From: Acidimicrobiia bacterium
Lineage (GTDB): Bacteria; Acidobacteriota; Terriglobia; Bryobacterales; Bryobacteraceae
Reading direction: 5' to 3'
Length of the DNA stretch: 64,000 nucleotides
Assembly: GCA_016871315.1 (NCBI GenBank)
Contig: VFZE01000004.1
Coordinates: 1-64,000 of the forward strand
Shown in pieces: positions 1-64,000 of the stretch (position 1 is its first letter; each line of letters starts with the position of its first letter). A model generated the notes under the pieces. That model had not been told where the DNA came from. It saw only the letters and a program-made list of their open reading frames with translations, and did no database searches. The translations under genes and the position numbers were made by a program.

Positions 1-199
1 ATGCAGACTGAAGGGGTTCAGGCAGTGGAAGTAGGCCGAATATTCAGTGGTGCGGCTCGTGCAGCCCGGTTAGAAGCGTGGTCCCAAGCTCCGTGCCCCA
101 AACAGTGGTTACGCTCCAGATCACCACGCTGGTTGATTCCGATCAAAAGAGTACTTTCCTCCGCGCGGCTTGGCCAACTGCCCGAACAGAGCAGGAGGG

Positions 200-331
200 A
201 TGGTGTCGAAATCGGATCAGTCCAACGGGCCGACCGTCGCGGGACGAAAAGGAAGCAAGACGAAGCCGGTCGAGCGGCAGTGTCAACCCGACGCTAGCGG
301 TTGCGACATTGGAGCGCGAGAAATCTGTGTC
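200..331 (+). pseudogene. Possible 5' remnant of an IS110-family transposase
   Basis: The frame from the ATG at 200, directly behind an AGGAGG stretch, reads a polar lead-in followed by DIGAREI at about 305-325. That motif resembles the start of the DEDD catalytic domain of IS110-type transposases, where an Asp sits in a D-I/V-G/A-x-R-E context. After it the expected continuation is lost and the frame drifts into sequence antisense to the CcbP-like gene. No inverted repeats or second half of a transposase are visible. This is recognition from a short motif only, so confidence is low. The remainder of 1-364 shows nothing else I can identify. Confidence 0.3.
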
Positions 332-364
332 CTTTCGGCAAGCCTGCGTAGTTCGCCGCCGAAC

Positions 365-760
365 TCAGAAGGAGTAACCTTGCGCCACCCAGTAATGCCA
401 GTCGGCGATGGCCTCAGCGGTGGGATCGTCGGCATCCATGACAGTGAGTTGTGACAAGGGAACTGCCATAGTCCGGCCGTGCCAGCCGATCAACACGAGC
501 ATGTCGGCCGAGCAGGCATCTTCCGGCGCCATGCGCTGGACTTCGACGGTTTCCCCCTTCCTGAGCGGCGAAACAATTTCGGCAACGATGCACTTGGCCT
601 GAAAAGGGAATCGGATTTTGTCATCCAGGTAGTACCATCCCTTCCCTCCGGGCGCCCGCGGAGCGCCCGGCCGGAAGCCTGCCGCTATTCCGCCAATGGC
701 TGACGGGCTGGTCGAACTGGCAGTCCTGTCGGTCAAGCAGAAGGCGGTGCTGTGCCGCAT
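365..760 (-). CDS. CcbP-like calcium-binding protein (PF11535-like)
   Basis: The C-terminal ~90 residues begin WYYLDDKIRFPFQAKC and carry several acidic residues, ending in a DWHYWVAQGY segment. This matches the small acidic CcbP family first described as a cytosolic calcium-binding protein of heterocystous cyanobacteria and found widely in other bacteria. The recognisable domain spans about 365-640. The only in-frame ATG upstream is at 760, which adds about 40 unconserved residues rich in Ser, Pro, Gly and Arg, so the true start is unclear and may be a non-standard codon nearer 640. It stands alone between the left-edge IS110-like fragment and tRNA-Pro. The family call is fairly good; a physiological role in calcium buffering here is inference. 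Confidence 0.6.
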   Translation of the reverse strand: MRHSTAFCLTDRTASSTSPSAIGGIAAGFRPGAPRAPGGKGWYYLDDKIRFPFQAKCIVAEIVSPLRKGETVEVQRMAPEDACSADMLVLIGWHGRTMAVPLSQLTVMDADDPTAEAIADWHYWVAQGYSF

Positions 761-966
761 ACTCGGAAGCGACGAGACGCTGACGCTGCGTGCCACGCGG
801 TTGCCCAGACTCCGACTATGGCTGAATCGAAAGGGTTGGTCGTGCGCGGCGTCGAATCCACACACTACCCATGGACTCCCAAAGAGAAAAGGCGAGTTTT
901 GGACGCCAGTTGGACTCCAGAGTGGGGTGTCTGGAGGCCCTGGCGTCTGCAAGTCGTAGAAACCTT

Positions 967-1044
967 TGGTCGGGCCGCCGGGATTTGAACCCGGGACCTC
1001 TTGCACCCCAAGCAAGCGCGCTAGCCAGGCTGCGCCACGGCCCG
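967..1044 (-). tRNA. tRNA-Pro (anticodon GGG)
   Basis: On the minus strand a 7-bp acceptor (CGGGCCG with CGGCCCG) closes a full cloverleaf: D-arm GCGC/GCGC, anticodon stem CTTGC/GCAAG with loop TTGGGGT, and T-arm CCGGG-TTCAAAT-CCCGG. The anticodon GGG reads the proline codon CCC. Discriminator A (970) and CCA (967-969) are encoded in the DNA. Its 3' end faces the left part of the window, where the IS110-like fragment lies. Confidence 0.95.
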
Positions 1045-1083
1045 ATCAACTCATTTTACTTCAGTGGCGGGTGCGGGTGCAGA

Positions 1084-3603
1084 TCAGGAGGTGATTTGTC
1101 CGGCGGAGACCTGCCTGGAGAGTTCCTCGACAAGGTTCGAGAGGGTATGGGCGTCGATGGGCTTGGAGAGAAAGTCGTCCATTCCGGCTAAGAGGCAGCG
1201 GTCACGGTCCTCGGTGCCGGCGGCGAGGGCGACGATTTTTGTACGGCGGCCGGAGACTTGTTCCCGCCTTCGGATGGCGGCGGCGGTTTCGCAGCCGTCC
1301 AGGCGTGGCATGTGGCAGTCCATGAGCAAGAGGTGATAGGAGAAGCGGTCCATCATCTCGACGGTCTCGACGCCGTCGCTGGCGACATCGACCCTGCAAT
1401 CGAGCTTTTCGAGGAGCCGGACCAGGATGCGCTGATTCACGATGTTGTCCTCGGCGACGAGGATGCGGAGGCGCGGGCACGGGGCGCTTTCATCGGCAGC
1501 GGGAGGCGGGTCGGCCTCCGGGGCGACGGGTTGCCGGAGGTGGAGGCTCACGAGTGCGTCATAAAGCAGATACGGGCGGACCGGCTTGGTGACGAGGACG
1601 ACACCATCAGCGCCAAAGGGTGGAAACAGTAATGCAGCGAGCGCCCCAGGCCTCCAGTTGCTCGGCGATGATTTTCCGGCGAACTTCCTGGCCGGAGAAG
1701 ACGATGGCCCGCAGGTGGCGGAGATCGGCAGGTGAGGTCAGGTATTCGCGCTGACGGTCAATGGGAAGGGGAACGGTAAACCAAAAACGCGATCCTTGTC
1801 CTTGTTCGCTCTGTACGCCGACAGCGCCGTTCATCAGCTCGACCAATTGCCGGCAGATGGCCAGGCCGAGTCCTGTGCCGCCGAACCTTCTGGAGGCGGA
1901 AGCATCGACCTGGCTGAATTTCTGGAACAGGAGGCTTTGGGATTCCGAAGGGATTCCGATGCCCGTATCGAGCACCTCCACGCGGATCCAGGCGGTATCG
2001 GGTTCGATCCGCTCGAGGCACTTTACAGAGACCAAGACATGACCCTGTTCGGTGAACTTCACGGCGTTGGAGAGCAGATTCATCAGAATCTGACGGAGCC
2101 GGCCGGTGTCTCCGACGACGAAGCGCGGCGCGGCGGGGCTGTAGTGGAGGAAGAGGCCGATCATCTTTGCGGCGGCCTGTCCTGCCAGCAGGTCGGCCAC
2201 TTCACCGACCATGCGTTGGAGATCCATGGGCAGCGGTTCGAGCTGAAGCTTGCGGCTTCGATTTTCGAGAAGTCGAGGATATCGTTGATGATGGTGAGCA
2301 GGGCGTCACCGCAGCTGCGAATGGATTCGGCGTATTCGCGCTGCTCGCCGCTGAGCGGCGTGTCGAGCAGGAGATTGGTCATGCCGAGGACGCCATTCAT
2401 CGGAGTGCGGATTTCATGGCTCATGGTGGCCAAGAATTCGCTCTTCCGCTGGGAAGCCTTAACGGCCTGGTCGCGGGCAAAGGAGAGCTCCCGCTCCGCG
2501 GCCTTGAGCTCCGTGACATCCACCATCAGGCCACGCAGCTTGGTGGTGAGGCCGCCTTCCTTCACGAGGGAAATCAGGTTCCGCATCCAGACCGTCCGTC
2601 CGGCGGCGGCGAGCATGCGGAATTCGAGCACGTGCTGGTCTTTCTGGTTGGCGATGACGCGCCGCAACTCGCCGACCACAGCCAGATCATCGGGGTGGAG
2701 ATGGTTGATCCAGAAGCCGGTTTCATGCCATCTGGCGACGGGGTGGCCCAGGAACCGTTCGGCCTGCGGCTAACGAAGGTGAATTGCAGCGTGGCGGGGT
2801 CGGCTTCCCAGACAACGGCGTCGATGCTATCGACGATTGCGCGATACCGGGCCTTGGTTTCCTGCAGGTCGTCTTCGGTTGCGCGGTGGCGTTCCATGAC
2901 GGTTTCCTGCACACCGAGAGCGGTGTTCCATTCCGCCGTGCGCTGCTTTACTTTCCTTCGCAAAGGCCAACTCCACAGAGCGAGCAAGAGAGGCGCAATG
3001 CAAGCGAGCAACACGGCAACGATATGAGTTTGATAATCCCTCCTGGGAATCCCCCGCGCCGGGGGCCCCAGATGGTTCTCCACCAGCCGCTCCCACTCTC
3101 CGGACTTTTTGATCTCCCGCAGGGCGGACTCGATGGCGGCCCGTTCCGCCCGGCGGCCCTAACGGCTGACCAGGGAGTAGGAGGAGGATTCCAGGAGCAC
3201 GTAGACCAGATCGCGCATGCCGAAGCTGTTGGCGGCGTAGCGAAGCGTCAAGTCGTTTCCCGCGGCTCCGGTTACATCACGGGACTGGAGAAGATGGATA
3301 CCCTCGATCTGGTTCTTCACCAGCAAAAGCTCAGGCCGGCTGCCGAGGGGCAAAGCTTGCAGGATCTCAAATGGGGCGGAGCGGTGGCCGGCTGATTGCG
3401 CGGATCAGCTCAATGTTGAAGCCCTTTGGCTGTCCCGATTCGTCGAGGTATTCGTAGGGCGGCAGAACGGCATCGCCGCCGTAGATGATCTTCTTTGGAG
3501 GTTGGATGGGAGCGGATGGCGCCGGTTGTGCGGGTAGGGAAAAGGGCAGGAGTGCGACCCCAAACCCGATGAGCATTCCCACCGAAGCCAAGCGCCAGCG
3601 CAT
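1084..3603 (-). pseudogene. Decayed hybrid sensor histidine kinase (SBP_bac_3-PAS-HisKA-HATPase-REC)
   Basis: Pieces of one protein lie in order on the minus strand but in different frames. 3603-3367: signal peptide and start of a family-3 periplasmic solute-binding domain (IIYGGDAVLPPYEYLDESG). 3353-3159: end of that domain, followed by an in-frame TAG at 3159-3161. About 3150-2775: a membrane helix and coiled coil leading into PAS. After a one-base shift near 2770: the rest of PAS and HisKA ([15 protein letters not shown]). After another shift near 2255: HATPase with N and G boxes (DTGIGIP, GGTGLGLAI). 1551-1084: a receiver domain (AEDN, LMDCHMP, SKP). The solute-binding domain and the HATPase-REC linker are far too short, so domain-size segments are missing as well as bases. 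It begins 26 bp after atpC on the same strand. It cannot make a full-length kinase as assembled. Confidence 0.85.
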
Positions 3604-3629
3604 AGAAGATGTACCAGTACGTTAGGAGT

Positions 3630-4046
3630 TTACTTCCCGCCGCGGAGGCGCTTCTTCACTTCGAGTCTGGCTTGTGCCCGGCGCATCGCGTTTAGGGCGC
3701 GTGCGGAGTCGACTCCGAGGTCCGGCCTGGACAAGCGTTCCGTGGCGCGCTTTAGGGCGGCTTCGGCGCGCGCCTCATCGATCTCGTCGGCGTCCTCGGC
3801 GGTGGTAGCGAGCACTCTTACGCGATCGCCAGTAACCTCCACCCAGCCGCCTCCCACCACAAGGTGGCGGGTGCGTCCGGCGGCCGTGTAGCTCATCTCG
3901 CCCGTGCCGAGTTCGGCGAGGAGCGGGGAGTGGCCGGGGAGAATGCCGAGGTAGCCGTTGGCGGCCGGAATCTGCGCCTCGGTAGCCGGGACGCGCGCCA
4001 GGAGGCGCTCCGGGGTGGCGATTTCGAGTTCGAACAGGTCCGGCAT
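3630..4046 (-). CDS. atpC: F1 ATP synthase epsilon subunit
   Basis: 138 residues, the normal epsilon length. The N-terminal beta-sandwich shows the family pattern: LEIATPER, then LGILPGHSPLLAELGTGEM. A charged two-helix C-terminal tail follows, rich in Ala, Glu and Arg, ending KKRLRGGK. Epsilon links the rotating central stalk to the c-ring and can inhibit ATP hydrolysis through its C-terminal helices. It is the last gene of the ATP synthase operon, six bases after atpD. The broken sensor kinase follows on the same strand with no terminator visible between them. Confidence 0.95.
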   Translation of the reverse strand: MPDLFELEIATPERLLARVPATEAQIPAANGYLGILPGHSPLLAELGTGEMSYTAAGRTRHLVVGGGWVEVTGDRVRVLATTAEDADEIDEARAEAALKRATERLSRPDLGVDSARALNAMRRAQARLEVKKRLRGGK

Positions 4047-4052
4047 GGCGTG

Positions 4053-5498
<1,446 letters not shown>

Positions 5499-6359
5499 TT
5501 ACTCCAATGCGGCAGCGCCGCTCACCACTTCGATGATTTCGCGGGTGATGCTCGCCTGGCGCACCCGGTTCATATAAAGCGTCAGTTTTTCGATGACGTC
5601 GGCGGCGTTGGATGAGGCGGCATCCATGGCCGTCATGCGCGCGGCGTGTTCGGCGGCGCCGGATTCGAGCATCGCGCGGTAGACCTCGATTTCCACGTAG
5701 CGCGGCAGCAGTGTGCCGAGCAACTGGTCCGGCGGCTGCTCAAAGATGTAATCGACTGCTTCGGCCGATTCCGGCAGCGGTACCGGCAGGACTTGCGAGA
5801 CGGTAAGCTTCTGCGCGATGACGCTTTTGAACTCGTTGTAGAGCAGGTAGACGGCGTCGATCTCACCGGAGGAATAGCGTTCGATGACAGCGCCGGCGAT
5901 CTTCGCCGCATCGGCGTAGGTGAACTTTTGAGAGATGCCGATGTGCTCGCCGCTGATAGCCGCGCCGCGGCGGCGGAAGAAGTCGCGGCCCTTGCGGCCG
6001 ATGGCTTCCAACCGAACCTCGGAGGAGGCGTGTTCTTCGAGGAACCTCTGGGCTGCCTTGTTGAGGTTGGAGTTAAAGGCTCCGGCGAGTCCGCGGTCGG
6101 CGGTGAGCAGGATGAGTTGGATGCGCTTGGGTTCGCGCACGGCGAGCAGGGGATGCCGGCCGACGCGTTCATCTCCGCCGGCGGCGACAGCGACGTTGGC
6201 GAGCATCTGCTGCAACATGCCCGCGTAGGGGCGGGCCGCCACGACGCGCTCCTGCGCGCGGCGCAGCTTGGCCGCGGCCACCATCTTCATCGCTTTGGTG
6301 ATCTGCTGCGTGTTCTTGACTGACCGGATACGCCGCCGCAGATCAATGAGGCTGGGCAT
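5499..6359 (-). CDS. atpG: F1 ATP synthase gamma subunit
   Basis: 286 residues. The N-terminal helix IRSVKNTQQITKAMKMVAAAKL and the C-terminal helix SNAADVIEKLTLYMNRVRQ with ITREIIEVVSGAAAL are the paired coiled-coil segments that form the central rotor shaft. The middle carries the Rossmann-like globular domain, including LLTADRGLAGAFN. Length and both termini match standard gamma subunits. It sits between atpA (5-bp gap) and atpD (no gap) in the usual F1 order. Confidence 0.96.
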   Translation of the reverse strand: MPSLIDLRRRIRSVKNTQQITKAMKMVAAAKLRRAQERVVAARPYAGMLQQMLANVAVAAGGDERVGRHPLLAVREPKRIQLILLTADRGLAGAFNSNLNKAAQRFLEEHASSEVRLEAIGRKGRDFFRRRGAAISGEHIGISQKFTYADAAKIAGAVIERYSSGEIDAVYLLYNEFKSVIAQKLTVSQVLPVPLPESAEAVDYIFEQPPDQLLGTLLPRYVEIEVYRAMLESGAAEHAARMTAMDAASSNAADVIEKLTLYMNRVRQASITREIIEVVSGAAALE

Positions 6360-6363
6360 CCGG

Positions 6364-7878
6364 TTACGCCTTCAATTCCGTGACGAAGCGCTGCTTATAC
6401 TCCTTGATCATGGCTTCGATCTTGGATTTCAGCTCGTCGGAGATGGCCTTCTTTTCGCGGATTTCAGAGAGAATCTGCGGATGGGCGTTTTCGGCGAACT
6501 GGAGCAGGCCCGCTTCAAACCTGCGGCACTCGGCGACAGGCAGATCGTCGAGATAGCCGTTAGTGCCGGCGTAGATCGACAGGATCTGCTTTTCGACGGG
6601 GTAGGGAGAAAACTGCGGCTGCTTGAGGATCTCCACCAGACGCATGCCGCGGTTGAGCTGGGCTTGGGAGGCTTTGTCGAGATCGGAGCCGAACTGGGCG
6701 AAGGCTGCCAGCGCGCGGTATTGGGCGAGGTCGAGGCGGAGCGTTCCGGCCACCTGGCGCATGGCCTTGACCTGCGCGTTGCCGCCGACGCGGCTGACGG
6801 AGATGCCGACGTTGATGGCGGGGCGGATGTTGGAGTTGAACAGATCGGTTTCGAGGAAGATCTGGCCGTCGGTGATGGAAATGACGTTGGTGGGAATGTA
6901 GGCGGAGACGTCGCCGGCCTGAGTTTCGATGAAGGGCAGCGCCGTGAGAGAGCCGCCGGTCTTGAGCTTAGCGGCGCGCTCGAGCAGACGGCTGTGGAGG
7001 TAGAAGACGTCGCCGGGGAAAGCTTCGCGTCCCGGGGGTCGGCGGAGAAGGAGAGAGATTTCGCGGTAGGCGGCGGCGTGCTTGGAAAGATCGTCGTAGA
7101 TGACAAGGGCGTGGCGGCCGCTGTCGCGGAAGTATTCGCCCATCGCGCAGCCGGCGTAGGGAGCCAGGTACTGCATGGGAGCGGGATCGCTGGCGGTAGC
7201 GGCGACAACGATGGAATAATCCATGGCGCCGTTTTCCTCGAGCGCCTTGACGACCTGGGCGACGGTGGAACGCTTCTGGCCGATCGCGACGTAGATGCAG
7301 ATGACGTCACCGCCCTTCTGATTGAGGATGGTGTCGATGGCGATGGTGGTTTTGCCGGTCTGACGGTCACCGATGATCAACTCGCGCTGGCCGCGGCCGA
7401 TGGGGATCATGCTGTCGATGGCCTTGATGCCGGTCTGGAGCGGCTCTTTGACCGGCATGCGTTCGACGACGCCGGGCGCGAGACGTTCGACGGGAAGAAA
7501 GTGCTGGGTGGAGATGGGGCCTTTGCCGTCGATAGGTTCGCCAAGGACGTTGACAACGCGTCCGACGAGAGCTTCGCCGACGGGCACGGACATGATGCGT
7601 CCGGTGCGCTTGACCTGGTCGCCTTCCTTGATTTCGTGGTACTCGCCCATGAGGACGGCGCCGACCTGGTCTTCTTCGAGGTTGAGCGCGATGCCGGAGA
7701 CGCCATGGGGGAACTCGATGAGTTCGCCGGCCATGACTTTTTCCAGCCCGTGGACGCGTGCGATCCCGTCACCGACGGAGATGACCGAGCCCACCTCGGC
7801 TACGTTTACCGCCGCCTCATAGTTGGCGATTTCCTGGCGCAATACCTGCGCGATTTCGTCCGCTCTGATCTGAGCCAT
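6364..7878 (-). CDS. atpA: F1 ATP synthase alpha subunit
   Basis: 504 residues when read from the ATG at 7878 (MAQIRADEI), which lies 7 bp after atpH and behind an AGAGGG ribosome-binding stretch; the frame stays open further upstream but would overlap atpH. The subunit is the non-catalytic nucleotide-binding partner of beta. Visible motifs are [18 protein letters not shown], the P-loop GDRQTGKT, the SDP/Y loop, the Walker B segment [12 protein letters not shown] and the signature [17 protein letters not shown]. The C-terminal helical domain is complete. Confidence 0.97.
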
Positions 7879-7885
7879 ATCCCTC

Positions 7886-8434
7886 TTACTCCGCTCGCAT
7901 CCTGTCGCGCAGGGCATCGAGCCTGCCGCGGACCGAACCATCGTAGATAGTGGACCCTACGCGCACCGAGACGCCTCCCAGCAACCCGGGCTCCACCTGA
8001 TACTCACAACGAACCTGCTTGCCTGTCGCCGCCGACAGCTCGCGCTGCAGCTTTTCGCGCTGCGGCTGGCCGAGGACCGAAGCTGAGCTGACGCGGGCGC
8101 TGACGCGGCCGAGGCGCTCATCAAGCGCGCCCTCCAGCGCCTCCGCCATTTCCTTCAAGTGCGCGATGCGGCGGTGATCGATGACGACGAACAGAAAATT
8201 CCTGACGGGCCGCGGGAGTCCCAGTTTTTCACCAAGGCCGGCAACGACGGCGCGCTTGCGCGCTCCAGCGACGGCCGGGGAAAGCAGCACAGTGCGCAGC
8301 TCGGCTGATTGGTCGACCATGGCCGCGAAGTCTTTTAGTTGGGTGACTGCGGTGTCGGCCTCGACGCCGGAACCCGGGGCAAGCACGACATCCACCAGGG
8401 CTCTGGCGTAGCGGTTGGCGAGCGCGAGCGGCAT
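7886..8434 (-). CDS. atpH: F1 ATP synthase delta subunit
   Basis: 182 residues, typical for the OSCP/delta subunit that ties the top of F1 to the peripheral stalk. The N-terminal domain begins with the conserved [12 protein letters not shown] helix. The C-terminal domain carries [15 protein letters not shown] and the near-terminal [20 protein letters not shown], the family signature in which delta proteins read G-G-x-x-x-x-x-G-x-x-x-x-D-x-S. It starts one base after the stop of atpF, consistent with tight coupling inside the operon. Confidence 0.95.
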
Positions 8435-8435
8435 G

Positions 8436-8999
8436 CTAGTTTACCGGTCCTTTCGGGCGGCGCAGCATGGTAACGAAGGAGTCGACCAGCTGCTCCTGCA
8501 TGTCGGGAGTGAGGCGCTGCTGCACTTTAGTCTGCGCCAGCTGTAGCGCGAGCTCGCTGGCGTGCGCGCGGAGTTCCTTGGTGGCCTGGCTGGCGGCCGA
8601 TTCGATCTCTTTTTCGGCGTTTTCCATCATGCGAGCGGTGAGGCGGCCGGTCTCATCCTGAATGCGGCTGGCCTCGGCTTCCATCTCGCGCGCCGAGTTG
8701 GCGCGCAACTCGGCGATTTCGGCCTCGAGGTTGCCGAGGCGGCCTTCAATTTCGGCGGCGCGGGCCTCGGCCTGCTCGCGCAGTTGCTGGGCTTCCTTGA
8801 GCGACCTCTGTATCTCCTCGGTTCTGCCGCGGAAAAAGGCCGGTCCGGCCTTGGCGATGCCCCAGCCCATCAGTCCGGCCAGGATGAGAAAGTTGGCCCA
8901 TTTCCAGGCGGGCGAAGGACCATGGTCTTCGCCGTGCCCGCCTTCTGCCGCCGCCACGACCGCGGCTGCCAGGAGCAGCACGCAAAAAACGCGTTTCAA
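8436..8999 (-). CDS. atpF: Fo ATP synthase subunit b
   Basis: 187 residues. An N-terminal hydrophobic leader (VFCVLLLAAAVVAAAEGG) resembles a cleavable signal peptide and is followed by the membrane anchor FLILAGLMGWGIAKAG. From about residue 55 onward the chain is a long charged helix with heptad character, as expected for the dimeric peripheral stalk that connects the a subunit to delta. A leader before the membrane helix is seen in some b subunits. It overlaps the upstream b' gene by four bases (8996-8999), and atpH follows after one base. Confidence 0.92.
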   Translation of the reverse strand: MKRVFCVLLLAAAVVAAAEGGHGEDHGPSPAWKWANFLILAGLMGWGIAKAGPAFFRGRTEEIQRSLKEAQQLREQAEARAAEIEGRLGNLEAEIAELRANSAREMEAEASRIQDETGRLTARMMENAEKEIESAASQATKELRAHASELALQLAQTKVQQRLTPDMQEQLVDSFVTMLRRPKGPVN

Positions 9000-9445
9000 T
9001 TTACTCCCCCCGTTAACACTGTTCGAGCAATTTGCTCCGCCAGAGCCTCGCTTTCGGCGCCCAGGCTGGCCTTGGCAGCCTCTTTTTCGGCGGACAGTTT
9101 CTGCCTGGCTTCGGCGACCTGGGTGTCGGCCTTGCCGCGCATCGCCTGCAATGACGCGGTCTGCTCGTTGCGCCAGGCCACTCGCTTGGCTTCCTGCTCT
9201 TTGTAGAGAGTGCTGCGGGCAGCGCGGATGGCATCTTCGTATTCGGCAGCCTTTCTGGTTGCCTTTTCGAGGCTCTCCTCCGCCAGTTTTTTCACGCCCG
9301 CCGTTGCGCGATTACGCTCCGAGAGGGCCTTTTCCATAGGCTGATAGAAAACTCTCTTGAGATAAAGGTGGAGTAAGAGCAGGATGAGGAAAGTAGGCAC
9401 GGCGCGCAACATCAACGCGCCAAGCGAAGCAAGAACCGATTCCAT
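8996..9445 (-). CDS. Fo ATP synthase subunit b'
   Basis: 149 residues. A single N-terminal membrane helix (MLRAVPTFLILLLLHLYLKRVFYQPMEKAL) precedes a long Ala/Glu/Lys-rich helix, the standard b-type architecture. Paired with the adjacent b gene it would form a b/b' heterodimeric peripheral stalk. It is the promoter-proximal gene of the cluster: upstream lies only a 127-bp divergent gap and then an unrelated gene on the plus strand. The a and c subunit genes (atpB, atpE) are therefore not part of this operon. No strong ribosome-binding site is visible before the ATG. Confidence 0.88.
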   Translation of the reverse strand: MESVLASLGALMLRAVPTFLILLLLHLYLKRVFYQPMEKALSERNRATAGVKKLAEESLEKATRKAAEYEDAIRAARSTLYKEQEAKRVAWRNEQTASLQAMRGKADTQVAEARQKLSAEKEAAKASLGAESEALAEQIARTVLTGGVN

Positions 9446-9572
9446 TTTGATTTCGACCGGGAGGTCCTGTAGGGACTCTATACGGAGTTCTAAACAGGCT
9501 AAGCTACCACATATGCTGTTGTTGGGTCAAATAGTTGTGCGGCGTGGCAGGAAAAGATTCGGCTAGACTGAA

Positions 9573-11486
9573 ATGATGCGTTTCCTTTTGGCTTTGCTTG
9601 TTCCGTTGCTTGTGGCGGCGCAGTCGCCCGGGCGTGTCCATTCCACGATCAGCAGGCTGAATCCGGAGCGGCTGGCGGCGGTGAAGGAGGCTCGCCGGCA
9701 ACTGGCCGCAAAACGCGCGGTGATGGATATCGAAAGCGTCTACGAGGACTACCGCGCCGTCCTCCACGTGCATGCCGAAGATGCGGCGCACACGAAGGGG
9801 ACGCGGCAGCAGGTGCTGGAAGCGGCGGTGGCGACGGGCGTGAACGTGGTGATGTTGACCGACCATGGCGGGCCGAAGCCGGAGACCTGGCGCGGGCTTC
9901 GACAGGGCGTGCTGTTTATCCCGGGCGCCGAGGATGACGGGCAGTTGCGCTACCCGGATGAAAAGCTGCCGTTGCGGTTCCTGTCGCATCTGGAGGAGCG
10001 GCCGGAGGCTTCCGCGGAGGGATTCGACGGGATGGAGATTTATAACCGGCACACGGACGCCAAAGATGAAAGCGAGTTTGTGGCGTGGTTTCAAAAGGCG
10101 ATGGCCGATCCCGCGGCGTGGGAGAAGCTCGTGGAGCTGCAACGGCAATATCCGGATGAGTTCTTCGCTTCGCAACAAGATTACCAGGCCCTGTTCACGT
10201 CCTATTGGGACCGGCAGCTGGCGCAGCGCCCGTTCACGGCCATCGCCGCCAACGACGCGCACCGCAACCAGATTTTCAAGAGCGAGGTGTTCGATCCGTA
10301 CGAGGTGAGCTTCCGGAATGCCTCGACGCATATCCTGGCGCGGCAGCTGACCGAGTCTTCGATCCGCGCGGCGCTGCGCGCCGGACGCACCTACGTCTCG
10401 CACGACTGGTTGTGCGACGCCACCGGCTTCAGCTTTGTGGCGGTGAATAATCTCGGCGTGTTTGATATGGGTGACCGCGTTCCCGGCACGTCCAACCGGC
10501 TGGTGGCGCGGCTGCCGGTGGAGGCCAGCCTGAAGCTGTTCCGCAACGGCCAACTGGTGCAGGAATGGAAGGGCAAGGAGCTGAACTTTACGGCCAAGGA
10601 AGGCGGCGCGTACCGGCTGGAAGCGTGGCTGGATGTGGACGGGGAGTCCCGTCCGTGGATCTACTCCGGAGCGATCCATATGACCGGCGTGGCGCCGGCC
10701 ATCCTGTTTCCGCCCAACGTCAGCTCAGAGAACGTGACGATCGAGCGTGGAATCGACTACGCGGAGGGCAAGCCGGAAGACGCGGCCAAGCACAAGCTGG
10801 ACCTGTACCTGCCGAAGAACAAGAAGCTGTTCCCGGTGCTGTTCTTTGTCCACGGGGGTGCGTGGCGCAGCGGCGACCGCAGCCTTTACACTGCGCTCGG
10901 CAACCGGTTCGCTGGTGAGGGAATTGGAGTGGTGATCCCCAGCTACCGCCTCTCTCCCGCAAACCTCCACCCGGCCCATATTGAGGATGTCGCCGCCGCC
11001 TTCGCCTGGACGGTATCCTCGATTGCCGCGCGGGGGGGCGATACCGGGCGCATCTACATCGCGGGTCACTCCGCCGGCGGGCACCTGGTGTCGTTGCTGA
11101 CGCTCGATCACCGCCACCTGGCCAAGCACGGGCTGAAGCCGTCGGCCATCGCCGGCACGTTCGCGTTGAGCGGAGTGTACAACGTGGACATGCTGCCGAA
11201 TGTGTTCACGCAGGATCAGGAGACGCGGCGGCAGGCTTCGCCGCTGACGCATGTGAGGGCGGGGCTGGCGGCGCCGCCGTTCCTGGTCACCTATTGCCAG
11301 TGGGATTATCCGTTCCTGCCGCGGCAGGCGCGGCTCTTCCAGGAAGCGCTGAGCAAGGCGGGGATCAAGAGCGACCTGGTTTACGTAGAGGGCGAGGATC
11401 ACATCTCAGAAATCCTCAGTATCGTGAAGCCTGGCGATGCGACGGCGGCGGCAATTTTAGAGCGGATCGATCAGCGGGAGAGGTAG
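9573..11486 (+). CDS. Secreted PHP-domain / alpha-beta hydrolase fusion protein
   Basis: 637 residues with an N-terminal signal peptide (MRFLLALLVPLLVAAQ). The first half is a PHP-type metal-dependent phosphoesterase-like domain: HVHAED at about 65-70, a further His at 73, and TDHGG at 96-100, with ANDAHRNQ near 225. The second half, from about residue 400, is an alpha/beta hydrolase of the acetyl-esterase/BD-FAE type: oxyanion-hole motif HGGAW at about 428, nucleophile elbow GHSAGGH at about 496 and a C-terminal GEDHISE His near 608. Both halves keep their expected catalytic residues. The substrate is unknown; an exported bifunctional esterase/phosphoesterase is inference. The ATG pair at 9573/9576 makes the start uncertain by one codon. 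Its 3' end overlaps the convergent BNR gene by 16 bp. Confidence 0.85.
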   Translation: MMRFLLALLVPLLVAAQSPGRVHSTISRLNPERLAAVKEARRQLAAKRAVMDIESVYEDYRAVLHVHAEDAAHTKGTRQQVLEAAVATGVNVVMLTDHGGPKPETWRGLRQGVLFIPGAEDDGQLRYPDEKLPLRFLSHLEERPEASAEGFDGMEIYNRHTDAKDESEFVAWFQKAMADPAAWEKLVELQRQYPDEFFASQQDYQALFTSYWDRQLAQRPFTAIAANDAHRNQIFKSEVFDPYEVSFRNASTHILARQLTESSIRAALRAGRTYVSHDWLCDATGFSFVAVNNLGVFDMGDRVPGTSNRLVARLPVEASLKLFRNGQLVQEWKGKELNFTAKEGGAYRLEAWLDVDGESRPWIYSGAIHMTGVAPAILFPPNVSSENVTIERGIDYAEGKPEDAAKHKLDLYLPKNKKLFPVLFFVHGGAWRSGDRSLYTALGNRFAGEGIGVVIPSYRLSPANLHPAHIEDVAAAFAWTVSSIAARGGDTGRIYIAGHSAGGHLVSLLTLDHRHLAKHGLKPSAIAGTFALSGVYNVDMLPNVFTQDQETRRQASPLTHVRAGLAAPPFLVTYCQWDYPFLPRQARLFQEALSKAGIKSDLVYVEGEDHISEILSIVKPGDATAAAILERIDQRER

Positions 11487-13399
11487 ATGCTGACGCGCGC
11501 GCTGGATTCGCCGCTGGATTCGACGTAGAGTTCGGCGGGGCCGTTATCGACGATGTCGGGGATCTCCACTTCGATCAGGTAGAAGCCGATGTAGCCGGGG
11601 GTGAGCGTGGCGCGGATGACACGAAGCTGGGCGCGGTCGAGATAGACGCGGACGGTTTCGGCCACGCGGGGCGGGTTCTCCAGCGGCGCGGCCAGCCCTG
11701 TAGGCCATTCGGGAACGACTCTGCCGAGCCCGGTGGCGAGGATTTGAATGCGGGCGCCGGCGCGTGCGGGGGTCATGGCATCGAGGAGAACGCCGAGGTC
11801 GGCGTCGAGCACGATGGGCATTCCGTCGCGGTCGGTAAAGATGGCGGGTGATGAAGTACGCAGCGGAACGGGCAGATTGAGGCGGCCGGCGGATGAAGTG
11901 GTGAGGGCAAGTTCGAGAGAGGTGCCGGCGGCTTCAAAGGGGACTTGGATTTGCGATTCTGCGTCGGTGGCGGCGAGCACAGGCAGCTCGAGCGTTCCGG
12001 CCCGCGCGGAGGCGACGCGGCGTCCGAGAACGCTAAGAAGTCCGCCCGGAGCGGCGGCGCGGACGCTATAGTCGGCGGCGTTCACCACACGCGGCGCCAG
12101 GAACCGGTGCGGCGCCATGGCGGCGAAGACACCGTGGCCGTCCAGGGCGGCGAAAAGTTGATTGCCTAAAGCGTCGAGCTTCACATCATAGGCAGCAGCT
12201 TCGGGCAGGCCCGGCAGGCGTAGCCAAGGCGTTGCGCCAGCGGCGGCGCGCAGATCGTTGACGGTGTAGAAAAGCCCTGCATCGGTGGCGGCGTAGATGG
12301 CGCCGGTCTTAAGATCGGCCGCGGCAGCGTGCACCGAGCCCGGCGGCAGGTTGGAAGTGATGTCATCCCAGAAAAGTCCGCCGTTGATGGTACGGACCAA
12401 GCGCGCGCCGCCATCGCCCGTTGCCAGGGAGGCCAGCGCCGTGCGCGGTTCGCCATCCAGAACATGGATGCTTTCGACGTTTCCGCCACCGGCAACGTAG
12501 AAAGGCCGCCATGTGCGGCCGCTGTCGGCGGAGGACCACAACCTGCCACCGATGCCACCGGCGTAGACGAAGTCGGCGGAAGAGGCGGAGGCCACAACCT
12601 GAAGACCCAAGGTTTCAGACCAGCGCTGACGCACGGCGGTTTCGGTGGCGGTGAGGTCCGGCTCGACGGGGATCCAGCCGGCCTTGTGGCCGGCAACCCA
12701 TTCCACCTCAGCCACGTTGTCGCCGGTTTGGATGACAGCGCGAGCTGAGACCCCGGAGCCGGGGGTGCGTGCCAAACGCCGGAGGGGGAGGTTCGGCAGG
12801 GTCTCGTTGGCTCCGGTCCAGGTGATGCCGCCATCCATGGAGCGCCAGACGCCGAACTGGCCGGCTACGGCAATCTCGTCGCCATCGCGGGGGGAGACAG
12901 CGAGATCGTTAAGCCCTTCCCCGATAATCGATTGCCCGCGGAACTGGGTGAGAGAAATCCATGTCGTCCCACGATCTTGCGAGGCGTAAACAGCTTTGCC
13001 CAAAGCGTAGAATTGTGTCGAACCGGGGGCCGTGGAGCGGCTCACTTGGGCAGCGGACTCGGGCAGAGTGGGGCTGGAGGTGGTGGCCAAGCGGGGAGGC
13101 GCGGCTGCGGAGCTGGCGATCCAGTTCTCAAAGTCATTTGTTTCGTATACTTTGCCGGACCCGGTCTGCAAGTACAAAACAAACCCATTTTCCGAATACC
13201 AGACACGCAGGACCGGACCGCCTGCCGGGGAGGCAAGAGAGCCGTCGACAACGGTGTTACCAATCCGACGCCATTCCGGGCGGGCGTCCGGCAGCGGCTG
13301 CGCGCTGGCCAAGGGGCTAATGAACAGTACTGCTAGGGCCGATAGAAGCGGGATGATCTCCCGGTACCGGTTCCATCGGCCTGTGGCGCCTGGACACAT
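11471..13399 (-). CDS. Exported BNR-repeat protein with TIGR03437-like C-terminal domain
   Basis: 642 residues. A hydrophobic segment at about 18-34 (LLSALAVLFISPLASA) looks like a signal peptide after a 17-residue lead, so an internal start is possible. The body has Asp-box/BNR motifs of the form S-x-D-x-G-x-T-W (SQDRGTTW, SMDGGITW, SADSGRTW), typical of beta-propeller sialidase or sortilin-like folds. From about 427 the sequence (VVNAADYS, GGLLSVLG, TGLGRV, then a Val-Tyr-Leu-Asp strand pattern) matches my recollection of the TIGR03437 domain seen repeatedly in Solibacter proteins. Its function is unknown; secretion and ligand binding are inference. This domain is the strongest taxonomic clue in the window. 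Confidence 0.8.
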   Translation of the reverse strand: MCPGATGRWNRYREIIPLLSALAVLFISPLASAQPLPDARPEWRRIGNTVVDGSLASPAGGPVLRVWYSENGFVLYLQTGSGKVYETNDFENWIASSAAAPPRLATTSSPTLPESAAQVSRSTAPGSTQFYALGKAVYASQDRGTTWISLTQFRGQSIIGEGLNDLAVSPRDGDEIAVAGQFGVWRSMDGGITWTGANETLPNLPLRRLARTPGSGVSARAVIQTGDNVAEVEWVAGHKAGWIPVEPDLTATETAVRQRWSETLGLQVVASASSADFVYAGGIGGRLWSSADSGRTWRPFYVAGGGNVESIHVLDGEPRTALASLATGDGGARLVRTINGGLFWDDITSNLPPGSVHAAAADLKTGAIYAATDAGLFYTVNDLRAAAGATPWLRLPGLPEAAAYDVKLDALGNQLFAALDGHGVFAAMAPHRFLAPRVVNAADYSVRAAAPGGLLSVLGRRVASARAGTLELPVLAATDAESQIQVPFEAAGTSLELALTTSSAGRLNLPVPLRTSSPAIFTDRDGMPIVLDADLGVLLDAMTPARAGARIQILATGLGRVVPEWPTGLAAPLENPPRVAETVRVYLDRAQLRVIRATLTPGYIGFYLIEVEIPDIVDNGPAELYVESSGESSARVSIYLSR

Positions 13400-13584
13400 C
13401 CTATGCGACCATTCTATCCTTTCTCACACCCCCTCTATCGGCAGAGGTGAAGAAAAGCCAACTGGTTACAGAAATTTTTTTCATGGGCAGCATAGTTGCA
13501 ATGCAATTTTAGTGGTAGACTGAATTCTCTACCGGAGCGGGTGAAGTCTGCCCGCAGAAAGGGTCTAACCCGGTAAGGCAAGGT

Positions 13585-14433
13585 ATGTCTCGCAAGTACC
13601 AGAAGTGGCCAGTGCGGTGGCTGATGACAGCCGCCACGGTGGCGGTGTGCCTTGCGCAGACGCAGCCCTACGCGACTCCGGCGCTGGCGCCGGAGAATAC
13701 GGCGGCGACGGTGCTGGCGCTGCAAGGGCAGGTTTCCCTATACAAGGATTCGAGCCCGTACGCCACCGCGTGGGCGCTGAACATCGGCGACGTGGTGAAG
13801 CAGCGGCAGATGGTGGTGACCGGCAGCGACGGCTACGCGATTTTCCAGGTGAACGACGGCAGCACGTTCGAGATCTTCCCGAACTCGCGGGTGACCTTCC
13901 GGAGCAATCCGAGCTGGAAGGACATGCTGGATCTCTGGCTGGGCCGCGTGAAGGTTCACGTGCAGCGGTGGGGCGGCCAGCCCAATCGCACCAGGATCCA
14001 TACGCCCACGGCGGTGATCACGGTTCGCGGAACGATCTTCGACGTGAACGTGGATACGGACGATTCGACGCTGGTTGCCGTGGAAGAAGGTCAAGTGGCG
14101 GTGAGCCACCGGCTGATCATGCAAGAGCAGCCGCGGCTGCTGAACGCCGGCGACGAGATCCGCGTTTACAAGAATGTTCCGCTGGCGAAGAGCGGCATTG
14201 ACAAGGGCGGTCTCATCCAGCGCGGCATGAACGCGATGGGCGAGGCGTTCTACACGATCATCATGCGCGGTCCGCGCGGGTCGGGAATTCCCGGCGGCGG
14301 CGGTCCCGTAGGCGGGTCTCCGGTGCCCGGTGGCGGCGGGGCTCCGCTTCCCGGCGATACGGGCGCGCCCGCACCACCGCCTCCTCCGCCCCCGGCTCCT
14401 CCGCCTCCGCCACCACCTCCGCCGCCCGGCTAG
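13585..14433 (+). CDS. FecR-domain protein with Gly/Pro-rich tail
   Basis: 282 residues with an N-terminal signal or anchor (WLMTAATVAVCLAQ). Residues about 40-190 form a FecR-type beta domain: LALQGQVSLYKD, GDVVKQRQMVVTGSDGYAIFQ, the FEIFPNSRV strand, and TAVITVRGTIFDVNV, which matches the diagnostic FecR core. From about 230 the chain is low complexity, first Gly/Pro with GGG clusters and then nearly pure proline, ending at the stop. Classical FecR partners (ECF sigma factor, TonB receptor) are absent here, so a cell-surface or envelope sensing role is inference. The stop abuts the convergent tenA-like gene with no gap. AAGG before the ATG at 13585 supports the start. Confidence 0.85.
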   Translation: MSRKYQKWPVRWLMTAATVAVCLAQTQPYATPALAPENTAATVLALQGQVSLYKDSSPYATAWALNIGDVVKQRQMVVTGSDGYAIFQVNDGSTFEIFPNSRVTFRSNPSWKDMLDLWLGRVKVHVQRWGGQPNRTRIHTPTAVITVRGTIFDVNVDTDDSTLVAVEEGQVAVSHRLIMQEQPRLLNAGDEIRVYKNVPLAKSGIDKGGLIQRGMNAMGEAFYTIIMRGPRGSGIPGGGGPVGGSPVPGGGGAPLPGDTGAPAPPPPPPPAPPPPPPPPPPG

Positions 14434-15114
14434 TTAGGGCGGCCAGGCTTCCAGGCGCCAAGCCATATCCCAGAACATGTACTCGTAACGCGCGCCGAGC
14501 GTGAATAGCTGGATAGCTCGTTTGCGCTCGGCCGCGTTCATGGACTCGCCTTCGGCGTTCATCATCGCGAGCACCTCTTCGACCACTTTGCCGTAGCCCT
14601 GGTCGGCGTATTGTTCGATCCACTGCCGGTATTCGGAGCGTTGGGAGCCGCTTTTGTTGAGTTGCTTGCCGACTTCCCAATAGATCCAGTAGCAGGGCAG
14701 GAGGGCGGCGAGTGCATCGCGGAAGCTGGCGCGGGCGGCGGTGGCCAGCAGATGATTGGTGTAGGCGCGATTGGTGGGAGCCATCGCTGCGGCGCGGCTG
14801 GAGCCGTACATCTTGAGCACGGTCTCGAGTAGCTGCTTTTCCGCTTCGATGCTTTCCGCGGCGTGGCGGCGCAAGGTCTCGGCCCAATCCTTGCGGGGCG
14901 CCTTTCCGGCGGTGATTCGCAGCGCCTCGGCGAAGGCGTTGAGGTAGAGGGCGTCCTGTTCGAGATAGAACTGGAATTTCTCTTTCGGCAGGTTGCCGGA
15001 GATGAGGCCTTGCAGAAAAGGGTGCTGAAGCGTGCGCGCGTAGATATTCTCTATCGACGACCACATTTCCGTGGTCAGGCTCCCGGCGAGCAGCAACAGC
15101 GCCGGGAGCATCAT
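14434..15114 (-). CDS. tenA: TenA/thiaminase II family protein
   Basis: 226 residues. The TenA helical fold is recognisable: LQHPFLQGLISGNL, then FYLEQDALYL (equivalents of the Asp and Tyr that bind the pyrimidine), NRAYTNHLL, the Cys-containing helix LLPCYWIYWEVG, QYADQGYGKVV, and the C-terminal YEYMFWDMAW Glu. The nucleophilic Cys is kept, as in enzymes that hydrolyse aminopyrimidine or thiamine for salvage. The reading frame begins MMLPALLLLAGSL, which could be a signal peptide; a start at the internal ATG at 15066 would give a standard cytosolic TenA. It overlaps the upstream DUF1801 gene by four bases (ATGA). No thiamine genes or TPP riboswitch lie nearby. Confidence 0.85.
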   Translation of the reverse strand: MMLPALLLLAGSLTTEMWSSIENIYARTLQHPFLQGLISGNLPKEKFQFYLEQDALYLNAFAEALRITAGKAPRKDWAETLRRHAAESIEAEKQLLETVLKMYGSSRAAAMAPTNRAYTNHLLATAARASFRDALAALLPCYWIYWEVGKQLNKSGSQRSEYRQWIEQYADQGYGKVVEEVLAMMNAEGESMNAAERKRAIQLFTLGARYEYMFWDMAWRLEAWPP

Positions 15115-15515
15115 TTCTTCGTCCTGGCCACCGAGTCTGTGATGAGCTGTGTGAGTACCGATGCATCGATGTCGGCGAGCCGCTTAACGTACAGACACGA
15201 CTTGCCTGTTTTGTACTTGCCCAGCTTCTTCATCAGCTCGGGCCGCTCAAAGCCGTCGAGGATGTAGAGTGTGAGGGCCTGCTTGCGAGGGGAGAAGCCG
15301 GTCAGGCACATGTCGCCCTCATGGCCGCTGGCATATTTGTAATGGTAAGAGCCGAAGCCGACGATGCTCGGCCCCCACATCTTCGGCTGCTCACCGGTGA
15401 CCTGCTTCATGATTTTGAGCACCGTCTGGCAGTCCTTGCGCCGCTCGGCGTCCGGGATGGCTTTCAGGAAATCGGTAACGCTGGATTTGGTAGGTTTGGT
15501 TTTGAGCTCCGCCAT
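15111..15515 (-). CDS. DUF1801 (YdhG-like) domain protein
   Basis: 134 residues from the ATG at 15515; an in-frame upstream extension would run antisense through the start of the amidohydrolase and is not used. The sequence shows the DUF1801 core: VTDFLKAIPDAERRKDC, then MWGPSIVGFGSYHYKY, GFSPRKQALTLYI, and the KTGKSCLYVKRLADID strand-helix. The fold is small and SRPBCC/TBP-like, and its biochemical role is not established. It overlaps tenA by four bases, so the two genes are probably translated together, but no pathway link is known. Confidence 0.88.
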   Translation of the reverse strand: MAELKTKPTKSSVTDFLKAIPDAERRKDCQTVLKIMKQVTGEQPKMWGPSIVGFGSYHYKYASGHEGDMCLTGFSPRKQALTLYILDGFERPELMKKLGKYKTGKSCLYVKRLADIDASVLTQLITDSVARTKK

Positions 15516-15546
15516 ATGCGCCCCAGTGTAGCGCGGTGCAAACATA

Positions 15547-16474
15547 ATGGCACCCATGGTGCGACTGAGCTTTTTCCTGATCACGAGCTGTTGCCTTGCG
15601 CAGCCGGTGCATGACCTGCTACTGAAGGGCGGCCACCTGATCGATGCGAAGAACGGCATCAGCGCGCGGCGCGACGTGGCGATCGCGGGCGGGAAGATCG
15701 CCGAGGTTGCCACGTCGATTGATGCATCGAGAGCGCGCAAGGTGGTGGACGTATCCGGGCTTTACGTGACAACTGGTCTGATCGATATTCACGTGCATGT
15801 GTTTGCCGGGGAAGGCTCGCAATATACGGGGCCGAGCAGCGTGTTCCGGACCACACGTTCCGCAGCGGCATGACGACGGTGGTGGACGCCGGCTCCTCCG
15901 GCTGGCGCAACTTTCCGGACTTCAAGCGGCGGACGATCGACAAGTCGCGCACGCGGGTGAGGTGGAGCAGGTGACCGAGGACATGGATCCGAAGGCGACC
16001 GATGACGCCGCGCTGAGCAACAAGCAGCATGTGATCGGGATCAAGACAGCGCACTACGCGGCGCCCAACTGGATCGCGGTGGACCGCGCGGTGGAGGCGG
16101 GCAAGATCGCGGGGATGAAGGACATGCTGAACGTGATGTCGAAGTTCCTGAACATGGGGATGAGCCTGGATGATGTGATTACGAAGTCGAGCTGGAACCC
16201 GGCGCCGCAGATCAAGCGCGAGGAGTTGGGGCATCTGCCGGCCGGCGCCATCGCGGATATCGCCGTGCTGCGTGTGGCGAAGGGCGATTTCGGTTTTGTC
16301 GATGTCTACGGCGCGCGGATGAAGGGTTCGCAGAAACTGGTGGCGGAGTTGACGCTGCGCGACGGGAAGGTAGTGTGGGACCTGAACGGGATCACGCGGG
16401 AGGATGGGGACAAGCTGGGGGATTACTCGCCGCCGGGGATGGGAGCTGGGACGGGACGCTGTCGGGAGGGGTAA
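15547..16474 (+). pseudogene. Decayed exported amidohydrolase (dihydroorotase-like)
   Basis: Three in-order fragments of one enzyme lie in different frames. 15547-15840: signal peptide, LLKGGHLIDAKNGI and the metal motif GLIDIHVHVFAGEG. About 15845-15960: TFRSGMTTVVDAGSSGW and FPDFKRRTIDKSRTRV. About 15965-16474: VEQVTEDMDPKATD and then the C-terminal SSWNPAPQIKREELGHLPAGAIADIAVLR. Sequence expected between these pieces, including the catalytic Lys and later His residues, is missing. The family is the D-hydantoinase/dihydroorotase-like group of exported amidohydrolases. Deletions plus shifts make this a non-functional remnant. It begins 31 bp from the divergent DUF1801 gene. Confidence 0.85.
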
Positions 16475-16484
16475 GGAGCAGGCG

Positions 16485-16706
16485 TTAGCGCAGAAAATCC
16501 TGAGGCTCGATGCCGGCTTGCTTCAAGATGGCCCGAAGAGTGCCCTCCGGCATTTCACCCGGGTGGTTGGGGATAGTAGTGTACCGGTTGGTGACGGGAT
16601 TGAACCAGATTTCATGACTGCCCGCGGCTTGGCGGTCGAACTCGAAGCCATGTGATTTCATCCTCCGCACGATCTCCTTGTACCGGAAGCCGGAGAGGCG
16701 CCCCAT
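16485..16706 (-). CDS. hicA: HicA-type mRNA interferase toxin
   Basis: About 73 residues from the ATG at 16706; an alternative ATG at 16718 adds four residues and overlaps hicB by 11 bases. The protein has the HicA double-stranded-RNA-binding-like fold: YKEIVRRMKSHGFEF, then AAGSHEIWFNP with the conserved catalytic His, PNHPGEMPEGTLRAILKQAG, and an EPQDFLR end. HicA toxins cleave mRNA on ribosomes and are neutralised by HicB. The antitoxin-like gene lies directly upstream, the reverse of the classical hicA-hicB order but common in this superfamily. Confidence 0.88.
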   Translation of the reverse strand: MGRLSGFRYKEIVRRMKSHGFEFDRQAAGSHEIWFNPVTNRYTTIPNHPGEMPEGTLRAILKQAGIEPQDFLR

Positions 16707-16707
16707 T

Positions 16708-16938
16708 TCAGGCGGCAACTACGATCGTGTAGTCGCGCCGGTGCGTAGTAGTGGGGAGATCCGGAATGCCGTCGCGTTCACGGCGGGCCTCAATGAGTTT
16801 CCTGGCGACATCCCGCGCGATGTCGAGCGTTTCGGCAACGGTACGCCCTTGGGCAACCAAGCCCGGGAGTTCGTCTGAGGTTGCCAGGAACAAGCCGTCC
16901 GGCAACTCCTCGATCTGTATCCGGATCGCCAACTCCAT
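16708..16938 (-). CDS. hicB: HicB-type antitoxin
   Basis: 76 residues read from the ATG at 16938 (MELAIRIQIEELPDG). The sequence shows the partial RNase-H-like HicB fold: GLFLATSDELPGLVAQGRTVAETL, then an amphipathic helix. It ends one base before the hicA start, so the pair forms a single transcriptional unit on the minus strand. No ribbon-helix-helix or HTH DNA-binding extension is present, so autoregulation is not evident from sequence. A run-on to an earlier Met at 16956 is possible but less like family members. Confidence 0.82.
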   Translation of the reverse strand: MELAIRIQIEELPDGLFLATSDELPGLVAQGRTVAETLDIARDVARKLIEARRERDGIPDLPTTTHRRDYTIVVAA

Positions 16939-16979
16939 ACGAACTGATCGTAGCATTTCACGGCCCGGCTGGTTCAGTC

Positions 16980-17011
16980 GGTAGTCCGCTAAATTCTTTT
17001 AGCGCACTACC
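16980..17011. repeat. 32-bp inverted repeat between a cupin remnant and hicBA
   Basis: GGTAGT-C-CGCTAAA, a TTCT spacer, then TTTAGCG-C-ACTACC form a near-perfect palindrome with one central mismatch in the stem. Short partial repeats of the arm (GTTCAGTC, CTTTTAG) recur on both sides of it. There is no following T-run on either strand, so an intrinsic terminator is not supported. It lies about 40 bp upstream of the hicB start and could be an operator or a small hairpin. Confidence 0.5.
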
Positions 17012-17022
17012 GTTCAGTCCTT

Positions 17023-17347
17023 TTAGCTGCCCGTCCTTTCGGCTGGGGCAAAGAATACCAGCAGCTTCAAATCCTGCTCGATCTTGTGGAAGCGGTGCTG
17101 CACGCCGGCGGGGACAAACAAGACTGCTCCACTTTCCACCGGGATGTCGGTGCCGTCATAGTAGAACTGTGCTCGGCCATCGATGACGTAGTAGACTTCA
17201 ACCTCGGTATGCGGCTGCTTGCAGGTCGTGCTCGCCCGGGCGCAGTACATAGAGGCCGGCGCTGAGGGATTCGGTTCGCAGGAACTCGAGATAGCTTTTC
17301 CCGGACTCCTTCCGTTGTGAGTCGAGACCGGGGATTCGAAAGCGCAT
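17023..17347 (-). pseudogene. Frameshifted cupin-domain protein
   Basis: From the ATG at 17347, eight bases after the oxidoreductase, the frame reads MRFRIPGLDSQRKESGKSYL and then LYVLRPGEHDLQ before running out of frame near 17230. The neighbouring frame continues QPHTEVEVYYVIDGRAQFYYDG, ESGAVLFVPAGVQHRFHKI and ends FFAPAERTGS, the conserved double-stranded beta-helix with its metal-binding His pair. One base inserted or lost near 17230 explains the split. A single indel could be a sequencing error, so this may be an intact gene. It follows a Gfo/Idh oxidoreductase on the same strand, suggesting a small carbohydrate-related operon. Confidence 0.7.
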
Positions 17348-17355
17348 ATTCTGAG

Positions 17356-18687
17356 CTACAGCTTATACGGCGCGCGGTATTTGTAGCTGAGCCAGCGGTT
17401 GGCGTCGTTGTTGTTGGTGAAGCGCTCCGCTTTCGAGTCCCATTCGAGGAAGCTGCGGGTTTTGAGGGCGATGGCGCCGATGAGGGTGGCCGATGTGGAG
17501 ATGTGGCCGGTGAGGATGTCGCAGTTGCACTTGGCGCGGCTCTTGACGCAATCGAGGAAATTACGGGCGTGGAAGGCGGTGTCGGCGCTGCCTTTGCCGG
17601 AGCGGGGTTCGATCATCGGCTTGCGGGGTCCGCGCTCGATGGCGCGTTGTTCATCGCGGCCGATGGGGGTGCGGACTGGGCGCGGGTGGCCGAGGATCTG
17701 TTCCGGCACTACCTCCCAGCGGTTGCCGTGCAGATACATGGTGCCCTTGGTGCCGCGCAGCTCCATCTCGGAGTTCTGCGCGTTGGAAGGGGCGGCGTTG
17801 GCGTTGTACTGGCTGAAGACGACCAGGGTGCCGCCTTCAAACTGCCAAAGGACTTCGAGCGTGTCGGGCACTTCGCGGTTATCCTGGACGGCGAACTTGC
17901 CGCCCATGGCGGTCACGGCAGCCGGGGCTTCCTTGCCGAGGCACCAGCGGATCATGTCCATATAATGGACGCCGAAGTTGGTGAGCTGGCCGCCGCTGTA
18001 ATCGTAGAACCAGCGGAAATTGTAATCAGTGCGGTTCTTGTTGTAGGGCACCTTGGGCGCGGGGCCGAGCCAGCGGTCCCATTCTTCCTCGCTCGGCGGA
18101 GGGCCATCGGGGGGATTGCCGATGCCGTGCGGCCACTCGTTCATCACGTGATAGCCTTTGGCGACGGTGACGTGGCCGATGCCGCCATTGCGTACGAACT
18201 CGGCGGCTTCCATGAGGAACCTGGCGGAGCGGCGGTGGATGCCGACCTGTGTGACGCGTTTGGTTTCGGCGGCGACATCGACCATTTTGCGGCCTTCGGC
18301 GACGGTTAGCGATAAGGGCTTTTCCACATAAACATCCTTGCCGGCGCGGCAGGCGTCGACGAACATCAGCGCATGCCAGTGGTCGGGCGTGGCGATGGAT
18401 ACGGCGTCGACTTCCTTGTTGTCGAGCAGCTTGCGGTAGTCGGTGTAGCGAGTGGGATTGCTGCGGCTTTTAGAGGCGGCCAGGTCGAGGTATTCGGGCC
18501 GCAAATCGCAGATCGCAATCGTTTGTTGATCGCCATGTTCGAGAAAGCCATCGTGGACTTGATCGCCCCGGTTGCCGAGTCCGATGTGACCCATCCGGAT
18601 GCGGTCGTTGGCACCGAGAATCCGGGAATAGCTGAGTGCGGTGAATGCGCCCGACTTGGCGAAGTTTCTACGGGATAAGGGTTGCAT
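17356..18687 (-). CDS. Tat-exported Gfo/Idh/MocA family oxidoreductase
   Basis: 443 residues from the ATG at 18687; the frame is open further upstream but that part is unconserved. The N-terminus [11 protein letters not shown] is a twin-arginine signal, common in Bacteroidota- and Acidobacteriota-type members that bind NAD(P) before export. The Rossmann region has [11 protein letters not shown], then [21 protein letters not shown], and the family motif [17 protein letters not shown]. The C-terminal domain has [20 protein letters not shown]. Substrates in this family are sugars or sugar-like compounds; the exact one cannot be told. The cupin gene follows after eight bases. Upstream, only 43 bp separate it from a divergent phosphodiesterase gene. 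Confidence 0.88.
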
Positions 18688-18730
18688 ATTTAGACCTCCA
18701 ATTCGTCGTAAAATAAAAAGCTGGTTGCCA

Positions 18731-19561
18731 ATGCGCGCACTGGCAGTTTTCATTATGCTCACATCCCTGCAGGCGGCGGGTGCGGAGATTCTCGTGCACG
18801 GCCATCGAGGCGCGCGGGCGGTGCTGCCGGAGAATACGATTCCGGCTTTTGAATACGCTATCAGCCTGGGTGTGGACGTACTGGAGCTGGATCTTGCGGT
18901 CACCAAGGACAACGTGGTGGTGGCTTCACACGACCCTACGATGAACGAGAAGTTCTGCCGGGGTCCGGCGGGGACGCGTGTGATCCGGGAGATGACGCTG
19001 GAGCAACTCCGGCGGTGGGACTGCGGGGCCGTGGCGAATCCGGATTACCCGAAACAGAAAGCGATCCCGGGAACGCGGGTTCCGACGCTGGATGAGGTGC
19101 TGTCGCTGGCCGGCCGCGGTTCGTTTCACTTCAACATCGAAACGAAGATCTTCGCGGATCAGCCGCAATACACGCCGGGGCCGGAGGAGTTCGCGCGGCT
19201 GGTGGTGGAAGGGGTGCGGCGGCACAAGCTGGAATCGCGTGTGATTCTTCAGTCGTTCGATTTCCGGACGCTGCACGCGGCGGCGAAACTGGCTCCGGAG
19301 ATCCGGCGGGCGGCTTTGTATTCCGGCCCGCCGAAGGACTGGGTGGCACTGGCGCGGGAAGCCGGCGCTTCGATTATTTCACCGCAATACCGGCTTGTCA
19401 CAGCGGAGCGAGTGAAGGCGGCGCACGCGGCCGGACTCCAGGTAGTACCGTGGACCGCAAACGAATCCAATGACTGGCAACGGCTCGTATCAGCAGGTGT
19501 GGACGCCATCATCACTGACGACCCGGAGACTCTGCTGCGTTTTCTGAACAGAAGAAAATGA
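18731..19561 (+). CDS. Secreted glycerophosphodiester phosphodiesterase
   Basis: 276 residues from the ATG at 18731, giving a clean signal peptide ([18 protein letters not shown]). The TIM-barrel active-site motifs are present: [14 protein letters not shown] near residue 22 and [10 protein letters not shown] near 60, which carry the His, Arg and Glu residues of the metal site. The C-terminus has the usual [30 protein letters not shown]. The enzyme should release glycerol-3-phosphate from glycerophosphodiesters in the periplasm. The last four bases overlap the start of the ECF sigma factor gene (ATGA). Confidence 0.92.
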
Positions 19562-20157
19562 GTACGGCGGGCCAGCCTTCGGCCGACTCCCGGTCTCATC
19601 AGATCACGCGGCTGCTTGAGGATTGGCAGAGCGGCAACAAAGAGGCGCTGGATCAATTGACGCCGCTGGTGTACGAGGAGCTGCGGCGGCTGGCCAACAG
19701 CTACTTTTCGAGAGAGCGGCCGGATCATACGCTACAGCCCACGGCGCTGATTCATGAGGCTTACTTGCGGCTGATGGACCAACAGACTCCGGAATTCCGC
19801 AACCGCGCGCATTTTTTCGGAGTGGCGGCGCAGCTGATGCGGCAGATTCTCGTGGATCACGCCCGCTCCCACCGGGCGCATAAGCGGGGAGGTTTGTCAC
19901 AGAGAGTTCCGCTGGAGGAGACGGTTTCCTTTTCGCTAAGGCGTTCGGAGGAGCTGATCGCTCTAGACAAGGCGCTGGCCGAGCTGGAACAGTTTGATGC
20001 GCGCAAATGCCGGGTCATCGAGTTCCGCTACTTCGGCGGGCTGACGAGCGAGGAGATTTCGCAAGCGTTGGGGATCTCCACCGCCACGGTGGGGCGCGAG
20101 TTGCGGCTGGCGCAGGCGTGGCTGCACCGGGCGATGTCGCAATCGGACGGCCAGTAG
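19558..20157 (+). CDS. ECF-type RNA polymerase sigma factor (TIGR02999-like)
   Basis: 199 residues. Sigma region 2 reads ALDQLTPLVYEELRRLANSYF, then TALIHEAYLRLM and FFGVAAQLMRQILVDHARS. Region 4 reads CRVIEFRYFGGLTSEEISQALGIS followed by TVGRELRLAQAWLHRAM. This fits the TIGR02999 group abundant in Acidobacteriota and Planctomycetota, which usually neighbours Ser/Thr protein kinases. A kinase relative does lie just downstream, but it is a remnant on the opposite strand. No anti-sigma gene is nearby. It starts inside the last codon of the phosphodiesterase gene and may be co-translated with it. Confidence 0.92.
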   Translation: MSTAGQPSADSRSHQITRLLEDWQSGNKEALDQLTPLVYEELRRLANSYFSRERPDHTLQPTALIHEAYLRLMDQQTPEFRNRAHFFGVAAQLMRQILVDHARSHRAHKRGGLSQRVPLEETVSFSLRRSEELIALDKALAELEQFDARKCRVIEFRYFGGLTSEEISQALGISTATVGRELRLAQAWLHRAMSQSDGQ

Positions 20158-20380
20158 ATTTTTTTCGGATCCGTGATCAGTTCTTCCTCCGTTTACCGCA
20201 TATAGAAGTGAGAGACGATGTTTCGTTTTCCCTGGACACCTCCTGGAAAACGAATCGGAGGGAATCTCCGGGGTTCGGAGGACCCTGGAGATTTTGAGGG
20301 GAGGGTGGCTGGCGTGCATTCCGCTCAATGCGCCCCTACTCTCCCCTTTCCTTCCTTAGAAGCCTCTCATAACCCTGAAC

Positions 20381-21137
20381 TTATCGGCTCCTGGGGAGTT
20401 CCGTCATCCAGATGTTGCCTGTGAGATGGCCCATGGAAAAGACCATCAGATCGGCACCGACGGAGAGGCTGACCTGGCCAGGGCCTTCCAGATTCATCAG
20501 GGACCGGACAGCGTTGTGGAAATGGCATACGGCAAAAGGTTTGCCTACCGGGGCGCCGGTATTGATGGCCTGCCCGCCACCGGGCGGGGTAACCCACCAA
20601 TCGTAGTCTGGCGGGCCGAGCACTTTCGAGCCGAGGAACAGGATGTACGGCTGCGACCGTCCTTTGCGATGAGCCGCGGCTCGCCGCCGAGCGCCGAGGT
20701 GAGGTAGATGGCTCCGCCGTCGCGCTCTGAGCGGAAGGCGATACGGCTGCCGTCTGGTGAGAAGGCTGGTTCGTAATCGTCGGTTTCCTCATGGGTCAGC
20801 CGGATGGGTTCGCCCCCGGCGACCTTCGGCCAGTTCGCCGGTGATGGACTCCTCTTCACCCGATGCCGGCGACGAACTCCATCGCGATGAAATGGCCGCC
20901 GTCGGCATCGTCGATGTCGTGGATCGTGACGATGTTGGGATGGTTGAGGGAGGAGGCGGTGCGGGCCTCCTGGATGAAGCGCTGCCTGCCCTCGGGCCGC
21001 TGAAGGGCCTCCGGGCGGAGGATTTTGAGAGCGACCTGGCTCCCGAGGCGGGTGCCTTTAGCGAGGGAAACGACCCCCATGCCGCCTTCACCGAGCTTGT
21101 GAAGGATCTGATAGTGCGAAATGGACTTGGAAGACAC
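20381..21137 (-). pseudogene. Decayed PknB-type Ser/Thr kinase with TolB-like sensor
   Basis: From a GTG at 21137 the N-lobe reads ISHYQILHKLGEGGMGVVSLAKG, VALKILRPEAL and HPNIVTIHDIDDADG, with the Gly-rich loop and the catalytic Lys. It stops soon after FIAMEFVAG, before the HRD and DFG motifs. A second frame then gives EETDDYEPAFSPDGSRIAFRSE, the WD40/TolB-like repeat signature, and a third (20623-20381) gives the C-terminal end WMTELPRSR. The kinase C-lobe and most of the propeller are deleted. The arrangement matches the large kinase-propeller proteins common in Acidobacteriota. It cannot encode an active kinase. Confidence 0.85.
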
Positions 21138-21216
21138 CAGCTGAGGCCATTGTAACGCGGGGCAAATGTTAAACCTGCCCAGGAAAGGGACGAAGAGAGA
21201 GATGAGAAGGACCCGC

Positions 21217-22254
21217 ATGCGAAACGCGCTGCTGCAAGATTCTCCGGAAAAGCTGCTTCGAAAACTGAAAGTTCCGGCATTTCCGCCGATTGCGATCCGG
21301 GTGCTGCAGCTGGTGTCGGATGAGGACGTCAATATCAGCGATGTGTTGGATTTGTTAAAGGTGGACCCGGCCTTTTCGGCGGAGATATTACAGCGGGCTA
21401 ACTCGCCGTTGTATGGGTTCCGCTCGCAGATTACGACGCTGCAGCACGCATTGGTGATTCTGGGGCTGGAGCAGATCAAGACGGTTTCGCTGACGGTTGC
21501 CACGCGGATGTATCTGAAAGTGGCGCTGAAGGTGGATGAGTTGCGGCGGTGCTGGCGGCACACGGTGGCGTGCGCGTTGATCGCCGATGAATGCGCGGCG
21601 GCGTTCGGAGTAAGGCGGGAAGAGGCTTACACGGCAGGGCTGATGCATGATATCGGAGTGCTAGGTCTGCTGGCGGCGAAACCGAATGAGTACGCCGAAC
21701 TGCTTCGAGACCTCAATGCGAAGGCCGCCGACGGATACTCGGTGGATCTGATGGGCGCCGAGCGTGCCAGCTTTGGGCTGGATCACTGTCAGGCGGGCAA
21801 GCATTTGACACAATCCTGGAAGCTGCCGCCCGATTTCGGCTCCGTGGCGGGTAATCATCATCAGCCGTTTTCGGCGGCGGAGCCGGGGCTACTGTCGCTT
21901 GTGAAGCTCTCGACGCGGCTTGCCGACTCTCTCGGATTTTCGATTGTGAAGGATCCTTCTCCGCCATCGGTGGAAGAGGCCCTTGAGGGGCTGCCCGGTG
22001 AAGTGCGTGAGCGGCTCGGCTCGAATCTGGATCAGTTCCGGGAGAGAATCGAGAAACACATCAACTCGTTCGACCTGGAAAACTTCAAGGTGCCGCTGCC
22101 ACGCGCCAGCGGGGCTTCGCTGATTCAGGAAGAGTGCGCTGGCGTCCCGCCGGAGCCGGCTCCGGCGCCGTGGCGGTTTTCCCGCCCTCACGTCTTGCTA
22201 GCGGGCCTTGCCGCGACCCTCGGTCTGCTAGCCATCGCCTCCCGGTGGATGTAA
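21217..22254 (+). CDS. HDOD-domain signalling protein with C-terminal membrane anchor
   Basis: 345 residues from the ATG at 21217, chosen for the AAGGA five bases upstream; earlier in-frame starts at 21166 and 21202 exist. The HDOD domain covers about residues 10-215: LKVPAFPPIAIRVLQLV, DPAFSAEILQRANSPLYG, LQHALVILGLEQIKTVSLT, and the HD-like AYTAGLMHDIGVLGLL. It ends with a likely membrane helix (HVLLAGLAATLGLLAIAS). HDOD proteins take part in signalling and regulation without a defined catalytic reaction. No input or output partner sits adjacent. Its stop directly abuts the convergent esterase remnant. Confidence 0.88.
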   Translation: MRNALLQDSPEKLLRKLKVPAFPPIAIRVLQLVSDEDVNISDVLDLLKVDPAFSAEILQRANSPLYGFRSQITTLQHALVILGLEQIKTVSLTVATRMYLKVALKVDELRRCWRHTVACALIADECAAAFGVRREEAYTAGLMHDIGVLGLLAAKPNEYAELLRDLNAKAADGYSVDLMGAERASFGLDHCQAGKHLTQSWKLPPDFGSVAGNHHQPFSAAEPGLLSLVKLSTRLADSLGFSIVKDPSPPSVEEALEGLPGEVRERLGSNLDQFRERIEKHINSFDLENFKVPLPRASGASLIQEECAGVPPEPAPAPWRFSRPHVLLAGLAATLGLLAIASRWM

Positions 22255-22914
22255 TCAGGAAGCGCTGAATAGGAGCGGGAGGAATTCGGCGAGATAGAAG
22301 CGCCAGTTGGTCCATGTGTGGCCGCCCTGGGTGGGCCGCCAAGTGTGACGGATGTTGTGCTTGTTGAGACTCTCGAGCAGCGCTTCCACCGAAAGCAGCA
22401 GGAAATCGGTTTTGCCGCAGGAGATCCAGAACAGGCGCAGTTTCTTGTTGGTTTCTTCGGGCTTGGCGAGCACGGCGGCGGCGGGCTTGGACATGTAGTG
22501 ATGCACGTGAACGGTGCCGTGCGGCACGTCGCGAATGGCGTGGAAGGCGACGCGCTCGCCGGGAATGTCGACGAGGCTGTTGTTGGAGGCGGTGGCGCCG
22601 AGCTTGACGAGCGGGTTGCGCGGATCGAGCACCTGGAGGCCGTCGACCTGGAAGGAGTAGGAATAGAGGTCGGCGGGCAGCGGGCCGACAGTAAGGCTCC
22701 AGACGCCGTCCTCACCCTTGGTTAAGGACAGGCGGCCGGGGCCTTCCATCCATTCGCCGCGCAGGGTGACCTCGGTAGCCTTGGGGGCCAGCAGGCGGAA
22801 AGTGACACGGCAATCGGGGTGAACCTCTGGGGAGCGCACGGCGGGGCCGGCGGGCGCGGAGGGCTGGGCGAGTGCGGCGGCGGCGAGTGCGACAAGCAAG
22901 GCAGTGAGGCGCAT
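22255..22914 (-). pseudogene. Truncated feruloyl/enterochelin-esterase-like protein lacking its catalytic core
   Basis: From the ATG at 22914 an intact signal peptide (LTALLVALAAAALAQ) precedes an E-set domain (VTFRLLAPKATEVTLRGEW, SYSFQVDG, DPRNP, SNNSLVDIPG). After HVHHYMSK the sequence jumps directly to the C-terminal end of the hydrolase domain: KLRLFWISCGKTDFLL, then GGHTWTNWRFYLAEFLPLLF with the catalytic His. The ~130-residue middle of the alpha/beta hydrolase, including the Ser nucleophile elbow, is absent though the frame stays open. A directly repeated AAGCCCG lies at the junction. The protein could be made but should be inactive. Confidence 0.75.
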
Positions 22915-23051
22915 GGGATCTCCTTCTGCCCTAGATTCTCTCTGTCCGGAAGCGCAATGCAAAACGGAAACCCTCTACCCAAGTTTTGACAAATCTGATA
23001 TCGTCGATAACCGCCGGGGAATTTCGGCTGCCCCGCTGGAGACAACACATC

Positions 23052-23522
23052 ATGAAGAAAACCATACGCGTCACGGTTAACGGCATCAGCCGCAACGACG
23101 AAGTCGAGCCACGACTTCTGTTAATCCACTATTTGCGCGAGAGGCTTGGCCTGACCGGGCCGCATATTGGCTGCGAAACCTCGCTCTGCGGCGCCTGCAC
23201 CGTTGAAATCGACGGCAAAGCAGTGAAGAGCTGCTCGGTCTTTGCGGTTCAGGCCGACGGGCGCAACGTGCTGACCATCGAAGGACTGGCTTCCAACGGC
23301 CATCTGCATCCTGTCCAGGAGGCATTCTGGAATGAGCACGGGCTGCAATGCGGATTCTGTACGCCCGGCATGATCATGGCATCCAAGCAGCTGCTGGAGC
23401 GCAACTCGAATCCGACGGAGGGAGAAATCCGTCATGGCATTGAGGGCAATCTCTGCCGTTGCACCGGCTATCAACACATCGTCAACGCGGTGAAGGCCGC
23501 CGCGGCGAAGATCGGAGCGTAG
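23052..23522 (+). CDS. coxS: CoxS-type [2Fe-2S] subunit of a molybdenum hydroxylase
   Basis: 156 residues from the ATG at 23052 with GGAG upstream. Two iron-sulfur motifs are complete: the plant-ferredoxin-type [16 protein letters not shown] with a further Cys after KAVKS, and the helical C-x2-C / C-x-C set QCGFCTPGM and [10 protein letters not shown]. The subunit passes electrons from the molybdenum site to the FAD subunit. It is the first gene of a coxS-L-M-G operon. The coxL start follows three bases after this stop. Confidence 0.95.
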
Positions 23523-23525
23523 AAC

Positions 23526-25856
23526 ATGGCAACCACGATCACGAAACCCGAAACCCTTGTCGGCAAGCGCATCCGGCGGAAGGAAGACCCGCGGCTGATT
23601 ACCGGCACCGCCACCTATGTGGACGACATCCAAATGCCGGGCATGCATCATGCCTGCATCGTGCGCAGCCCGCACGCGGCGGCGCGCATCAAGGGGATCC
23701 ATGTAAAGGCGGCGCTGGAGCTGCCGGGCGTGACCGCTGTTTTCACCGGCGCTGATACCAAGGACGTGGGCCCGGTGCCTTGCGGCGCGAGCCTTCCGGG
23801 GCTGCGCGTGCCGCATCATCACATCCTGGCAGTGGACCGCGTGTATTTTGTCGGGCACCCGGTTGCGGTTGTTGTCGCAACGGACCGCTACATCGCGCGC
23901 GACGCCGCCGATCGTATCGAGGTCGATTACGAGGTTCTTCCGGCCGTGGCGGATCCGGAGAAGGCGATCGCGGCGGGTGCTCCGGCTGTGCATCCGGAGT
24001 GGCCGGACAACGTCGCTTTCCATTTTCACCAGGAAGGCGGGGAGGTGGACAAGGCGTTCGCCGAAGCCGAGGTGGTGGTGAAGGAACGGATCACCAGCCA
24101 GCGGCTGATTCCAACGTCGATTGAGACGCGTGGGGTGGTTGCGGACTGGAACACGGGGGACAAGTCACTGACCATTTATTCCTCCTCGCAGATTCCGCAC
24201 CTGTTGCGGACGCTGCTGGCGATGATGCTCGGGCTGCCGGAACATCACACGCGCGTGGTGGTGCCGGAGGTTGGCGGCGGCTTCGGCAGCAAGCTGAACG
24301 TCTACGCGGAGGAGGCTCTCATGGGCTTCGTCGCGATGAAGATCGGCAAGCCGGTGAAGTGGATTGAATCGCGGCGGGAGAACTATCTGTGCACCATCCA
24401 CGGCCGCGGACACGTCGATTACTTTGAGCTTGCCGCCCGCAAGGACGGCACCATGGTGGGCCTGAAGCTGAAGCTGATACAGGACCTCGGCGCTTACCAC
24501 CAGCTGCTGACGCCGGCCATCCCCACCTTGTCGGTGCTGATGATGCCGGGCCTTTACCGCTTCAAGAACATCCGTGCCGATATCGCCGGGGTGTTTACCA
24601 ATTGCGTCCCCACCGACGCGTATCGAGGCGCGGGGCGGCCAGAGGCCACGCACGGCATCGAGCGCATGGTGGACATCCTGGCGGCGGAGCTTAAAATGGA
24701 TCCGGCCGAGATCCGGCTGAAGAACTTCATCCAGCCGGAAGAGTTTCCGTTCTCGACCGGCACAGGGCTGATTTACGACAGCGGCAACTACGATCTGCCG
24801 CTGAAGAAGGCGATGGAAATCGTCGACTACAAGGGGTTGCGCAAACAGCAGAACGATTCCCGCAAACAGGGCCGGCTGATGGGCGTCGGTATCTCTTCCT
24901 ATGGGGAGATCTGCGCGTTCGGGCCTTCGCCCGCGACGCCGGCCGGCGGATGGGAATGCGCGACGGTGCGCGTCGATCCGCAGGGCAAGGTCACGGTGGG
25001 CACGGGCGCATCCCCTCACGGCCAGGGCGAGGAGACGACCTTCGCGCAGATCGCCGCCGATGAGCTGGGCGTTGACCTGGACGACGTTCTGGTGGTGCAT
25101 GGGGACACGGCCGTTGTCCCTTACGGCATCGGGACGTTTGGCAGCCGCGGCACGGCGGTTGGTGGGCCGGCGCTCTATTACGCGCTGCAGAAGCTGAAGG
25201 AGAAGATCACGAAGTTCGGCGCGATGCTGTTGGATTCAGAAAGCGTCAGTTATTCCGGCGGCTGCTGCACATGTTCGAAGACGGGCAAGTCGGTAACGCT
25301 TGGTGAAATCGCGGGCGCCAGCTACCGCGCGATGAAGCTGCCGGAAGGCGAAGCGCCGGGGTTGGAAGCCACCTATTTCTGGGAGCCACCGAACTTCACG
25401 TTTCCCTTCGGCGCGCATGTCGCCGTGACCGAAATCGACAGGGAGACGGGGAAGGTGAAAGTCGCGCGTTATGTTGCCGTGGACGACTGTGGGCGCATAG
25501 TCAATCCGCTGCTTGTGGATGGACAGGTGCATGGCGGCGTCGCGCAAGGTCTCGGCCAGGCTCTGTACGAGCAGGCCGTATACGATGACAGCGGCCAGCT
25601 GCTCTCGGGCGAGCTGACCGACTATGCCATCCCCAAGGCGACGATGATGCCGTGGATTGAAAGCCACCACACGGAGACGCCATCGCCGGTGAATCCGCTC
25701 GGGGTGAAAGGCGTTGGGGAGGCGGGCACAATCGGCTGCTCGCCGGCGCTTGTCAACTCCGTAGTTGACGCGCTGAGTCCGCTGGGGGTGCGGCATATCG
25801 ACATGCCGCTGACGCCGGAAAAAATCTGGAATCTGCTACAAGGAGGCCAGCAATGA
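23526..25856 (+). CDS. coxL: CoxL-type molybdenum hydroxylase large subunit (form II)
   Basis: 776 residues, the usual large-subunit length. The N-terminal domain starts VGKRIRRKEDPRLITGTATYVDDI. The active-site loop near residue 364 reads AYRGAGR, the form II signature; form I CO dehydrogenases have AYxCSFR with the Cys that bridges Cu to Mo. GGGFGSK and the catalytic Glu segment GVKGVGEAGTIG near the C-terminus are also present. The gene order S-L-M, rather than M-S-L, agrees with form II. These enzymes oxidise diverse substrates and CO activity is not established. The coxM ATG overlaps its stop by four bases. Confidence 0.92.
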   Translation: MATTITKPETLVGKRIRRKEDPRLITGTATYVDDIQMPGMHHACIVRSPHAAARIKGIHVKAALELPGVTAVFTGADTKDVGPVPCGASLPGLRVPHHHILAVDRVYFVGHPVAVVVATDRYIARDAADRIEVDYEVLPAVADPEKAIAAGAPAVHPEWPDNVAFHFHQEGGEVDKAFAEAEVVVKERITSQRLIPTSIETRGVVADWNTGDKSLTIYSSSQIPHLLRTLLAMMLGLPEHHTRVVVPEVGGGFGSKLNVYAEEALMGFVAMKIGKPVKWIESRRENYLCTIHGRGHVDYFELAARKDGTMVGLKLKLIQDLGAYHQLLTPAIPTLSVLMMPGLYRFKNIRADIAGVFTNCVPTDAYRGAGRPEATHGIERMVDILAAELKMDPAEIRLKNFIQPEEFPFSTGTGLIYDSGNYDLPLKKAMEIVDYKGLRKQQNDSRKQGRLMGVGISSYGEICAFGPSPATPAGGWECATVRVDPQGKVTVGTGASPHGQGEETTFAQIAADELGVDLDDVLVVHGDTAVVPYGIGTFGSRGTAVGGPALYYALQKLKEKITKFGAMLLDSESVSYSGGCCTCSKTGKSVTLGEIAGASYRAMKLPEGEAPGLEATYFWEPPNFTFPFGAHVAVTEIDRETGKVKVARYVAVDDCGRIVNPLLVDGQVHGGVAQGLGQALYEQAVYDDSGQLLSGELTDYAIPKATMMPWIESHHTETPSPVNPLGVKGVGEAGTIGCSPALVNSVVDALSPLGVRHIDMPLTPEKIWNLLQGGQQ

Positions 25857-26707
25857 TTGCCGAGAATTTCGATTATTCGGCTCCGAACACAGTGGAGGAG
25901 GCGTTGCAGCTGATCGCGAAGGGCGGCAAGGTGCTAGCGGGCGGGATGAGCCTTGTTCCGCTGATGAAGCTGCGGCTGGCGGCGCCGGAACACCTGGTGG
26001 ATCTGGGCCGCGTGGCCGCGCTGAACGGCATCACGGAGGACAAGGGCTCAATCGTCATTGGATCGATGACGACGCATCATCAGCTGGAGTCTTCCGCGCT
26101 GCTGCGAGCCAGCTGTCCGCTGCTGGCTGAAACCGCTTCGCTTATCGGCGACGTGCAAGTGCGCAATATGGGGACGATCGGCGGTAGCGTCGCGCATGCC
26201 GACCCGGCAGCCGATTATCCCGCGGCGCTGCTGGCGCTGGAGGCCAAGGTGCGTCTGGTGAAATCAAGCGGCGACCGGACGCTGGCGTTCAGCGATTTCC
26301 TGATCGACAGTTTCACGACGGCGCTGGAGGAGGGCGAACTGGTGCGGGAAGTAGTCGTTCCTGTGGAGACGGCCGGCACGGGCGTCAGCTACCAGAAGAT
26401 GCTGCAGCCGGCCTCCGGCTTCGCGATAGTCGGGGTTGCGGCGCGGATTCGGAAGACGGCGGGTAAGATCTCGTTCGCGCGGATTGGCGTTACGGGGCTG
26501 AGTTCGTGCGCCTTCCGCGCGGCGGCGGTGGAGAAGCTGCTGGAAGGCACATCGGGCTCCGAGGAGGAGATCGGCAAGGCCGCCGCGGTGGTGGCCGATG
26601 GCGTCGATGCCAACTCCGACATCCACGCCTCATCCAACTACCGCTCGCAAATGGCGCGCGTGTATACGGCGCGCGCGATACAGGCAGCTGTTTCCCGCGC
26701 CGCATGA
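25853..26707 (+). CDS. coxM: CoxM-type FAD-binding subunit
   Basis: 284 residues. The FAD domain motifs are clear: the pyrophosphate loop AGGMSLVPLMKLRL near residue 25-40 and NMGTIGGSVAHADPAADYP near 105-125. A C-terminal CODH-flavoprotein domain has YQKMLQPASGFAIVGVAARI. The subunit should accept electrons from CoxS and reduce the respiratory quinone. The start ATGA overlaps the coxL stop, with AGGAGG just upstream. Its own stop overlaps the coxG start in the same way. Confidence 0.93.
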   Translation: MIAENFDYSAPNTVEEALQLIAKGGKVLAGGMSLVPLMKLRLAAPEHLVDLGRVAALNGITEDKGSIVIGSMTTHHQLESSALLRASCPLLAETASLIGDVQVRNMGTIGGSVAHADPAADYPAALLALEAKVRLVKSSGDRTLAFSDFLIDSFTTALEEGELVREVVVPVETAGTGVSYQKMLQPASGFAIVGVAARIRKTAGKISFARIGVTGLSSCAFRAAAVEKLLEGTSGSEEEIGKAAAVVADGVDANSDIHASSNYRSQMARVYTARAIQAAVSRAA

Positions 26708-27147
26708 AGATCTCCGGCTCTTACCAGATGGCCTGCTCTCCGGAGCAGGCCTACGCGCTGCTCCAGGATCCGGAAGCGCTGGCGCGCTGCATGCCCGGCT
26801 GCGAATCGCTGGATCGCATCGGCGAGAACGAGTATGCGATGAAAATGAAGATGGCGCTGGCGGCTTTTTCCGGGCTGTTTGAAGGCAAGGTGCGCATTGC
26901 CGATACGAAGCCGCCGCAGAGTTTCCGGCTGATTGTGGAAGGCTCGGGCAGGGTCGGGTTCATGAAGGGCGAGGGACTGTTGAATCTATCCGCGCAGAAT
27001 GGCGGGACTGAAGTGGCTTATGAAGGCGACGTGCATGTGGGCGGCACAATCGCCGCCGTGGGCCAGCGGCTGCTGGATTCCACGGCGAAGGTGATGATCA
27101 AGAGGTTTTTCGACAAGCTGGGCGAGGGGGCCTCGGCGCGCGCATAA
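26704..27147 (+). CDS. coxG: CoxG-like SRPBCC protein
   Basis: 147 residues from the ATG at 26704, whose first bases overlap the coxM stop. The SRPBCC fold is visible: GSYQMACSPEQAYALLQDPEALARCMPGC, then MKMALAAFSGLFEGKVRI and a long C-terminal helix VGQRLLDSTAKVMIKRFFDKL. In characterised cox operons CoxG recruits the enzyme to the cytoplasmic membrane. Here a C-terminal membrane helix is missing, so only the soluble part is present. It ends the operon; the next 254 bases contain no gene I recognise. Confidence 0.88.
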   Translation: MKISGSYQMACSPEQAYALLQDPEALARCMPGCESLDRIGENEYAMKMKMALAAFSGLFEGKVRIADTKPPQSFRLIVEGSGRVGFMKGEGLLNLSAQNGGTEVAYEGDVHVGGTIAAVGQRLLDSTAKVMIKRFFDKLGEGASARA

Positions 27148-27401
27148 GCAAGACAAGAGTTAAGAAACGCGCAGCTTCTTGTCAATGTCCGGCTTGCAGC
27201 TCACTGAGCACAGAGGCAGGGGCGGGCCTGTGTCCGGACGGCGCTCGAGCGTATCCAGCAGGGTCCAAGACGTTAGGGATTGCAGGCCAGCACAAGATCG
27301 ATCAGCACATCGGTGCCCACCAGCACGATCACAAGTATTTCCCCGTCAGGCGGCGGTATCGATGGTCATCCCGGCCGGATGGCCGGAAGGCGCCGGTCAG
27401 A

Positions 27402-28247
27402 TTAAAGCTCCAGCTTGCCGTCGTAGACCATATCCTTGAGCTTGAACTTGCGCTTGATGTCGTTCTGGCCGAGTTTGATTTCGAGTTCCACTTCCTTGTC
27501 ATCGAGCGTGATCTGCGTGGCTTCCTCGCGCGGGAAGATGAGGTAGACGTTGGCGCGCTGGGTGGCTTGGTCCATTTCGGCCTGGACGTTGACGGGCTTG
27601 AGGGGTTCCTTGTCCTTGCGCTTGAGCTGGACGGCCTGCTTCATGCGTTCTCCCATCGCCGCGCCGCCGCCACCGCCCTCACGTGGTGGGCCGCCTTTGC
27701 CTTCTGCACCGGGGCCGCCGCCCGGACGTCCGCCGCCGCCACCGCGGAGCATCGCGGGGGGGAGGCCGCTGAGGCCGATGATGTAGGCGTTCTCCTGGCG
27801 CTCGAGCATCTGCTTGGCTTGTGGCGCGGTTGCGGCTTCATCACCGAAGCGCATCTTCGCCACGGCTTGCTTGATGGGCAGCGCCGTATGCCAGCGCACG
27901 GTGAAGCTCATCGTGGGACGAGGCGCATCCCCGCCGGGCATTCCACCGCCGCCACCGCCGCCGCCACCTTCATCACCGCCGCCACCGCCGCCGAATCCGC
28001 CACCGCCGCCACCACCGGGCATGCCGCCACCTCCACGCCTGCCACCGCCGCCGCCGCGGCCACCCATTCCGGAGCCCATGCCGCCGCCCATCGCCACTTC
28101 GACCTTCTGGGCCCAGGGCGAATCCTTGAGCATCTTGTCGGCGTCCTTGGTGGTCCATTCGGCGAACTTTTTCTTTTCCCAAAAATCGGCGCCGTAGCCG
28201 ATGGCGACCGCCAGTGCCAGTCCGGCCAAAACCAGAATCTTTCTCAC
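27402..28247 (-). CDS. Exported Gly-rich protein, function unknown
   Basis: 281 residues from a GTG at 28247; an AAGGAG seven bases upstream supports this start over the ATG at 28319. A signal peptide (ILVLAGLALAVAIGYG) is followed by FWEKKKFAEWTTKDADKML, a short conserved-looking block that resembles the start of GWxTD-type proteins of Acidobacteriota. Two long poly-Gly stretches with Arg, Met and Pro follow. Ordered segments MSFTVRWHTALPIKQAVAKM and the C-terminal ANVYLIFPREEATQITL with KLGQNDIKRKFKLKDMVYDGKLEL lie between and after them. The folded parts suggest a small exported protein with disordered Gly linkers. No catalytic motif is visible, and I could not assign a function. Confidence 0.7.
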   Translation of the reverse strand: MRKILVLAGLALAVAIGYGADFWEKKKFAEWTTKDADKMLKDSPWAQKVEVAMGGGMGSGMGGRGGGGGRRGGGGMPGGGGGGGFGGGGGGDEGGGGGGGGGMPGGDAPRPTMSFTVRWHTALPIKQAVAKMRFGDEAATAPQAKQMLERQENAYIIGLSGLPPAMLRGGGGGRPGGGPGAEGKGGPPREGGGGGAAMGERMKQAVQLKRKDKEPLKPVNVQAEMDQATQRANVYLIFPREEATQITLDDKEVELEIKLGQNDIKRKFKLKDMVYDGKLEL

Positions 28248-28284
28248 AGTACTTCTCCTTTCGCCCCGTTCGCCGTCTATGACT

Positions 28285-29667
28285 CTACTGCAATTGTGTC
28301 TTGCGGTGCAATGCGGCAAGCAGGCGAATGGCCGTTTCGGCGAGCATCTCTCCGCAGCCGGGCGCGCAACGTGCGCTCACGGCCTCGTATGCGCCTTCGC
28401 TGAAACCCTTCCTGGTGGGCACGTAGCTGATATTGCCGTTGGCCAGTTCGACGATCACGGTCTGCGGAAAGGGAGAGGCTTTCTTGATGGCCACGCCGAG
28501 CTCGACGAAGATTTCGCCCGGCAGTCCGACCCAGGCGACACGGCGGCCGAGGCTGACCACCTGCACTTCCGCCTCGATCGGCTGGCCATTCCGGTCGGCG
28601 ACGTCAAGCACCTTGGCGGCGTGCACCATATCGAGAAACGGCGGCGGCTTCGGCTGGCCGAACTGTGCCCAGACGCGGCGGGCGGCCTCGACTTCCTCGG
28701 CGCGGAAGGAGGGCGCAGGGAGGCGGACTACTTCGCGGGTAGCCTCTACGCTTTCCCCTTCGACGCGCTCCCCGCGAGTCAGGGTCTTGAGTACCTCGCC
28801 GGTCAGCACCGTGCCGATGCGTTGCGCCTCACCGTGGCCCTTCTGCGGCGCCTTGGTCTTCACGTCGATGTGATTGATGTTGCCGGCCGCGCCGATGGTG
28901 AACAGTGTGAGCAGGTCGGCGCCACGCAATTTTCCCATGAGTTTCGACAAGGTGTAGGGATAGTCGGCCGAATACTGCGTGCCGCCGACGGTGTCCAGGT
29001 GCAGGGCGAAGTTGACGTAGAGCGCGAGCGGCTTTGCTTCGGCGCTCTCCAGCCATAAGGCGTTGACATCGGGGTCAATGACGCCCATCGGCTGCACGAT
29101 CTCCGGGTTCAGTTTGCCGGGATTGAAGCGTACCGTGCCATCCTTCATCAGGAAGCGGCGGTAGAAGCTGATCGATTCCTCGTGGCCCACGCCGGCCCAG
29201 GCGCGCGCCGTCGTCAATCCCGCGTCGGCCAGTTTGACTGCCTCGGCGATCTTACCGGGCAAGCCCGCGCGGTATTGTTCGGCGAGCCTGCGAGGCCCGG
29301 GCTCCGCCGCCTTGAGAAAGCGTGGGCGCAGCAGTGGCCCGGTGTGCGAGTGGGTGGCGCTGATCATGACGCGCTCGGGGGGGATCGCGGTGAGGGACTG
29401 AATCTGCTTGCGCGATTCTTCCACCAGCTCCGCGCTGATATCGACGAGGTCGCAGGCGACGAGGGCGGCTTTCTTCAGGCCGTCGTCGAGCACGATGGCC
29501 TTAGCGTAGAGATCATCGTGGACGCCCTCGGCGAGGCGAATGGAGTAGTAGCCGGCCATGGGAACGCCGGTGGGAGGGGTGATCTTGACGGCCGCGCGTC
29601 CCGCCCGGAGCGGTTCGGCCGCGAGCGGCAGAACCGCCGCCAATACGGCCGCGGCCCAGAGATTCAT
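28285..29667 (-). CDS. Exported neutral/alkaline ceramidase-like protein
   Basis: 460 residues with a signal peptide (LWAAAVLAAVLPLAAEP). The N-terminal ceramidase-like domain reads RAAVKITPPTGVPMAGY, LVACDLVDIS, and the zinc-site ATHSHTGP. At the position of the catalytic Ser in true ceramidases (motif AGNxSPN) the protein reads AGNINHID, so the nucleophile is missing; many bacterial members of this domain family have such an NINH variant and are not known ceramidases. Metal-dependent hydrolysis of another substrate is a possibility. The start is two bases after the S46 peptidase stop, so the two genes are probably an operon with the Gly-rich gene 37 bp downstream. Confidence 0.82.
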   Translation of the reverse strand: MNLWAAAVLAAVLPLAAEPLRAGRAAVKITPPTGVPMAGYYSIRLAEGVHDDLYAKAIVLDDGLKKAALVACDLVDISAELVEESRKQIQSLTAIPPERVMISATHSHTGPLLRPRFLKAAEPGPRRLAEQYRAGLPGKIAEAVKLADAGLTTARAWAGVGHEESISFYRRFLMKDGTVRFNPGKLNPEIVQPMGVIDPDVNALWLESAEAKPLALYVNFALHLDTVGGTQYSADYPYTLSKLMGKLRGADLLTLFTIGAAGNINHIDVKTKAPQKGHGEAQRIGTVLTGEVLKTLTRGERVEGESVEATREVVRLPAPSFRAEEVEAARRVWAQFGQPKPPPFLDMVHAAKVLDVADRNGQPIEAEVQVVSLGRRVAWVGLPGEIFVELGVAIKKASPFPQTVIVELANGNISYVPTRKGFSEGAYEAVSARCAPGCGEMLAETAIRLLAALHRKTQLQ

Positions 29668-29669
29668 GA

Positions 29670-31739
29670 CTACTTGTCTATCACATTCAGCTCGGCGAGA
29701 ATGCGCGAAGCGCCGTAGATTTTGCGCAGGGACTCGACGATTCCCTGGCTGGGGACATGCACGGAGCGCTCGCGTTCATCGCGGTAAAGGAAGCGGTTGG
29801 GGAGCCCCTCGATGTTTCCGTCAAAGAGAATGCCGATCACCTCGCCTTTGGTGTTCACAGTCGGGCTGCCGGAGTTGCCGCCATGGGTGTCACAGGTGGT
29901 GACGAAGTTAAATGGCGTTCTCAGATTGAGTTTGGACTTGCTCTTCAGCCACCGCTCTGGCAGCTCGTAGGGTTCCTTGCCGGTTGCGCGGGCATAGAGA
30001 CCGGCGAAATCGGTGGCGTAGGGGACGGCGCGATTGTTTGCGTCTTTGTAGCCCTTGGCCGGTCCATAGGAAATGCGCAGGGTAAACGTGGCGTCCGGAT
30101 AATCCTCGCTGCCGTAGACGGAAAAGCGAGCCTGCGCGATGCGCGAAGCACTGCCGGTGACGACGGCTTCAATGCGATCCTCGTAGCGGCGGCGCAGGCG
30201 GCGCGCCTCTTCGTCGAGGATACGGGCCAGCTTGAGCATTCCGTCCTGGCTTGCAGCGGCTAGCTTGGCATCGGCGGCCAGGCGCTTGCGCTCGGCCACA
30301 TCGCTCAACTTAGAGGTTTCCACAATGTGGCGCGCCGCTTCGGCCGGGCCGCGGCCGTCGAGCATTTGCTTCAAGAGCGGATTCTCCGGGCCCAACTCCT
30401 TGCTCAGATAACGCAGGTAGTGCTGCACCATCGCGATCTCCATCTCCGGATGGATGGGAGCGTCGCTGTACATGCTCTGCTCGAGTGAGGCGAGGCCGGC
30501 TTCGGAGTATTCGCGAAGCCGCTGTGCATTGGGCTTTGCCTTCTCGACCGGATAACGGAGCACGGCGCGCGCGATGGGGAACAGCTCCGATCCGCGCACG
30601 GGAAGGCGTTCCAGAAGAAGCAAAGGACGATAGAATTCGCGGTACTCGTTGTAGGCCGCGGCGACTTCGTCCCAGGTCTTGCCGTACTTGGCGCGGCTCT
30701 CCTCGTTGGACATGATCTTCGCCTTGAGGCTCTGCTCGTCGTCGCGCTTGCGGCCGATGAGGGAATCGTCCTTCAAGCCGGCCAGGAAACCGGTGAAGGC
30801 CTTAAAGCTGTTCTGCTGGCTGAACAGGTTGTCCTGGGCAATTCGCTTGTTCTCTTCGCTGTGAGCGGAGAATTTCTTGAGCGACTGGATCACTCCGTCC
30901 AGATAGCCGAGCAGAAACGGGTAGGAGACATCGCGTGAGAATAGAAGTTCCGCGAGCGTCGCCATGCGGCCGGTGGAGCCTGGATGGCCGCTGACGAAGG
31001 TCAGTTCGCCCTGCTTCACGCCGGACTTGCTCCATTTGAGGTAATCGGGTGTGCGTGCGGGCTTGCCGTTTTCATAGGCGCGCAGGAAAGCGAAATCCAG
31101 GCAATAGCGTGGGTAGGTGAAGTTGTCCGGATCGCCGCCGAAGGCCGCCACACTGAGCTCGGGAGCAAAGACCAAGCGCACGTCGGAGTATTTCTTGTAG
31201 CGGTAAAGATGGTACATTCCGCCGGAGTAGAGCGTCACGACGTCGCACCGGTTGCCGGTTATGTCGGAGCATTCCTTTTCCACGGCGCTCATGGCGGCCT
31301 TGCGCAGACGGTTGGCGTCGGCGGCGGGCGTCTCTGCGTGTACTTCGCGGTTGACCTGCGCGGTAACGTCCTTGATCTCGAGCAGAACATTGGCTTCCGC
31401 GCCGGGGCATGTCTTTTCCTCGGCCTCGGTCTTGGCGTAGAAGCCGTCCTTCATGTAGTCGTGCTGTGCGGTGCTCAGCTTTTGCACGCAGTCGGAAGCC
31501 ACATGGTGATTGGTGAAGAGCAGTCCGTTTTCCGAGACAAAGGAGCCGGAGCCGCCATCGACAAGGCGGACGGAGGCAAGGCGGAGTTTGTCCAGAAAAT
31601 CCTGCTTGACCAGGAAGCCGTGCTGCTTGTGGACACGCGCGGAGGGGAAGCCGTTGAGCAGCCAGATTCCTTCATCGGCCGGCGCCGGCACAGCTGCCAA
31701 AGCCAGACAGGCGATTGCCCAAAAGTTGGAGTTCTTCAT
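29670..31739 (-). CDS. S46-family dipeptidyl peptidase (DPP7/DPP11 type)
   Basis: 689 residues with a signal peptide (FWAIACLALAAVPAPA). The chymotrypsin-like core has the S46 triad: TNHHV near residue 79 for His, FGGDPDNFTYPRY for Asp, and HGGNSGSPTV for Ser near 636. The large alpha-helical insertion typical of S46, which lets it cut dipeptides from the N-terminus of substrates, lies between. Length and ordering match DPP7/DPP11/DAP BII. The enzyme probably works in the periplasm or outside the cell in peptide scavenging. The P1 specificity cannot be read confidently from the sequence. Confidence 0.92.
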   Translation of the reverse strand: MKNSNFWAIACLALAAVPAPADEGIWLLNGFPSARVHKQHGFLVKQDFLDKLRLASVRLVDGGSGSFVSENGLLFTNHHVASDCVQKLSTAQHDYMKDGFYAKTEAEEKTCPGAEANVLLEIKDVTAQVNREVHAETPAADANRLRKAAMSAVEKECSDITGNRCDVVTLYSGGMYHLYRYKKYSDVRLVFAPELSVAAFGGDPDNFTYPRYCLDFAFLRAYENGKPARTPDYLKWSKSGVKQGELTFVSGHPGSTGRMATLAELLFSRDVSYPFLLGYLDGVIQSLKKFSAHSEENKRIAQDNLFSQQNSFKAFTGFLAGLKDDSLIGRKRDDEQSLKAKIMSNEESRAKYGKTWDEVAAAYNEYREFYRPLLLLERLPVRGSELFPIARAVLRYPVEKAKPNAQRLREYSEAGLASLEQSMYSDAPIHPEMEIAMVQHYLRYLSKELGPENPLLKQMLDGRGPAEAARHIVETSKLSDVAERKRLAADAKLAAASQDGMLKLARILDEEARRLRRRYEDRIEAVVTGSASRIAQARFSVYGSEDYPDATFTLRISYGPAKGYKDANNRAVPYATDFAGLYARATGKEPYELPERWLKSKSKLNLRTPFNFVTTCDTHGGNSGSPTVNTKGEVIGILFDGNIEGLPNRFLYRDERERSVHVPSQGIVESLRKIYGASRILAELNVIDK

Positions 31740-31751
31740 AGGGAATCCGCT

Positions 31752-31757
31752 ATTATA
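31752..31757 (-). promoter_or_regulatory. Candidate -10 box very close to the S46 peptidase start
   Basis: On the minus strand TATAAT occurs at 31757-31752, only 12 bases before the ATG at 31739. A transcript from it would begin about five bases upstream of the start codon. No Shine-Dalgarno sequence lies in between. The -35 region is poor (TATTTT at 17-bp spacing), so the assignment rests on the perfect -10 alone. Confidence 0.35.
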
Positions 31758-31882
31758 GCGTTCTCCGTATTAAAAAAATAAGTGGGTTTGTTATCAATGC
31801 TTTACGGGCTTCGCCCAGGCTTCATTTACTTCACTTTCCGTATTCCGTGTGCGATACTGAAGACAGAAACTTCCCTACGCAA

Positions 31883-33238
31883 ATGACCATGCTCGACCAG
31901 GCGGTCGCACGCTATCACAAGCTGCTGGACACGCCCGAATTCAAGGATTTGGCTTGGGCCGACGAACTGCGCAGGCAGATGGCGACCCGTCACTTGATGC
32001 AGGGTGGACGGCCGGTGTGTCCCGTTCTGCGGCCTCATTTTATCACGCGGCGGCAGTACACGGCGATGACGAAAGCAGCCGAATCTTTGTACTCGGCGAT
32101 GGATCGGGTGCGTGGAATGGTGCTGGAGAATCCTGCGCTGATGGCGCGCATTGAGTTACTGCCTGCGGAGAAGATGCTGGCCGGAGTGGATCCTGGTTAT
32201 CCCTATCTCGCGGTAACTTCACTGCTGGACACACATCTCAATAACGGCACAATGCAGTTTGTGGAGTGCTACGCCGACGGGCCTGCCGGAGTGGCCTACT
32301 CGGACACGCTCTCGGAACTTTTCTACGATTGCGCGCCGGTGAAGAAGCTGCGGAAGAAATACAAGTTGAGCAAGTTGCAGGGAATGAAGCGTCTGCTAAC
32401 CGCGCTGCTTACCGCCTACAGGAATACGGGCAAGAAGAAGTATCCGCGGATCGCGATTGTGGAGTTCCGCACGCCGCTGAAAACAGGCCCGTCGAGCGAG
32501 TACATGCTACTGGCGGAGTATCTGCGCAGCGAAGGGTATCCGACGGAAGTGGTAACGCCGGAGCAGCTGGAGTACCGCAATGGCGTGCTTTGCCGCGGCG
32601 ATTTCGGGATCGAGATTGTCTACCGCAGCATCTCGGCGCAGGAGTTTCTGGTTCGGTTTGACCTGGCGCACCCGCTGGTTCGTGCGTATCGCGAAGGCAC
32701 GGTGTGCATGGTGAACAGCTTCCGGACGGAGCTGGTGCAGAAGAAGGCAATCTTTGGGTTGCTGACCGATGAGACGGTGACCGCTTCGTTTCCCGCGGCG
32801 GAGAAGAAAGCGATCCGCGACCATATCCCGTGGACGCGGCTGGTGACGCAGTCGAAAACTAAGTATAAGAACAAGTCGGTGGATCTTGTGGAGTTCATCT
32901 CCAGGCACCGCGAAAAACTGGTGCTGAAGCCCAACGATACTTCCACGGATATGCATTCCTTCCGCGGCTGGGAGAGCGATGAGGCCGGCTGGCAGAAGGC
33001 GATCAATACGGCGCTGCGGAGCCCCTATGTGGTTCAGGAGCGTGTGAAGATTCCGACGGTGGACTTCCCGGTGCACCAGTTCGGCAGCCTCGACATCCGC
33101 GCGATGGACGTGGATGTCTACCCGCACATTTTCCTCGGCAAAGTGGGGAGCTGCTCGACGCAGATCACAGACGTGAGCTCGGGCTTTTCCACGATCGCCG
33201 GCATGGCGCCGACGTTCCTCCTCGAGACGAAATCCTGA
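31883..33238 (+). CDS. Circularly permuted ATP-grasp-like protein
   Basis: 451 residues from the ATG at 31883; an in-frame GTG at 31847 is an alternative. The C-terminal third has the ATP-grasp features KLVLKPNDTSTDMHSF and SPYVVQERVKIPTVDFP, followed by SCSTQITDVSSGFSTIAGMAPTFLL, which resembles the end of circularly permuted ATP-grasp ligases related to glutathionylspermidine synthase. The middle has an AIVEFRTPLKTGPSSEYMLLAEYL Rossmann-like segment. Substrates are unknown; a peptide or amide ligase is plausible. No recognised partner gene is adjacent. A toxin-antitoxin pair follows after about 210 bp. Confidence 0.65.
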   Translation: MTMLDQAVARYHKLLDTPEFKDLAWADELRRQMATRHLMQGGRPVCPVLRPHFITRRQYTAMTKAAESLYSAMDRVRGMVLENPALMARIELLPAEKMLAGVDPGYPYLAVTSLLDTHLNNGTMQFVECYADGPAGVAYSDTLSELFYDCAPVKKLRKKYKLSKLQGMKRLLTALLTAYRNTGKKKYPRIAIVEFRTPLKTGPSSEYMLLAEYLRSEGYPTEVVTPEQLEYRNGVLCRGDFGIEIVYRSISAQEFLVRFDLAHPLVRAYREGTVCMVNSFRTELVQKKAIFGLLTDETVTASFPAAEKKAIRDHIPWTRLVTQSKTKYKNKSVDLVEFISRHREKLVLKPNDTSTDMHSFRGWESDEAGWQKAINTALRSPYVVQERVKIPTVDFPVHQFGSLDIRAMDVDVYPHIFLGKVGSCSTQITDVSSGFSTIAGMAPTFLLETKS

Positions 33239-33449
33239 CGGGAAGCGAGATCCGCTTCGAGCGTTTGGGCACGGGATTCGAGCACGATGGTCCGCAGCGT
33301 ACCAAAGCCCCGCCGGAGCCGGCTGCAAACCTGGGCGGCGGCGCGGTCCATACCGCAGGCGACAGCAGCTTCGATGGTGAGGTCATACGGAAGGATCATG
33401 CCTATGTTTCGAGACCAGGGAGAGGCCATTGGTTCCCTGGCGTTAAGGC

Positions 33450-33767
33450 ATGTGGATTGATATGATTAATATGACCAGTATGATCAAGAAGGTTAACGCG
33501 ATCAAAGCACGGCAGAACCTGGGGCAGCTTCTGGAGGAGGTTTACTATAACGGCGATCAGATTGTGATTGAGCGCGCGGGGCGGCCGATGGCAGCTGTCG
33601 TGCCAGTGTGGCAACTGGAGCAGTGGCGCCAACGGCGCGACCGTCTATTTGGAATGGTGGATGAAGTCTGGGAGCGCAACAAGAAGGAGAATCCAGAAGT
33701 TCTAGAGCGGGAAATCGCCTCCGGCGTTAAATCTGTCCGCGAAAAAGGCGCCCGCCGCAAACCGTGA
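33450..33767 (+). CDS. Phd/YefM-type antitoxin
   Basis: 105 residues from the ATG at 33450; in-frame ATGs at 33462, 33471 and 33480 also fit, and the last starts directly at MIKKVNAIKARQNLGQLL. The N-terminal Phd fold is recognisable in KARQNLGQLLEEVYYNGDQIVIERAGRPMAAVVP, and the C-terminal part is a charged helical tail that would occupy the toxin. Phd-type antitoxins bind DNA as dimers and repress their own operon. The last four bases (GTGA) overlap the GTG of the PIN toxin gene. Confidence 0.85.
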   Translation: MWIDMINMTSMIKKVNAIKARQNLGQLLEEVYYNGDQIVIERAGRPMAAVVPVWQLEQWRQRRDRLFGMVDEVWERNKKENPEVLEREIASGVKSVREKGARRKP

Positions 33768-34192
33768 TCGGCGCGGTGCTGGACGCCAACGTTTTCGTCA
33801 GCGGCATTATCAATCCACAGGGCACTCCTGCACGCCTGTTCACGGCATGGAGGCGCGAGTTGTTCCAACTCGTGGTGTCCGAACCAATATTGATAGAGCT
33901 GGGAAAAGTTTTGCGTTATCCGAAGATCATGCGACGTCACAAATGGTCACATGAGGAAATGGAGCAGTTCCTGGATGATCTTCGCAACCTTGCGATTCTG
34001 GCCGAAACACCGCTTTCTCTCGATCTCATCGGCGAGGACCCATCCGACAACCGGTATTTGGAGTGCGCGGTTGCCGGCGGCGCCGACTATCTGGTCAGCG
34101 GTGATCGGCACTTGTTGTCACTCGAACACCCTTTCGACTTTACGATACTGACACCAGCGGACTTGCTGCGGCAACTAGTGAAAAACGGCTAG
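33764..34192 (+). CDS. PIN-domain ribonuclease toxin
   Basis: 142 residues from a GTG at 33764. The PIN fold has the expected acidic metal-binding set: VLDANVFVSGI, SEPILIELGKVLRYP, GEDPSDNRYLECAVAGGADYLVSGDRHLLSL and the terminal FTILTPADLL. These Asp residues form the Mg-dependent nuclease site of VapC-like toxins. This type (putative TA system toxin, PIN family) is frequently paired with Phd/YefM antitoxins, as here. The sortilin-like gene follows on the same strand but is probably independent. Confidence 0.9.
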   Translation: MIGAVLDANVFVSGIINPQGTPARLFTAWRRELFQLVVSEPILIELGKVLRYPKIMRRHKWSHEEMEQFLDDLRNLAILAETPLSLDLIGEDPSDNRYLECAVAGGADYLVSGDRHLLSLEHPFDFTILTPADLLRQLVKNG

Positions 34193-34231
34193 CTTGACTC
34201 GCCGAACCCTATGGGCGATGATCCTGAGTTC

Positions 34232-37200
34232 ATGCTCAAACTTAGGCTGCTCCTTCTACTGACAGCGTCGTGGCTCCAAGCCGCCGAGGCGGATCCGTTC
34301 CGGCACCTGGAGTACCGCTTCATAGGGCCGGCGGTGATGGGAGGGCGTGCGACCGACGTGGAAGGCGTCGCCGGCGACCCATCGATCGTCTACGCTGGTT
34401 TCGGGGCGGCGGGGCTATGGAAGTCGGTGAACGGCGGGCATAGCTGGACGCCGATTCTCGAGAAGCAGACGACGTACTCGGTGGGCGACTTTGCGCTGGA
34501 GCCGGGTAATCCGGACGTGATCTGGCTGGGTTCCGGGGAATCAAATACGCGCAACAGCGTGAGCTTCGGCGACGGGGTTTACCGATCCACCGACGGCGGC
34601 AAGACGTGGCAGCACCTCGGGCTGCGGGAGACGGAGCGGATTTCGCGAGTATTAATCCATCCCACAAATCCACATACGGTTTTGGTGGGTGCGCTGGGCC
34701 ACTCGTTCGGCCCGCATCCGGATCGCGGGGTGTTCCTGACCACCGACAACGGGCGCACGTGGCAGAAGACGCTGCACCTGGATGATCACCATGGCGTCTC
34801 CGATATGGACATGCACCCGACGAATCCGAACATCGTCTACGCGGCGATGTGGAGGTTCGAGCGCAAGCCGTGGACGCACACCAGCGGGAGCGAGGAAGGG
34901 GGCGTGTTCCGGTCGGCCGACGGCGGCAAGACATGGACGAAGCTGAGCAAAGGACTGCCGAAGCTGCTGGGGCGGATCGGAGTGAAGGTGGCTCCGAGCA
35001 ATCCGCGCGTGGTGTACGTGATCGCGGAATCCAAGGAAGGAACGCTGTACCGCAGCGAGGACGGGGGCGATACGTTCCGTGAAATCACGCGGAACCGCGA
35101 GATTGTCTCGCGGGGTTTTTATTACGCCGATATGCGTGTGGATCCGGTGAACGAGAACAAGATCTACGCGGTGGCTTCGAATCTGCTGGTGTCGATCGAC
35201 GGCGGGAAGACGTGGAAGTCGATCGTCGGCGGGACGCACATAGACTATCACGCGCTGTGGATCGACCCGAAGGATCCGCGCCGGATGTGGAACGGCAACG
35301 ACGGCGGACTGGCGGTATCGCACGATGGAGGCACTACGTGGCAGGCTGTCTACAATATCGCGCTGGGGCAGTTCTACCAGGTGCACGCTGACAACCGGCG
35401 GCCCTTTTACTACGTGATGGGCGGTCTGCAAGACAACGGCAGCTGGACCGGCCCGAGCCGCACCAGGGAACCCGCCGGCATCTTGAATGAGGACTGGCGG
35501 ATGGTGCAGTTCGGCGACGGCTTCCACATGATGAACCATCCGGAGAACCCGGACCTTTACCTGAGCGAGTCGCAGGGCGGCATGGTGGGACGCACGAACA
35601 TGCTGACGCGCGAGCAGCAGATGATCACGCCGCAGCCGATCGGGGCCAGCGGCGGCCCGGCGTCGGAGGCGCGGTACCGGTTTAACTGGAATGCGCCGCT
35701 GATTCCTTCGGCGCACGATTCCAACACGGTCTACCTGGGCGGCAACGTGCTGTTCCGCTCGCAGGATTTCGGAGCGGCTTGGACGGCGATCAGTCCAGAT
35801 CTGACGACCAACGATCCGGAGAAGCAGAAACCGGCGGGCGGGCCGATCTGGTTCGACAACTCGACCGCGGAGTATCATTCGACGATCATCTCGATCGGCG
35901 AATCGCCGATGCGGCGCGGGGACCTCTGGGTGGGCACCGATGACGGTCGGCTGCACCGCTCGCCCGATGGCGGTAGAACTTGGACGGAGCTGACGGGGAA
36001 TGTGACTGGCCTGCCTGCCCATTCTCCGGTTTCCCACGTGGAGCCCTCCCGCATATCGGCCGATACCGCCTACGCCGCCTTTGACCGGCACATGTTCGAC
36101 GACTTCCGTCCGCACATTTTCAAAACAACGGATGGAGGGAAGACGTGGATGCGAATCGTGGCGGGCATTCCGGAGAAAGCCTACGTGCACGTTGTGCGCG
36201 AAGATCCGAAGAACGCGTCGCTGCTTTATGCGGGCACTGAGCTTGGTCTCTACGCGAGCTGGGATTCCGGTGCGACGTGGTCCTCATTGGCGCTGAAAAA
36301 CCTGCCGCCCGTTCCGGTGCACGACATCAAGATCCATCCGAGGGAGAACGATCTTATCCTGGGAACGCATGGACGCAGTGTCGTGATTCTGGATGACGCG
36401 GCGGCAATTCAACAGATGAACAAAGAGGTTGCGGCGAAGCCTTTTCACCTGTTCCCGCCGCGGACTGCGCTGCGCTTTACTACGCGATTCACGCGCTATG
36501 GGATCGGCGGGGCGGTATTCAAGGGAACCAATCCGGCCTATGGCGCGCTGCTGACCTACTTTTTGAAGGAGAAAGTGGAGGAGAAGACGCCGTTGAAACT
36601 GGAGATTCTCGATGCATCGGGCAAGGTGATACGAGAGCTCGCGAAGCTGAACCAGGAGGCGGGCGTGCATCGCGTGGCGTGGGACTTGAAGTCGGAGGCA
36701 CCGGCGGTGCGCAAGCCGCCTTCGGAATTCGAGGAAGAGACAGGGCGCGGCCCCCGGGGCTATGAGGTTCTGCCGGGGACATACCGCGTCAGGCTTACCG
36801 TAGGCGACAAGACGGTGGAGACAAGCGTGGAGGTTCAGCTTGATCCCGACGTGCAGGTCTCCTCGGACACACTGCGGCGTCGGTTTGAACGCGGCCATCG
36901 GCTGTGGGAAATGGTGGACAAGGGCAACGCCGCGTTGAAGAGGCTGGACAGCTTGGTGGCGCAGCTGGAGTCCACGGCGAAGCTGGCGAAAGACAATATG
37001 GGCGATGCCGGCAAGGATGCGATCAAACTCACGGAAGCATATAAGAAGGAGACCGCGGCGCTGGCCGATTCGATCGGCCGGCCAGTGGATGCCCAGCGAC
37101 TTGAAGTGGGCGCGCGGCTGATCGAAAAGATCGCCGGACTGTTTTCGGCGGTGGAGGGAGTCAACGCGGCGCCGACGCAGGCGATGGAGGAGGCCTTCAC

Positions 37201-37324
37201 GGAGTTGTCGCCACAGTATGAGCAGCGCATGCAGGCCGTCGCGCGGCTCTTTGCGGAAACGGTTCCTACCTGGAACCAGGCACTGCAAAAGGCCGGGGCT
37301 CCGGTGCTGGTGATTCCGCGCTAG
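34232..37324 (+). CDS. Very large sortilin/BNR-repeat exported protein
   Basis: 1030 residues from the ATG at 34232, chosen because it gives a direct signal peptide (MLKLRLLLLLTASWLQA). At least seven Asp-box motifs of the S-x-D-G-G-x-T-W type are scattered over the first ~700 residues (for example STDGGKTW, SIDGGKTW, SHDGGTTW, SPDGGRTW, SWDSGATW), giving a VPS10-like double or large beta-propeller. The C-terminal 300 residues have a beta-rich segment (TPLKLEILDASGKVIREL, YEVLPGTYRVRLTVGDK) and long helices. Proteins of this family in Acidobacteriota are often annotated as glycosyl hydrolase or sortilin, but no enzymatic activity is established. Confidence 0.82.
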   Translation: MLKLRLLLLLTASWLQAAEADPFRHLEYRFIGPAVMGGRATDVEGVAGDPSIVYAGFGAAGLWKSVNGGHSWTPILEKQTTYSVGDFALEPGNPDVIWLGSGESNTRNSVSFGDGVYRSTDGGKTWQHLGLRETERISRVLIHPTNPHTVLVGALGHSFGPHPDRGVFLTTDNGRTWQKTLHLDDHHGVSDMDMHPTNPNIVYAAMWRFERKPWTHTSGSEEGGVFRSADGGKTWTKLSKGLPKLLGRIGVKVAPSNPRVVYVIAESKEGTLYRSEDGGDTFREITRNREIVSRGFYYADMRVDPVNENKIYAVASNLLVSIDGGKTWKSIVGGTHIDYHALWIDPKDPRRMWNGNDGGLAVSHDGGTTWQAVYNIALGQFYQVHADNRRPFYYVMGGLQDNGSWTGPSRTREPAGILNEDWRMVQFGDGFHMMNHPENPDLYLSESQGGMVGRTNMLTREQQMITPQPIGASGGPASEARYRFNWNAPLIPSAHDSNTVYLGGNVLFRSQDFGAAWTAISPDLTTNDPEKQKPAGGPIWFDNSTAEYHSTIISIGESPMRRGDLWVGTDDGRLHRSPDGGRTWTELTGNVTGLPAHSPVSHVEPSRISADTAYAAFDRHMFDDFRPHIFKTTDGGKTWMRIVAGIPEKAYVHVVREDPKNASLLYAGTELGLYASWDSGATWSSLALKNLPPVPVHDIKIHPRENDLILGTHGRSVVILDDAAAIQQMNKEVAAKPFHLFPPRTALRFTTRFTRYGIGGAVFKGTNPAYGALLTYFLKEKVEEKTPLKLEILDASGKVIRELAKLNQEAGVHRVAWDLKSEAPAVRKPPSEFEEETGRGPRGYEVLPGTYRVRLTVGDKTVETSVEVQLDPDVQVSSDTLRRRFERGHRLWEMVDKGNAALKRLDSLVAQLESTAKLAKDNMGDAGKDAIKLTEAYKKETAALADSIGRPVDAQRLEVGARLIEKIAGLFSAVEGVNAAPTQAMEEAFTELSPQYEQRMQAVARLFAETVPTWNQALQKAGAPVLVIPR

Positions 37325-37368
37325 TTGACAGGGAGCAGGATTTCGGCAGATACTTCTATAGACAGACT

Positions 37369-37701
37369 ATGGGAAAAAAGCTCGATCTGCTGCCCGGCAC
37401 GCTGGACGTGCTGATTCTCAAGACGCTTTCCCGTAACCGGGCCATGCACGGTTACGGCATCGCGGAATCGCTGGCGGAAGCCACGGAAGGTGTCTTCGAC
37501 GTGGATGAGGGCTCGCTCTACCCTGCGTTGCAGCGCCTGTTGCTGGATGGATACGTGGAAGCTGAATGGGGCCGCTCGGAAAACAACCGCCGCGCGCGCT
37601 ACTACAAACTGACGGCCGATGGGCGGCGCCATCTTCACAGAGAACAGGCGCAATTTCACCGGCTGATGGAGGCGATGCTGCGTGTTCTGCGCCCTGCGTA
37701 G
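37369..37701 (+). CDS. PadR-family transcriptional regulator
   Basis: 110 residues. The winged-helix reads LDVLILKTLSRNRAMHGYGIAESLAEATEG, then VDEGSLYPALQRLLLDGYVEAEW and RRARYYKLTADGRRHL, the diagnostic PadR sequence. Members of this short subgroup typically precede ADOP-type permease genes in Acidobacteriota and probably regulate them. Here the next gene is such a permease, overlapping by 20 bases but broken, so the regulator may have lost its target. Confidence 0.93.
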   Translation: MGKKLDLLPGTLDVLILKTLSRNRAMHGYGIAESLAEATEGVFDVDEGSLYPALQRLLLDGYVEAEWGRSENNRRARYYKLTADGRRHLHREQAQFHRLMEAMLRVLRPA

Positions 37702-39210
37702 GTTAAAACGGCGGCTTGCATATTTGCTGCATCGCGACCAGCATGAGCGGGCACTGCGTGAGGAGATCGAGGAACACCGCAGGATGCGCGGCCAGAGGGC
37801 GGTGGGGAACGTGGCGCTTGGCGTAGAGGATGCGCGGGCGGTATGGATACCTCCACGAATGGCATCCATTTTTCAGGACTTGCGCTACGGCGCGCGCCAG
37901 CTTCGTCACGATCCTACTGCCGCTGAGTACGGCCGAGCTGCTGCAAGTGGGCGACGCGGCTACGCGAATCGGGCTGCTTGGGAAGCTGCATCGTGGGGGT
38001 GAATTAGAGCAGGCGCAAGCGGCGCTGGATGTAGTTGCCCAGCGCTGGCTGGCGTCGCATCCGGAGGACAAGCGCGTTTACCGGCCAGTGGCGCTACAGG
38101 CGCGGCTGGTTAGCGCACGCACATGGAGAAGCATTCATGGTCCGGAACTGATTCTGCTAGTTGCCGTGCTGCTGGTGTTGCTGATCGCCTGCGCGAATCT
38201 GTCTAATTTATTGCTGGCGCGGTCCGATGCGCGGCGACGCGAGATGGCGATCCGGCTTTCGCTAGGGGCGGGGCGCCTGCGCCTGATCCGGCAGATGCTG
38301 ACCGAGTGTTTTCTGCTGACTCTGATGGCTGGGGCGCTGGGCCTGGCGGCGGCAAACGTCGCGTTACGCCTGGCGCTGGCCGCATTGACGCAGTATCTTC
38401 CGCACGAGGCGAGTGTTCCGTGGCTCGATCTCAGCGTCAACTTTCACGTCTTTGTTTACACTCTGGCGGTATGTGCGCTGACGGCCTTCCTCTTTGGGCT
38501 CGCCCCAGCCGTTGAGGCCACACGCGAAGTGGGGGCAGGCGGGCGCGCCTGGTTTGAGCGGCGCGCCTGGTTGATCGCGGCGCAGATGGGCGCTTGCGTG
38601 GTTCTTCTCGCATTGACGGTGAGCATCGATCGATCGATGTTGGCGCTTGATGATTTCCTGACGGGGCTGGATTTCCGGCCAGTGGTCCAGGCCCATTTGC
38701 AGCCGCAGGCCTACGGTTACACGGCTGAGTCGGCGCATGAGTTCCTCGTGCGCGTACGCAACCGCGCTGCGGGTGTGGCTTCGATAGAGGCCTCCTGCAT
38801 CACGCGCTGGCCTCTCCTGCGAGCCCTTGGCGGCGGAGCGGATTCGGAGCTTGAAATCGAAGGGCGAGACGGAAAGCTGCCGCCGCGCGGAATGAACGGC
38901 GCCGTTTCCGATGGCTGCATGCGGGTGTTCGGGATGCGGTTCGCCAGTGGACGCGACTTCAATGGTGATGCGAATGATGCTCCGGCAAGGGAGCCTGTTG
39001 ATCATCGCCGGGCTAGTGGTTGGTTCCGTGGTGGCGGTTGCTGCCGAGCGGGTGTTGTCTTCCAGCCTGCAGCTGATGCCGGGAGGTCCACCGGAGATTT
39101 ATCTAGGCGTTGCTCTGTTCCTTGCGGGTGTGGCGCTGTGCGCCATGCTAGGCCCGTCCTTGCGCGCGACGCGTGTGGATCCTGTGGCCGCTATCCGGCA
39201 CGATGGCTAA
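37682..39210 (+). pseudogene. Decayed ADOP/MacB-like ABC permease
   Basis: The gene starts at 37682 with RRLKRRLAYLLHRDQHERALREEIEEHRRM and MASIFQDLRYGARQLRHDP, the standard ADOP N-terminus. The frame then breaks near 37920 and large parts of the first periplasmic domain are missing. The neighbouring frame carries the first FtsX domain: RSIHGPELILLVAVLLVLLIACANLSNLLLARSDARRREMAIRLSLGAGR. Another break follows near 38975, and the last frame gives MLRQGSLLIIAGLVVGSVVAVAAE and RATRVDPVAAIRHDG, the C-terminal FtsX end. The remnant is about 1.5 kb against roughly 2.4 kb for intact members. Confidence 0.85.
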
Positions 39211-39239
39211 CGGCGCCGGCAGCTACCCATATTCGGCCG

Positions 39240-40121
39240 TCATCGGCGGCGGGAGGCGGCGGCGCGGTTGCGGGCCGATTCCAGAAGCGCCGCGGCAACC
39301 TTCTTTCCTTGCGTCAGCGCTTCGCCGTAGGCGAGTTTGCGTTCGGTTCGCGAGAGTCCGTAGCCGAGCCGGTAGAGACGCTCCAGCGAGAGTCCGGTGA
39401 CGTAGGTTCCGGCAAAGGCGATGCCTGCCTTGGGAATGATGCCGCCGCCGAGCGGGATCTTGGATGCCAGCTCGCGGGCCAACGCGCGCCAGCCAAATGC
39501 GCCGGCTATGAGCGAGGCGACTTCGGCTTTCTGCTCAAGATAGCCGATGGGGCGGTCGCTGGCGGCGGCCAGCAGAAAGGCCATGCGGATCTGGTTGGTG
39601 GTGAGCACGGCGGTATCGGAGGCGGCCTCGGGAATGGACCAGGGCAGCTGGAGGCCCGGCGCCAGGTTCGGCATGGCGGTCATGAGCGAGAACAGGGCGT
39701 TTTCGCGGGAGATGTTCTGGATGACCTTGTCGGTGACGGGCCGGCGGAAAACGGGGAAGCAGCGTGCCAGGGCGAGGCCGAGATCCTGCTTGGAGGCGAG
39801 CACTTCATCGATCAATCGCGAGGGTTTCTGCGGATCGAACTGGAAGGCGCCGCCGGGAGTTTCCATGTCCGGGCCGACGATATCGAGATCGCCTTGCTCG
39901 GGGATCTCATGGTCTCCGGCGCGGAAAACGTAGGCGGCCAGTTCATAGCGTTTGCGGCGGGAGACGGTGCGGGGAATGAGGAGTGCTTCGATGGCGGCGT
40001 AGTCGTCATCGTTGTCGGCGGCCAGGCGGATGGTGAGAGGACGTTCGGACGAGTTGCGGATTTCGGCCGGATTCAACTGCTCAACCGCCTGGCGGATCTG
40101 CCGGAGGATATTGGTGGACAT
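39240..40121 (-). CDS. DUF697-like membrane-associated protein
   Basis: 293 residues. The C-terminal half carries TTNQIRMAFLLAAASDRPIGY and KIPLGGGIIPKAGIAFAGTYVTGLSLERLYR, which resembles the DUF697 domain seen in GTPase-associated proteins. No P-loop is present, so this is not itself a GTPase. The Gly-rich segment could be a membrane-associated hairpin. It is the last gene of a minus-strand cluster (secreted hydrolase, ABC transporter, nuclease-like protein), starting nine bases after the preceding stop. Confidence 0.6.
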   Translation of the reverse strand: MSTNILRQIRQAVEQLNPAEIRNSSERPLTIRLAADNDDDYAAIEALLIPRTVSRRKRYELAAYVFRAGDHEIPEQGDLDIVGPDMETPGGAFQFDPQKPSRLIDEVLASKQDLGLALARCFPVFRRPVTDKVIQNISRENALFSLMTAMPNLAPGLQLPWSIPEAASDTAVLTTNQIRMAFLLAAASDRPIGYLEQKAEVASLIAGAFGWRALARELASKIPLGGGIIPKAGIAFAGTYVTGLSLERLYRLGYGLSRTERKLAYGEALTQGKKVAAALLESARNRAAASRRR

Positions 40122-40130
40122 GCGCTCCCG

Positions 40131-41387
40131 TTAGGGAGACTGCGCGCCGCGCAGACGAAAGACGACGCGAATCTCCCTTTGCCATTCTACCGCCAGCCCC
40201 ACGCGCTCTACTTCAATCTCAGGTGAAAAATAGCGGAGAATCGTTTCCGAAGTAGGGTGAAACTCAAGCGCGGGAGCGACCAGGAGAAGGCGGGGAGGGG
40301 CGGGCTGAACGGCGAGGCCGGGAAAGTAGCCTGCGGCGGCGAATTCGCCGTGTTCGGCATGCCAGCGCACGCGCATCCAATAGTCGAGCGCCTGGAGCGG
40401 CAGGTGAAGGTCGGCGGTGGCTTTCAGTTCCAGCACGGCGAGGCGGCCGTCGCAGGAGGCGCCGAGCAGGTCAATGATGCCGCGGTCGATGCCGGCTACG
40501 GCAGGTACTTGGCCATAGACGGGCCTGGGAAGCAGCAGGCCGTCGACAGCGGTGAGATTGGCGCGGATGCGGCGCTCGAGTTCGGCCTCGGGGCCGGGCA
40601 TGGCAAGCCTGCGTTCGGCTTGATCGGAGGAGGCGGGTGGAAGGACGGTTTCGAGATTGCCGTGGCGGGAGGGATCGACCTGCTGTTCCCAATTGTCCTG
40701 GCCATAGAGGAAGACGGAGAATTGCGCGGCCCGAGGGTGAAGGCAGCGTAGGCGGAGGCATGTTGGCAACTCGCGCCCGGCGGGGAGGAACAGGACTAGG
40801 CCTTGCAGGGTGAGCTTGCGCTCGCGGCGGCGGAGGTAGTCGAGCCAGATGAGGCCGAAAGAGAGAGCGGCCGATGCTCCGTGCGGATCGTCGGGGGAAG
40901 CGAGGGCGGCCCAGCCGGTCCGGCCGCGCTTGAGCAGCGCGCGGCAGTGAGCCGGAGAGAGGCTGTGCTGGAGATCGGGTTCGGAAGAAAGCTCGGCGAG
41001 CTTCCAGCCGGGGAAGTTGCGGGCGAGCATGGTGCGGAACTGCTCGCGGAAGACGTGCCGTTCGGCGCGGCGCTTGAGGGAGTGATTGGCGGCGCGCGCC
41101 TGATCGAACAGAAGGATGGTTCCGGTCTTGTTAGGAAAGCGGCGGACTTCAAGCTCCAGGCGCGCGGGACCGGCGGTGCGGATCGCGGTGACGGTGCGGC
41201 TGAGGTGGCGCTGGTCATCCCAGACTTCAAAGGTGAGGCGACCCTGGTGCTGCTGTATGTCGTAAGTGCCTGGAATCAGCGGGAACGGCGGCTGACCTGC
41301 TTCGATGGCGACGGGTTCCCGCGCCAGGGTGAGAAAGCGCTGGATGGCGTTGAGGAGGGTTCCGGGGGTGGCGGCGGCCGAAGGCAT
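40131..41387 (-). CDS. Unknown protein with PD-(D/E)XK-like C-terminal motif
   Basis: 418 residues from the ATG at 41387; the frame stays open upstream but that would run into the transporter gene. I do not recognise the family. The N-terminal part is rich in charged and aromatic residues (FEVWDDQRHLSRTVTAI, RLELEVRRFPN). Around residue 320-350 GIDRGIIDLLGAS-(5)-AVLELKAT occurs: an acidic residue followed by an E-x-K after a hydrophobic strand, the pattern of PD-(D/E)XK nucleases. The segment LHLPLQALDYWMRVRWH after it fits the helix that often follows. It sits nine bases before the DUF697 gene and 31 bp after the ABC permease on the same strand. Confidence 0.5.
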   Translation of the reverse strand: MPSAAATPGTLLNAIQRFLTLAREPVAIEAGQPPFPLIPGTYDIQQHQGRLTFEVWDDQRHLSRTVTAIRTAGPARLELEVRRFPNKTGTILLFDQARAANHSLKRRAERHVFREQFRTMLARNFPGWKLAELSSEPDLQHSLSPAHCRALLKRGRTGWAALASPDDPHGASAALSFGLIWLDYLRRRERKLTLQGLVLFLPAGRELPTCLRLRCLHPRAAQFSVFLYGQDNWEQQVDPSRHGNLETVLPPASSDQAERRLAMPGPEAELERRIRANLTAVDGLLLPRPVYGQVPAVAGIDRGIIDLLGASCDGRLAVLELKATADLHLPLQALDYWMRVRWHAEHGEFAAAGYFPGLAVQPAPPRLLLVAPALEFHPTSETILRYFSPEIEVERVGLAVEWQREIRVVFRLRGAQSP

Positions 41388-41418
41388 GCTCACCCAAGTA
41401 GTGGGTGGGAAGGGTGAA

Positions 41419-42594
41419 CTATCGCCCGAAGATGATGCGTTCGCGCTCAAACAGGCGGGTGGCCACCATGACGAGCAGAAGAGCAAGGGCAAGCGTGGAG
41501 AAGCCGGCAATGAGGTGAAGCAGGAGGCCGGGGGGTTTGCCTCCGAGGGTGTCGTTGGCGATCAGGTACTGTCCGATGATCGGGATCGGGCTGGTCCAGA
41601 CACTGCTGGTCATCGGATAAAAGGTGATCGCAAAGCCGGGCAGCAACGGCAGCAGGACCACCAGCGTCAGGTAGCTTTGCGCTTCCTTGAAGGAACGGGC
41701 AAATGTGGCCACCACGACTTGCACGGCAGGCGCCAGCAGCGCGACCGGGAGGATACAAGCCAGCAGCCCGCCGACGATCTCCGGCCCCATGCGGAAACGC
41801 AGGCCGAACTCCTGAAAGTCGACATACTGAAGCCCGAACAGGCAGAGCAGAAGGGTAAGCGAGGCGCTGACGCCGGCAAACATGACCGATGCAAGCCACT
41901 TGCCGCCGACGATTTGCCAGCGCGGAACCGGATTGAGCAGCAAGGGCTCCAGCGATCCGCGTTCCCGCTCCCCGGCCGTGGAATCCGTGGCCACCTGCAT
42001 GCCGCCGACAAATGCCCCCATGAGAATGAACATGGGAATGAAGCTCAAAATCGTGGCGGCGCGCTGCTGGGCGCTGGAGATTTCGACTTCATCAATGCGA
42101 AGTGTGCGGGCAGCCAGGGGAGACAGGCCGCGGCTGATGAGCCGGAGCGAACCGATTTCCTCACTATAGCGGGCCAGCAGTTGCCGCAGGCGCTGCACCT
42201 TCGGCCGCGCAGTCTGGCGCGAGCTGTCGGAGATGATTTTCACCGGCGCGGGCATGGCTTTGGAGAATTTCTCCGCGAAATCCCCGGGGATCACCAGAAC
42301 GTACTCTTCCTCACGGTTCTGGACGGCGGCGCGGGGATCCTTCGGACCGGCGGTAATCTCTACGCCGGGCTGCTGGCGGAGCCAGTCGACCAGCGCCTGA
42401 GCGCGTTCGGCGCCGACAACGGGCACCTTGATCTCCTGCGCGGCGCGCTGGCGGACCGCCATGCGATTGAACATGAACAGCACAAGGGCCGGGCCGAGGA
42501 CGGCGGAGACGACAACGGAAAAGATGGCGCGGCGGTCGCGGAGGCCGTCCATCAGTTCCTTCGCGAAAACGGCACGGCCGCCGTGGAGGTTCAT
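41419..42594 (-). CDS. ABC-2-type permease (NatB-like)
   Basis: 391 residues with an N-terminal membrane helix (IFSVVVSAVLGPALVLFMF), a soluble periplasmic-type loop of about 120 residues, and five further membrane segments beginning ILSFIPMFILMGAFVGG. The signature DSTAGERERGSLEPLLLNPVPRWQIVGGKWLAS is the cytosolic loop typical of NatB/ABC-2 exporters. It overlaps the ATP-binding protein gene by four bases, so the two form one exporter. The family exports sodium, peptides or lipids; which one is not visible here. Confidence 0.88.
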   Translation of the reverse strand: MNLHGGRAVFAKELMDGLRDRRAIFSVVVSAVLGPALVLFMFNRMAVRQRAAQEIKVPVVGAERAQALVDWLRQQPGVEITAGPKDPRAAVQNREEEYVLVIPGDFAEKFSKAMPAPVKIISDSSRQTARPKVQRLRQLLARYSEEIGSLRLISRGLSPLAARTLRIDEVEISSAQQRAATILSFIPMFILMGAFVGGMQVATDSTAGERERGSLEPLLLNPVPRWQIVGGKWLASVMFAGVSASLTLLLCLFGLQYVDFQEFGLRFRMGPEIVGGLLACILPVALLAPAVQVVVATFARSFKEAQSYLTLVVLLPLLPGFAITFYPMTSSVWTSPIPIIGQYLIANDTLGGKPPGLLLHLIAGFSTLALALLLVMVATRLFERERIIFGR

Positions 42595-43328
42595 TGCGGG
42601 AGCTCCTTTTCCTCGACGCCGGCGAGAGCAACGAAAGCGTCTTCCAGGTTTTCGCGGCCGCTCTGGCGGCGGATGTCATCGGGGGTGCCTTCGGCGACGA
42701 CGCGGCCGTGCGAGATGATCACGATGGTGTCGCACAGCGCCGATACTTCCTGCATGATATGGCTGGAAAACAGCACGGCGCGTCCTTCGGCGCGCAGCCG
42801 GCGGATGAATTCGCGCACCGCGCGGGTGCTCATCACGTCCAGGCCATTGGTCGGCTCATCGAGGATGACGTTGGGCGGATCGTGAATGACGGCGCGGGCC
42901 AGCGCGACCTTGGTGCGCTCGCCGCGCGAGAAACCCTCCACGCGGCGCGAAGCGATATCCTGCATTCCGAGCCATTCCATCAAGCGGCCGGCGCGCATGT
43001 CGAGTTCTGCGCCGTTGATGCCGTGGAGGCGGCCGAAGTAGAGGATGTGTTCGCGCGCGGTGAGGCGCGGATAAAGCCCGTGAGTGTCCGGGAGAACGCC
43101 CAGGCGGCGCCGGGCAGCGTCGGCATCTTGTGCCACTTCCCGGCCGTCGACGGTAATGGTTCCGGAGTCGGGTTTCATCAAGCCGGACACCATGCGCAAA
43201 GCGGTGGTCTTGCCCGCCCCATTAGGGCCGAGCATTCCGGTTACGGCGCCATCGGGCGCGGTGAAGGAAACATCGTCCACGGCGACCACGGCGCCGAACG
43301 CTTTCCTCAGATTGCCTGCCGTGATCAT
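42591..43328 (-). CDS. ABC transporter ATP-binding protein (NatA-like)
   Basis: 245 residues. Walker A GPNGAGKTT at about residue 35-43, the Q loop region, the signature VEGFSRGERTKVALARA (a variant of LSGGQ, common in NatA/CcmA-type proteins) and Walker B NVILDEPTNGLDV are all present, followed by a switch His in VLFSSHIMQE. The last four bases overlap the permease start. Its own ATG overlaps the stop of the upstream hydrolase gene by four bases, so at least three genes are coupled. Confidence 0.92.
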   Translation of the reverse strand: MITAGNLRKAFGAVVAVDDVSFTAPDGAVTGMLGPNGAGKTTALRMVSGLMKPDSGTITVDGREVAQDADAARRRLGVLPDTHGLYPRLTAREHILYFGRLHGINGAELDMRAGRLMEWLGMQDIASRRVEGFSRGERTKVALARAVIHDPPNVILDEPTNGLDVMSTRAVREFIRRLRAEGRAVLFSSHIMQEVSALCDTIVIISHGRVVAEGTPDDIRRQSGRENLEDAFVALAGVEEKELPQ

Positions 43329-44824
43329 TGCTTGGCGGCTCCGGCGGCAAAGTCGGGTCCGGCATGAGTGACGAAGAAGGGCGGGCGCTTCAACGGCTTC
43401 AGGCAGGCAGTGTCGAGGCCGGCGGCGGCGCCCTCGTTCAGGAATTGCTTCACCAGCTGCGGGACGCAGCCCTGGGTGATGGTTCCATGGCCCAAGCCGG
43501 TGATCTTGATGTGACGTGAGTTGGGAAGCCAGGCGGCGACATGATCGCCCCAGGAAGGCGGAGTGATGGGGTCGAGATCGCCGGAGAGGATGAGAGCGGG
43601 TACGTCGGATTCAACGGGCTTGTAGTAGTCTTCCGGTATTTCGCCCTTGGGCCAGAACTCGCAGGGCTTGCGGAAGGACTCGGCCCAAAGCCTGCCGAGG
43701 AAGGAGCCGCCGACCTCGCGCGCGGCGTCGGCTTCGGTGAAACGCGGGATGTCCTCGGCGCAGAGCACCGAGAGGCGCATGCCGGTGCTCATGCCTTCGC
43801 CGAGCGCCTCGAAAGCGAAGCCGAGGGTGAGAAGCCCCTGGAAGTTGCCGTCATGGGCTTGCTGAATCGTCATCGGCAGCAGCGAGCTGAGCGTGGGCGA
43901 GTAGAGCGCGCTCATGATGACGCCGGAGGCGAGAGCGCGGCTGATGTTGACGGGTTCGCGGACGCCGGTACGAGGGTGGGTCAACTCCACTCGCGCGGGG
44001 TTATTCTCCAGGCGCTCCAGCAGGGCCTTGAGCTTCATGCTGAGCGCGGGGAATTTGGCGCGGCAGGCGGCGTCGGCTTCGCAATCGGCGAGCAGTTTCT
44101 CCAGTGCACGCTGGCTGTCGCGGGCCGCGTAGAGAGGGAGGCGCATGTCCGGCGGCGCGACACCGTCGAGAACGATCGAGCGGGTGTGCCGGGGATGCCG
44201 GCGTAGATAGACCAGCGCGGCGCGAGTGCCGTAGGAGCCGCCATAGAGGTTGATACTGCGGTAGCCCAGAAAAGCGCGGACGTCGTCCAGATCGTCCATG
44301 GCGATGGGTGTTGTGTAGAGGCTGGGGTCGGCGTCGTATTTCTTGAGGCAATCACGGAAAAGCTGCTCGGGGAAGACGTCGGAGCGGGTGAGATCGATGA
44401 GGCTCTGTTCCTTGGCCTCGCAGTTGAGCGGATTGGAATCACCGGTACCGCGCTGATCGACCAGCACCACATCGCGGTCCTGCTGCACGCGCGTGAAGAT
44501 CTCGCGGAAGGCGCGGGACATCTTCGCGGCGCCTTGGCCGGGTCCGCCGGCCAGCACGAACAGGGGATCGGGGGCGGAGTCCCGTTTGAGCGCGGGCGCA
44601 ACCACGATTTTGAGTTTGATCTTGCGCCCCTGCTTCGTTTTCCGGTTCTCGAATACCTCGAGCGTTCCGCAGTATGCATCCGATGGAGAGGACTCATCGG
44701 TGCAGGATTCCAGGCGATCGATGGCGGACACACGGGCGGTTCGCGCCGTGCAACCGAGCGCGGCAAGCGCCGCCGCGAGCACGACGATGACAATAGGATT
44801 CTTCACCCGGAGGAAGGTCAACAA
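43325..44824 (-). CDS. Secreted TAP-like alpha/beta hydrolase (tripeptidyl-peptidase type)
   Basis: 499 residues. The N-terminus IVIVVLAAALAALGC looks like a lipoprotein signal with a lipobox Cys. The hydrolase fold has the oxyanion segment VLAGGPGQGAAKM, DVVLVDQRGTGDS, nucleophile elbow GGSYGTRAALVY, a C-terminal TAP-like LILSGDLDPITPPSWG with the acid, and GLGHGT for the His. This fits proline- or tripeptidyl-aminopeptidase relatives (S33). The presumed triad is complete. It heads the operon with the ABC exporter; the upstream gap to yggS is only 48 bp and contains divergent signals. Confidence 0.87.
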   Translation of the reverse strand: MLTFLRVKNPIVIVVLAAALAALGCTARTARVSAIDRLESCTDESSPSDAYCGTLEVFENRKTKQGRKIKLKIVVAPALKRDSAPDPLFVLAGGPGQGAAKMSRAFREIFTRVQQDRDVVLVDQRGTGDSNPLNCEAKEQSLIDLTRSDVFPEQLFRDCLKKYDADPSLYTTPIAMDDLDDVRAFLGYRSINLYGGSYGTRAALVYLRRHPRHTRSIVLDGVAPPDMRLPLYAARDSQRALEKLLADCEADAACRAKFPALSMKLKALLERLENNPARVELTHPRTGVREPVNISRALASGVIMSALYSPTLSSLLPMTIQQAHDGNFQGLLTLGFAFEALGEGMSTGMRLSVLCAEDIPRFTEADAAREVGGSFLGRLWAESFRKPCEFWPKGEIPEDYYKPVESDVPALILSGDLDPITPPSWGDHVAAWLPNSRHIKITGLGHGTITQGCVPQLVKQFLNEGAAAGLDTACLKPLKRPPFFVTHAGPDFAAGAAKQ

Positions 44825-44872
44825 GAAGAATTCTAACAGAAGCGCGCTCCCGGAATTCTATGATAGGTAAGT

Positions 44873-45544
44873 GTGATAAGTGAGAATCTGGCGCGAGTGG
44901 ATGAAAGGATCGAGCAGGCCTGCCGCGATGCGGGAAGGCGGCGCGACGAAATTACGCTGGTTGCGGTGACGAAGGTGTTTCCGGCCGCTGTGATTGTGGA
45001 GGCGTACGAGGCGGGGTTGCGCGATTTCGGCGAGAACTATGTGCAGGAGTTCGAGGGCAAGCAAGCCGAGGTGCGGGGACTGGAGGGTGCGCGCTTTCAC
45101 TTAATCGGCCACCTGCAATCGAACAAGAGCCGGCGGGCGGCGGAGCTGTTCGACGTGATTCAGACAGTGGATACCCTGAAGCTGGCGCGGCGGCTGAACG
45201 AGACCGGGCTGAGGCTGGAAGTGATGCTGGAGGTGAAGCTGAGCGAGGAAGAGTCGAAGCACGGAGCGGAACCGGAAGCAGTGGCAGAGTTGGCTGATGC
45301 GGTGCGCGCACAGCCCAACCTGACACTCGCCGGGTTGATGACGATGCCGCCGTGGTACGACGATCCGGAGCGGACGCGGCCATATTTCCGGCGGCTGCGG
45401 GAGATTGCGGAACGGGTGACGCGGCCCGGTGAGCCGATGGCACTGTCGATGGGTATGTCCCACGATTTCGAGGCGGCGATTCAGGAAGGCGCAACGCACA
45501 TCCGCGTCGGCACGGCGTTGTTCGGCAAGAGGAAGAAGGCGTAG
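44873..45544 (+). CDS. YggS-type PLP homeostasis protein
   Basis: 223 residues from a GTG at 44873. The PLP-binding Lys sits in LVAVTKVFP (about residue 34), with GENYVQEFEGK, FHLIGHLQSNK and the C-terminal LSMGMSHDFEAAIQEGATHIRVGTALFG, all diagnostic for YggS/PROSC proteins. These proteins bind pyridoxal 5'-phosphate and maintain its supply without a known catalytic reaction. A -10-like TATGAT lies nine bases before the GTG, leaving almost no leader. A glycosyltransferase gene begins two bases after its stop. Confidence 0.93.
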   Translation: MISENLARVDERIEQACRDAGRRRDEITLVAVTKVFPAAVIVEAYEAGLRDFGENYVQEFEGKQAEVRGLEGARFHLIGHLQSNKSRRAAELFDVIQTVDTLKLARRLNETGLRLEVMLEVKLSEEESKHGAEPEAVAELADAVRAQPNLTLAGLMTMPPWYDDPERTRPYFRRLREIAERVTRPGEPMALSMGMSHDFEAAIQEGATHIRVGTALFGKRKKA

Positions 45545-45545
45545 C

Positions 45546-46714
<1,169 letters not shown>

Positions 46715-46726
46715 GCCTTTGAGCCG

Positions 46727-46948
46727 ATGACCCGCAAAGCCAGCGTCGTGATCGAAAAAGATGAGCACGGCTACTATGCCTGGTGCCCGGAATTGAAGGG
46801 ATGTCAGTCCCAAGCAACCAGCCTTGAGGAAGCAATCCAGAACATCCGCGAAGCGATTGAACTTTACCTGGAAACCCTCAGTGAAGAAGAGCGGGCGCAG
46901 GCGTTTAGCCAGGAGATCAAGACCACTTCCATCGAAGTTCATGCCTAG
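46727..46948 (+). CDS. hicB: HicB-type antitoxin
   Basis: 73 residues. The HicB core reads SVVIEKDEHGYYAWCPELKGCQSQATSLEEAI, followed by QNIREAIELYLETL. A short C-terminal tail ends IEVHA; a DNA-binding HTH is not present. It starts 12 bp after tRNA-Cys and its last eight bases overlap hicA, so the toxin and antitoxin are co-translated, antitoxin first. It is distinct in sequence from the hicB at 16708. Confidence 0.87.
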   Translation: MTRKASVVIEKDEHGYYAWCPELKGCQSQATSLEEAIQNIREAIELYLETLSEEERAQAFSQEIKTTSIEVHA

Positions 46949-47276
46949 GCAGCCTAGGCTGAATGCGTCCGAAGCCGAGCAACGGCTTCAACGAGCCGGA
47001 TTCAAATTTCTGCGATCCAAAGGCAGTCATCGAATCTGCGGCAAGGGCCCAGTCAGAATCGTGGTGCCGTTCCATGCCGGTCAAACGCTATATCCAAAGA
47101 CAGTGAAAGAAGTTCTGGAAGCAATAGAGCAAGCGGAGAATTGGTCGAGTTCTCATAAGCGGGCTAGGCAATCGGTGTCCGGCTATCTGGATACCGGCCT
47201 CGGGCTGCGAGGTTGGAATCTGGTGCCCGGGGTGGGACTTGAACCCACACGGGAGTTGCCCCCCAAAGGATTTTAA
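46941..47276 (+). CDS. hicA: HicA-type toxin with unusual C-terminal extension
   Basis: 111 residues as read. The first ~65 are a standard HicA: ASEAEQRLQRAGFKFLRSKGSHRIC with the catalytic His, then VVPFHAGQTLYPKTVKEVLEAIEQAE. HicA proteins usually end here. In this frame no stop occurs; translation continues about 45 residues, the last part being antisense to tRNA-Leu (47221-47276), and stops inside that gene. Either the original stop was lost or the true protein ends by another route. Catalytic residues are intact. Confidence 0.8.
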   Translation: MPRQPRLNASEAEQRLQRAGFKFLRSKGSHRICGKGPVRIVVPFHAGQTLYPKTVKEVLEAIEQAENWSSSHKRARQSVSGYLDTGLGLRGWNLVPGVGLEPTRELPPKGF

Positions 47277-47309
47277 GTCCTTTGCGTCTGCCGGTTTCGC
47301 CACCCGGGC
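47221..47309 (-). tRNA. tRNA-Leu (anticodon TAA)
   Basis: On the minus strand the acceptor GCCCGGG pairs with CCCGGGC, the anticodon stem is AAGGA/TCCTT with loop CTTAAAA (anticodon TAA), and a class II variable arm precedes the T-arm. Discriminator A (47224) and CCA (47221-47223) are encoded. Its 3' half overlaps the end of the hicA frame on the opposite strand. Confidence 0.95.
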
Positions 47310-47339
47310 CTGTGATCCCTCCTTCAGTGTAATGGATGA

Positions 47340-48158
47340 TCACCAGAAAAGGCCCGCGTGCTTGCGAACGCGGTCGCCGTGGGCGCGGATGGATTGCATC
47401 TCGTTATCGAATGGTGCGCGCCAATCATCGAGCAGGGTAAGCATGTGGTCGAGTTCCGCGGTGTTTGAGGGAGCGGCCAGGGCAATGGATACGTTCGGGT
47501 TTGCCAGGCAGAAGCGGTAGCATTCGGCGGCGGTGGGTGGAGGGTCATCGTCGGGATCGTCCGGGGTTGGTTCCAGCAATGCACGCCAGCGGAGGCCGGT
47601 GAAGGTGACAACGGGGACGCCGAGACGCGTGGTGATGGGGAAAACGTCGCGCTCGGCGCCGCGGTGGGCGGCGTTGTAGCGGATCATGAGCATGTCGAGC
47701 AGTCCGGTTTCGGCCCAAGCTGCGCCCAGCTTGCGCTGGTGGGTAGTCAGGCCGATCATGCGCAATTGGCCGCCGCGCTTGGCCTGTTGTAGGTGGCCAA
47801 GGGCGCCGTCCGGAGCGCAGATCTCGCTCCAGTCGGGTTCGTGCTCGACATAGTAGAGAGTGACTATGTCCAGGTAGCTGGTTCGCAATTCGCCCAGGAT
47901 GCGGTCCATTTCCTCTGCCGCGGCGGGACCGGTGCGGGCCTCCAGTTGTACGGCCACAATGACCTGCTCACGCCTTGCCCCGAGCTGGCGTACGGCCTCG
48001 CGCATGCCGTCGAGATGACCGCACCAGTTCCAGTAGTTTAGGCCACGGTCGAGTGCGCGCATGGCATCTTGAGCGCGCAGGCCGGATCCACCGCGAGTGG
48101 CCAAACCCAGGCGGCAAACCTGGGGAAGATGCGGTAAAAGCTGTATTGTTTTCTTCAT
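47340..48158 (-). CDS. Aldo/keto-reductase-like protein with non-consensus catalytic tetrad
   Basis: 272 residues. The (beta/alpha)8 outline of an AKR is visible: VCRLGLATRGGSGLRAQDAMRALDRGLNYWNW, then RTSYLDIVTLYYVEHEPDW and GQLRMIGLTTHQRK. Compared by eye with standard AKRs, the four catalytic positions look replaced: the Asp of NYFDTA is Asn in NYWNW, the Tyr of the next loop is not found, the Lys after the third strand reads VAVQLEA, and the His of LLHW is Tyr in TLYYVEH. NAD(P)-dependent reduction is therefore doubtful. It stands alone, divergent from the two-component remnant. Confidence 0.7.
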   Translation of the reverse strand: MKKTIQLLPHLPQVCRLGLATRGGSGLRAQDAMRALDRGLNYWNWCGHLDGMREAVRQLGARREQVIVAVQLEARTGPAAAEEMDRILGELRTSYLDIVTLYYVEHEPDWSEICAPDGALGHLQQAKRGGQLRMIGLTTHQRKLGAAWAETGLLDMLMIRYNAAHRGAERDVFPITTRLGVPVVTFTGLRWRALLEPTPDDPDDDPPPTAAECYRFCLANPNVSIALAAPSNTAELDHMLTLLDDWRAPFDNEMQSIRAHGDRVRKHAGLFW

Positions 48159-48270
48159 TTACCGGCCGCGGACAAAACCAATCCCGCGTGGACTCCGTAA
48201 CTCCTGTTGACTGGGCATCGAACTACATGTCGAGCGCCGGCCAACCGGCCGGGCCCCAAAGGAGCGTGAA

Positions 48271-48751
48271 ATGGCATTACACCTCACGGTGTCGGATCTC
48301 AATATCCACCTTACCCGCAAAGAGAGGATGCTGTTGCGTCTTCTCGCCGACAACCCCGGCCGCTGTTTCTCCCGCAAGCAACTGCTCACCAGCATTTGGG
48401 GCTACAGCGAGGATGCGCGCAGCCGTACCGTGGATGTGCACATCCGCAGATTGCGGAAGAAGCTGGAAGCTGCTGTTCGGCGTGAGCCTGATGCTGCTTA
48501 CCACCAGTGCGTTTGAATCATCTCTCATCCGGGACCGGTCAGAGAATCCAGACCAGGGTCTGGGACTTGGCTTGGCGATATCGGCCGAGATTGTGCGCAG
48601 CATGGGAGGGACGATCGATGTGGAAAACCGTGGCGAGAAGGGCTCCCGTTTCACTTTCCGTGTGCCCCTGAAGCCGCTGCCCTCCGGAAAGGAGCGCGTG
48701 GCAGTGCCCAAAAAAATAGGAGAGCCCGAAGGCTCTCCTTTTCGGTCGTAA
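48271..48751 (+). pseudogene. Remnant of an OmpR-family response regulator and its sensor kinase
   Basis: 48271-48480 encodes the winged-helix effector domain of an OmpR/PhoB regulator (LTRKERMLLRLLADNPGRCFSRKQLLTSIWGY, then RTVDVHIRRLRKKLE) without its receiver domain. The frame then slips, and from about 48520 the neighbouring frame reads RSENPDQGLGLGLAISAEIVRSMGGTIDVENRGEKGSRFTFRVPL, the ATP-binding G-box region at the end of a sensor kinase. The rest of both proteins is missing. The order matches the usual regulator-kinase operon, so a deletion of about 1.5 kb probably fused the two ends. Confidence 0.8.
48718..48745 (+). terminator. Rho-independent terminator
   Basis: AGGAGAGCC-CGAA-GGCTCTCCT forms a perfect nine-base-pair stem with a tetraloop, followed by TTTTCGG on the plus strand. 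On the minus strand the stem is followed by a T-run from the AAAAAAA at 48709-48716, so it can also serve the convergent porin gene. Confidence 0.85.
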
Positions 48752-48785
48752 CAGGAACAGGAATCCCTGCCCGAGCGCACAAGAC

Positions 48786-49913
48786 CTATTCGCCGAAGTA
48801 GGCGATGAAGCCGATCAGGAAGGTGTTCTGACTCTTGAAGTTGCCAGTCTGGTTGCCACGGTCGAAGAACGGCTCGTTGGACCAGTCGCGGCGGTATTCC
48901 ATGCGGGTGAGGAAGCCCTTGGAGTGCTTCAATTCCGCGGTGAGGGTGAACTCCTTCAGCTTCTGGATGGTGCCGGAGGTCCAGATGCCGCGGTCGTTGT
49001 AATACTCGATGCGCGGGCTGATGGCAAAGATGTCGTTGGCCTGGAAGCGCGCCGCGGCGGCGATGGCGCTGATGATTCCCTTGGTACCGTCCGTCCCCTT
49101 CTCATAACCGTAGTTATAGTTGAGATAGAAACTGGCCTTGTCGTTGGGCGTCAACAGCAGCACCTGGTCACTGAATTGGCGCCAGCCTTCGTTCGTGCCG
49201 GTCTTCTCCGGTCCGGCGTAGTAGTTGTTGAAGTAGGAGATCTTCTTTCCGGCGAAGGCGTTGGTAATGCCGATGGTTTTACCGCTGTTGTTGTCGTCCA
49301 CGTTGTTCCATCCGTTGACCACCTGGAAGCCTGTGGTCCAGACGCTGTTCACGGGCTTGGCAATGCGGGCGCCGAAGTGATAGAAGGGCCCGAGCGAGTA
49401 GATCAGCGAACGGGAATAGTTCCAGTTGAGGTGCGTTTCGGTGGGTTCGGCGCCGGCGCTGGTGACGAATTTTCCGAAGTCAAATTGGAATCCGCCCCAG
49501 CCCTCCGGCTTCACGCTCACATAGGCCTGCATGATATTGCGGTTGATCGTCTGGCCGTCCTCAAGCGGCTCAAAGGCATGGAACAGATCAAACCCGCGGC
49601 CGAAGCCCAGATCGACGCGAAAGCCGATTGGCTCCGGCGCATGCTCGAGGGTGAGTTTGGCCATGTTAAGGCTGAAAGTGTTGGCCTTCTGATCGAAGAA
49701 GCGGACGCCGCTGTTGCTGCCGGAGGCGGGATGGTTGAGGTTCAAGCTATAGTAGGCGTCAACGAATCCACTGAACTTGATCGGCCCCGATGTCCAGGCG
49801 GGCGGATCGGCTGGCGCCTGCTGAGAAGTATCCGCGGGCGGCGTTTGCCCCGTTGCACAAACAGCCGCGAAAAGGAGCACATAGGGTGCCAGGATACACG
49901 TCGAGTATTTCAT
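48786..49913 (-). CDS. Outer-membrane beta-barrel porin (BBP2/OmpL-like)
   Basis: 375 residues from the ATG at 49913; a TTG at 49922 is a poorer alternative. A signal peptide (ILAPYVLLFAAVCATG) precedes alternating hydrophobic/aromatic beta strands, e.g. IKFSGFVDAYYSLNLNHP, FRVDLGFGRGFDLFHAF and the terminal FLIGFIAYFGE ending in an aromatic/acidic pair. This matches BBP2-type putative porins. Its divergent neighbour is the ammonium transporter; porins of this type are often next to amt and could ease ammonium entry, but that is inference. The terminator at 48718-48745 lies 40 bp past its stop. Confidence 0.83.
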   Translation of the reverse strand: MKYSTCILAPYVLLFAAVCATGQTPPADTSQQAPADPPAWTSGPIKFSGFVDAYYSLNLNHPASGSNSGVRFFDQKANTFSLNMAKLTLEHAPEPIGFRVDLGFGRGFDLFHAFEPLEDGQTINRNIMQAYVSVKPEGWGGFQFDFGKFVTSAGAEPTETHLNWNYSRSLIYSLGPFYHFGARIAKPVNSVWTTGFQVVNGWNNVDDNNSGKTIGITNAFAGKKISYFNNYYAGPEKTGTNEGWRQFSDQVLLLTPNDKASFYLNYNYGYEKGTDGTKGIISAIAAAARFQANDIFAISPRIEYYNDRGIWTSGTIQKLKEFTLTAELKHSKGFLTRMEYRRDWSNEPFFDRGNQTGNFKSQNTFLIGFIAYFGE

Positions 49914-50118
49914 GGAAGACAATTCTCCAGATGGTCGTTAAAGAGTCAGGTGTTGGCGGTTCCTGCTAGCACAAGTCTAGAGCCGGGCCGCCGGGTAAAG
50001 CCAATCAAAAATTTCAATCAGGGCGATAGAAACGTTCTGTTTGGTGGATGGGCGCGGCGGGTGCAATATGGAAAAGACCGCTACGTTTGCCGTTTGTCCC
50101 ATGAGGAGACTTTCGACC

Positions 50119-51486
50119 ATGCTCAAGAAAACCTGTCTTTTTCTTGCCGCCGCAAGCGCCTTGCTGGCGCAGGACGCTGAGAAGCTCGCTGCGCTGGAGA
50201 GTGCCGTTCAGGCGGCGCAATCCTCCGGCGATAACGCCTGGATGCTGACCAGCTCCGCGCTGGTGCTAATGATGACCGGCCCGGGGCTGGCGCTGTTCTA
50301 CAGCGGGCTGGTCCGCAAGAAAAATGTGCTCGGCACGATGATGCAAAGTTTTATTCTGATGGCCGTCGTTACGGTGCTGTGGGCGCTGGTCGGCTATTCG
50401 ATCGCGTTCGGCGAAGCCACGCCGTACTTCGGCGACTTGCGGTTTGCGTTGATGAATGGAGTGGGTGGGGAGCCCAACGGGGATTACGCCGGCACTATCC
50501 CGCACCAGACGTTCATGGTGTTCCAGCTGATGTTCGCCATCATCACTCCGGCGCTAATCTCTGGGGCCTTTGCCGAACGCATGAAATTCTCCGCGATGCT
50601 GCTTTTTTGCTCCTTGTGGCTGTTGATTGTTTACGCGCCGATGGCGCACATGGTATGGGGCAAAGGAGGTTTATTTAACGCCTTTTCCGGCGGCAAGCTG
50701 CCGTGCTTTGACTTTGCCGGCGGAACCGTGGTGCATATCACAAGCGGAGTTTCGGCGCTGGTGTGCGCGCTGTATCTGGGCAAGCGCGTCGGCTACCCGA
50801 CGGAAACGATGAAGCCGCATAGCCTGGTGCTGAGCTTCATCGGCGCCTGCCTGCTGTGGGTGGGTTGGTTCGGATTCAACGCCGGCAGCGCGCTGGGCAG
50901 CGGTTCCCTGGCCACCAGCGCCTTCGTCGCCACGCACTTCGGCGCCGCCGCCGCCACGGTCGGCTGGCTGGTTGCGGAATGCCTTCGTGGAGGAAAGCCC
51001 AGCGTACTTGGCGGCATCACCGGCGCCGTGGCCGGTCTGGTTGCCATCACTCCTGCCTCCGGGTTCGTGAAGCCGATGCCCGCCCTCGTAATTGGATTTG
51101 CTGCCGGGATCGTATGCTACTTGATGGTGGCGGTGGTGAAGCACAAATTCGGCTATGACGACTCGCTTGACGCGTTCGGGGTCCACGGCGCGGGCGGCAC
51201 GCTGGGTGCGCTGCTGACCGGTGTCTTCGCGACCAATGCGGTGAACAACGCCCTAAAGGACTCGGCCGGCAATCCGGCTCCGCTGGGCCTGGTGGATGGC
51301 AACGGCGGACAGATCTTGAATCAGGCGATAGGCAGCGCACTTGCGTGGGGACTCGCCATCGTGGGCACGCTTGTGATCCTGAAGATCTGCGATGCGGTGG
51401 TCGGTCTCCGCGTAGCGCCGGAGCACGAAATTCAGGGACTCGACCTCAGCCAGCATGGCGAGGAAGGCTACAGTCTGGAATCCTAA
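50119..51486 (+). CDS. amt: Ammonium transporter
   Basis: 455 residues from the ATG at 50119, preceded by AGGAG ten bases upstream; earlier in-frame starts are less likely. A signal peptide (KTCLFLAAASALLA) is followed by the Amt channel of eleven helices: LALFYSGLVRKKNVLGTMMQS, PMAHMVWGKGGLF, GGTVVHITSGVSALVCAL with the pore His, and FDDSLDAFGVHGAGGTLGALLTG-type sequence with the second pore His (read here as YDDSLDAFGVHGAGG). It precedes glnK and glnD in the same direction; PII proteins block Amt when nitrogen is ample. Confidence 0.95.
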   Translation: MLKKTCLFLAAASALLAQDAEKLAALESAVQAAQSSGDNAWMLTSSALVLMMTGPGLALFYSGLVRKKNVLGTMMQSFILMAVVTVLWALVGYSIAFGEATPYFGDLRFALMNGVGGEPNGDYAGTIPHQTFMVFQLMFAIITPALISGAFAERMKFSAMLLFCSLWLLIVYAPMAHMVWGKGGLFNAFSGGKLPCFDFAGGTVVHITSGVSALVCALYLGKRVGYPTETMKPHSLVLSFIGACLLWVGWFGFNAGSALGSGSLATSAFVATHFGAAAATVGWLVAECLRGGKPSVLGGITGAVAGLVAITPASGFVKPMPALVIGFAAGIVCYLMVAVVKHKFGYDDSLDAFGVHGAGGTLGALLTGVFATNAVNNALKDSAGNPAPLGLVDGNGGQILNQAIGSALAWGLAIVGTLVILKICDAVVGLRVAPEHEIQGLDLSQHGEEGYSLES

Positions 51487-51504
51487 GAAGGAAGGGTATC
51501 AGCC

Positions 51505-51843
51505 ATGAAAAAGATCGAAGCTATCATTCAGCCGTTTAAACTGGAAGAGGTGAAGGAAGCTCTGAAAGCCATTGGAATTGACGGCATGACGGTCACCGAA
51601 GTGCGCGGCCATGGCCGTCAGAAGGGCCACAAGGAGGTTTACCGCGGCCAGGAGTACATGGTGGACCTGTTGCCCAAGGTGAAACTAGAACTCGTCGTCC
51701 CTTCCAGCCGCCTGGAAGAGGTGATCAAGACATTGACCGCGGCGGCGCGCACGGGCAAAATCGGCGACGGCAAGCTGTTCTTGTACGACGTCGCTGAAGC
51801 AGTGCGCATCCGCAACGATGACCGTGGAGAAGCCGCTCTCTAA
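51505..51843 (+). CDS. glnK: PII signal-transduction protein
   Basis: 112 residues, the standard PII length. The T-loop carries the uridylylation Tyr (Y51 in YRGQEYMVDLLPKVK) and Y46. The B-loop TAARTGKIGDGKLF and the C-terminal RIRNDDRGEAAL are also typical. PII senses ATP/ADP and 2-oxoglutarate and controls Amt and glutamine synthetase through GlnD-dependent modification. The glnD start lies inside this gene with a 26-base overlap in a different frame. Confidence 0.95.
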   Translation: MKKIEAIIQPFKLEEVKEALKAIGIDGMTVTEVRGHGRQKGHKEVYRGQEYMVDLLPKVKLELVVPSSRLEEVIKTLTAAARTGKIGDGKLFLYDVAEAVRIRNDDRGEAAL

Positions 51844-54313
51844 TCCGCTTGCCGGCGGCGCGCAGGCGGCCGGCGACACGCAAGCGCGCTTCCTCCGCAC
51901 CGGCGACGCGGAGCAGGTCCTGGAACAGCGCAGCCGATGGGTGGATTCGGTGGTGACCGCCGCCTATGAGGCGCATCTGGCGCCGGTATTTTCCACTGGT
52001 ATGGCCGTTCTCGCCGTGGGCGGCTACGGGCGCCGGGAGCTATTTCCGCACTCCGATATCGATGTTCTGCTGCTGGTCGCGCCGGGCGATCCCACCGGAG
52101 TGGCGAAGGAAGCGCTGTCGCGTTTCCTGCAGTCGATCTGGGACTCCGAGTTGCGGCTCAGCCATTCCGTGCGCACGGTGAAGGAATGCTGTGAGTTGCA
52201 CGAGCAGAACGTCGAGCTCAACATCAGCCTGCTTGACCAGCGTTTCCTCACCGGGGACGAGGCGCTCCATCGGGAGCTTCTCGCGCGGACCCCGAAGTTC
52301 CTTGGCGCCAACCGCTTGCAGCTGGCGCGACATCTTTGCAAGCTGACCCGCCAGCGGCACGCGAAATTCCATGACACGATCCATCACCTGGAGCCGAATA
52401 TCAAAGAGGCTCCGGGCGGTTTACGCGATTTGCAGCTGTTGCACTGGTTGCGTTGCCTGGAAATGACCAGCTCCAGCGAGGATGCGCAGATGGAGCAGCC
52501 CCGGCGGTTCCTGCACTCGATGCGCTGTTATCTTCATTACCGTTCCGGGCGCGACAACAACCTGCTCAACTTTGAAGCACAGGAGGCGATCACAGAGCAG
52601 AGCTTCCTGCCTTTTGAAGATCCGTCGCACTCGATGCGTGAGTACTACCGCCATGCGCGCGCCGTGCATCGGGCGGCGCTGCGGGATTTGGAATCGGTGG
52701 AGAGCCGCCACAGCTCGCTTCTGGCGGGTTTTCGAGACTGGCGCACGCGGCTATCCAACAGCGACTTCACGGTTTCGCGCGAGCGGCTGCTGTTCAAGTC
52801 GCCGCAGCTTCTGGCCCAGGATCCCAAGCTCTGCCTCCGCCTGGCAGCTTTTCTCGGACGTCACCGCGTGCAACTGCACGCCGATTCCGAGCGGCGCATT
52901 CAGGAGCATTTGCCGCAGCTGCGGGAGTTCTTCGCGGGCCCGGAACCTCTTTGGCCGGACTTGCGCCAGATTCTGGATCTGCCGCACGCCTCCTTCGCCC
53001 TGCGTGCGCTGCACGACACTGGATTGCTGGCGGCCATCATCCCAAGCTGGGCGCAGATCGAGTGCTACGTGGTGCGCGATTTCCACCACCGCTACACGGT
53101 GGACGAGCACACGCTGATCACGATCGAGAATCTGGAACTGCTGCCGGCTTCCAAGGATGATCCTGCGCGGGGGCGGTTCGCCCACCTGCTGTCAGAAATA
53201 GAAAGCAGCGCGCTGGTCAAGCTCGCGCTGCTTTACCACGACATCGGCAAAGGCGATGAATCGGAGGACCACTCGCTGGCCTCGCGGAGATTGGCCGCCG
53301 CCGAATCGGAAAAGCTCGGCATTTCCGCGCAGGACCGCCAGACGCTGGAGTTCCTGATCGAGAACCACCTGATTTTGTCGGGTGCGATGACCGGGCGCGA
53401 TCTGGACGATCCGGACACGGCGACCTGGCTGGCGCACAAGATTACGACGCTGGAGCGGCTGAAGCTGCTGACGCTGATGACCTATTGCGATATCGGCGCG
53501 GTAAATCCGACGGCGCTGTCGCCCTGGCGGATGGAGCAGCTCTGGCGCGTTTATCTCATCACCTACCGGGAACTGACACGCGAGCTTAAGGACGAGATGA
53601 TCACCCCCTCCGACGCCGCTCCGGAACTGCGGAGATTCCTCACCGGCTTTCCGACGCGCTATCTGCGCATCCACTCCACGCAGGAGATCGAGCGGCATTT
53701 TCTTCTGGATCAGGGACGCGCGGCGGACGGCGCCGTGGTCGACATCACCCGGCAGAACGGGGTTTATCAATTAACGGTGCTGGCCAACGACCGTCATTTC
53801 CTGTTCGCCAGCCTTGCCGGAGCGGTGGCCAGTTTCGGCATGAACATTCTGAAGGCGGAAGCCTTCGCCAATACCAGCGGCACGGTGCTGGATACTTTCG
53901 TGTTTGAGGATCCGCAGCGCACGCTGGATTTGAACCCGCAGGAGCTGGACCGGATGCGCCACACGATTGAGCGTGTGGTGCTGGGCCGCACCGACGTGAA
54001 GAAGCTGCTCGGCAAGCGGCCCCGGCTGATGCCGCCGAGCAAAGGCGGACGCATCACGGGTCGCATCACCTTCGACAACGAAGTCTCGACGACGGCGACG
54101 CTAGTGGAGGTTGTGGCGGAGGACCGTCCCGGGTTGCTTTACGACCTCACGGCGGTATTTTCGGAAGCGGGCTGCAATATCGAGGTCGTGCTGGTGGACA
54201 CAGAGGCGCATCGCGCGCTGGACGTGTTCTATGTCACGCAGCAGGGAAGCAAGCTTCCAGAGCCTCTGCTGGAGAGCCTTCGCGCACCGTTGCTGGCCGC
54301 CTGCAACGGATAA
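51818..54313 (+). CDS. glnD: Bifunctional uridylyltransferase/uridylyl-removing enzyme
   Basis: 831 residues. The nucleotidyltransferase motif GGYGRRELFPHSDIDVLL lies at about 68-85. The HD hydrolase domain has LYHDIGKGDESEDHS near 470. Two ACT domains close the protein: LTVLANDRHFLFASLAGAVASFG and LVEVVAEDRPGLLYDLTAVFSEAGCNIEVVLVDTEAHRALDVFYV. All catalytic features for adding and removing UMP on PII are visible. The ATG at 51818 overlaps glnK by 26 bases, so translation is probably coupled. The Rieske gene begins 55 bp later. Confidence 0.94.
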   Translation: MTVEKPLSNPLAGGAQAAGDTQARFLRTGDAEQVLEQRSRWVDSVVTAAYEAHLAPVFSTGMAVLAVGGYGRRELFPHSDIDVLLLVAPGDPTGVAKEALSRFLQSIWDSELRLSHSVRTVKECCELHEQNVELNISLLDQRFLTGDEALHRELLARTPKFLGANRLQLARHLCKLTRQRHAKFHDTIHHLEPNIKEAPGGLRDLQLLHWLRCLEMTSSSEDAQMEQPRRFLHSMRCYLHYRSGRDNNLLNFEAQEAITEQSFLPFEDPSHSMREYYRHARAVHRAALRDLESVESRHSSLLAGFRDWRTRLSNSDFTVSRERLLFKSPQLLAQDPKLCLRLAAFLGRHRVQLHADSERRIQEHLPQLREFFAGPEPLWPDLRQILDLPHASFALRALHDTGLLAAIIPSWAQIECYVVRDFHHRYTVDEHTLITIENLELLPASKDDPARGRFAHLLSEIESSALVKLALLYHDIGKGDESEDHSLASRRLAAAESEKLGISAQDRQTLEFLIENHLILSGAMTGRDLDDPDTATWLAHKITTLERLKLLTLMTYCDIGAVNPTALSPWRMEQLWRVYLITYRELTRELKDEMITPSDAAPELRRFLTGFPTRYLRIHSTQEIERHFLLDQGRAADGAVVDITRQNGVYQLTVLANDRHFLFASLAGAVASFGMNILKAEAFANTSGTVLDTFVFEDPQRTLDLNPQELDRMRHTIERVVLGRTDVKKLLGKRPRLMPPSKGGRITGRITFDNEVSTTATLVEVVAEDRPGLLYDLTAVFSEAGCNIEVVLVDTEAHRALDVFYVTQQGSKLPEPLLESLRAPLLAACNG

Positions 54314-54367
54314 GTTAACACCTTTTTTACTTCTTCCCGGCGATCGGAGTCCGGCGGCAACTCTACA

Positions 54368-54853
54368 ATGGACTGGATGGCGGATTCCGATCTCGAGCGG
54401 CGCAGATTCTATATTGCGGTGATCTACGGCTTGTGGGCGGTGATCGGGGCTGCACTTGCCCTCCCCGCCTCGGTTTACCTGTTCCTGCCGCCGGCGGCAC
54501 GCAAGAACGAAGAGTGGGTGGAGATCGGCGACGTTTCCACGCTGCCCGTCGGAGCTCCGGAGGAAAAAATCTTCCGCCGCAACCGTAAGGACGGCTGGAA
54601 GATCATGAGTGAGAAGGCGACAGCGTGGGTGTCCCGCATGCCCGACGGCTCCGTGGTGGCGCTGGCTCCGCAATGCACGCATCTTGGGTGCGCCTATCAC
54701 TGGGATGAGCAGAAACAGAATTTCATCTGCCCCTGCCACACCTCGGCCTTTTCCATCGACGGCACGGTGCTGGCTGGTCCCGCGCCGCGGCCGCTGGACC
54801 GCTACCAGGTCCGCATCCAATCCAACAAGCTGCTGCTGGGGCCTGTCGCCTGA
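54368..54853 (+). CDS. qcrA: Rieske [2Fe-2S] protein of a quinol:cytochrome c reductase
   Basis: 161 residues with one N-terminal membrane helix (FYIAVIYGLWAVIGAALALPASVYLF). The Rieske motifs are complete: CTHLGC and CPCHTSAF, separated by 17 residues, binding the cluster by two Cys and two His. It is tightly linked to the cytochrome b/c fusion gene: three bases separate stop and start. Together they would form a bc-type complex oxidising quinol and reducing a c-type carrier. Confidence 0.93.
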   Translation: MDWMADSDLERRRFYIAVIYGLWAVIGAALALPASVYLFLPPAARKNEEWVEIGDVSTLPVGAPEEKIFRRNRKDGWKIMSEKATAWVSRMPDGSVVALAPQCTHLGCAYHWDEQKQNFICPCHTSAFSIDGTVLAGPAPRPLDRYQVRIQSNKLLLGPVA

Positions 54854-54856
54854 TTC

Positions 54857-56488
54857 ATGCGCCGCAAGATTATTGAATGGCTGGACCATCGCACCGGCGT
54901 GGAGACCGCCGTAAGGAATTTTCTCTACGAGGAGATCCCGGCCTCCAGCGGATGGCATCAGGTATTCGGCAGCGTGGCGGTGTTTCTGTTCCTGCTGCAG
55001 GCCTTCACCGGGATCCTGCTGGCCTTCAACTATGCGCCCACGCCGGGCGACGCCTACAACAGCCTGCGCTATATCATCAGCGAGCTTACAGGCGGCAGGA
55101 TGATCCGCAACCTGCATCACTGGGGCGCGAGCATGATGATCATCGTCGTCGTGCTGCATATGGCGCAGGTGTTTCTGTGGGGCGCGTACAAGAAGCCACG
55201 TGAAGCCACCTGGATGCTCGGCGTGGTTCTGCTGCTGCTGACGCTCGCCTACGGGCTTACCGGCTACTTGCTGCCCTGGGATAACCGCGCCTATTGGGGC
55301 ACGGTGGTGACCACGCAGATTGCCGCCAAAGCCCCGCTGCTTGGGCCCTACATCAGCAGGCTGATGGGAGGTGAAGGCCCGGTGGGCGTGGTGACCTTCG
55401 CACGCTTTTACGCGCTGCATGTCATGCTGCTGCCGCCGGTGACGCTGATTTTGATCGGACTGCACGTTTACCTGGTGCGTAAGCATGGCGTGACTCCCCT
55501 GCCGGACGAACAGGTCACAAGAAAGTTCTACCCGGGCCAGGTCTACAAGGACACAATCGCGATGTTCGCCGCCTTCGTGATTCTGTTCGTCATGGCGGTG
55601 GCGGTGCAGGCTCCGCTCGGCCGGCTGGCCGACCCCACTGACACCTCCTACATCCCCCGCCCGGAATGGTACTTCCTGTTTCTGTTCCAGCTGTTGAAGC
55701 TGTTTGAGGGGCCGCTGGAGATCTTTGGCGCCGTCGTACTGCCTTCGCTCGCCGTCTTGGGGCTGCTACTGGTTCCCTTCATCGACCGCGGCAAGCTTGT
55801 CGCGCTGCGCCGCCGGACGATAGCCGCCGCTGCGCTTTCCCTGGCCGCATTCGGTTGGGGAGGGCTCACCGCCGCCGCCATCGTCTCCACCCCCGCGGGA
55901 ATAGAATTGCTGGATGAGGAGGCCGCCGTTGCCGAGTGGCAGCAGCTTTCGCCGGAAGAACTGGCCGGGATCGGTTACTTCCGGCGGGAGAACTGCTCGG
56001 GCTGCCACAAGATCGGCACCTCCGGGACCGCCGTGGGTCCGGACCTCACATCCATGGCCATCCGCAAGGACGCCGCTTGGATGATCGCGCACTTCAAGCG
56101 CCCGCAGCTGATGGTTCCCGGGAGCCCCATGCCGCCCGTGCAACTGAGCGACTCACAGCTCAACGCGCTGGCCGCGTTTCTTTTGAAACTCACTCCGGCC
56201 AATGCCGAAGCCCTGCAATCGGCTCCGGCTTTCGCCGTCGACGGCGCCATGCTCTATCAGCAGCACCGCTGCGGCGCCTGCCACCAGGTGAACGGCGTCG
56301 GCATGAAGCTGGGTCCAATACTCAATGGTCTAAGCCGCCGCCGGTCCAAGGAATGGATCATTGAACATTTCCTGGAGCCGCAGAAGCTTTCGCCGGGTTC
56401 GGTGATGCCTCCCTACCGCCTGCGTCCACGCGACATGGACAACCTCACCACGTATCTGCTATCCATACCGCCGCTAGTCCAAAACTAG
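54857..56488 (+). CDS. Cytochrome b fused to a diheme cytochrome c
   Basis: 543 residues. Residues ~30-330 are a full cytochrome b: heme ligands in NLHHWGASMMIIVVVLHMAQ (His 88 and 101) and FARFYALHVMLLPPVTLILIGLHVYL (His 188 and 202 region), and the Qo-site PEWY (269-272). A linker leads to two c-type hemes: CSGCH at 380-384 and CGACH at 472-476, each followed by a Met (MPP) that can be the sixth ligand. Fusing b and a diheme c in one chain means the complex carries its own electron acceptor. The 3' end overlaps the convergent acyl-CoA dehydrogenase by 15 bases. Confidence 0.9.
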   Translation: MRRKIIEWLDHRTGVETAVRNFLYEEIPASSGWHQVFGSVAVFLFLLQAFTGILLAFNYAPTPGDAYNSLRYIISELTGGRMIRNLHHWGASMMIIVVVLHMAQVFLWGAYKKPREATWMLGVVLLLLTLAYGLTGYLLPWDNRAYWGTVVTTQIAAKAPLLGPYISRLMGGEGPVGVVTFARFYALHVMLLPPVTLILIGLHVYLVRKHGVTPLPDEQVTRKFYPGQVYKDTIAMFAAFVILFVMAVAVQAPLGRLADPTDTSYIPRPEWYFLFLFQLLKLFEGPLEIFGAVVLPSLAVLGLLLVPFIDRGKLVALRRRTIAAAALSLAAFGWGGLTAAAIVSTPAGIELLDEEAAVAEWQQLSPEELAGIGYFRRENCSGCHKIGTSGTAVGPDLTSMAIRKDAAWMIAHFKRPQLMVPGSPMPPVQLSDSQLNALAAFLLKLTPANAEALQSAPAFAVDGAMLYQQHRCGACHQVNGVGMKLGPILNGLSRRRSKEWIIEHFLEPQKLSPGSVMPPYRLRPRDMDNLTTYLLSIPPLVQN

Positions 56489-57586
56489 CCGGGCGATCTG
56501 CTCGCGATGCCATGCGGCATCGCCAAGGAGAATCTCTGAAGCCTTGGCCCGCCGGTAGTAAAGGTGCAGATCGCTTTCCCAGGTAAAGCCCATGCCGCCG
56601 TGAATCTGAATGCCGTGATTGCCTACCTCGCGGTAAGCCTCGCTGGCGTAGCTTTTGGCGGTGGAAACGGCGGCCTGCGCCTCCTCCAGCCCGTGGTCAA
56701 TGGCGTAGGCAGCGTAGTAGGCGGCCGAGCGCAGGGCCTCCACCATCAGCACCATATCGGCGCACTTGTGCTGGATCGCTTGAAACTGGCCGATCGGTTT
56801 GCCGAACTGCTTGCGGGTCTTGGCGTATTCGACGCTGATTTCGAGAACACGCTGCATGCCGCCGAGCATCTCGGCTACCAGCGCCGCGTTTGCCAGCAGG
56901 GACATGCGTTCCAGAGCCCGTTCAGCCGCCTCTCCCGTTGCCACCAACACGGCCGGCGTGGCGTTGCACTGCACGCTATACAGGCGCCTGGTCAAGTCTA
57001 TCCCTGCCATTGGCTGAACAGAGAGTCCTTCCGCTGCCCGTTCGACGAGGGCCAGCGTCAAGCCGCGACCGCCGCGTGCGACCACGAGCAGGAAGTCGGC
57101 CACCCCGGCGTCCTGCACGAAGCGCTTGGAACCATGCAGGCGTAGGGCATCGCCCCCGCCCGATGCGGACAGCTGAACCTGTTGCCAGCCCCAGGCGGCA
57201 TCCTCCTCCTGGACAGCCACGGCGGCGCGTGACTCTCCGGAGCCAATCCGCGACAGGTAAATCTTCTTCAGTTCTTCATTACCTGCGGTATCCAGAAGTA
57301 CTCCTGCCATCGGCACGGTTGCCAGAAAAGGTCCGGGCAGCAGAGCGCGACCCATCTCTTCCATCATTGCCGCGGTCTCCACCATCCCCAGCCCCATGCC
57401 GCCGTAGTCTTCCGCGAACAGGATTCCCGTCCAGCCCTGCTCGGCCATCTGCCGCCACAGGTTGGCATCGTATGGTGCCGGGGTTTCCATGATGCGGCGG
57501 ACCTCCGCCATCGGGCATTCCTTCTGAAGGAACTTCCGCGCCGAGCTTTTGAGCAGCTGCTGTGTATCGGACAGTTCGAATCGCAT
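56474..57586 (-). CDS. Acyl-CoA dehydrogenase, small-subunit type
   Basis: 370 residues. The ACAD fold is recognisable: SDTQQLLKSSARKFLQKECPM at the N-terminus, GYGGMGLGMVETAAMMEEMGRAL-like sequence, and the C-terminal GNHGIQIHGGMGFTWESDLHLYYRRAK near residue 330. It is adjacent to a 401-residue ACAD gene three bases upstream, the arrangement of heteromeric (alpha2beta2) ACADs used on bulky acyl-CoAs. FAD-dependent dehydrogenation at C2-C3 would pass electrons to an ETF. Substrate is unknown. Confidence 0.88.
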   Translation of the reverse strand: MRFELSDTQQLLKSSARKFLQKECPMAEVRRIMETPAPYDANLWRQMAEQGWTGILFAEDYGGMGLGMVETAAMMEEMGRALLPGPFLATVPMAGVLLDTAGNEELKKIYLSRIGSGESRAAVAVQEEDAAWGWQQVQLSASGGGDALRLHGSKRFVQDAGVADFLLVVARGGRGLTLALVERAAEGLSVQPMAGIDLTRRLYSVQCNATPAVLVATGEAAERALERMSLLANAALVAEMLGGMQRVLEISVEYAKTRKQFGKPIGQFQAIQHKCADMVLMVEALRSAAYYAAYAIDHGLEEAQAAVSTAKSYASEAYREVGNHGIQIHGGMGFTWESDLHLYYRRAKASEILLGDAAWHREQIARLVLD

Positions 57587-57589
57587 GGC

Positions 57590-58795
57590 TTAGTAACTCT
57601 TGGGCAGTCCCAGCACGAATTGCGCGACGATGTTGCGCTGGATCTCGCTGGTGCCGGCCTCGATGGTATTGCCGCGGGTCCGCAGGAAGCCGTAAGCCCA
57701 CTGGCCGCCGTCGGGCGCATCCGGGCACTCCTCGGTCAGCTGCGCATAGGGGCCGAGCAGTTCACTGGCCACCTGCTGGAACCGCTGGTTGTACTCGCTC
57801 CAGAACATCTTGAGGATCGATCCTTCCGGTCCCGGGACGCCGCTCTTGTCCACCCTTGTCAGCGCGCGCATCTGCGTGAGGCGGAAGATTTCGATCTCGG
57901 CATAACACTGCGCCAGCTTCTGCCTGATGACAGGATCTTCCAGCGCGGGCTTGCCGTTTTTCATGACAGTCCGGCCGCGCTCGACAAGCTGGCGGAACTG
58001 GCGCGCGAAGGTGATGTGGAGGCTTGCGCCCAGCGTGTTGCGCTCATGCATGAGGGTGCTGATGGCGACGCGCCAGCCGTCGTTCACATCGCCGAGCACA
58101 TTGGCCGCCGGGACGCGGACATCGTCGAAGAACACTTCTGTGAACTCGCTCTCGCCTGTCATCTGCCGCAGCGGACGCACCTTCACGCCTGGGCTCTTCA
58201 TATCGATCAGCAGGTAGGTGAGTCCCTTGTGCTTGGCCGCCTCCGCATCGGTGCGCACAAGCATTGCGTTCCAATCGGCCACCCAGCCGAAACTGGTCCA
58301 AACCTTGTGGCCATTGACGACAAAGTAATCACCGTCGCGGCGCGCACTGGTTGTGAGAGCCGCCAGATCGGAGCCCGCGCCCGGTTCGGAGAAACCCTGG
58401 CACCAGATCTCGTTGCCGCTCAGGATCCCGGGCAGGAACCGCTTCTTCTGCTCCTCGGTTCCGCAGGCGATGATGGTAGGCCCGACAAGCCCGATGCCGA
58501 TGACGTTGGCCAGCGGTGGCGCCTGCGCACGCGCCATCTCCTCCAGGAAGATCGCCTGCTCCATGAGCGTGGCTCCGCGCCCGCCATATTCCTTGGGCCA
58601 GGCGACGCCGGCCCAGCCACCCTCAAACACATTCTTCTGCCAGGTGAGCGAGTGCGCAAAGCGCTCCTCCAGCGTCTTCTTTCGCGCCATCTCGGCGCGC
58701 CAGCTTTCCAGCCCGCTGGATGCCAGCCACTGGCGCAGATCCTCGCGAAACTTCTGTTGTTGAGCAGTAAGGGTCAGGTCCAAGCTTGGCATCAT
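57590..58795 (-). CDS. Acyl-CoA dehydrogenase, large-subunit type
   Basis: 401 residues. The motifs QGFSEPGAGSDLAALTTSA (FAD/acyl binding), VNGHKVWTSFG, FFDDVRVPAANVLGDVNDGW and the C-terminal TRGNTIEAGTSEIQRNI are typical of FadE-type enzymes. It is followed after three bases by the shorter ACAD gene. A divergent hotdog thioesterase starts close to its 5' end, which could act on the same acyl-CoA substrates. ATGs at 58795 and 58792 are both possible starts. Confidence 0.9.
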   Translation of the reverse strand: MMPSLDLTLTAQQQKFREDLRQWLASSGLESWRAEMARKKTLEERFAHSLTWQKNVFEGGWAGVAWPKEYGGRGATLMEQAIFLEEMARAQAPPLANVIGIGLVGPTIIACGTEEQKKRFLPGILSGNEIWCQGFSEPGAGSDLAALTTSARRDGDYFVVNGHKVWTSFGWVADWNAMLVRTDAEAAKHKGLTYLLIDMKSPGVKVRPLRQMTGESEFTEVFFDDVRVPAANVLGDVNDGWRVAISTLMHERNTLGASLHITFARQFRQLVERGRTVMKNGKPALEDPVIRQKLAQCYAEIEIFRLTQMRALTRVDKSGVPGPEGSILKMFWSEYNQRFQQVASELLGPYAQLTEECPDAPDGGQWAYGFLRTRGNTIEAGTSEIQRNIVAQFVLGLPKSY

Positions 58796-58827
58796 ACCAC
58801 CACCGCAACCCGCTCTATAATCGAGGT

Positions 58828-59244
58828 TTGGCCTCTCTTCAACTTCTGCGCAGCCTGATCCCCCGTATGCCCTTCAATCGTCTTCTCGGTTTGAAAGTGG
58901 CGCGCCGCCACCGCGACGGCGTCACCATCGAATGCCCGCTGCGGCCCGATCTGATGAATCTGGCCGGCGTGCTGCACGGTGGAGTTACCGCCACGCTCGC
59001 CGACGTCGCCGTCGGCATCGCCATCCACAACCACTTTGACGGCCAGCGTCCCACCACCACCGTGGAGCTGAAGGTGAACTACTTCCTGCCGGTCGCTGGC
59101 AAGAAGCTGCGCGCCCGTTCGCGCCTGATACGCGTGGGCAAGACGCTGGTCGTCGGCCGCGTCGACCTCACCGACGACCGAGGCAAGCTGGTGGCCGCCG
59201 CTTTTGCCACCTACATGCTGCTGCCACGCATCAGTCCCGGCTGA
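58828..59244 (+). CDS. PaaI-type hotdog thioesterase
   Basis: 138 residues if read from the TTG at 58828; other possible starts are a TTG at 58786 (overlapping the ACAD gene) and an ATG at 58867. The hotdog core reads NLAGVLHGGVTATLADVAVGIAIHNHF, with the Asn, HGG and Asp positions of the PaaI family active site, followed by VELKVNYFLPVAGKKLRARSRLIRVGKTLVVGRVDL. The enzyme should hydrolyse acyl-CoA thioesters. Its 3' end overlaps the convergent CurA-like gene by 14 bases. Confidence 0.82.
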   Translation: MASLQLLRSLIPRMPFNRLLGLKVARRHRDGVTIECPLRPDLMNLAGVLHGGVTATLADVAVGIAIHNHFDGQRPTTTVELKVNYFLPVAGKKLRARSRLIRVGKTLVVGRVDLTDDRGKLVAAAFATYMLLPRISPG

Positions 59245-60241
59245 CGCGCACCAGTTGCTTGCCGGTGTTTCCGCCGCGCATCATGTTCAGAAACGCGCGC
59301 GGCGTGTTCTCGAGGCCTTCCTCGACCTGCTCGCGGTATTTCAGCTTGCCTTCCCTCAGCCATTGCGCCATTTGCGTGAGCGCCTCCCGGAAGCGCTCGG
59401 CGTAGTCCAACACCAGGAAGCCTTCCATCCTCGCGCGCTTGACGATGAGCTGGCCCAGCAGGCGCGGGCCCATCTCCGGCTTCTCCAGGTTGTACTGCGA
59501 AATCTGCCCGCAGATGGCGATGCGCCCGCGGAGGTTGATCTGCATCAGCACCGCGTCCGATATAGGCCCGCCGACATTGTCAAAGTAGCAATCGACGCCG
59601 TCCGGACACTGCGCTTTCAGACTCTCGCGGTAGTTCCCCGAAGTCTTGTAGTTGAAGCCGGCGTCAAACCCAAGCTCGCCTGTGATCCAGGCGATCTTAT
59701 CGTCGCCGCCGGCGATTCCCACCGTCCGGCAACCGTGCATTTTTGCCATCTGGCCAACAAGGGAGCCCACCGCGCCAGCCGCGCCGGAGACAACCACCGT
59801 CTCCCCGGCCTTCGCCGCGCAAACGTCGAAGAGGCCGAAGTAGGCGGTCAGTCCGGGCATCCCCAAAACGCCGAGCGCCGTCGATACCGGCGCCAGGGCG
59901 GGATCGATCTTGCGCACGCCACGGCCGTTTAGACAGGCATATTCCTGCCAACCCGTCATTCCTTCGACAATGTCGCCCTCGGAGTATTTGGGGTGGCGTG
60001 ATGCCACCACTTGGCCGACTCCGCCTCCGGTCATGACGCCGCCGATTTCCACCGGGGCGGCGTATGACTTTGCCTCGCTCATCCTCCCGCGCATGTAGGG
60101 ATCAACCGAGAGGAACATCACCTTCACCACCACTTCTCCCTCGCCCGGTTCCGGCATGGGCGTCTCCACCATTTGGAAATCGTTCTCCCTTGGCCAACCC
60201 ACCGGACGTGCCGCGAGCAAGATCTGCCTGTTCATCGGCAT
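59231..60241 (-). CDS. NADPH-dependent medium-chain reductase (CurA/LTB4-dehydrogenase-like)
   Basis: 336 residues. The N-terminal GroES-like domain has LSVDPYMRGRM and VGQVVASRHP. The Rossmann domain has ETVVVSGAAGAVGSLVGQMAKMHGCRTVGIAGG and FDNVGGPISDAVL. No zinc-binding Cys set is present, as expected for this subgroup. Members reduce activated double bonds or enones. The gene lies 22 bp after the large glycosyltransferase on the same strand; a functional link is not evident. Confidence 0.9.
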   Translation of the reverse strand: MPMNRQILLAARPVGWPRENDFQMVETPMPEPGEGEVVVKVMFLSVDPYMRGRMSEAKSYAAPVEIGGVMTGGGVGQVVASRHPKYSEGDIVEGMTGWQEYACLNGRGVRKIDPALAPVSTALGVLGMPGLTAYFGLFDVCAAKAGETVVVSGAAGAVGSLVGQMAKMHGCRTVGIAGGDDKIAWITGELGFDAGFNYKTSGNYRESLKAQCPDGVDCYFDNVGGPISDAVLMQINLRGRIAICGQISQYNLEKPEMGPRLLGQLIVKRARMEGFLVLDYAERFREALTQMAQWLREGKLKYREQVEEGLENTPRAFLNMMRGGNTGKQLVRVSRD

Positions 60242-60263
60242 TGATTATAGCGAGGACGGACTG

Positions 60264-62822
60264 CTAGGGAGAGGCGCCGTCTCCGTCTCCATTGGAGAGA
60301 TCTTCCCTCAGAATGCGTCCGATACGGCGTCGGAGGTCAATCTGATGCGGTTCGCGAGGCAGGCGCGGAGGAAGCTGGCGGCAGTATGCCTGCATAAGGC
60401 CGGATTGCGCGCATGGCCGCCAGCTGGGATGGTTCTGAAGTGTTTCCTTGAGAAGCTTGTGATAAGGGAGTGTTTCACGGCCGCGGTGATCGGCGAGCAA
60501 GATGGTCTCAATCGCGAGGTTTTCCAGAATCTGATCGAGAACTTCTTGGGTCACTGGAGACCGGTCTTTGATTAATCGGGGTTTGTTGGCGGTAAACAAT
60601 TTGGAGGCGCGGACAAAGACGCTTGCCGGACGCACTTCATCCAGGCTGGAGAAAACAATATAACCGCCCTCGGACCATCCAACTGATCCGGATACGAAGT
60701 GACGTGAGGGTTTGTCGGGAAGCTTGGCGATGATATCCTTGTAGCCAGCCGAATTCTGGCGGTAAAGCTGCCACGGGTATGGCGCCAGGGAGATGACCGT
60801 GAGCAGTGCGGCGACAGCCACACGGGGAGCCGGCAGGGACAGGCTCAGAATATGGCGGATAAGAACGATATTCAGGAGCAGGATGGCCGGCATGACCATC
60901 ATGTAGTGTCTTGGCTCGCTGATCGCGCGTACGAAATAGGACGTGCCGATGATCGACAACAGCATCGCGGCCGAAGCGGCGGCAACTGGAAGCCGGCTAA
61001 AGAAGGTCAGGAAGACGGCGATGGCCGCAAAGGCCAGCAGACCGGAACCTGTGGTATGGACCAGCACTTCGATGGGCCAGGGGAGACCCGGTTTCATTCC
61101 GGCCCAGGGCGCGATGGGGTCGAATGCCAGTTGCTGGAACAGGTACCAGGCACCGCCGGGCAGGATCAATCCCGCCGCGAGCAGCGCCAGGAAGCCGGGA
61201 CGTTTCAGAAGCTCGAATTGGCGCAGGATCAGCGGCGCCAATGCAGCGGCCGGAATCAGGATGACACCCGTACCCTTGGTCCACAGGGCGAGGCTGCACC
61301 AAAGGCAGAGAAGGAAGGCATGGCGAGTTCCCTGTGTGCGGAGAAAGCGGATCAGCGCGTCGAGGAAAAGTGTGAACAAGAGGAAGGAGAGCATCTCCGC
61401 CATGACCAAGTTGGTGGCAAACTGGAAATCCTTCCCGGCCACAAGGACACAGGCGGCGAAAAGTGCGGCGGGAGGAGGGACGATGCTGCGGGCTATGCGA
61501 TAGAACAGCAGAGCGGTGGCGAGCCCCGCCAATCCGATCAGGATCAGTACCGAGGATCGGGAAGGAGGAACGAAGAGCCAGAGCACGGCTTCCATGGAGT
61601 GGAACACCGGCGGCCAGTGTCCGAAGGTCACTTTCGGGTAGTGGAGGTAGTACTTTTCCGCCCACGATACGAGATTCGAGGGCGGCCATTGGAGCAGATA
61701 GTCTCGAATCATGAGCCCCGTCATGAAATGTGAAGCTTCATCCGGATAGCCATCGAACTCGCCTTGATAGGCTCCGCCACCGATCTGGATGACCCCGAAG
61801 ATCAACGTAGCCAGCAGCAGCGCTGACGGAAGGAACCACTTGTCACGCTTGGCCTCTCCGCGCACCAGGCCAACAGCAAAACCAGTGGCGCCGGTGAGCA
61901 GATGGGTGATGTAGAGGGGGAAGCTGGCGGCGGCGAAAACGACACTTCGATGCCGGACGAGAAACCGGAATAAAGAAAGCTGGAGAAGGCAAACACCCGC
62001 AAGCGAGCAAAGCAAAAACAGCGTCAGCAGACCGCCGTGGAGGAGGCTGAGGAGAGTGAGAAAGGGAATGAGAACGGCGATAAATGCGGTGATGCGGTCC
62101 CGCCAGCGGAAATTGAGGTCGGTCGGTAGCCCGTGACGGAACATCAGCTCGGTCCAGGGGAGCGCGCGATCGATGAGATCGGTCCGGATCATGCCGGCGA
62201 GGCTCCACTGCTTATGGTGGGTGATCTGGATGGCGGGGTCCAGCTGCATGCGGCCGCCATCCTGTGCAAGGCGCACGCCGAACTCGACGTCCTCAATGCA
62301 GGGGCGGCGATAGGTTTCGTCGAAGCCGCCGAGTTGCAGAAACCGGTGGCGGCGAACCGCGCCGCAGCCAGTCCAGAAGGTGCCGGCCTTGCGAGAGGAT
62401 CGGTGGTGAACGTAGGCGTGGAGAAGATTGCGGAAGCTGGCGACAACGCCGCGGACTTTTGGCGTGGTGTCGTAGGAGCCCATGATGCTGTCGAGTTCGG
62501 GATCACTATGAAACGCCTCCGCAAAACGCGCCAGCGTATCTTGATGCACGGTTACGTCGGAATCAAGAAAGACGAGAACGTCGCCGGCGGCTACTCCTGC
62601 CGCCGCGTTGCGGGCCGCGGCAGGACCGCTGCGCGTGTGAAGACGAACGAGGCGGGCATGGTGGCGGGCGGCGATTTGGGAGAGACCTTCGGCATCCGGG
62701 GAACCGTCATCGGCTACCAGCAGTTCATAATCCTGGAAGCTGGAGCCGCGGACACTGGCAAGGCAAGCTTCGATGGATTCGGGCTTGCCGAATACGGGAA
62801 CGATGACCGAAAGCAAGGGCAT
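60264..62822 (-). CDS. GT2-GT39 fusion glycosyltransferase
   Basis: 852 residues. Residues 1-240 are a GT2 (GT-A) domain: SVIVPVFGKPESIEACL, VADDGS at 37-41, VFLDSDV at 85-90 and the acidic CIEDVEFGVRL. From about 245 the chain is membranous, with repeated hydrophobic segments. The loop at about 350-370 carries GYPDEASHF, the acidic external-loop motif of GT39/ArnT-type polyprenyl-phosphate-dependent transferases. The protein can therefore both build and use a lipid-linked sugar, as some two-domain enzymes do. The C-terminal ~100 residues are soluble and not recognised. Confidence 0.83.
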   Translation of the reverse strand: MPLLSVIVPVFGKPESIEACLASVRGSSFQDYELLVADDGSPDAEGLSQIAARHHARLVRLHTRSGPAAARNAAAGVAAGDVLVFLDSDVTVHQDTLARFAEAFHSDPELDSIMGSYDTTPKVRGVVASFRNLLHAYVHHRSSRKAGTFWTGCGAVRRHRFLQLGGFDETYRRPCIEDVEFGVRLAQDGGRMQLDPAIQITHHKQWSLAGMIRTDLIDRALPWTELMFRHGLPTDLNFRWRDRITAFIAVLIPFLTLLSLLHGGLLTLFLLCSLAGVCLLQLSLFRFLVRHRSVVFAAASFPLYITHLLTGATGFAVGLVRGEAKRDKWFLPSALLLATLIFGVIQIGGGAYQGEFDGYPDEASHFMTGLMIRDYLLQWPPSNLVSWAEKYYLHYPKVTFGHWPPVFHSMEAVLWLFVPPSRSSVLILIGLAGLATALLFYRIARSIVPPPAALFAACVLVAGKDFQFATNLVMAEMLSFLLFTLFLDALIRFLRTQGTRHAFLLCLWCSLALWTKGTGVILIPAAALAPLILRQFELLKRPGFLALLAAGLILPGGAWYLFQQLAFDPIAPWAGMKPGLPWPIEVLVHTTGSGLLAFAAIAVFLTFFSRLPVAAASAAMLLSIIGTSYFVRAISEPRHYMMVMPAILLLNIVLIRHILSLSLPAPRVAVAALLTVISLAPYPWQLYRQNSAGYKDIIAKLPDKPSRHFVSGSVGWSEGGYIVFSSLDEVRPASVFVRASKLFTANKPRLIKDRSPVTQEVLDQILENLAIETILLADHRGRETLPYHKLLKETLQNHPSWRPCAQSGLMQAYCRQLPPRLPREPHQIDLRRRIGRILREDLSNGDGDGASP

Positions 62823-63012
62823 CTCAGGCTTTTCGTGGCCAGGGAACTTCAGCGATGCTCAGCAAGGCAACGAATCTAATCTCCTCCTATGCAATTTCAC
62901 CAGCCAATGTAAGCCGGCAAACGGTTGTTATGGGATTACCTTAGCAGAGGATAACGGAAATAGGAAGCGTGTGCATGCAAGTGAAGTTCTATTCCCCGCA
63001 CTTCAATACTGG

Positions 63013-64000
63013 CTAGCACGGCAGAAACGTGAACACCACGCTTCCAATGAGGAACCAGATGGCGGCGAAAATCAGCCCGTAGCCGAAGAATCCGCGAAAG
63101 TCGACGTTGGTGATACCGGCGACGACGACATACCAGAAGGGGGAGGTGAGGTTGCCCATGTGATCCCCTACGCTCAGGCTGAGGATGCCCCGCTGCACAG
63201 AGACACCGACCGACTCGGCCACTTTGGAGGTCACATAGCCTTGCACGGCCCACTGGCCGCCGCTGGAAGGAATAAAGATGGCAAAGACGGCGCTGACGGC
63301 GGCGGTGAGCACTGGGAAGCTGAGCGGGGTGGCGATGTGGGAGATAAGACCGGCAAGCCTTTCGCCGGTGGAGGTGAACTGGACAAGCCCGGCGACGCCG
63401 GCGTAAAGATGATAGACGACCATCACGGCCCAACCCGTGGAGGCCGCCTTCTGAAGAGCGCGCGTGAAGGAATGCACGTTGCCGTGCAGCAGCAGGCAGG
63501 CCAGTAGCAGCGTAGTGTTCAGGGAATTGATATCGAGGCTGGCGCCCTTGGCGATGAAATGGAACCAGAGCCATGCGCAGAGCGCGGCGCTGAGAACAAC
63601 GGTCCAGAAGCTGTTGCGCTCGGCACGTTCGGAAAAGGACTGCGGGGCTGCGAGTTCGGCGGGCCCTGGTTCCAACAGGACGCTAGTGCCGGGGAATTCG
63701 GAAACAGGCCGGCATTTTGAGGGCATCAGCCAGCATCCGGCGATCATGACGGCAGCCAAAAAGACAACCTCGTGTACGAGGGCGGCCGGCGACCAGATGG
63801 TAGTCTTCAGGGAAACGATGCCGATTTCTTTCTCCAGAAAATGTCCGGGCGTGGCCACCAGCAACGGAGCGGAGGCCGAGAGGCCGAACTGCCAGACTGC
63901 GTTGGCGGCCCAGATCACGGCAAGAAAGAAGAGAAAGTCGATCTTGAGGCCTTTGCGTTCGGCCTCACGCGCAAAGTAGACGGCGACAATCGGGCTGAGT
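63013..64000 (-). CDS. atoE: AtoE-type short-chain fatty acid transporter (N-terminus beyond window)
   Basis: The frame is open to the right edge at 64000, so the N-terminal part is missing; about 328 codons are visible. Multiple hydrophobic helices and AVSAVFAIFIPSSGGQWAVQGYVTSKVA, then ILSLSVGDHMGNLTSPFWYVVVAGI match the C-terminal signature of AtoE/SCFA permeases. The protein ends in FLIGSVVFTFLPC. Such permeases take up short-chain fatty acids for oxidation, consistent with the acyl-CoA genes nearby though they are not in one operon. Confidence 0.9.
   Translation of the reverse strand, partial: LSPIVAVYFAREAERKGLKIDFLFFLAVIWAANAVWQFGLSASAPLLVATPGHFLEKEIGIVSLKTTIWSPAALVHEVVFLAAVMIAGCWLMPSKCRPVSEFPGTSVLLEPGPAELAAPQSFSERAERNSFWTVVLSAALCAWLWFHFIAKGASLDINSLNTTLLLACLLLHGNVHSFTRALQKAASTGWAVMVVYHLYAGVAGLVQFTSTGERLAGLISHIATPLSFPVLTAAVSAVFAIFIPSSGGQWAVQGYVTSKVAESVGVSVQRGILSLSVGDHMGNLTSPFWYVVVAGITNVDFRGFFGYGLIFAAIWFLIGSVVFTFLPC

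Follow-up and report, generated by a model that had tools for sequence, protein, structure and literature searches.

Fused forms of cytochrome b and c-type cytochromes are already known in other bacteria, and a b/c fusion as such is not new. According to the sections of the respective papers that deal with these complexes, a b/c1 fusion occurs in Bradyrhizobiaceae and some Rhodospirillales and a fused cytochrome b in Planctomycetes (PMC4013037), Nitrospira moscoviensis encodes a Rieske protein, a 'fused cytochrome b/c' and, besides these, a diheme cytochrome c (PMC6606698), and Nitrospina possesses a b6-like bc operon with an octaheme cytochrome c (PMC3578206). For cultured Acidobacteria, the corresponding part of PMC8407424 describes bc1-caa3 and ACIII-caa3 'superoperons'. 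No paper on an acidobacterial two-gene form with a diheme cytochrome c was found in the open-licence literature, outside of which most subscription papers lie, and an earlier description is possible.

The window, that is the whole stretch of 64,000 nucleotides analysed here, contains a gene pair that is compared with these systems below. The Rieske ORF ends with TGA at 54851-54853, and after a spacer of three bases (TTC) the ATG at 54857 opens a single ORF specifying cytochrome b and two tandem class-I cytochrome c domains (Table 1). A preliminary description had noted that the Rieske gene is followed three bases on by one protein with two CxxCH motifs, and ORF coordinates and Pfam searches agree with this.

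Table 1. Features of the gene pair in the window, and c-type partners at the four Rieske/cytochrome b loci of the genome
Feature	Position	Strand	Details
Rieske [2Fe-2S] protein	54368..54853	+	161 aa; Pfam, NCBIfam, motif inspection
Fused cytochrome b / diheme cytochrome c	54857..56488	+	543 aa; Pfam, solved-structure alignment, conservation
Cytochrome b6-like half, aa 1-213	54857..55495	+	helices A-D; heme-b ligands H87/H101/H188/H203
Subunit-IV-like half, aa 214-345	55496..55891	+	helices E, F, G; Qo motif PEWY (aa 269-272)
Cytochrome c domain 1, aa 360-455	55934..56221	+	CxxCH aa 380 (55994-56008); candidate axial Met425
Cytochrome c domain 2, aa 456-543	56222..56485	+	CxxCH aa 472 (56270-56284); candidate axial Met517
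Rieske/b locus of the window	C4		c partner: fused diheme
Rieske/b locus	C11		c partners: 9-, 5- and 1-CxxCH ORFs
Rieske/b locus	C15, 94 kb		c partner: 8-CxxCH ORF after split b6/IV
Rieske/b locus	C15, 5 kb		7-CxxCH ORF beside probable molybdopterin oxidoreductase (by eye)

The Rieske protein matches PF00355 (E 3.8e-11) and carries both cluster boxes, CTHLGC (aa 103) and CPCH (aa 121). Its best NCBIfam match, below the cut-off, is the b6f-like Rieske family. A hydrophobic segment at about aa 14-32 is accompanied by an N-terminal RRRFYI, which we take to be a Tat-like motif. In the fused protein, Pfam recognised Cytochrome_B (aa 36-211, E 1.1e-46), Cytochrom_B_C (aa 258-332, E 4.2e-8) and, in two stretches, Cytochrom_C (E 4.1e-18). 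Among solved structures, cytochrome b6 could be aligned without gaps to aa 4-213 (3e-49) and subunit IV to aa 230-325 (2.5e-6). In pairwise blastp, c domains 1 and 2 proved to be related (34% over 77 aa, E 3.5e-20). In a cytochrome bc complex, four b-heme histidines and a Qo motif, an adjacent Rieske gene with both cluster boxes and a c-type heme part should be present, and all of these were found. Judged by sequence, the two genes very probably encode an ordinary quinol:acceptor oxidoreductase, a cytochrome bc (Rieske/cytochrome b) complex from the b6-like branch whose diheme c tail is tethered to cytochrome b.

Members of the b6-like branch have 14 residues between the helix D histidines and seven helices (A-D plus E-G). 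The cytochrome b part agrees with both features, 14 residues being located between H188 and H203. The likeness to cytochrome b6f consists of the b6 and subunit-IV sequences and this histidine spacing, but b6 and subunit IV form one chain in the window, and neither cytochrome f nor the cysteine for heme cn is present. Heme cn was rejected because b6 residue 35, a cysteine that is presumably the site of its covalent attachment, aligns with Val36, and V or T is found at this position in 8/8 rows. Also rejected were cytochrome f and a bc1 complex with cytochrome c1; both families are absent from the Pfam matches at E up to 0.01, and the tail is a class-I cytochrome c.

Hydropathy analysis of the fused protein yielded ten overlapping hydropathy windows, which collapse into seven hydrophobic segments. 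The AlphaFold model shows seven long helices, a linker and small helical c domains (mean pLDDT 85), and all 50 matches listed in a Foldseek search with the whole model are solved bc-type complexes. For the structure work, an alignment of 30 sequences chosen from the genome scan (A2) was used; another alignment (A3) comprised 17 sequences. According to the model, the cytochrome b part is the seven-helix b6 plus subunit-IV form and lacks helix H of mitochondrial-type cytochrome b, with helices named A-H after the standard nomenclature. In this respect the 'full cytochrome b' of the preliminary description needs qualification. With seven segments, the C-terminus comes to lie on the side opposite to the N-terminus, and by homology with b6f the end of helix G should be periplasmic. 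Attachment of c-type heme takes place on the periplasmic side, and there a c domain can come into contact with the Rieske head. Because helix G would end there according to the established topology, a c domain could be appended to a seven-helix cytochrome b. The linker (aa 348-357) is below pLDDT 50 and the pTM of the whole model is 0.65, and for these reasons the placement of the tail relative to the membrane part or the Rieske dock is not predicted by it. When modelled alone, the tail forms compact c domains (mean pLDDT 88, pTM 0.84). Both a profile of the tail and a fold search revealed resemblance to cytochromes c and to the diheme cytochrome c Kustd1711, with low whole-tail TM-scores of 0.3-0.4 that limit the superposition to single domains. 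In the fold search with the tail model, the 50 matches listed are cytochromes c of the class-I and diheme types as well as c domains from SoxAX, cbb3, caa3 and NO reductase.

Instead of remaining one chain, the protein could be cleaved behind helix G, which would separate cytochrome b from the diheme cytochrome c. FbcH of Bradyrhizobium, which has an eight-helix cytochrome b, is made as a single chain and cleaved. The b/c1 fusion in the pertinent section of PMC4013037 is a precedent in print for a fused chain, and by eye the sequence preceding aa 345, first arginine-rich, then hydrophobic and then alanine-rich, bears some resemblance to a signal peptide. In the model, however, this stretch is helix G and follows the region aligned to subunit IV, so that it is assigned to the b fold. 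Moreover, a cut would set the c domains free, since the model offers them no additional long helix as an anchor. Cleavage is regarded as quite improbable, and a tail that stays tethered to cytochrome b is the preferred reading. The fusions treated in that section of PMC4013037, in Bradyrhizobiaceae and Planctomycetes, resemble the window in combining cytochrome b and c in one chain, but the partner in Bradyrhizobium is of the c1 type, whereas the window protein has no cytochrome c1 family and a seven-helix b. Closer in plan to the window are four planctomycete loci from the genome scan (L149, L153, L157, L159), which have two hemes too.

An N. moscoviensis locus was also found with the fused query (L112) and, judged by its gene order, would be CIII_2. 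As in the window, and as given in the relevant part of PMC6606698, the Rieske gene is followed by a cytochrome b fused to a c domain. The heme is located at aa 371 (aa 380 in the window), and the c domain is 39% identical to domain 1 of the window over 84 aa. In contrast to the window, where both hemes reside in the tail and no separate c gene was seen, L112 has one heme in the tail and a separate adjacent diheme c ORF.

Nineteen close relatives (L087-L105) were available for comparison, and in 16 of them (L087-L101 and L104) the gene is complete on the contig. A Rieske ORF precedes the complete fused gene in 16/16, forming the same pair, with a gap of -7 to +22 bases as measured to the residue aligned with aa 1 of the window protein. 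Three contigs (L102, L103, L105) start inside the gene and retain both CxxCH motifs. Residue conservation was determined in 16 rows consisting of the window and L087-L101, with L102-L105 left out. The four b-heme histidines, P-[ED]-W-Y, both CxxCH motifs, His412 and Met517 are kept in 16/16 rows, and Met425, the candidate heme-1 ligand, in 14, being lost in L099 and L101; it is also absent from L104 and L106. Identity of the 15 relatives to the window amounts to 67-78% in cytochrome b, 35-74% in c domain 1 and 46-68% in c domain 2. That two genes have been joined by a missing stop, through a frame or assembly artefact, is hardly conceivable, for the same single ORF occurs in all 16 complete relatives and in many remote ones, and the tails are conserved with their CxxCH motifs. 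An assembly error is ruled out because these relatives, which were assembled separately, show the same pair, and this contradicts the separate cytochrome c gene in a corrected assembly that had been named as refuting evidence. A recognisable complex of only two genes, one chain of which holds cytochrome b and a diheme c, is borne out by the pair and its conservation in the relatives.

An extra CxxCH ORF of at least 60 aa on the same strand was detected in the fetched flanks of two of the 19 relatives, 2.1 kb upstream in L092 and 1.3 kb upstream in L104. In a tree of 105 rows, the window falls into a clade of 16 two-heme rows (SH-aLRT 100), and its nearest rows are MAGs titled Bryobacterales, Candidatus Solibacter, Solibacteraceae and Terriglobia, which makes an acidobacterium from this group the most likely host. 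Directly upstream of the pair (50041-54313), amtB, PII (glnB/K) and glnD-like genes were recognised by eye. A glnD gene is contained in the fetched flank of one of the 19 relatives (L101), and the gene neighbourhood is therefore not conserved.

To determine how widespread such genes are, 149 genomes of the phylum, including the one under study (G000), were searched. The fused query matched 109 of them at E <= 0.001, and among the matches listed, those of six genomes extend from the N-terminus to aa 520 or beyond (G000, G026 with three genes, G098, G055, G107 and G134). A scan of a species-level genome collection gave at least 594 matches, the best 80 of which were analysed. Fused genes are present in 63 of these best 80 loci, with tails of 1, 2, 4 or 15 hemes, a proportion that is not a natural frequency since the loci are the best matches to a fused query. 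By heme count, 36 of the best 80 have two hemes, 23 one, four at least three and 17 none; L103, L105 and L141 are counted with one heme and have both, and the two CxxCH motifs of L137 are oddly placed. Three of the 17 'unfused' loci (L122, L126, L130) have a split b6 gene with a CxxCH-containing ORF behind it; in L122 and L126 this ORF is subunit-IV-like. A Rieske ORF is located upstream in 76 of the best 80 loci; for the fused ones it is 59 out of 63, and the other four (L102, L103, L105, L141) start inside the gene. Among the titles of records with two-heme tails are Planctomycetota, Verrucomicrobiota, Myxococcota, Pseudomonadota and Fidelibacterota. The fusion as a singular invention is ruled out by the common occurrence of fused loci in the phylum draw and the genome scan, and the rarity implied earlier was not upheld, fused b/c proteins being widespread and in print. 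Longer tails were also observed. In four acidobacterial loci (L061, L129, L138, L139), cytochrome b is followed by approximately 520-550 further residues with four CxxCH motifs, and a cytochrome b chain from Armatimonadota (L111, 3492-5699) contains 15, most of which are spaced alternately by about 9-11 and 29-31 residues. Among plasmids, 99 records matched, none of them covering 80% of the query; the 15 listed matches span about half of it, namely the cytochrome b part.

The candidate heme ligands of the tails were counted with a simple script. The set of 48 two-heme tails includes L137 and L126, in which the second CxxCH is not part of a comparable domain, and the set of 37 one-heme tails includes the three truncated two-heme rows (L103, L105, L141). 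An M-P-like ligand was found for heme 2 in 45/48 and for heme 1 in 23/48 two-heme tails; if any Met in the same range was accepted, the values were 46/48 and 38/48, respectively. One-heme tails have an M-P-like ligand in 35/37. Since these counts favour heme 2, the outer heme appears to be under stricter constraint than the inner one. With Met425 lost in L099, L101, L104 and L106, the normal His/Met coordination of heme 1 may not hold for the whole group, and a different sixth ligand may serve the inner heme in these rows. His412 of domain 1 is invariant, and the corresponding His is also kept in domain 2.

A second kind of fusion was detected in L079, L084 and L086, in which the cytochrome b chain contains 9-11 CxxCH motifs; L081, cut by a contig end, has three. 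The tails are 38-47% identical over 285-408 aa to a separate ORF for 8-11 hemes that is located beside an unfused cytochrome b in L065, L066, L068, L070, L076, L078 and L082. L079, L081 and L084 are placed among unfused rows of the tree, and L086 is outside it. From tree placement and homology to a separate gene, the simplest reading is that the 9-11-heme fusion arose independently of the window fusion within the same phylum. The tree, which was built by a quick method from 105 rows of an earlier ORF selection hiding some loci behind longer overlapping ORFs, without incomplete b rows and duplicate loci and with many deep forks open, needs 12 changes for tail type and four for fused versus unfused. 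These changes may be gains or losses and do not amount to a count of fusions. Taking the observations together, we lean towards regarding the periplasmic end of a seven-helix cytochrome b as a recurrent port for c modules in Acidobacteriota and other phyla. At least two independent fusions would have occurred in the phylum, one with class-I cytochromes c of 1, 2 or 4 hemes and one with the 9-11-heme cytochrome still encoded separately in sister loci. Where a tail has two hemes, the outer would be strictly His/Met, and the inner one would drift and may be tuned or rewired.

Three COX1 genes are present in the genome on contigs C2, C28 and C48, all other than that of the pair. Each is accompanied by a CuA-bearing subunit II, one of which has its own heme c. 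No bd oxidase was found in the genome in searches whose positive controls gave matches. On C48 (8555-15546), an NrfD gene is clustered with a caa3-like oxidase, the subunit II of which carries the heme c; a second NrfD gene is located on C30. The NrfD protein of C48 is presumably of the type that forms the membrane subunit of alternative complex III. This cluster resembles the ACIII-caa3 superoperon in the relevant section of PMC8407424, unlike the window pair, which has no adjoining oxidase. The genome harbors four cytochrome b loci, on C4 (the window), C11 and, twice, C15, each with a Rieske match within approximately 600 bases, and two more Rieske matches without cytochrome b beside them on C9 and C34. 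The c partners differ among the four loci (Table 1).

The presence of a diheme cytochrome c in a bc complex is shared with the actinobacterial bcc complex (QcrA/B/C), in which QcrC is a separate protein. By analogy with actinobacterial bcc-aa3, the tail might act as a wire within a III-IV supercomplex, docked directly to a CuA oxidase. Its diheme organisation, the two oxidases without heme c in subunit II and the weak similarity of aa 320-485 to the NCBIfam family for actinobacterial QcrC (7.1e-6) are in line with this. The latter, however, reaches only 25.5 bits, compared with a cut-off of 200 for NF050122, and membership in the bcc family was rejected on this basis. Moreover, QcrC is absent among 60 of the 103 solved-structure matches of the tail profile and among the 50 matches listed in the fold search with the tail, and no oxidase gene was detected beside the pair in any of the 19 close relatives when the oxidase subunits of the genome served as queries against flanks of up to 3.5 kb per side, less at contig ends. 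Docking in a supercomplex is thus considered unlikely, and direct transfer from the tail to an oxidase, as proposed in the preliminary description, is a reasonable but unsupported guess. Two of the oxidases lack heme c in subunit II and might receive electrons either directly or by way of a shuttle.

For the two-gene complex with a tethered tail, the following route can be proposed. Quinol would be oxidised at the Qo site (PEWY), one electron passing via hemes bL and bH to the Qi site. The other would reach the covalently tethered diheme c tail via the Rieske cluster and from there a periplasmic acceptor, for which a soluble cytochrome c or a CuA oxidase is the probable candidate. Sequence or model show the domains, the ligand residues, the number of helices, the order of the genes and the conservation, whereas the Q cycle, the periplasmic side, the dimer, heme attachment and transfer from Rieske to heme c are derived by analogy with the family.

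The pair adds no new kind of respiratory enzyme; it is real and conserved, and it is well explained as a compact Rieske/cytochrome b system to which a diheme c has been fused. It shows that two genes can be enough to encode what is recognisable as the core of a respiratory bc complex. The odd helix count would provide a simple structural reason, as it brings the C-terminus to the side of c-type heme attachment, and in this conserved family the path from Rieske protein to c hemes would be fixed in one chain.
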